A stretch of DNA of 21,744 bases from a virus. The stretch is taken from the IMG/VR virus record IMGVR_UViG_3300031576_001017, positions 1 through 21,744 of that record; one strand, written 5' to 3'. Each line of letters starts with the position of its first letter. Position 1 is the stretch's first letter. Position numbers and translations under genes: made by a program. The notes beneath the pieces are model-generated. The model was not told the DNA's origin and did not search any database. It was given only the letters and a program-made list of their open reading frames with translations. Below are positions 1 through 21,744 of this stretch, piece by piece.

Positions 1-290
1 ACCGGTTGATTCGACGGGCCCGCAGCGCGACATTTTCATGCTTCGTTGTCGGCCGCAGGCCGGTGGGCAACTAACTCTGACTCATTGCAATCTTGGGTCC
101 TTCCTGGGGCTCGCGGCCGAGGGTGGGTTGGTTGCACGATTTCGCTACTGTCAGCGAAAGAAAAGAGGTCGTCACCTGGGTCGTCACCCAACGGGGTGGT
201 CCGTGTTTCCAGAGAGTTAGCTGACGACCTGCCGGGTCGTCACCGGGTAGTCGGGTAGTCATCTGGGTAGTCAGGTCGTCACCAACAGCG
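1..290. other. leader region without a convincing gene
   Basis: No reading frame here looks like a real protein. The short open frames are rich in Arg, Ser and Pro and have no ribosome site. An upstream gene could end just inside the window, because plus-strand frames close at 7-9 (TGA) and at 72-74 (TAA), but too little is visible to identify one. The right half, from 167, is filled with short repeats described separately. No convincing promoter or terminator was found by eye. Confidence 0.5.
167..283. repeat. short repeat cluster, GGTCGTCACC and GGGTAGTC
   Basis: GGTCGTCACC occurs four times exactly (167-176, 179-188, 235-244, 274-283). Its core also occurs inverted as GACGACC at 223-229. 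The related GGGTAGTC occurs three times (245-252, 253-260, 265-272). The first two long units are 12 bases apart, and the GGGTAGTC units lie back to back or nearly so. The last long unit ends 7 bases before the ATG of the first methyltransferase, where a ribosome site would normally be. Such clusters can be operators, iterons or partition-type sites; which one applies here is not shown by the sequence. Confidence 0.7.
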
Positions 291-1793
291 ATGATTTCCC
301 CAGCGATCGCCAAACGCATGGAGCTCTGGCCGATCGACCGGCTTGTCCCGTACAGCAAGAATCCGCGCACCCACTCGGACGCGCAGGTCGCCCAGATTGC
401 CGCGAGCATTGTCGAATTCGGCTTTAACGCGCCGCTCCTGGTGGATTCGAAGGCCGGGGTCGTCGCCGGCCACGGCCGCCTGTTGGCGGCGCGGAAGCTG
501 GGCCTGGCCGAAGTCCCAGTGATCGTGCTGGATCACCTGAGCGAGACGCAGAAGCGCGGGTACCTGCTGGCGGATAACCGGCTGGCGGAGCTGGCGAGCT
601 GGGATGAGCAGTTGCTGGTGGCGGAGCTGACCGCGCTGGAGGCCGATGGATTTGATCTGGGGTTAACGGGCTTCAGCGAGGAGGAGCTCGGGCAACTGCT
701 GCGCGAGGAGGAAGACCCGGAAGCTGAGCCCGACGAAGAGATCCCCGATGCGCCCGCTGTTGCAGTCACGCAGCCCGGCGACCTGTGGCTCATCGGACCG
801 CACCGCCTGCTCTGCGGCGATTGCCGCGACGCTGCGGCGGTGGCTCGGCTCTTCGAGGGCGGGAAACCCAACGTGGTCGTTACGTCGCCGCCGTACGCCA
901 CCCAACGCGAATACGACCCGGCCAGCGGCTTCCGTCCAGTGGCGCCCGAAGACTACATCGACTGGTACCGGGCTGTGGCCGAGAACATCGCATCGGTCCT
1001 GCCGGCGGATGGCTCCTACTTCCTGAACATCAAGGAGCACGCCGAGGACGGCCAGCGTCACCTCTACGTCAAGGATCTGACGATCGCCCATGTGCGCCAG
1101 TGGGGCTGGCGTTTCGTCGACGAGTTCTGCTGGCGCAAGACCGACAATGGCGTGCCGGGCGGCTGGGGTAACAGGTTCAAGAACGCGTGGGAGCCAATCT
1201 TCCACTTCTGTCTCAACTGCACCATCAAGTTCCGGCCCGAGGCAGTGAGCCACGCTTCGGAAGATTGCTTCGACTACTCGCCGGACACGCCGAAGTCGAA
1301 CTCGGGTAGCGGGCTGCTGGGTGAGCACGAGGACCGGCACAAGGGAATCGCCCGCCCGAGCAACGTGGTCGAGGCAAAGTCCGAGAGCGATCAAGGATCG
1401 CATTCCGCCCCCTTTCCGCGAGCGATCCCGGAGTTCTTCGTCAAGGCGTTCTCCGACCCGGGCGATGTGGTCTTCGATCCGTTCCTGGGCAGTGGTACGA
1501 CGATGGTCGCGGCGGCCCTGCTGGATCGCAGTGGCTACGGCATAGAGATCAGTCCGAGCTACTGCGACGTGGCGCTGCGGCGCCTCGAGCGTTCAGCGGG
1601 TTTGACGGCCACGCTCGACGGTCGGAGCTTCGATGAAGTGGCTGCTAATCGCGGGGTGCCCGCAGGCGCGCAGCCAGACCTGCGCTCGCGCGACTCGCGA
1701 TCCATCCGAAGGAAACCCAATGGAATGCCCTGTTACGGCCCGAAAAAGCCCAGCGGCGCGCCTGTCTACGTGAAGAGCGGGAGGCGCCGGTGA
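291..1793 (+). CDS. ParB-domain DNA methyltransferase (TSPPY type)
   Basis: This 500-residue protein is a site-specific DNA methyltransferase with a ParB/Srx-like N-terminal domain. Residues 14-130 form the ParB-like part, with PIDRLVPYSKNPRTHS and the box AGHGRLLAA near 59-67. The methylase part follows in the beta-class order: catalytic motif IV TSPPY at 198-202, then the AdoMet-binding motif FDPFLGSGTT at 395-404. TSPPY is common in N4-cytosine enzymes but also occurs in N6-adenine ones, so the target base is open. A basic tail of about 50 residues (450-500) is absent from the next gene. The start at 291 is chosen because both paralogues then have the same length up to the conserved PY (residues 20-21). 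No Shine-Dalgarno site is visible, and a GGTCGTCACC repeat sits in its place. The stop overlaps the next gene by 4 bases. No restriction enzyme lies nearby, so it is probably an orphan enzyme protecting phage DNA or regulating genes. Confidence 0.9.
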   Translation: MISPAIAKRMELWPIDRLVPYSKNPRTHSDAQVAQIAASIVEFGFNAPLLVDSKAGVVAGHGRLLAARKLGLAEVPVIVLDHLSETQKRGYLLADNRLAELASWDEQLLVAELTALEADGFDLGLTGFSEEELGQLLREEEDPEAEPDEEIPDAPAVAVTQPGDLWLIGPHRLLCGDCRDAAAVARLFEGGKPNVVVTSPPYATQREYDPASGFRPVAPEDYIDWYRAVAENIASVLPADGSYFLNIKEHAEDGQRHLYVKDLTIAHVRQWGWRFVDEFCWRKTDNGVPGGWGNRFKNAWEPIFHFCLNCTIKFRPEAVSHASEDCFDYSPDTPKSNSGSGLLGEHEDRHKGIARPSNVVEAKSESDQGSHSAPFPRAIPEFFVKAFSDPGDVVFDPFLGSGTTMVAAALLDRSGYGIEISPSYCDVALRRLERSAGLTATLDGRSFDEVAANRGVPAGAQPDLRSRDSRSIRRKPNGMPCYGPKKPSGAPVYVKSGRRR

Positions 1794-3052
1794 TCGAGAT
1801 CCGAATTCCCGGCCCCCATCGCCTGGTGCCGATCGAGCGGCTGATTCCCTACGCCCGGAACCCTCGCACCCACAGCGAGGAACAGGTGGCCGAGATCGCC
1901 GCTTCGATGGTTGAGTTTGGCTGGACGTCCCCGATCCTGCTGGACCGCAACAACGTCGTCATCGCCGGCCACGCCCGCCTGGCGGCCGCGCGGAAGCTGG
2001 GCCTAGCGGAGGTGCCGGTCATTGTGCTGGACCACCTCAGCGACGCCCAGCGCCGGGCGCTGGTGATCGCCGACAACAAGCTGGCCCTCAACGCGGGCTG
2101 GGACGACGAGATGCTGCGCGTGGAGATGGAGGCGCTCCGCGAGGAAGACTTCAACCTGGAGTTGCTCGGCTTCAGCGATGACGAACTCGAGGCGCTGCTC
2201 GCGGAGTCCGACGAGCCGGCCGCGGGGCTGACCGATGAGGACGAAGCGCCCGAGGCGCCCGAGCAGCCGGTTTCGGTTCGCGGCGATCTGTGGGTGCTGG
2301 GCCGGCATCGCCTGCTGGTGGCCGACGCGACGAACACGGACGAAGTGGCGCGGCTGATGGGCAAGGAGCGCGCCGATCTGGTCTTCACCGACTTGCCCTA
2401 CAACATCGACTATCACGGCCGCACGGCCGAGCGGTTGACGATCGCGAATGACCGGATGTCGGCGCACGAGTTTGTGGCGTTCCTCGAGGCGGCCTTTAGT
2501 GCCTTGCGCTCGGCGATCCGGCCGACGGCGTCGATTTACGTTTGCCACGGCTCGCGCTACCAGCGGGAGTTCCAGAACGCGCTGGAGGCGGCCGGCTTCG
2601 AGGTCCGCTGCCAGATCATCTGGGCCAAGCACACCTTCAGCCTCGGATGGGGCCGCTATCGGTTCCAGCACGAGCCGATCTTCTACTGTCACGTCGCTGG
2701 GGAGGAAGATCCCTGGTATGGGGACCACAGCCAGTCGACGCTTTGGCCGGAGAAGAAGCCGGCGGCCAATCGGCTGCACCCCACCATGAAGCCGGTGGAA
2801 CTGGTGGAGCGGGCGCTAGCGAACAGCAGCCGGCGCGACGACGTGGTCGCGGACTTGTTTGGCGGCTCGGGCTCGACGCTGATCGCGTGCGAGCGCCTGG
2901 GGCGGCAGGCGCGACTAATGGAGATCGACCCGCGCTACGCCGACGTGATTATACGGCGCTGGATGGAGTTCAGTGGTGGCAAGGCAGTGCTCGATGCGGA
3001 TGGACGCAACTTCGAGGAGATCCGAGATGAGCGGCAGCGGGTTGCGGCGTGA
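1790..3052 (+). CDS. ParB-domain DNA methyltransferase (DLPY type)
   Basis: This 420-residue protein starts with GTG inside the stop of the preceding paralogue (GTGA overlap), so the two are probably translationally coupled. Residues 1-135 repeat the ParB/Srx-like domain (PIERLIPYARNPRTHS, AGHARLAAARKLG) and stay close to the first gene even at DNA level; 17 bases at 489-505 recur exactly at 1988-2004. The catalytic half differs. Motif IV reads DLPYNIDY (201-208), HPTMKP lies at 330-335, and the AdoMet-binding motif ADLFGGSGST lies at 354-363. The overall shape fits phage N6-adenine methyltransferases, whose motif IV is normally DPPY; Leu replaces the first Pro here. It most likely marks a different sequence or base from its neighbour. 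No cognate nuclease is seen. Confidence 0.9.
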   Translation: MIEIRIPGPHRLVPIERLIPYARNPRTHSEEQVAEIAASMVEFGWTSPILLDRNNVVIAGHARLAAARKLGLAEVPVIVLDHLSDAQRRALVIADNKLALNAGWDDEMLRVEMEALREEDFNLELLGFSDDELEALLAESDEPAAGLTDEDEAPEAPEQPVSVRGDLWVLGRHRLLVADATNTDEVARLMGKERADLVFTDLPYNIDYHGRTAERLTIANDRMSAHEFVAFLEAAFSALRSAIRPTASIYVCHGSRYQREFQNALEAAGFEVRCQIIWAKHTFSLGWGRYRFQHEPIFYCHVAGEEDPWYGDHSQSTLWPEKKPAANRLHPTMKPVELVERALANSSRRDDVVADLFGGSGSTLIACERLGRQARLMEIDPRYADVIIRRWMEFSGGKAVLDADGRNFEEIRDERQRVAA

Positions 3053-3218
3053 GATCGAGCGCTGTCGTGGCGAGGTTGCCGATGCAGAACGGCTACTGAG
3101 AAGCGGTCACCCGGACGTGGCCGGCCTGTGCCTGGCGCTGAGCGACTGGTCGGCGGAACTGAGGATCATCCTCGAAGAAGAGCGCCGCCAGATGCTAGAC
3201 CCAGCGGCGGAGGTGTGA
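3027..3218 (+). CDS. small helical protein of unknown function
   Basis: A 63-residue protein beginning MSGSGLRREIERC overlaps the end of the second methyltransferase by 26 bases. The in-frame ATG at 2973 would add 18 residues lying wholly inside the methylase gene, so the ATG at 3027, preceded by GGAG at 3016-3019, is preferred. The chain is charged and looks helical throughout (EIERCRGEVADAERLLRSG, ELRIILEEERRQML), possibly a short coiled coil. I do not recognise a family. Its position suggests an accessory to the methyltransferase pair or a small regulator. It ends 14 bases before the end of the opposing minus-strand gene, and no terminator hairpin is visible in that gap. Confidence 0.6.
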   Translation: MSGSGLRREIERCRGEVADAERLLRSGHPDVAGLCLALSDWSAELRIILEEERRQMLDPAAEV

Positions 3219-3232
3219 GAGGTGGAGAGTAG

Positions 3233-3418
3233 CTACTTGCGCGGGCCGTAGCGCCAGCGCACGTAGGCAAGCCAAATGCGTCCGAGCAGGCGCCAGAACC
3301 AATTGGGCTTGGGTGGAGGAGGCGGAGCGCCGGCGGGACCTTGCACCTTCAGGCGCTCCAAGTGGCGGAGGAGGAGCTGCTGCTCCTCCTCGCTGTGGTC
3401 TTCGAATTCGGTCATCAT
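3233..3418 (-). CDS. small proline-rich protein with hydrophobic C-terminal helix
   Basis: A 61-residue minus-strand protein starting MMTEFEDHSEEEQQLLLRHL. It has an acidic helical N-terminus, a proline run (GAPPPPPKP, about 31-39) and an aromatic/basic C-terminus, NWFWRLLGRIWLAYVRWRYG, that could be a membrane-associated amphipathic helix. On the minus strand AGAGG lies about 8 bases before the ATG and overlaps the TAG stop of the DUF3489 gene, so the two are likely coupled. A longer minus ORF in another frame (3195-3458) is Arg/Pro/Ala-rich and was rejected. The function is unknown. A membrane-active small phage protein is possible. Confidence 0.5.
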   Translation of the reverse strand: MMTEFEDHSEEEQQLLLRHLERLKVQGPAGAPPPPPKPNWFWRLLGRIWLAYVRWRYGPRK

Positions 3419-3429
3419 GGCCGATGCCT

Positions 3430-3996
3430 CTAGGAGACGCGGTAGGCGCGTTCGCCATCCGGGCGCTTGAAGGACTCGACCTTGAGGCCCATCTTCTTGC
3501 CGAGGCTCCCGCTGATGAAGCCGCGAACGCTGTGGGCCAGCCAGCCGGTGGTGGACGTTATGTCCTTCAAGGTCGCGCCGCCGGCCTGGCGCAGCAGCTC
3601 GAGGATCTGGGCCTTCTTGCTGCCCTCTCGCGCAGGCGCGCCTTTCTGGCGGCGGGTGGCCCTCTTGGTCGACCCGGCGGCCTTCGGCGCGTCAGGGGCG
3701 CCCTGTGGCGCAACAGCCGGCGTCAGGGCTTGGGCGGCCTTCCAGATTCTGGCCAGGGCCGTCTTGCGGTCCGTGAACTTCTTGACCGGGGTGACCCCAG
3801 GCAGGCTGTTCCAGAGCTCGATCAGTTTGGAGCTGCCGCGCCCGCGAGTACCCTCTACAGACCAGGATTCGGCGAGTTGCTCCAGCTCTTGCTGGCTGCT
3901 GAAGTACTCGGCCCCGGCGATGTCAGCGGCCTTGGCCTCTTTGAGCGAGGCGAACGCCGTGATGTTGTTGTCGCAGTCTATGGTGAAAGTGGTCAT
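3430..3996 (-). CDS. DUF3489 domain protein
   Basis: This 188-residue protein has an N-terminal region (1-95) with FTIDCDNNITAFASLKEA and a short helical part, then a basic Lys/Ala/Arg-rich linker (about 96-130). Its C-terminal domain (about 127-188) reads KKAQILELLRQAGGATLKDI and GWLAHSVRGFISGSLGKK, which matches my knowledge of the DUF3489 family. That segment looks like a winged-helix or other DNA-binding fold (inference). Minus-strand AAAGGAG (4013-4007) lies 10 bases before the ATG, a strong ribosome site that fixes the start. The upstream minus gene ends 19 bases earlier, so they form an operon. DUF3489 proteins recur in proteobacterial genomes and phages; a role in transcription control is plausible but not shown. 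Confidence 0.8.
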   Translation of the reverse strand: MTTFTIDCDNNITAFASLKEAKAADIAGAEYFSSQQELEQLAESWSVEGTRGRGSSKLIELWNSLPGVTPVKKFTDRKTALARIWKAAQALTPAVAPQGAPDAPKAAGSTKRATRRQKGAPAREGSKKAQILELLRQAGGATLKDITSTTGWLAHSVRGFISGSLGKKMGLKVESFKRPDGERAYRVS

Positions 3997-4015
3997 TCTC
4001 GGTTTTCTCCTTTCG

Positions 4016-4267
4016 TCAGAACTTCATGCCGGCGAGCTTGCCGTCGGCAGTGATGGTGAGGTTTTTGAGGTAGCCGCTGCGGACGCGCACCCAACCCGCG
4101 TGCGACTTAATCTCGTAGCGGACGGCGATGCGGCTGACCTTGAGCCGGTAATGGCGCAAGCCCTCGTGCTCGACTTTCTGGAGGTGGCCGAACCGGTCCA
4201 GGGTCCATCCGTTCGCCTTGGCCCATTCGATCAGTTGGTCGCGAGTGATCATAGGGACCCCATTCAT
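4016..4267 (-). CDS. conserved phage-type hypothetical protein
   Basis: The first gene of the minus-strand cassette encodes 83 residues from the ATG at 4267 (MNGVPMITRDQL) or 78 from the ATG at 4252 (MITRDQLIEW). GGGG lies just before the second Met, so either start is possible. The chain has an N-terminal helix (ITRDQLIEWAKANGWT) and then a beta-rich part ending WVRVRSGYLKNLTITADGKL. The layout resembles small hypothetical proteins found beside DUF3489 genes in phages, but I cannot assign a function. The stop overlaps the ribosome-site region of the DUF3489 gene. Only about 57 bases separate its start from the divergent small terminase gene. Confidence 0.65.
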   Translation of the reverse strand: MNGVPMITRDQLIEWAKANGWTLDRFGHLQKVEHEGLRHYRLKVSRIAVRYEIKSHAGWVRVRSGYLKNLTITADGKLAGMKF

Positions 4268-4324
4268 CGCTTCGTTCGCGCCGGAAGGCAAGCGGAATCT
4301 CGGTAGTTCGGGCAAGAAAATGCG

Positions 4325-4852
4325 ATGGCGATTGTTAGCCTCAGGGGCTACGCGAGGCACCGAAGTGTAAGCCTGAGAGCGGTTCAGAAGGCGATTCAAT
4401 CGGGGCGGATTCGGACTACGGCGGATGGCAAGATCGACACCGAGCAAGCCGACGCGGCCTGGGAGCGCAACACCGGGCCCAAGGCCAGCACCATCGCCTT
4501 TCCATCGCCTCCGCCAAGGCCCGCGGCCCAGCCGCCGCCTGAGCCGCCCCGGGCCGACCTTGGCGCAGCGGGCGGGCTTGATTACGCCCGTGCGCGCGCG
4601 GTGCGCGAGAACTACCTGGCGCGACTGGCCAAGATCGATTACGAGGAGCGGCTCGGCAAGCTCGTCAGCCGCGATGAGGTCCAGGTCGCGGCGTTCAATC
4701 GCTTTCGGACGTTCCGCGACGGGATGTTGAACATCCCGGATCGTGTGGCGGCGGTGCTCGCCGCCGAGAGCGACCCGCGCAAGGTCCACGAGAACCTGAC
4801 CACGGAGATTCGGAAGGCGCTCGTTGAGTTCGCTGATGGTTCAAACGGCTGA
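4325..4852 (+). CDS. terminase small subunit (DNA packaging)
   Basis: This 175-residue protein is the likely small terminase, which recognises viral DNA and guides the large subunit to the packaging start. Residues 1-45 look like a winged helix-turn-helix (SLRGYARHRSVSLRAVQKAI, SGRIRTTADGK), as in lambda Nu1. A proline-rich linker follows (about 60-80, SPPPRPAAQPPPEPPR). A helical segment (about 87-170) with YARARAVRENYLARLAKIDY and RDGMLNIPDRVAAVLAAESD is typical of this family and would mediate oligomer and large-subunit contacts. The ribosome site is weak (GGGCAAGAAA before the ATG). The end overlaps the large terminase start by 17 bases. The position immediately before GpA supports the call. 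Confidence 0.85.
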   Translation: MAIVSLRGYARHRSVSLRAVQKAIQSGRIRTTADGKIDTEQADAAWERNTGPKASTIAFPSPPPRPAAQPPPEPPRADLGAAGGLDYARARAVRENYLARLAKIDYEERLGKLVSRDEVQVAAFNRFRTFRDGMLNIPDRVAAVLAAESDPRKVHENLTTEIRKALVEFADGSNG

Positions 4853-6761
4853 GGAGATCTACGCCGCGGCAGCCGCCGCCGGCGCACGGCCCGATCCGCT
4901 GTTGACGATTTCCGAGTGGGCGGACCAGTATCGGATCCTCTCGACGCGCGCCTCGGCCGAGCCGGGCCCTTGGCGAACGAATCGGACGCCGTACCTGAAG
5001 GAGATCATGGATTGCCTCTCGCCGTCTTCGCCCGTCGAGCGAGTGGTGTTCATGAAGGGCGCGCAGGTCGGCGCGACCGAGTGCGGGAACAACTGGATCG
5101 GCTATGTGATTCACCAGGCGCCGGGGCCGATGATGGGCGTGCAGCCCACGGTCGAGATGGCCAAGCGGAACTCGAAGCAGCGCATCGACCCGCTGATCGA
5201 GGAAAGCGCGGTGCTGCGCGAGCTGGTTCGCGATCCGCGGTCACGCGACAGTGGGAACACGGTTCTGGCGAAGGAGTTCCCCGGCGGGGTGCTGGTGATG
5301 ACCGGAGCGAACAGCGCCGTGGGCCTCCGATCGATGGCGGCCCGGTACCTGTTCCTCGATGAAGTGGACGGCTACCCGGGCGATGTCGACGGTGAGGGCG
5401 ATCCGGTCAACCTGGCCCTGGCGCGAACCCGAACGTTCGCGCGGCGCAAAGTCTTTCTCGCCTCGACGCCGAAGATCGCCGGGTTGAGCCGCGTCGAGAA
5501 GGCCTTCGAGGAGAGTGACCAGCGCCGGTACTGGGTTCCGTGCCCCGCCTGCGGCGAGTTTCAAGTTCTCAGATTCGCGCAGGTGACATGGCCGAAGGGC
5601 AAGCCCGAAGTGGCGGTCTATGTTTGCGAGCACTGTGGCGCGCGGATCGAGAACCACCAGAAGCACCAGATGCTCGCGCAGGGTGACTGGCGGCCGAGCG
5701 CAGTCGGTGATGGCCGCACGGCGGGTTTTCATCTGTCGAGCCTGTACAGCCCGGTAGGCTGGTTCAGTTGGGCCGACGCGGCCAAGATGTTCGAGCAGGC
5801 GCAAAAAGATCACGCGCTGCTTCAGGTCTTCGTGAACACCGTGCTGGGCGAGACCTGGACCCAACTGGGCGAGGCGCCCGACTGGCAGCGCCTGTATGAG
5901 CGGCGAGAGGACTACAAGATCGGCACCGTGCCGGCGGGCGGGCTGTTCGTCACGGCTGGCGTGGACGTCCAGCGCGACCGCATCGAGTGTGAGGTGGTCG
6001 CGTGGGGCCGCGGGAAGGAGTCGTGGTCGGTCGAGTATCGGGTCTTCGAGGGAGATACCTCGCGCAGCGAGGTCTGGGAGCAGATCTCGCGACTGCTCAA
6101 TGAAACCTACGAGAGCGACTCCGGCGTGGAACTGCCAATTGTCCGCTTGGCCATCGACTCGGGGTACGCCACGCAGGAGGTCTACAACTGGGCACGAAAG
6201 CAGGCCTCGCCCCGCGTGATGGTCATCAAGGGCGTCGAGCGCGGAGCAGCGCCGGTCGGCCAGGCCACGGCTGTCGATGTTTCGGTGACCGGCAAGCGGA
6301 TGCGGCGCGGCATCCGCGTGTGGCCGGTGTGCACCGGTCTCATCAAAGAAGAGATCTACCGCTGGCTGCGCCTCGAGAAACCGACCGACGAAGGCGGCGA
6401 GCCATTTCCGCCTGGGTACTCGCATTTCCCGAAGTATCCCGAAGAGTTCTTCAAGCAACTCACCGCCGAGCAGCTCGTACCCCGCGTAGTGAAGGGGTAC
6501 CGGCGGGTGGAGTGGCAGAAGATGCGGGAGCGCAATGAAGCTCTCGACTGCCGCGTTTATGCACGTGCGGCCGCGACGGTCTACGGCCTCGACCGGTTCG
6601 CGGAGCGCCACTGGAAGACGCTCGAGGACCAGGTGGGCGCGGCGATCAAGCGCAAGCAGGAACGGCAGGAGATTGGACAGCCGGCCCAGCAGGCGGTGGT
6701 GATCGAGCAGAGACCGGCGTCCGTGCGCCGGATCATCCGTTCGCAGTTCTTGGAGCGCTGA
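4836..6761 (+). CDS. terminase large subunit, lambda GpA family
   Basis: This 641-residue protein is the ATP-driven packaging motor and nuclease. The N-terminal ATPase has a Walker A-like KGAQVGATE (74-82), a Walker B LFLDEVD (172-178) and a coupling-type LASTP (208-212). A cysteine pair set, CPAC (236-239) and CEHC (264-267), suggests a zinc-binding insert. The C-terminal nuclease domain shows the expected acidic residues in GVDVQRDRIE (Asp377), AIDSG (Asp441) and ALDCRVYARAAA (Asp571). The ATG at 4836 is preferred over the TTG four codons upstream. The length matches lambda gpA (641 residues). It overlaps the small terminase, and a gpW-like gene follows at once, as in lambda. Confidence 0.95.
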   Translation: MVQTAEEIYAAAAAAGARPDPLLTISEWADQYRILSTRASAEPGPWRTNRTPYLKEIMDCLSPSSPVERVVFMKGAQVGATECGNNWIGYVIHQAPGPMMGVQPTVEMAKRNSKQRIDPLIEESAVLRELVRDPRSRDSGNTVLAKEFPGGVLVMTGANSAVGLRSMAARYLFLDEVDGYPGDVDGEGDPVNLALARTRTFARRKVFLASTPKIAGLSRVEKAFEESDQRRYWVPCPACGEFQVLRFAQVTWPKGKPEVAVYVCEHCGARIENHQKHQMLAQGDWRPSAVGDGRTAGFHLSSLYSPVGWFSWADAAKMFEQAQKDHALLQVFVNTVLGETWTQLGEAPDWQRLYERREDYKIGTVPAGGLFVTAGVDVQRDRIECEVVAWGRGKESWSVEYRVFEGDTSRSEVWEQISRLLNETYESDSGVELPIVRLAIDSGYATQEVYNWARKQASPRVMVIKGVERGAAPVGQATAVDVSVTGKRMRRGIRVWPVCTGLIKEEIYRWLRLEKPTDEGGEPFPPGYSHFPKYPEEFFKQLTAEQLVPRVVKGYRRVEWQKMRERNEALDCRVYARAAATVYGLDRFAERHWKTLEDQVGAAIKRKQERQEIGQPAQQAVVIEQRPASVRRIIRSQFLER

Positions 6762-6762
6762 A

Positions 6763-6969
6763 GTGCCCTATACCGACCAGCAGCTTCAGGCGCTGCGCGA
6801 CGCTCTGGCCAACGGCGCCCGGCGCGTCCGCTTCGCGGATCGTGAGATCGAGTACCGCAGCATTGACGAGCTCAAAGCCGCCATCGCGGCGGCGGAAGCT
6901 GAACTTGCCAAGGACACGAACACCCCAGTCACGCGGCAAATTCGGACCTCCACGAAGAAAGGTTTCTGA
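6763..6969 (+). CDS. gpW-like head-tail joining protein
   Basis: A 68-residue protein read from GTG, with GGAG (6752-6755) 7 bases upstream. It has an N-terminal helix (YTDQQLQALRDALANG), a short beta hairpin (RRVRFADREIEYRS), a second helix (IDELKAAIAAAEAELAK) and a basic, flexible tail (TRQIRTSTKKGF). This helix-hairpin-helix layout and size match lambda gpW, which stabilises DNA-filled heads and prepares the portal for the connector. It sits between gpA and gpB homologues, exactly as gpW does. Start choice is firm because the preceding stop lies one base away. Confidence 0.88.
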   Translation: MPYTDQQLQALRDALANGARRVRFADREIEYRSIDELKAAIAAAEAELAKDTNTPVTRQIRTSTKKGF

Positions 6970-6971
6970 GG

Positions 6972-8423
6972 TTGCGCCTTTGGAAGCGACTGCAAGCCGC
7001 CTTCCCGCAGCTCTGGGCGGCGGCCGACTACGAGGCGGCCGCGAGCACGCGCCGCACCACTGGATGGATCGTCTCGACCAGCGACATCAACACGCTGGTG
7101 TTCCGCAGCGCCGACACCCTGCGGTCCCGCTCGCGGGACATGGTGCGGCGGAACCCGTGGGCCGCCAACGCGCTCGACGCCTTCGTGGCGAACGCCATCG
7201 GGACCGGGATCAAGCCACAGTCGCTGCACCCGGACCTGCGGCTCAAGGAGCGGATTCAGGAGCTATGGCTGCGGTGGACCGACGAGGCCGACGCGACGGG
7301 GCTGACCGACTTCTACGGTCTTCAGGCGATGGCCTGCCGCTCGGTTATGGAGGCTGGTGAATGTTTCATCCGGCTGCGGCCGAGGCTGCCGAAGGACGGC
7401 TTGAGCGTTCCGCTCCAGTTGCAACTGCTCGAGGCCGAGCACCTGCCGGCGAACGAGACCCGGCGCCTCGAGAACGGCAACTACATTCGGGCCGGTATCG
7501 AGTTCGACAAGATCGGGCGGCGGGTCGCGTATCACCTCTATCGCGAGCACCCGGGCGATACCTCGAACCCGATGGCCTCGACCGAACTGGTGCGCGTCGC
7601 CGCCGATTCGGTCCTGCATCTGTTCCGTCCGCTGCGGCCTGGTCAACTTCGCGGCCAGCCGTGGCTCACCCAGGTGCTGGTGAAGCTTTACGAGCTCGAC
7701 CAGTATGACGACGCCGAGTTGGTCCGCAAGAAGACGGCAGCGATGTTCGCGGGCTTCGTAACGAAGAACGCACCCGAGGATCAGATCCTCGGGGAAGGCG
7801 CCCCGGACTCCAGCGGCGCCTCACTCGCAGGCCTCGAACCAGGCACCTTGCAGGTCCTGCTGCCGGGCGAGGACGTTAAGTTTTCGACTCCAGCCGACGT
7901 CGGCGCAACCTACGAGACGTTCATGCGGGTCCAGTTGCGCTCGATCGCGGCCGGCATGGGGATCACATACGAGCAGTTGACCGGGGATCTCACCGGTGTC
8001 AACTACTCCTCGATCCGCGCCGGGCTGCTCGAGTTCCGCCGGCGCTGCGAGCAGTTCCAGCACCAGGTGATCGTCTACCAGATGTGCCGGCCCATCTGGG
8101 GGCGGTGGATTGAGGCGGCGCTGCTTGCGGGCGCCCTGCGGGCTGCGGCGGATGATCCAGGTCTTTTCGACGTGAAATGGATTGCGCCGGGCTGGGCCTG
8201 GGTCGATCCCCTCAAGGACATCAAGGCTCAGATCATGGCCGTGCGCGCCGGCTTCAAGAGCCGGGCCGAGGTGGTCTCCGAGCAGGGCTACGACGCCGAG
8301 GCAATCGACCGCGAGATCGCCGCCGACAACGCAAGGGCCGACGAGCTGGGCCTTGAGTACGACTCCGACCCTCGAAAGGAAGACGATGAAGACGCTGACA
8401 CATCTGGCGACGCGGGTCTTTGA
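6972..8423 (+). CDS. portal protein, lambda gpB family
   Basis: This 483-residue protein forms the dodecameric portal ring through which DNA enters and leaves the head. Typical features are RSRDMVRRNPWAANALDAFV (53-72) followed by GTGIKP, a long central body, and GMGITYEQLTGDLTGVNYSS (about 325-345) with RAGLLEFRRRCE just after. These are hallmarks of the lambda gpB/PBSX-type portal. It begins with TTG; AAAGG at 6958-6962 gives a normal spacing, and no better start gives the full N-terminus. The C-terminal tail (about 463-483) is strongly acidic (DPRKEDDEDADTSGD), and the protease gene starts inside it. Lambda gpB is trimmed during assembly; whether this one is cannot be seen. Confidence 0.94.
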   Translation: MRLWKRLQAAFPQLWAAADYEAAASTRRTTGWIVSTSDINTLVFRSADTLRSRSRDMVRRNPWAANALDAFVANAIGTGIKPQSLHPDLRLKERIQELWLRWTDEADATGLTDFYGLQAMACRSVMEAGECFIRLRPRLPKDGLSVPLQLQLLEAEHLPANETRRLENGNYIRAGIEFDKIGRRVAYHLYREHPGDTSNPMASTELVRVAADSVLHLFRPLRPGQLRGQPWLTQVLVKLYELDQYDDAELVRKKTAAMFAGFVTKNAPEDQILGEGAPDSSGASLAGLEPGTLQVLLPGEDVKFSTPADVGATYETFMRVQLRSIAAGMGITYEQLTGDLTGVNYSSIRAGLLEFRRRCEQFQHQVIVYQMCRPIWGRWIEAALLAGALRAAADDPGLFDVKWIAPGWAWVDPLKDIKAQIMAVRAGFKSRAEVVSEQGYDAEAIDREIAADNARADELGLEYDSDPRKEDDEDADTSGDAGL

Positions 8424-9591
8424 TACGCCGCTCCTGATCGCCCCGCAGAAGCTCGAAGTGATCCTCGCGGTACTCGCGCCGCGTCTCGGCTTGGAGGCCC
8501 CATGTGCGGCTGCCCCCAGCGAGGCGCGAAGCGCGAGCAAGGCCTTCGAGATCACCGCAGATGGTATCGCGATCATCCCGATCGAGGGCACGCTGGTCCA
8601 CAAGTCCTACGGTGTCGATGCGCTGTCGGGGTTGCGCTCCTACACCGACATCCAGGGCGAGGTGCAGGACGCCGCCAAGGACCCGGCGGTTAAGGCCATC
8701 CTGCTCGATATCGATTCGCACGGCGGCGAAGTCGCCGGCGCCTTCGATGCGGCCGACGCCATCTACGCCGCGCGCTCGGCCAAGCCGGTCTTTGCCGTGG
8801 CCAACAACGACGCCCTGAGCGGGGCGTATCTGTTGGCCTCCGGCGCCGACCGGATTTACGTGAGCCGGACTTCCGGCGTCGGCTCGGTCGGCGTGATGGT
8901 CACGCATCTGGACATGACCGGCAACGACGAGAAACTCGGCTTCAAATACACCATCGTCCACGCCGGGGCCCGCAAGGCCGACCTCCATCCCCACGTGCCG
9001 CTGAGCGAGGAGGCGCGACAGGTCCTCGAAGCCGCCGTCGATCGGACGTACGGGATGCTGGTCGCGACGGTCGCGCGTAATCGAGGCATCTCTGAAGCGG
9101 CCATCCGAGAGACCGAGGCGGCAGTCTTCCTCGGCAGCGACGGCGTGGACGTCCGGCTGGCCGACCGCGTGGGTACGCCCGAGGCCGCACTGAACGACCT
9201 GCGGGCCGCTATCGGCGGCCGCAGCACTCTATTCCAACCAGGAGGCAAAACCACCATGAACGAAGAACCGGCTCGAACTGAAATCGCCGAGCCTGCAGTG
9301 GACATTGAAGCGATCCGAGCGGAGGCCCGGAAGCAGGGCTACGGCGAGGCACGTGAGATCGTCGAACTCTGCGCCCTGGCCGGCATGCCCGATAAGGCCG
9401 CGCGGCTGTTGGCCCGCGGCATCACGCCCGCGGAAGCCCGCCAGGTCCTCATGGAGGCTCGCGCGGCCGAGGACTCGACCGAGATCCGCTCGCACGTGAT
9501 GCCGGACACCGGCACCAGCCCGAAGCCCTCACTCGAAAACAACCCTGTCATCAAGGCCGTCGAGAAGCTGGCGGCGAAAGGAGTGAACTGA
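8386..9591 (+). CDS. S49 prohead protease (gpC-like) with C-terminal scaffold
   Basis: A 401-residue serine peptidase of the SppA/S49 clan that processes the prohead. Residues 55-285 hold the protease. The substrate-cleft region is ILLDIDSHGGEVAGAFD (105-121). The likely nucleophile is Ser145 in NDALSGAYLLASGAD, and the likely general base is Lys197 in HAGARKADLHPH; SGVGSVGVM lies between them. The start ATG has GAAAGGAAG just upstream (8374-8382) and overlaps the portal gene by 38 bases. The last 111 residues form a separate helical region that can be made on its own from an internal start (separate entry), the lambda C/Nu3 arrangement. Portal upstream and decoration protein downstream support the call. 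Confidence 0.92.
   Translation: MKTLTHLATRVFDTPLLIAPQKLEVILAVLAPRLGLEAPCAAAPSEARSASKAFEITADGIAIIPIEGTLVHKSYGVDALSGLRSYTDIQGEVQDAAKDPAVKAILLDIDSHGGEVAGAFDAADAIYAARSAKPVFAVANNDALSGAYLLASGADRIYVSRTSGVGSVGVMVTHLDMTGNDEKLGFKYTIVHAGARKADLHPHVPLSEEARQVLEAAVDRTYGMLVATVARNRGISEAAIRETEAAVFLGSDGVDVRLADRVGTPEAALNDLRAAIGGRSTLFQPGGKTTMNEEPARTEIAEPAVDIEAIRAEARKQGYGEAREIVELCALAGMPDKAARLLARGITPAEARQVLMEARAAEDSTEIRSHVMPDTGTSPKPSLENNPVIKAVEKLAAKGVN
9256..9591 (+). CDS. nested in-frame scaffold protein (Nu3-like)
   Basis: An in-frame internal ATG at 9256 would give a 111-residue protein identical to the C-terminus of the protease. A near-perfect ribosome site, AGGAGG (9240-9245), lies 10 bases before it, although this is the middle of an open gene, so it is unlikely to be chance. 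The product is hydrophilic and mostly helical (IEAIRAEARKQGYGEAREI, TPAEARQVLMEARAAEDS) and ends with a short basic helix (VIKAVEKLAAKGVN), the usual shape of a scaffold whose C-terminus binds the capsid protein. In lambda, Nu3 is made the same way inside gene C; the assignment here rests on position and the ribosome site. Confidence 0.8.
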   Translation: MNEEPARTEIAEPAVDIEAIRAEARKQGYGEAREIVELCALAGMPDKAARLLARGITPAEARQVLMEARAAEDSTEIRSHVMPDTGTSPKPSLENNPVIKAVEKLAAKGVN

Positions 9592-9592
9592 C

Positions 9593-10264
9593 ATGGCCGT
9601 CAAGACTGAAGGTTTGTACCTTGGCGATGTCTTGAAGTATGAAGCCGAGGCCCTCTATTGCCGCGAGCCGGTCACGGTGCTCGCCGGCGCCGGCGCCGAT
9701 CGTGTGCTCACCAGCGCGATGGTGCTCGGCCGGATCACCAAGGGCGCCGCCACGGGCGCGGCCGTCGCCGGCAATACCGGCAACGGTACCATCACCGCCG
9801 CGCCCACCGTGGGGCAGGCCGCCAAGGTCGGGGTCTACCGTATCACCTGCATCGAGCCCGCGACCAACGGCGGCATCTTCGTCGTGGAGGACCCGGACGG
9901 AATCGTGATCGGGACCGCCGTGGTTGGCACGGCCTTCACCACGCACCTCACTTTCACCATTGCCGACGGCGCGGTCGACTTCGTCGCCGGCGACGCCTTC
10001 ACCATCACGGTGGCTGCCGGGTCGGGCAAGGTCAAGCAAATCGATTTCTCGGCCACCGACGGAGCCGACAAGGCCTACGGCATCCTGGTCGCCGACGTCA
10101 CGGCGCCCAACGGCGTCGACGCCAAGGGCACGGCGATTGTGAACGGTCCAGCAGTGGTCGCCAACAACGGTTTGGCCTGGCCGACCGGAGCGACCCAGCC
10201 CCAGAAGGACGCTGCGATCGCCCAACTCAAGGCCGCGAACATCAAGACCCGCGAAGGAGCGTAA
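9593..10264 (+). CDS. head decoration protein, gpD family, with inserted domain
   Basis: This 223-residue protein should trim the capsid surface as trimers and stabilise the expanded head, like lambda gpD (110 residues). The gpD-like core is split. Residues 1-50 (LYLGDVLKYEAEALYCREPV, LTSAMVLGRITKG) and 146-223 (AYGILVADVT, ADNA-free GPAVVANNGLAWPTGA, then a helical end) flank an extra region at about 51-145. That region is rich in Gly, Thr and Val and beta-strand forming (GNTGNGTITAAP, FTIADGAVDFVAGDAFTITV). Inserts of this kind appear in other phage gpD homologues and probably project from the capsid. GAAAGGAG is centred about 12 bases before the ATG. It lies directly between the protease/scaffold and capsid genes. 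Confidence 0.88.
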   Translation: MAVKTEGLYLGDVLKYEAEALYCREPVTVLAGAGADRVLTSAMVLGRITKGAATGAAVAGNTGNGTITAAPTVGQAAKVGVYRITCIEPATNGGIFVVEDPDGIVIGTAVVGTAFTTHLTFTIADGAVDFVAGDAFTITVAAGSGKVKQIDFSATDGADKAYGILVADVTAPNGVDAKGTAIVNGPAVVANNGLAWPTGATQPQKDAAIAQLKAANIKTREGA

Positions 10265-10270
10265 CGAACC

Positions 10271-11275
10271 ATGCTGAATCCATTCTCGTCTGACGCCTTT
10301 GACATGGTGGCGCTCACCGCCGCCATCAACAAGATCCCCAATCTCTATGGCCGCGTCGAACAACTCGGCCTGATGCCCGCAGCAGGGGTACGCACGCGCA
10401 CCATTCTGATTGAGGAGATGAATGGGGTATTGAATCTGCTGCCCACGCAGCCGGTGGGCTCGCCCGGCACCGTGGGCACCATGGGGAAGCGCAAGGTGCG
10501 CTCGTTTGTGATCCCGCACATCCCCCACGATGACACGGTGCTGCCCGAGGAGGTCCAGGGTATCCGGGCCTTTGGCTCGGAGAACGAGATGGAGGCTCTC
10601 GCCAGCCTCATGGCGCAGAAGCTCCAGAACATGCGCAACAAGCATGCGATCACGTTGGAGCACCTGCGCATGGGCGCGCTCAAGGGCGTGATCCTGGATG
10701 CCGACGCCTCGACGCTCTACGACCTCTACAGCGAGTTCGGCATTACAGCCAAGGTGGTGAACTTCGCCCTGACCACCGCCTCGACCGAAGTGCTGACCAA
10801 GTGCCTCGAAGTGAAGCGCCACATCGAGGATAACCTGCGCGGCGAGTTCATGGCGGGGTTCTACTGCCTGTGCTCGCCCGGCTTCTTCGACGCCCTGACC
10901 ACCCATGCCAAGGTCAAAGAGGCGTACGCCCGCTGGCAACAGGGGCAAATCCTGTTCTCCGACAACCGGACGAACTTCAGTTTCGGGGGGATCGTCTTCG
11001 AGGAGTACCGCGGGCAGGCGACCGATCCGGCTGGCAACGTGCGCAAGTTCATCGCGGATGATGAGGCCCACTTCTTCCCGCTAGGCACGGCGACCACGTT
11101 TCGGACCTACTTTGCGCCGGCGGACTTCAACGAGACGGCAAACACGCTGGGGCTGCCGCTCTACGCGAAGCAGGAGCCGCGGAAGTTCGGCCGCGGGACG
11201 GACTTGCACTCGCAAAGCAATCCGTTGCCGGTCTGCCTGCGGCCCGAGGTTCTGGTCAAAGGCACCAAGACGTAG
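10271..11275 (+). CDS. major capsid protein, lambda gpE family
   Basis: This 334-residue protein is the main head shell subunit. It starts MLNPFSSDAFDMVALTAAIN, typical of lambda-E-type capsid proteins, and has IPNLYGRVEQLGLMP, RTRTILIEEMNGVLNLLPT and KVRSFVIPHIPHDDTVLPEE, which belong to the conserved N-terminal half. The long helix region around 110-140 (LASLMAQKLQNMRNKHAITL) fits the HK97-fold spine helix. The C-terminal half contains the usual FRTYFAPADFNETANTLGLP. GAAGGAG lies 10 bases before the ATG. Length is close to lambda gpE (341), and gene order after gpD agrees. Confidence 0.95.
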   Translation: MLNPFSSDAFDMVALTAAINKIPNLYGRVEQLGLMPAAGVRTRTILIEEMNGVLNLLPTQPVGSPGTVGTMGKRKVRSFVIPHIPHDDTVLPEEVQGIRAFGSENEMEALASLMAQKLQNMRNKHAITLEHLRMGALKGVILDADASTLYDLYSEFGITAKVVNFALTTASTEVLTKCLEVKRHIEDNLRGEFMAGFYCLCSPGFFDALTTHAKVKEAYARWQQGQILFSDNRTNFSFGGIVFEEYRGQATDPAGNVRKFIADDEAHFFPLGTATTFRTYFAPADFNETANTLGLPLYAKQEPRKFGRGTDLHSQSNPLPVCLRPEVLVKGTKT

Positions 11276-11278
11276 CCG

Positions 11279-11587
11279 ATGAGCTGGGACTCGGCCACAG
11301 ACGCGCTGAACGCGGCTTGCCTTGCGGCGTTCGGGCGCACGGTCACCTACACGCCGCAGAGTGCCGTTGCGTTCACGCTCACGGGGATCCTCGAGCTGGG
11401 GGCCCGCCGGGAGGAGGCCGCGCCGGGCACCTACGCGCTGCTGTTCGCCAAGGCGACGGCGTTTTCGTCGCCGCCCGAGCGAGGCGACGAGGTGACTGTT
11501 GGCTCCGCGATCTACAAGGTGGTGGACATCGAGGCAGACGCCGCCGGCGGCGTGCAACTGGTACTGCATTTCAACCGCACAACCTGA
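11279..11587 (+). CDS. head-tail connector, gpFII-like
   Basis: A 102-residue protein with an N-terminal helix (WDSATDALNAACLAAFG) followed by beta strands (TVTYTPQSAVAFTLTGILEL, RGDEVTVGSAIYKVVDIEAD). The shape and size fit the lambda gpFII/Phage_attach family of connectors that join the head to the tail. It begins 3 bases after the capsid stop, with no strong ribosome site, so it may depend on coupling. A lambda gpFI-type chaperone is not seen between capsid and connector. The family call rests on shape and position rather than on a diagnostic motif. Confidence 0.72.
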   Translation: MSWDSATDALNAACLAAFGRTVTYTPQSAVAFTLTGILELGARREEAAPGTYALLFAKATAFSSPPERGDEVTVGSAIYKVVDIEADAAGGVQLVLHFNRTT

Positions 11588-11607
11588 GATTCAAGGAGGA
11601 AACCATC

Positions 11608-12180
11608 ATGGGATTCTGGGATCTTTTCACCGGGCCGGTCGTGGGCGGACCGGCGCCGCAACCTGTCACTGCCACTCCCCCCGAGCCGCCCACGTTCACG
11701 CGGGCGCGGCCGGCTGACAAACGGCCGAAGTTCTTCGTGGATTGCAAAGACGCGGCCGAGGCCCGCGACTTCCTGCTGCGGCACGGCAAACTGCTCGCGA
11801 GCGACTCCGGCACGAGCGCGATGCTGGTGGATTCTGAGCCGATCTCGAAAAACGATCTGCCACTCGGCACCGTGAAGAGCTACACGCTCAACTATCTGCC
11901 GATGGCCGTCGATCCGAACGGCTTCGAGGAAGTGTTCCGGGCGATGGAGTCGAAGGGCTTCGATCTCGCGCGGTTCACCATCGCGTGCTTCGACACCCGC
12001 TACGTCGGGCACCTGTGGAAGCTGCCAGGCCAGGAAGACAAGCCGTCGCCGTGGGACTACTCGTGGCCCGACCGGCTGATCTCGATCGGGCCGAGCGGCT
12101 GGCAGCACTCGGAGCTCCGCCTCGTGCTGCACTCTCCGTGGGTGTTCGCCGAGGAGCTGCGGGTCTACAAGGTCGCGTAG
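11608..12180 (+). CDS. phage protein of unknown function with strong ribosome site
   Basis: A 190-residue protein starting MGFWDLFTGPVVGGPAPQPV. A proline-rich segment (about 15-35) precedes a globular part with FFVDCKDAAEARDFLLRHGK (about 47-66), a central ELP-type loop and a C-terminus of WQHSELRLVLHSPWVFAEEL. I do not recognise the family. AAGGAGGA (11593-11600), 7 bases before the ATG, is the strongest ribosome site in the window, which suggests the protein is made in quantity. It lies between the connector and the tail-completion candidate, a slot where lambda has no equivalent, so a connector, neck or assembly role is plausible but unproven. Confidence 0.7.
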   Translation: MGFWDLFTGPVVGGPAPQPVTATPPEPPTFTRARPADKRPKFFVDCKDAAEARDFLLRHGKLLASDSGTSAMLVDSEPISKNDLPLGTVKSYTLNYLPMAVDPNGFEEVFRAMESKGFDLARFTIACFDTRYVGHLWKLPGQEDKPSPWDYSWPDRLISIGPSGWQHSELRLVLHSPWVFAEELRVYKVA

Positions 12181-12182
12181 CT

Positions 12183-12641
12183 GTGGCCAGCGTCCGCATC
12201 TGGTTCAAGCGGCAGCTCCGTGTGGATCATCTGAGCTTCCGCCAGTTCCAGATGCTGAAGCTCGGGACGGTGGGCCTGGCGGCGGTGAAAAACCGGTTGG
12301 CGACCGCCAGGGGCCCCACCGACGCGCCCGCCAAGCCGCTCACCAAGCGCTACGCGATCTATAAGAGCAGGGTGCTGCGGCGGCGAGCGATCCGGGATCT
12401 GTCGCTCACCGGGAGCATGCTGCGAAACCTCTCGGTCCGAACGGTGAGTGAAAAGGCGGCCAAGGCCTCGCTCACATCGCGCAAGGATCGGATCAAGGGG
12501 CTGGCCAACGAGCGGATCGAGCCGTGGCTGGTGTTCTCGCCGGCGAATAACGCCGCGGTCACTGAGGCTGCGCGCCGGATCTTTCGCGAGATGCTTCCTC
12601 GTTTGGTCGTTGAACGATTCCTCGGGGGCAAGCAGCGATGA
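12183..12641 (+). CDS. putative tail completion protein (gpZ/gp10-like)
   Basis: This 152-residue basic protein begins with GTG three bases after the previous stop (VASVRIWFKRQLRVD). It is helical and Arg/Lys-rich (AVKNRLATARGPTDAP, LTKRYAIYKSRVLRRRAIRD, LTGSMLRNLSVRTV), and ends with a helix TEAARRIFREMLPRLVVERF. Basic proteins of this size in this position are usually tail completion or minor tail proteins such as lambda gpZ or HK97 gp10. Position between the head connector and the tail-terminator candidate supports that, but no diagnostic motif was recognised. It overlaps the next gene by 4 bases (ATGA). Confidence 0.55.
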   Translation: MASVRIWFKRQLRVDHLSFRQFQMLKLGTVGLAAVKNRLATARGPTDAPAKPLTKRYAIYKSRVLRRRAIRDLSLTGSMLRNLSVRTVSEKAAKASLTSRKDRIKGLANERIEPWLVFSPANNAAVTEAARRIFREMLPRLVVERFLGGKQR

Positions 12642-13111
12642 TCAATCCGGCAGAACTCGTCGAGGCGCTCGTGGCGAAGCTCCGGGCAATCCCGGAACTG
12701 GTCGCCGAGATGGAGGGGGACGCACAGCGGATCTACGCCTACCACGACTCGTATCCGAAGCGGGTCAGCCTGCCGGCTGCCGTTTACGAGATGCCGGTCC
12801 CTTCCATCATGGTCGCGTGGCAAGGCACGGTTCCAGGAACGTTCGGCGCGAACGAAGCCTGGAGGCACAACCTGTCGCTCTACCTGCGCGCCGGCGAGAA
12901 GTTCGAGGGTGAGCCGCCGACCGCTTACTACAGGCTGTTCAGCCTGATCGTCAACGGCGTGCCCGCGGGTTCCGCGCTGAAGCTGCTCTACACGACGGTC
13001 CACGACCGCTGCCATCCCATGGACACTCCGTCCATCCAGCGCGGCACCGACGAGCAGGGAACCGACTACTTCGAAGTCACGGTGTCGTTCACCGAGATCG
13101 GAGACAACTGA
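12638..13111 (+). CDS. putative tail terminator protein (gpU-like)
   Basis: This 157-residue protein starts in an ATGA overlap with the preceding gene. The N-terminal helix (PAELVEALVAKLRAIPELVA) followed by a beta-rich body (RHNLSLYLRAGE, QGTDYFEVTVSFTEIGDN) fits tail terminator proteins, which cap the finished tail tube and dock it to the head. It stands just before the tail tube gene, as gpU does before gpV in lambda (gene order Z-U-V). The evidence is size, layout and position; the sequence shows no unique motif. Confidence 0.6.
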   Translation: MINPAELVEALVAKLRAIPELVAEMEGDAQRIYAYHDSYPKRVSLPAAVYEMPVPSIMVAWQGTVPGTFGANEAWRHNLSLYLRAGEKFEGEPPTAYYRLFSLIVNGVPAGSALKLLYTTVHDRCHPMDTPSIQRGTDEQGTDYFEVTVSFTEIGDN

Positions 13112-13263
13112 TGGATCACGTCTACCTTGTCTCGCCTGACGGCACTCAGCAGAAGCTGGTGCCCGCCGTACCGGAGGAACTCGTTCCGTTGATGGTCGAG
13201 GGATGGCGGCAGGTGGACGCGCCCGCACCGCCTGAGGAGCCTCCCAAAGAGGATCAGGAGTAA
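13111..13263 (+). CDS. 50-residue acidic protein between terminator and tube genes
   Basis: A small gene starting at ATG 13111 in a one-base overlap (TGATG) with the tail-terminator stop and ending TAA 13261-13263. It reads MDHVYLVSPDGTQQ, then VPAVPEELVPLMVEGWRQVD, and ends in an acidic proline-rich tail (PEEPPKEDQE). The overlapped start and protein-like composition argue that it is real. The VYLVSPDG and VPLMVEGWRQV parts look like a short beta-alpha unit. Function is unknown; a tail assembly helper is possible. Confidence 0.65.
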   Translation: MDHVYLVSPDGTQQKLVPAVPEELVPLMVEGWRQVDAPAPPEEPPKEDQE

Positions 13264-13266
13264 CCC

Positions 13267-14298
13267 ATGCCCGCCAACATCCGCGAAACCAAGATCGGCT
13301 TCGGCTTCAAGAAGCAGACCGCCCTCCAGACGGCGAATGTGCTGGCCGACATCTGGAGCCTGGCGAAGATGAATGCGGCGCTCTCGACCGTCACCCTGAA
13401 CGTCGAGGACGACGCGGCCGAGCTGGGCAAGGGGCACGAGTTCGCCACCCAGACGTTCAAGTCTCACTGGGACGCGAGCGGCGCGATCGAAAAGTACCTC
13501 ACGAGCGAAATCGCCGCGTGGGCCTTTGTCTTCGGTCTCGGCAACCGGGTCAAGAGCGGCATCACGGCCATCACCTACACCTGCACGCCGCAGGATCCCG
13601 TGACCGGCGGCATCGAACTGCCGGCCTTCTCGTTCATCGAGACCATCCGCCAGGGCGGCAGCGCCGTGCTCGACCGCATGGCCGTGGGCTGCCTGGTCGA
13701 GGACTTCACGATCACGCTCGCCTCGGGACCGGGCCGCTCGAGCTCGAAGATTACGATCAACTTCGCCGGGTGCGGCAAGCTCACCGAGCCAAGCGGGATC
13801 ACCATCCCGGCCGCAACCACCGAGCATCTGCTTCCGGCCGCGAGCGCTCAGGTGACGATCAACGGCGTCAACTACGTCTCCAGCCGCAACCTGGTGTCGC
13901 TCGAGTTCGGACTTAAGAACAACCTGCGCCTGGATGCCGGCTTCTATCCAGGCAGCGGCACTCAGGACAACGCGGCCATTCGCGGGCGCCTCGAGTTCGG
14001 CGACCGCCAGGCCTCGCTCAAATTTGTCGCCCGGTTCGAGAACGGCTCGACCGAACTGACCAAGCTCCGCAACCAGACCACCGGGACGGCGACCATCAGC
14101 CTACAAGGCGAGCTGATCTCGGGCACGGACTACCACTCGATTTCGGTGACCTTCCAGAAGGTCGCCTTCAAGACCGCGATCGTCGGGGACACGGACGGCA
14201 TCGTCACGGTCGAGGTCGAATGCGCGCCGCTCTACGACTCGGTCAACGGCCTGCTCTCGGCCGTGGCCAAGTGCACCCAGGACAACATCGGATCGTAA
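13267..14298 (+). CDS. major tail tube protein
   Basis: This 343-residue protein is the likely tail tube subunit. It is beta-rich with few charged clusters. It begins MPANIRETKIGFGFKKQTAL, and later has WDASGAIEKYLTSEIAAWAF, followed by several strands (SAQVTINGVNYVSSRNLVSL, TTGTATISLQGELISGTDYH) and a C-terminal TIVTVEVEC-type strand. Such a plan is typical of long siphovirus tube proteins, which may carry a C-terminal surface domain. AGGAG lies 8 bases before the ATG. The G/T chaperone gene follows immediately, the order seen in lambda (V-G-T-H). Its expected partner is the tape measure inside the tube. Confidence 0.82.
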   Translation: MPANIRETKIGFGFKKQTALQTANVLADIWSLAKMNAALSTVTLNVEDDAAELGKGHEFATQTFKSHWDASGAIEKYLTSEIAAWAFVFGLGNRVKSGITAITYTCTPQDPVTGGIELPAFSFIETIRQGGSAVLDRMAVGCLVEDFTITLASGPGRSSSKITINFAGCGKLTEPSGITIPAATTEHLLPAASAQVTINGVNYVSSRNLVSLEFGLKNNLRLDAGFYPGSGTQDNAAIRGRLEFGDRQASLKFVARFENGSTELTKLRNQTTGTATISLQGELISGTDYHSISVTFQKVAFKTAIVGDTDGIVTVEVECAPLYDSVNGLLSAVAKCTQDNIGS

Positions 14299-14307
14299 GG
14301 AGCGTCT

Positions 14308-14907
14308 ATGTTTGACACGAAACGCGAAATCGAAATCAGCGTGCTGCATCCGGCGGGGAAAAAGGTCTGCCGGGTGCGCTGGCCATCGGATGAGGAATGG
14401 ATCGAGCACTCCGCCCGCCGGCGGGTGGTGGTGAGCCAGTTGAGCCGGGATGAGTCCGTGACGGAGATCCTGGACGGAGAACGCGCCGCAGGCGAGCTGC
14501 TGGCCAAGATCCGGATCGATAAGGACGGGCCGGATCTCGACGAGTACGAGGCCTCCTATGTCATCGAGCGGCTGTCGCGCGCACAGGTTGACGATTGTGC
14601 GAGAGCCGATGGCGGTGTTGGGGTCACGCTGAAGGTGCCAGGCGTCGTGACCAAGCATGTGCTTCGGGTGCCTTCCCTCGCAGAAGTCGTGAACTACCGC
14701 CGCGGCTTCTCGCGGTTGGTCGAGAACCGCCGCGGCAAGCAACTGCTCAAGATCAACCTCCGGGCCGCAGGGGAATTCTACGACAAGCTGGCGCAGTCAA
14801 AGGAAGGCTACGCGGTTGAGGTCCCCGTTATCCACAAAGCAGCCGTCGTGACCGAGCTGCTTGTGTACTTGGAGGCCGAGCAGGAGGGTGACGCGGGGGA
14901 AGTCTGA
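14308..14907 (+). CDS. tail assembly chaperone G
   Basis: This 199-residue protein should coat the tape measure during tail assembly, like lambda gpG. The beta-rich start (REIEISVLHPAGKKVCRVRW) and helical C-terminal half (EVVNYRRGFSRLVENRRGKQ, EFYDKLAQSKEGYAVEVPVI) fit the role; position between tail tube and tape measure is diagnostic. AAGGAG lies 8 bases before the ATG. The gene ends at TGA 14905-14907, just after a G-rich slippery stretch, and a minority of ribosomes probably read past it in the -1 frame to make the longer fusion product (separate entry). Confidence 0.82.
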   Translation: MFDTKREIEISVLHPAGKKVCRVRWPSDEEWIEHSARRRVVVSQLSRDESVTEILDGERAAGELLAKIRIDKDGPDLDEYEASYVIERLSRAQVDDCARADGGVGVTLKVPGVVTKHVLRVPSLAEVVNYRRGFSRLVENRRGKQLLKINLRAAGEFYDKLAQSKEGYAVEVPVIHKAAVVTELLVYLEAEQEGDAGEV

Positions 14908-15257
14908 ACCCCGGCGAGTGGCCGGAATCGCCCGGGGTGCGCTTCCTGATTTGCTGGTTGCTCCGCCGGGAGGAGCTGTGCGGCGGCCCGAACCTGTGCC
15001 CTTCGGCGCCTGACGATGCGACCCGGTGTGCGGACTGCCCAGCCCTGAGGCTCGAGGAGTCGCTCGATTCGGACGCCGGATGGCTGCTCCAGCGGGCTCT
15101 CGATCTCGATTTCGCCCTCCGCACTGGCCTAACGCTCACGCCCAATGACGTCGCCTTTGATGAATTCATCGCCCTACGCATCCTCCACGAGGAGCGCGAC
15201 CGCCACGCTGCGGAACTGAGCCGACGATGCCCGCCTCGAACACCCTTCAACTCGTAG
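14308..15257 (+). CDS. G-T fusion tail chaperone made by -1 frameshift
   Basis: Reading through the slippery site GGGGGAA (14895-14901) in the -1 frame joins G to the downstream frame and gives a 316-residue product (198 residues of G, then SLNPGEWPESPGVRFLICW and on to TAG 15255-15257). The -1 frame is closed upstream by TGA 14889-14891 and open from 14892, so the shift must occur in a short window that contains the slippery run. A bulged GC hairpin lies 6 bases downstream. Lambda makes gpGT the same way; the T part recruits the tube protein to the G-coated tape measure. The fusion is inferred from sequence. Confidence 0.8.
14895..14938 (+). promoter_or_regulatory. programmed -1 frameshift signal
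   Basis: The G-frame codons GCG GGG GAA GTC TGA contain the heptamer G GGG GAA (14895-14901). Slipping back one base keeps the P-site pairing perfect (GGG to GGG) and changes the A-site codon from GAA to GGA, with a single G-U pair. After a 6-base spacer, ACCCCGG (14908-14914) pairs with CCGGGGT (14932-14938), and CGA (14915-14917) pairs with TCG (14928-14930) around a one-base bulge (C14931); the loop is 10 bases. Spacer length and stem strength are those expected of a stimulatory hairpin. Confidence 0.75.
14901..15257 (+). CDS. T domain of the tail chaperone (frameshift extension)
   Basis: This is the -1 frame part of the fusion, 118 residues. A stand-alone start would be GTG 14937, but it lies in the hairpin and has no ribosome site, so translation only as a fusion is more likely. 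The chain has a helical first part (VRFLICWLLRREE) and a four-cysteine stretch, LCGGPNLCP and RCADCP (Cys 15, 21, 31 and 34 counted from GTG 14937), that could bind zinc or another metal. Two helical segments follow (AGWLLQRALDLDFALRTG, DEFIALRILHEERDRHAAEL). It overlaps the tape measure start by 31 bases. Confidence 0.75.
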   Translation, partial: SLNPGEWPESPGVRFLICWLLRREELCGGPNLCPSAPDDATRCADCPALRLEESLDSDAGWLLQRALDLDFALRTGLTLTPNDVAFDEFIALRILHEERDRHAAELSRRCPPRTPFNS

Positions 15258-18200
15258 TCGAGGTTACAACCGACGCGGCCAACCGCTCGATCGACAAGGT
15301 CAATACGGGCCTTGCCCGCATCGAGCAGGTCGCCGTGCGCTCCTCGCAGGGCGCTTCGCGCGGCATCGACGGCCTGACCGGGAGCATGGCCAAGGGCGTG
15401 GTCGCCGGCAGCGCGCTCGTGGCTGCGATCGAGAAGGCGTTCAGCGTTCTGAAGTCCTTCACCGTCGAGGCGGCGCAGTATGCCGCCCGGACCGAGACGC
15501 TCGGTGTGGCTCTCGACCAGCTCGCCAAGGCGAATAGCCTGAGCGTGGAAGCTGTACGCGCGCAGGTCGAGTCTGTGAAGGCTCTGGGCATCACCACTCA
15601 GGATGCCCGCTCGGCCATCGCCCAGATGATCGCCGCCCAGATCGATCTGTCCAAGGCCACGGAGCTCGCGCGCCTGGCGCAGGACGCGGCGGTGATCGCC
15701 GGCAAGAATTCGTCGGAGACCTTGGCCGGCATCGTTCACGGGATCGTCACCCAGCAGATCGAGGTCCTGCGCACCTACGGCATTCAGGTCAACTTCGAGC
15801 GGGCGTTTGCGCGGGCCCAACAGGAGGTCGGGCGGGAGCTGACCGAGACTGAGCGCAAGATGGTCGCCTTCACTGAGGTGCTCCGGCAGGCGCCGAAGTT
15901 TGCCGGGGCTTACGAAGCTGCCCTGGGCACCGTCGGCAAGCAGCAGACCTCCCTCACCCGCTACGTGCTCGAGGCCAAGAACACCATCGGCGAGCAGTTC
16001 CTACCTTTGATGCGGCAGGCCGTCGCTGGCCTGACGGAGCTTGCCAAGTGGGCGAAGGAGAACGCGACCGACATCGCCAACCTGACTAAGGCCACCGCTG
16101 GCCTGGCCATCGTCATCACGGCCTACAACGTTCCGGGATTGCTTCTGAAGATCGCCGCCGGCATCCGGGCGATCTCGCTTGCAGCCGCCGCCAACCCCTG
16201 GGGCCTTGTCGCCGCCGGGGTCGCAACCCTCGGCTTTGCCCTGTACGAGATGAAGCAGCGGCTGGATGAGAGCGCCGAGGCCATGGAGCAGGCGGCGCAG
16301 CGGGCGAAGCTGCTGGAGGAAATCAGGGCAGGCCGTTCCGTCGAGGAACTCCAGAAGCTCGGCTACACGGCCGACCAGATCCGGCAGGCGCTTACAGGCG
16401 CGAAAACCGCACTCACCGATCTGGCCGGGGGCGTCCAGGGCTTCGACTTCGGGGCGCCGATCCGTGCGCGTATCGAAGACGAACGCAAGCTCCAAGAGGA
16501 GCTCCAGCGCCAGCGGGAACTGCGCACCAAGATCAAACAGGCGGAAGAAAAGGCGCACGATCTGTTGATCTCGGCCCAGAAGCAGGAGTTCACAGGCTTG
16601 GCGAAGATCATCGCCGAGTACGGCATCTATCGCCAGGAGATCGGTCTCTCGGCAAAAGCCAACCGCGATCTGGCGCTAGCCACCCAATTGCGGCTGCGCG
16701 TCGAGGCGTCCAAGGAACTAAAGGAGAGTGCTCGTGAGCAACTGAAACAGCTCGAGGAGCAGACGGCGGCCGACCTTGAGGCGCGTGGCCAGCGGATGCT
16801 CCGCGAGAAGGAGTTCCAGTCGGAGACCCTGGAACTGGCCATCGACACGCTCAACAAGCGCCTCGACTACGAGCAGACGGCACTGGAGCAAGCCCGCGAC
16901 GCTCGGCTGCGAGCGCTCGAGTTTGTGGACGCCCGCACGGTCGAGCAAAAGATTGCGATCGAACAGCAGAAGCTCGCGATCGAGGAGGATTACCTGCTCC
17001 GTTCGTTCGCCCTCAAAGCAGCAGCGCTCGACCGCGAGGCCCAGGCGGAGGTGGTGATGATGGAGGCCATCGCCCGGGCGCGGTTCATCAGCGAGGAGGA
17101 AATCGCCCGGCGGCGCGACGAGCTGCTCCGAGCCTTCGCCGAGAAGGCACGCCAGCTCGAGGTCTCGACCCAGGACAGCATCAACGCCGCCCGCGAGAAC
17201 GCTGCCATCCGCCAGACGCAGATTGTCAGGGACGCCAATCAGCGCATCTTCGACCAGATGAAGTCGGCGAGCGAGCGGGTCTTCGACGCGATGCTGCAGA
17301 AAGGACAGAGCATCTTCTCGGCACTGGCCGATGCGCTCAAGAACGCCGTGCTGACGGTACTGCGGGAGATCGTCACCTCGCAAGTCGCCCGGATGCTGAC
17401 GGCGTTGTTCACGGGCCAGCGCGTGGCTCTGGCGCCGGGCGGGGCCGGCGGTGGCACCCTGGGCCGACTTGGCGGGTTGCTCGGCATCGGGGCCGTGCCG
17501 GTGTTCGGCGCAGGGAGCATCACCGGCGGGCCTGGCGGTACCGGAGGCTTCGCCGGGCCGGTGACCACCGGCTCTCCGGCGAGCTCGCTGCTCGGCTTCG
17601 CCGGCCTCGGAGTGAACCTGAAGAGCTTCCTCGGATTCGGTGGCGGCTCAGTGGCCCTGGGCGCCGGACGTGCGACAACTACGGCCACTCTGGGCGGCAA
17701 GTTCGCCGCGCTCGGCCGTTCCGATGCCGCCGCTCTTGCTGGCGGCCTGCTGGCTTTCGAAGGCCTCCGCCGGGGCGGATTGAGCGGGCTCGCCATGACC
17801 ACCGCCGGCGGCGCCCTGCTCGGCTTCAAGTTTGGCGGCCCGATTGGAGCCGCCATCGGCGCCGGGGTCGGTGCCATCGCCGGCATCGTTCGCTTGTTCA
17901 TCAAGAACGCCGCACAGAAGGCTCGCGAGAAGATCCGCGCGGTCTACGGCGTGGACATCCAGTCGAAGGGCGTGTTGGACCAGATCGTACAGATGGCCAA
18001 GCAGGGCTTCGGCGGCAACCTCGACATCGCGATCCGCAGTCCCCAAGTCCGCGATCTGATCGAACTCTACGCGCTCTCGACTGGGCAGAGCATCGGCGGA
18101 CTACCCGCCACGGTGAGACCGGTTTCGCTCGTCCAGCAAGGCGGCGCGTTGTATCAACCTGGCCTGGGCAGCAGTTCGCTCGACCGCATCGGCGCAGGAG

Positions 18201-18397
18201 TCCCACAAAACGCTGGGCCGATCGTGATCAAGCTCGACGGCCCCGCGACGACCGCCCTGTTGCGCGGCGAAGCCGTCCAGGCTATCGCCGACAACCCACG
18301 ACTGGTCCAGAGCGCGGCGATGACCGCTACGCGGGCCAACGCCGGCCGCCGCGAACTGCTGGCTCTGCAACTTTCTCCTGGAACCCTGACCGCATGA
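15227..18397 (+). CDS. tape measure protein
   Basis: At 1056 residues this is the longest gene and the ruler of the tail; at about 0.15 nm per residue it predicts a tail near 160 nm (inference). The N-terminus (about 1-280) is helical (TDAANRSIDKVNTGLARIEQ). A hydrophobic stretch at about 288-343 (GLAIVITAYNVPGLLLKIAA, NPWGLVAAGVATLGFALYEM) is the usual membrane-active segment. Residues about 415-690 are Glu/Lys/Arg-rich coiled coil. Residues about 735-870 are a Gly/Ala-rich low-complexity region, and PIGAAIGAGVGAIAGIVRLF (about 871-890) is a second hydrophobic helix. The C-terminal 160 residues are a mixed domain. The start overlaps the T extension and the stop overlaps the next gene (ATGA). 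Confidence 0.92.
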   Translation: MPASNTLQLVVEVTTDAANRSIDKVNTGLARIEQVAVRSSQGASRGIDGLTGSMAKGVVAGSALVAAIEKAFSVLKSFTVEAAQYAARTETLGVALDQLAKANSLSVEAVRAQVESVKALGITTQDARSAIAQMIAAQIDLSKATELARLAQDAAVIAGKNSSETLAGIVHGIVTQQIEVLRTYGIQVNFERAFARAQQEVGRELTETERKMVAFTEVLRQAPKFAGAYEAALGTVGKQQTSLTRYVLEAKNTIGEQFLPLMRQAVAGLTELAKWAKENATDIANLTKATAGLAIVITAYNVPGLLLKIAAGIRAISLAAAANPWGLVAAGVATLGFALYEMKQRLDESAEAMEQAAQRAKLLEEIRAGRSVEELQKLGYTADQIRQALTGAKTALTDLAGGVQGFDFGAPIRARIEDERKLQEELQRQRELRTKIKQAEEKAHDLLISAQKQEFTGLAKIIAEYGIYRQEIGLSAKANRDLALATQLRLRVEASKELKESAREQLKQLEEQTAADLEARGQRMLREKEFQSETLELAIDTLNKRLDYEQTALEQARDARLRALEFVDARTVEQKIAIEQQKLAIEEDYLLRSFALKAAALDREAQAEVVMMEAIARARFISEEEIARRRDELLRAFAEKARQLEVSTQDSINAARENAAIRQTQIVRDANQRIFDQMKSASERVFDAMLQKGQSIFSALADALKNAVLTVLREIVTSQVARMLTALFTGQRVALAPGGAGGGTLGRLGGLLGIGAVPVFGAGSITGGPGGTGGFAGPVTTGSPASSLLGFAGLGVNLKSFLGFGGGSVALGAGRATTTATLGGKFAALGRSDAAALAGGLLAFEGLRRGGLSGLAMTTAGGALLGFKFGGPIGAAIGAGVGAIAGIVRLFIKNAAQKAREKIRAVYGVDIQSKGVLDQIVQMAKQGFGGNLDIAIRSPQVRDLIELYALSTGQSIGGLPATVRPVSLVQQGGALYQPGLGSSSLDRIGAGVPQNAGPIVIKLDGPATTALLRGEAVQAIADNPRLVQSAAMTATRANAGRRELLALQLSPGTLTA

Positions 18398-19845
18398 GAA
18401 AGCTACTCCCGATCCTCGTTCTTGTGCCTACGTGGGCGCTGGCAGGCACACGAATCCTGGACACCATCAAGTATCCGGACGGGACCCTGGCGGGCGGCAA
18501 GGCCGAAATCTCGCTGTTCACGCCGTTCATCACCGCCGGCAATGAACCCATCGGTGCCGGCAAGCAGACCGTGACCATCACCAACGGCCTGATCGATGTG
18601 ACGCTCGAGCCGAACGACACGGCCACCCCAGCGGGGACCTCCTACGCCGTGCGCTTCTATCTCTCGCGCGGCACTTACCTGCAGTACTGGGGGGTTCCGA
18701 CTTCGGCTGCGACGCTCAGGGTCAAGGACGTGGCGATCTCAACCATCCCCACGCCGGCCCTGACGATCGCGCTCTCGCAGTTGAGCGGCCTGGGCGCTGC
18801 CAAGGGGGACTTGATCGCATTCGGCACTACCTGGAGCCGCTTGCCGGTGGGCGCCAACGGGCAGGTCCTGACGGCCGACGCAACGCAATCGCTCGGTTTG
18901 AAGTGGGCAGCGGGCGGTGCCGGAGGCATCACGTCCTTGAACGGTCTGACTGCCGCTGCCCAGAGCTTCACCAACGACACCAATGTGACGATTTCGTCGA
19001 GCGGCAGCACCCACACGGTGGCCTGGAGCGGGACCCTGGCGAAGTCGCGCCAGAACTCGCAGACCGCCTACTATGACCAGGCCGGAACCTTCGCCCAGCC
19101 GCAAACGATCAGCGGGGCGACCACGGACCTTCTGACCTTCAACAACTCAACCGGCAACGACTGGGTGACGCTGACGGCGAACAAGTCGCGGTTCAAGGTT
19201 TGGAACTCCGGCACCAGCAACTTGGCGGAGCTTCAGGCGCTGACGTTCTTCGGCAGCGGCGCCGGGCTGAACTCTGGCAGTGTGCCCGCCTCGGCGCTGA
19301 CCAGCCTGGTGACCACCGTCGATCAGGGTTACTTCTTCCCGGTCACGATTCAGGCGCCACAGTCGTCCGGCGCTACCACCGCCTTCTCAGTCAACACCGT
19401 CCGGGTCTGGCAGTTCGTGCTGCCGTTCGCGGTCACCGTCAACCAAGTGAGCTTCGAGGTGGTCGGGACCAGCGGCGCCGGAACCTCACTCGGCCTGGGC
19501 ATCTGGGACGCGCCCTGCTCCACTTTGCTGCTGAACTCGGGTGTGATGACCGCCGGCGGCAGCCCCGACATCAACGTGGCTGGCGTCAAGACCAAGGCGA
19601 TCACAGGTGGGCCGGTCACGCTCAACCCTGGCGTCTACTGGTTGGCGATGACCACGGACTCCACGACCCTGACACTGCGATCCACGAGCCTCCCGAGCCA
19701 GGTCATCACCATGTTGAACGCCCAGACGAACAAGAAGTTCGCCCAGGCCGGCAATAACGGGAGCGCAGGAGCGTTTCCCGCCTCTTGCGGGACGCTGACC
19801 GTGGCTGCGGCCAACCAGCCCCCGATCGTGCTTCTGGAAAGGTGA
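18394..19845 (+). CDS. fibre-like protein with N-terminal signal peptide
   Basis: This 483-residue protein starts in an ATGA overlap with the tape measure stop, without a ribosome site. Residues 1-17 are a classic signal peptide: basic RK, hydrophobic LLPILVLVP, and an ALA-G cleavage site. Residues 20-115 form a beta-rich domain (YPDGTLAGGKAEISLFTPFI, TITNGLIDVTLEPND, TSYAVRFYLSRGTYLQYWGV). The motif GANGQVLTADATQSLGLKW near 153-171 is common in phage tail fibres and exported repeat proteins. The rest is Ser/Thr/Gly-rich beta structure with a possible carbohydrate-binding-type C-terminal domain (about 305-483). The position behind the tape measure suggests a tail tip or receptor-binding protein, but the signal peptide is odd for one. 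An exported protein of the infected cell is the alternative. Confidence 0.65.
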   Translation: MRKLLPILVLVPTWALAGTRILDTIKYPDGTLAGGKAEISLFTPFITAGNEPIGAGKQTVTITNGLIDVTLEPNDTATPAGTSYAVRFYLSRGTYLQYWGVPTSAATLRVKDVAISTIPTPALTIALSQLSGLGAAKGDLIAFGTTWSRLPVGANGQVLTADATQSLGLKWAAGGAGGITSLNGLTAAAQSFTNDTNVTISSSGSTHTVAWSGTLAKSRQNSQTAYYDQAGTFAQPQTISGATTDLLTFNNSTGNDWVTLTANKSRFKVWNSGTSNLAELQALTFFGSGAGLNSGSVPASALTSLVTTVDQGYFFPVTIQAPQSSGATTAFSVNTVRVWQFVLPFAVTVNQVSFEVVGTSGAGTSLGLGIWDAPCSTLLLNSGVMTAGGSPDINVAGVKTKAITGGPVTLNPGVYWLAMTTDSTTLTLRSTSLPSQVITMLNAQTNKKFAQAGNNGSAGAFPASCGTLTVAAANQPPIVLLER

Positions 19846-19849
19846 GCGT

Positions 19850-20215
19850 ATGCGAATGATTGAGCGGTACGGGCCTCCGGCGAGGCTCGTCGTGAATCTC
19901 GCGGCCGTGCTGTATCTGGTCTTCGCCCTGTTCCACTTCGGCGCCGTCGCCCAGGGGATCAGCGTCCAGCAACGCGTCATCGAGAACCACCAGCGGATCG
20001 AGGGCCTCGAGCGGCGGCTCGACCGGCTGGACCAGAGTCTCGAAAAGCTCGACATCGCGCAACGGCTGACCCGGATCGAGGCCTACATCCAGGCCGCCAA
20101 GGAGAGTTCGGAAAGCAATCGCCAACTGCTGCGGGCGGTCGTGGGCGGAGTCGCTCTGATGCTGCTCGAAACCCTGATCCGCACGGTGGGCGCGGTGCGC
20201 CGGCGGAATCACTGA
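19850..20215 (+). CDS. membrane protein with central coiled coil
   Basis: A 121-residue protein with GGAAAGGTGAG just before its ATG. Residues 11-34 (ARLVVNLAAVLYLVFALFHF) are a clear membrane helix. Residues 40-90 are a charged heptad-like coiled coil (RIEGLERRLDRLDQSLEKLD). Residues 93-116 (LLRAVVGGVALMLLETLIRT) form a second hydrophobic segment before a basic end (RRRNH). Two membrane segments joined by a coiled coil fit a holin, a spanin-like or another inner-membrane lysis factor, and a lysis-type peptidase begins 1.3 kb downstream. The specific role is not shown by the sequence. Confidence 0.7.
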   Translation: MRMIERYGPPARLVVNLAAVLYLVFALFHFGAVAQGISVQQRVIENHQRIEGLERRLDRLDQSLEKLDIAQRLTRIEAYIQAAKESSESNRQLLRAVVGGVALMLLETLIRTVGAVRRRNH

Positions 20216-20616
20216 TGCCCGGATCCGTTTCGCTCGCGGCGCCGGTGATGGTGCTGCCGGCGAACCTCTCGCGTGCCTTCGTCCATGCGCGTGAGTATCC
20301 GGTTCACGTCAACGAGTACCAGAACGGAGAATCCCAGCGGGGACGCCTCGCGGATACGAGCCGTAAACGCTGGCGACTCGCCAAGCAGCTCACACCGATG
20401 CAGTTGGCCGCCCTACGCGACTTCTATGACGCGCGCAGCGGCCCGCAGGAACCGTTCTATTTCTACGACCCGTACGAAACCAACCCGCCGTTCTCGCATG
20501 ATCCGACCGGCGCGGCCACCCAGGGCCGCTACACGGTGCGCTTCGAGGGAGCTTGGTCCCAAAGCTCAGGTCCAGCGCGCTCGGAGTGCGAGATCGAACT
20601 GGTGGAAGTGGCCTGA
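20215..20616 (+). CDS. minor tail protein
   Basis: This 133-residue protein starts in a one-base overlap (TGATG) with the preceding stop. It begins MPGSVSLAAPVMVLPANLSR and has VHVNEYQNGESQRG, an Arg-rich turn (TSRKRWRLAKQLTPMQLAAL) and the aromatic motif EPFYFYDPYETNPPF, then ends with strands (RYTVRFEGAWSQS, SECEIELVEVA). The beta-rich layout with FYFYDPYE resembles minor tail or distal-tail proteins that sit near the baseplate, such as the gpM/DUF2460 kind. The exact family is unconfirmed. Confidence 0.65.
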   Translation: MPGSVSLAAPVMVLPANLSRAFVHAREYPVHVNEYQNGESQRGRLADTSRKRWRLAKQLTPMQLAALRDFYDARSGPQEPFYFYDPYETNPPFSHDPTGAATQGRYTVRFEGAWSQSSGPARSECEIELVEVA

Positions 20617-20637
20617 TCGGCCACGGAAAGGAACCTC

Positions 20638-21096
20638 ATGGCTCGCAACTATTCCGTCAACGGAAACGCGGTCAACACGCAGTCCTCGACCCTGCCCCTG
20701 GTTACGTTGATCTCTTCGGCCAACATCCGGCCGCGGATCTACGACATGACCTTCGGCTCGGCCGCGACGCCCGCAGACAACGCGGCGCGATACATCGCGC
20801 AGCGGTGCACCAGCCCCGGCACGCCCGGCTCCTCGATCACCCCGCAGGCGCTTGACCCGGGCGACCCGGTGGCGCTCGCGACCTCGGGCCTGGCAGCGTT
20901 CTCGGTCGGCCCGACGCTTACGGCGAACGCCCTGCTGCTCCAGTTCGGCGTCAACCAGCGGGCCACTTGGCGCTGGGCGCCGAAGGACGGCAAGGAGATC
21001 GTGCTGCCCGCGGCGACGGGCAACGGCATCGCGATCCTGCCCGCACAGGTGACCTCGGCCTTTGATCAGGCCTTCTCGATCCAGTTCGAGGAGTAG
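20638..21096 (+). CDS. phage structural protein of unknown function
   Basis: A 152-residue protein with GGAAAGGA (20625-20632) 5 bases before its ATG. The chain has few charges and is rich in Ala, Thr, Gly and Pro. It starts MARNYSVNGNAVNTQSSTLP, continues with beta strands (LVTLISSANIRPRIYDMTFG) and has NQRATWRWAPKDGKEIVLPA near 103-122, then FDQAFSIQFEE at the end. It looks like a small beta-barrel virion protein. The neighbours are tail and late genes, so a tail tip or surface role is likely; no family is recognised with confidence. Confidence 0.6.
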   Translation: MARNYSVNGNAVNTQSSTLPLVTLISSANIRPRIYDMTFGSAATPADNAARYIAQRCTSPGTPGSSITPQALDPGDPVALATSGLAAFSVGPTLTANALLLQFGVNQRATWRWAPKDGKEIVLPAATGNGIAILPAQVTSAFDQAFSIQFEE

Positions 21097-21098
21097 CC

Positions 21099-21347
21099 GT
21101 GCCGAACGAGAAGTTCGAGCGGAACGCACATGGGGCGTTCCTCGTCGACGGCCGCGAGGTGGCGCACACGCTCCAGTGCCCGCACTGCGGCTGTCACTTC
21201 GTCAGCCGACGCGGGAGCGGTGCGCGCCGGACCTTCTGCCTGCGCTGCATGGCTGTGACCTGCGGAAATCCGGCGTGCGATCCGTGCATTCCGTTTGAGC
21301 GGAAACTCGAAGCGATGGAGGGAAGGCGACCATGGCCCAATCGGTAG
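21099..21347 (+). CDS. cysteine-rich zinc-ribbon protein
   Basis: An 82-residue protein read from GTG two bases after the preceding stop. It has eight cysteines in three clusters: QCPHCGC (Cys27, Cys30, Cys32), FCLRC (Cys47, Cys50) and CGNPACDPC (Cys55, Cys60, Cys63). The first two pairs make a plausible four-Cys zinc ribbon, and the third cluster a further metal site or disulfides. The tail IPFERKLEAMEG is helical. Small zinc-ribbon proteins with an FCLRC/CGNPACDPC-like signature occur in other tailed phages next to lysis or tail-end genes. Its function is unknown; it may bind nucleic acid or act in virion assembly. Confidence 0.7.
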   Translation: MPNEKFERNAHGAFLVDGREVAHTLQCPHCGCHFVSRRGSGARRTFCLRCMAVTCGNPACDPCIPFERKLEAMEGRRPWPNR

Positions 21348-21523
21348 AGCAATGGATGCCCGTGCCGGCGACACCGGCGCTGTGCAACGTGCCGATCGCC
21401 GTGCTTTCACAGCTTCCGGTAGCCGCGCTCGAGCTTGATGAACCTCAGCGGCTGGAACGAGTCACCGCCGACCGCTGGACCGTGCCGGACGCCAACCTCG
21501 TCCCCGGACTCTTTCCCAAGTAA
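21332..21523 (+). CDS. 63-residue hypothetical protein
   Basis: This small protein overlaps the zinc-ribbon gene by 16 bases. GGAGGGAAGG lies about 8 bases before its ATG, a strong ribosome site that supports a real gene. The chain reads MAQSVEQWMPVPATPALCNV, with a hydrophobic middle (PIAVLSQLPVAALELDE) and ends DANLVPGLFPK. It is not long or hydrophobic enough to be a firm membrane protein. No family is recognised. The peptidase gene follows after one base. Confidence 0.6.
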   Translation: MAQSVEQWMPVPATPALCNVPIAVLSQLPVAALELDEPQRLERVTADRWTVPDANLVPGLFPK

Positions 21524-21524
21524 G

Positions 21525-21744
21525 ATGCCCAAGCTCAAGCCTGGAGTTCGTCTCACCGGCATTCGCCCGGAGGTCCTGTTCGCCGTGATGGCGGCCGAGC
21601 GCGCTTACAACCGGTCTGGCCACGAGCTCGTCGTGACGTCCTGCGTCGACGGCAAGCACGGGCGCGGCTCGCTGCACTATTCGGGCGCTGCCCTCGACCT
21701 CAGAACGCGCGACGTTCCCTCGGACGCCATGCGGGAAATCGTCG
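21525..21744 (+). CDS. M15-type peptidase, likely endolysin (cut by window end)
   Basis: The first 73 residues of a protein starting ATG 21525; the rest lies beyond the window. It reads MPKLKPGVRLTGIRPEVLFA, then VVTSCVDGKHGRG and SLHYSGAALDLRTRDVPSD. The SLHYSGAALD box with His45, His51 and Asp58 matches the zinc site of the M15 (D-Ala-D-Ala carboxypeptidase/endopeptidase) family, which cuts peptidoglycan peptides. The likely role is host-cell lysis. The last zinc ligand and catalytic residues should follow downstream and cannot be checked here. Confidence 0.75.
   Translation, partial: MPKLKPGVRLTGIRPEVLFAVMAAERAYNRSGHELVVTSCVDGKHGRGSLHYSGAALDLRTRDVPSDAMREIV

Follow-up and report, generated by a model that had tools for sequence, protein, structure and literature searches.

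The window, by which we mean the whole 21,744-nucleotide stretch of viral DNA analysed here (IMG/VR record IMGVR_UViG_3300031576_001017), carries on its forward strand two overlapping frames, G and T. Gene G (14308–14907) is preceded by the Shine-Dalgarno (SD) sequence TAAGGAG and encodes a putative tail assembly chaperone of 199 aa, which would be common to a short product and a longer fusion. The 3′ end of the gene reads, codon by codon, GAC GCG GGG GAA GTC TGA. The slip heptamer G_GGG_GAA (14895–14901), with P-site codon GGG and A-site codon GAA, is separated by the single codon GTC from the TGA stop (14905–14907) that ends gene G in the unshifted frame. The T frame (14892–15257), in −1 phase relative to G, is blocked on its 5′ side by a TGA at 14889–14891, opens at 14892 and closes with a stop at 15255–15257. 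The preliminary description of this DNA had reported both the heptamer just before the G stop and a −1 frame open from just before the slip to 15257, and both were borne out. A −1 shift can join the two frames only in the last 13 bases 5′ of the G stop, and GGGGGAA falls inside this interval. With a background of ~1 in-frame slip heptamer per 560 codons in the window's genes, the chance of such a heptamer in a 13-base interval is ~0.5%. The copy at 14895–14901 is the only GGGGGAA in the 21.7-kb window, both strands included.

Directly 5′ of G, the gene at 13267–14298 has a PHROG minor-tail match (E 1e-12). On the 3′ side, a gene of 1056 aa (15227–18397, forward strand) shares its first 31 bases with T and has a weak PHROG tape-measure match (E 0.0016). 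Taken together, these two matches give the gene order of lambda-like tails. A long ORF also starts beside T in most relatives whose contig extends that far. In the close relative L002, a ~26-base tandem repeat at 4877–4932 (TTGAGGAACGCGACCGCCATGCAGC, present twice) alters the C terminus of T, and the overlap between T and the tape measure gene is consequently lost.

T has no start of its own

IMG/VR searches with G and T yielded 39 distinct viral G-T loci, the window included. T starts at the end of G and is in −1 phase to it in all 39, and none of them carries the two genes in a single frame. A further candidate, L018, from cellular genomes, was discarded as a false positive, being an unrelated large ORF that shares the peptide RWPSDED.

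The first start codon of the T frame in the window is a GTG at 14937–14939 on the forward strand, and we examined whether T could be a separate gene translated from it, once G has been read, through reinitiation or translational coupling. The GTG lies 32 bases 3′ of the G stop and opens an ORF of 106 aa, and translational coupling works without a strong SD. However, no SD precedes this GTG in the window, and its first bases are the last ones in the 3′ arm of a predicted hairpin; the preliminary description had likewise noted that the only candidate start for T sits in the stem and has no ribosome site. In addition, the conserved PGEWPESPG of T (GxWPExP in the family) lies upstream of the GTG. 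Nor do the relatives have a start in the corresponding position. In 37 of the 39 loci the first ATG, GTG or TTG near the junction in the T frame falls 26–107 bases 3′ of the G stop, often within the conserved domain, and in the other two, L012 and L035, the T-frame TTG belongs to the slip run itself. In the alignment the invariant W-P of T, followed by P and R, is found from 11–17 bases 3′ of the G stop onwards, and in the same 37 loci no T-frame start near the junction precedes this W-P. A conserved ribosome site for T, which the preliminary description had named as a finding that would speak against frameshifting, is present in none of the 39 loci. In all relatives the homology of T begins at the slip. 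We therefore regard a separate T gene as very unlikely and the GTG as unused.

The substitution pattern points in the same direction. Between the window and L005, differences at codon positions 1, 2 and 3 number 16, 6 and 42 in T, and 23, 14 and 79 in G. The G frame read beyond its stop shows mostly amino-acid changes in the same comparison, as expected of a non-coding frame. This pattern indicates that T is under purifying selection and evolves as a protein. Since T homology reaches back exactly to the slip, 5′ of the starts in 37 of 39 loci, and T is under purifying selection, T is best explained as the C-terminal part of a G-T fusion. For annotation, T should be joined to G and not called from GTG 14937. 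That a sequencing error or gene decay has instead split an originally uninterrupted G-T gene, leaving T as its detached end, is extremely improbable: single-base differences can split genes, but the same −1 split occurs at 39 distinct loci with differing junction sequences, and T is under purifying selection.

Slip sequences across the family

A run able to slip −1 is found within 0–9 bases of the G stop in all 39 loci, and its sequence changes from one group to another. GGGGGAA is the slip sequence of three loci only, the window, L002 and L005, and more distant relatives have other slip sequences in its place. In 32 loci U_UUU lies directly 5′ of the G stop, and 18 of these have the classical A_AAU_UUU. 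The codon 5′ of AAU varies (ACA, GAA, GCA, GGA, TCA), but its last base is always A, which the heptamer requires. Single loci have A_AAU_UUC (L030) and U_UUU_UUC (L011). L015 and L060 have no U_UUU by the stop; instead, C_CCA_AAC is found one codon earlier, and the −1 frame is open from exactly that heptamer. By type, 24 loci have a strict X_XXY_YYZ, 3 have GGGGGAA and 12 have U_UUU only. A slip sequence that changes while its place and direction stay the same has, on this comparison, the look of a function that is kept while its site changes.

The junction sequences also bear on slippage of the RNA polymerase, which at the G run, or at the U run in relatives, would give some frame-shifted mRNAs. 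Homopolymer runs of five occur at most G-T junctions, although runs of ~5 are short for polymerase slippage. Transcriptional slippage is known in bacteria (PMC5009743). Against it, L015 and L060 have, in the matching position, CCCAAAC with no run above three, and the phase of the heptamers relative to the codons suits slippage by tRNAs. This explanation is thus highly improbable.

The preliminary description had looked to conservation of the slip site and the stem in relatives, and had taken a non-conserved slip site as evidence against frameshifting. Position and direction are kept in all relatives, whereas the heptamer varies outside the window's clade. To count such variation against frameshifting proves too strict, since the sequence differs and the place and direction are the same.

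In these 32 loci no base separates the slip codon UUU from the G stop (e.g. L010:4588–4597), which is usually UAG or UAA and rarely UGA. Because the stop codon adjoins the slip codon in most members, competition with the release factor could tune the ratio of G to G-T.

RNA elements around the slip site

Downstream of the heptamer, RNA folding predicts a hairpin at 14908–14938 (forward strand), which begins 6 bases 3′ of GGGGGAA. Seven pairs (14908–14914 with 14932–14938) and three pairs (14915–14917 with 14928–14930) are separated by a bulged C at 14931. Folding 14895–14945 thus reproduced the stem of 7 plus 3 pairs, the bulge and the 6-base spacer of the preliminary description. The stability of this hairpin in the window is not above chance when compared with shuffles (z −0.11 for 14895–14945; z −0.15 for the 50 bases from the stop). 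A tendency to fold is seen in the family: the 50 bases 3′ of the G stop have a mean z of −1.21 against shuffles, versus −0.08 elsewhere, with related loci treated as independent. When the encoded peptide is held fixed, the mean z is −0.47 versus +0.69 at control places, again with related loci treated as independent. The effect is smaller at fixed peptide, so the conserved GGxWPExPSP peptide accounts for much of the stem. In the window itself, 7% of synonymous versions fold as well as the native hairpin. The weight that the preliminary description gave to the stem was overstated, as the tendency is seen in the family but goes only weakly beyond the peptide constraint.

The 43-base stretch from the heptamer to the stem is invariant at 41 positions among the window, L002 and L005, and only 7 of 880 such stretches in G-T are equally conserved. 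The covariation score of the stem is 0.153, compared with 0.084 in shuffles, and none of 500 shuffles reaches it. One clear synonymous wobble pair of Gly and Pro codons contributes to the stem (GGC with CCG, GGG with CCT or CCC); it represents only two independent changes on the tree, so that the covariation is not significant. RNAalifold returned no consensus structure for the 39-row alignment. The window's group and the other relatives share the position of the hairpin but differ in its pairing register, and thus their hairpins are not column-by-column compensations. A role of the hairpin as a frameshift stimulator is plausible, though weakly supported.

Upstream of the heptamer, an SD-like AGGAGG (14882–14887, forward strand) lies 7 bases 5′ of the slip site, an element absent from the preliminary description. 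In dnaX the internal SD is spaced ~10 bases from the slip site, and the spacing of 7 here counts against a stimulatory role. AGGAGG is kept in L002 and L005, and nearly all more distant relatives have no such sequence at that spacing. An internal SD as a family-wide trait was accordingly rejected, because AGGAGG is confined to the window's clade. Together, AGGAGG and the hairpin probably raise the slip rate, as putative stimulators on either side of the heptamer.

Proposed mechanism

The locus has the arrangement of the G/GT type, with overlapping frames between tail and tape measure genes, a conserved −1 phase and an in-phase slip site. The preliminary description had proposed a −1 frameshift that joins G and T 5′ of the tape measure gene, and the −1 arrangement recurs at every one of the 39 loci. 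From these sequence comparisons, we consider it very likely that the tail assembly chaperone genes of this uncultivated tailed phage, represented solely by metagenomic sequence, undergo programmed −1 ribosomal frameshifting. The majority of ribosomes would read G to its TGA and release the 199-aa chaperone. In a minority, the P-site tRNA-Gly, paired with GGG, and the A-site tRNA-Glu, paired with GAA, would move back one base and re-pair with GGG and GGA. The slipped ribosomes would then decode the T frame from AGT at 14901, reading AGT CTG AAC and onwards past the G stop, and produce a G-T fusion of 316 aa, with its end at 15254. On the lambda model, the tape measure protein encoded by the next gene would be coated by many G and few G-T molecules, and T would recruit the tail tube protein. 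We infer the slip itself, its rate and the chaperone function, the last from the position of the genes, their arrangement and a weak fold hint.

Comparison with known systems

Long-tailed phages, though little alike in sequence, widely share a low-level −1 frameshift from G to T (PMC5009743). In lambda, the G/GT site (G_GGA_AAG) also lies between tail protein and tape measure genes; like the window, it has a −1 shift near the end of G, a fusion that shares the N terminus of G and the tape measure gene next to it (PMC5009743). Unlike lambda, the window uses another heptamer, has a possible SD and a possible hairpin, and encodes proteins without detectable relation to those of lambda. P2 E/E+E′ (T_TTT_TTG) and Mu gp41 likewise have a frameshifted tail chaperone pair before the tape measure gene (PMC3091744 for P2; the Mu record for gp41). 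P2 and Mu differ in having contractile tails, and the Mu shift is −2 instead of −1. P2-like slip sites have no stem (PMC3091744).

The heptamer of the window is already known from other phages. The 'fivetwo' motif of PRFect consists of GGGGGAA alone and is given for about a thousand SEA-PHAGES sites (PMC10885494), and re-pairing of tRNA-Glu on GGA through a G·U pair has already been discussed (PMC10885494; PMC10274946). In the tail assembly chaperones of actinobacteriophages with the 'fivetwo' GGGGGAA, the heptamer and its phase are identical to those of the window (PMC10885494). In the PRFect training set the mean distance from slip site to stop is 26 bases, compared with 3 in the window, and the proteins are unrelated by search. 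Another parallel is corynephage phi16 gp14A, for which an internal SD (GAGG), GGGGGAA and a pseudoknot were proposed in tail assembly genes (PMC5506516). The two loci are alike in their internal SD, their GGGGGAA, their downstream RNA structure and their position in tail assembly genes (PMC5506516); the predicted structure in phi16 is an H-type pseudoknot and that of the window a simple hairpin, and the phages and proteins are different. The slip sequence is thus not distinctive, contrary to what the preliminary description had suggested (PMC10885494; PMC5506516).

The tail-chaperone −1 frameshift is itself well known in phages, and the site of the window leaves knowledge of the mechanism unchanged. 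What is modestly new is a G/T family without a match in Pfam, PHROG or annotated phages, whose slip sequence changes among members at a constant position and in a constant direction; the stop codon right after the slip codon in most members is mildly unusual. Tentatively, these loci may represent a new tail chaperone family whose slip site has been repeatedly replaced, mainly among G_GGG_GAA, A_AAU_UUU with an immediate stop, and C_CCA_AAC, with the direction, the fusion point and a hairpin-forming segment retained. The lambda-type G/GT frameshift is thereby extended to proteins unmatched in Pfam, PHROG, NCBIfam and annotated phages. In addition, the set of 39 loci allows one homologous frameshift to be traced through changes of its slip sequence, which helps to ask what such sites conserve.

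Protein families and genome context

Searches of G and T against Pfam, PHROG and NCBIfam gave no credible match, and tblastn against annotated phage records gave none. Comparison of G with Mu gp41 by hhalign gave a probability of 0.1%. The predicted models have a pLDDT of 90 for G and 87 for T. In a search of viral-protein folds, the weak matches of the G model included a tape measure chaperone (E 0.36) and, at E 0.04, the tail assembly protein FS-gp41 of Mu. Its best global fold match was the unnamed protein A0A6M2VCE7 (TM 0.54), and nothing above noise was found in the PDB. For the T domain the fold search gave no match (PDB Z below 3, viral E above 1). T homologues share four invariant cysteines, which in the window (14904–15254) are spaced C-x5-C and then C-x2-C. 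Four members of T match the EndIII 4Fe-2S motif marginally (best E 0.003), and the T domain may bind zinc or an Fe-S cluster.

Annotated phages gave no match for the tail gene at 13267–14298, for G or for T, unlike the capsid gene. The nearest annotated relatives of the major capsid protein (Phage_cap_E, 10271–11275) are those of Wolbachia phage WO, at ~70% identity. Judged from these matches, the head and tail of this phage are a mosaic. Located 5′ of the packaging genes, two adjacent and overlapping genes (291–1793 and 1790–3052) each match ParB-N plus an N6/N4 DNA methyltransferase, forming a tandem pair of ParB-methyltransferase fusions.
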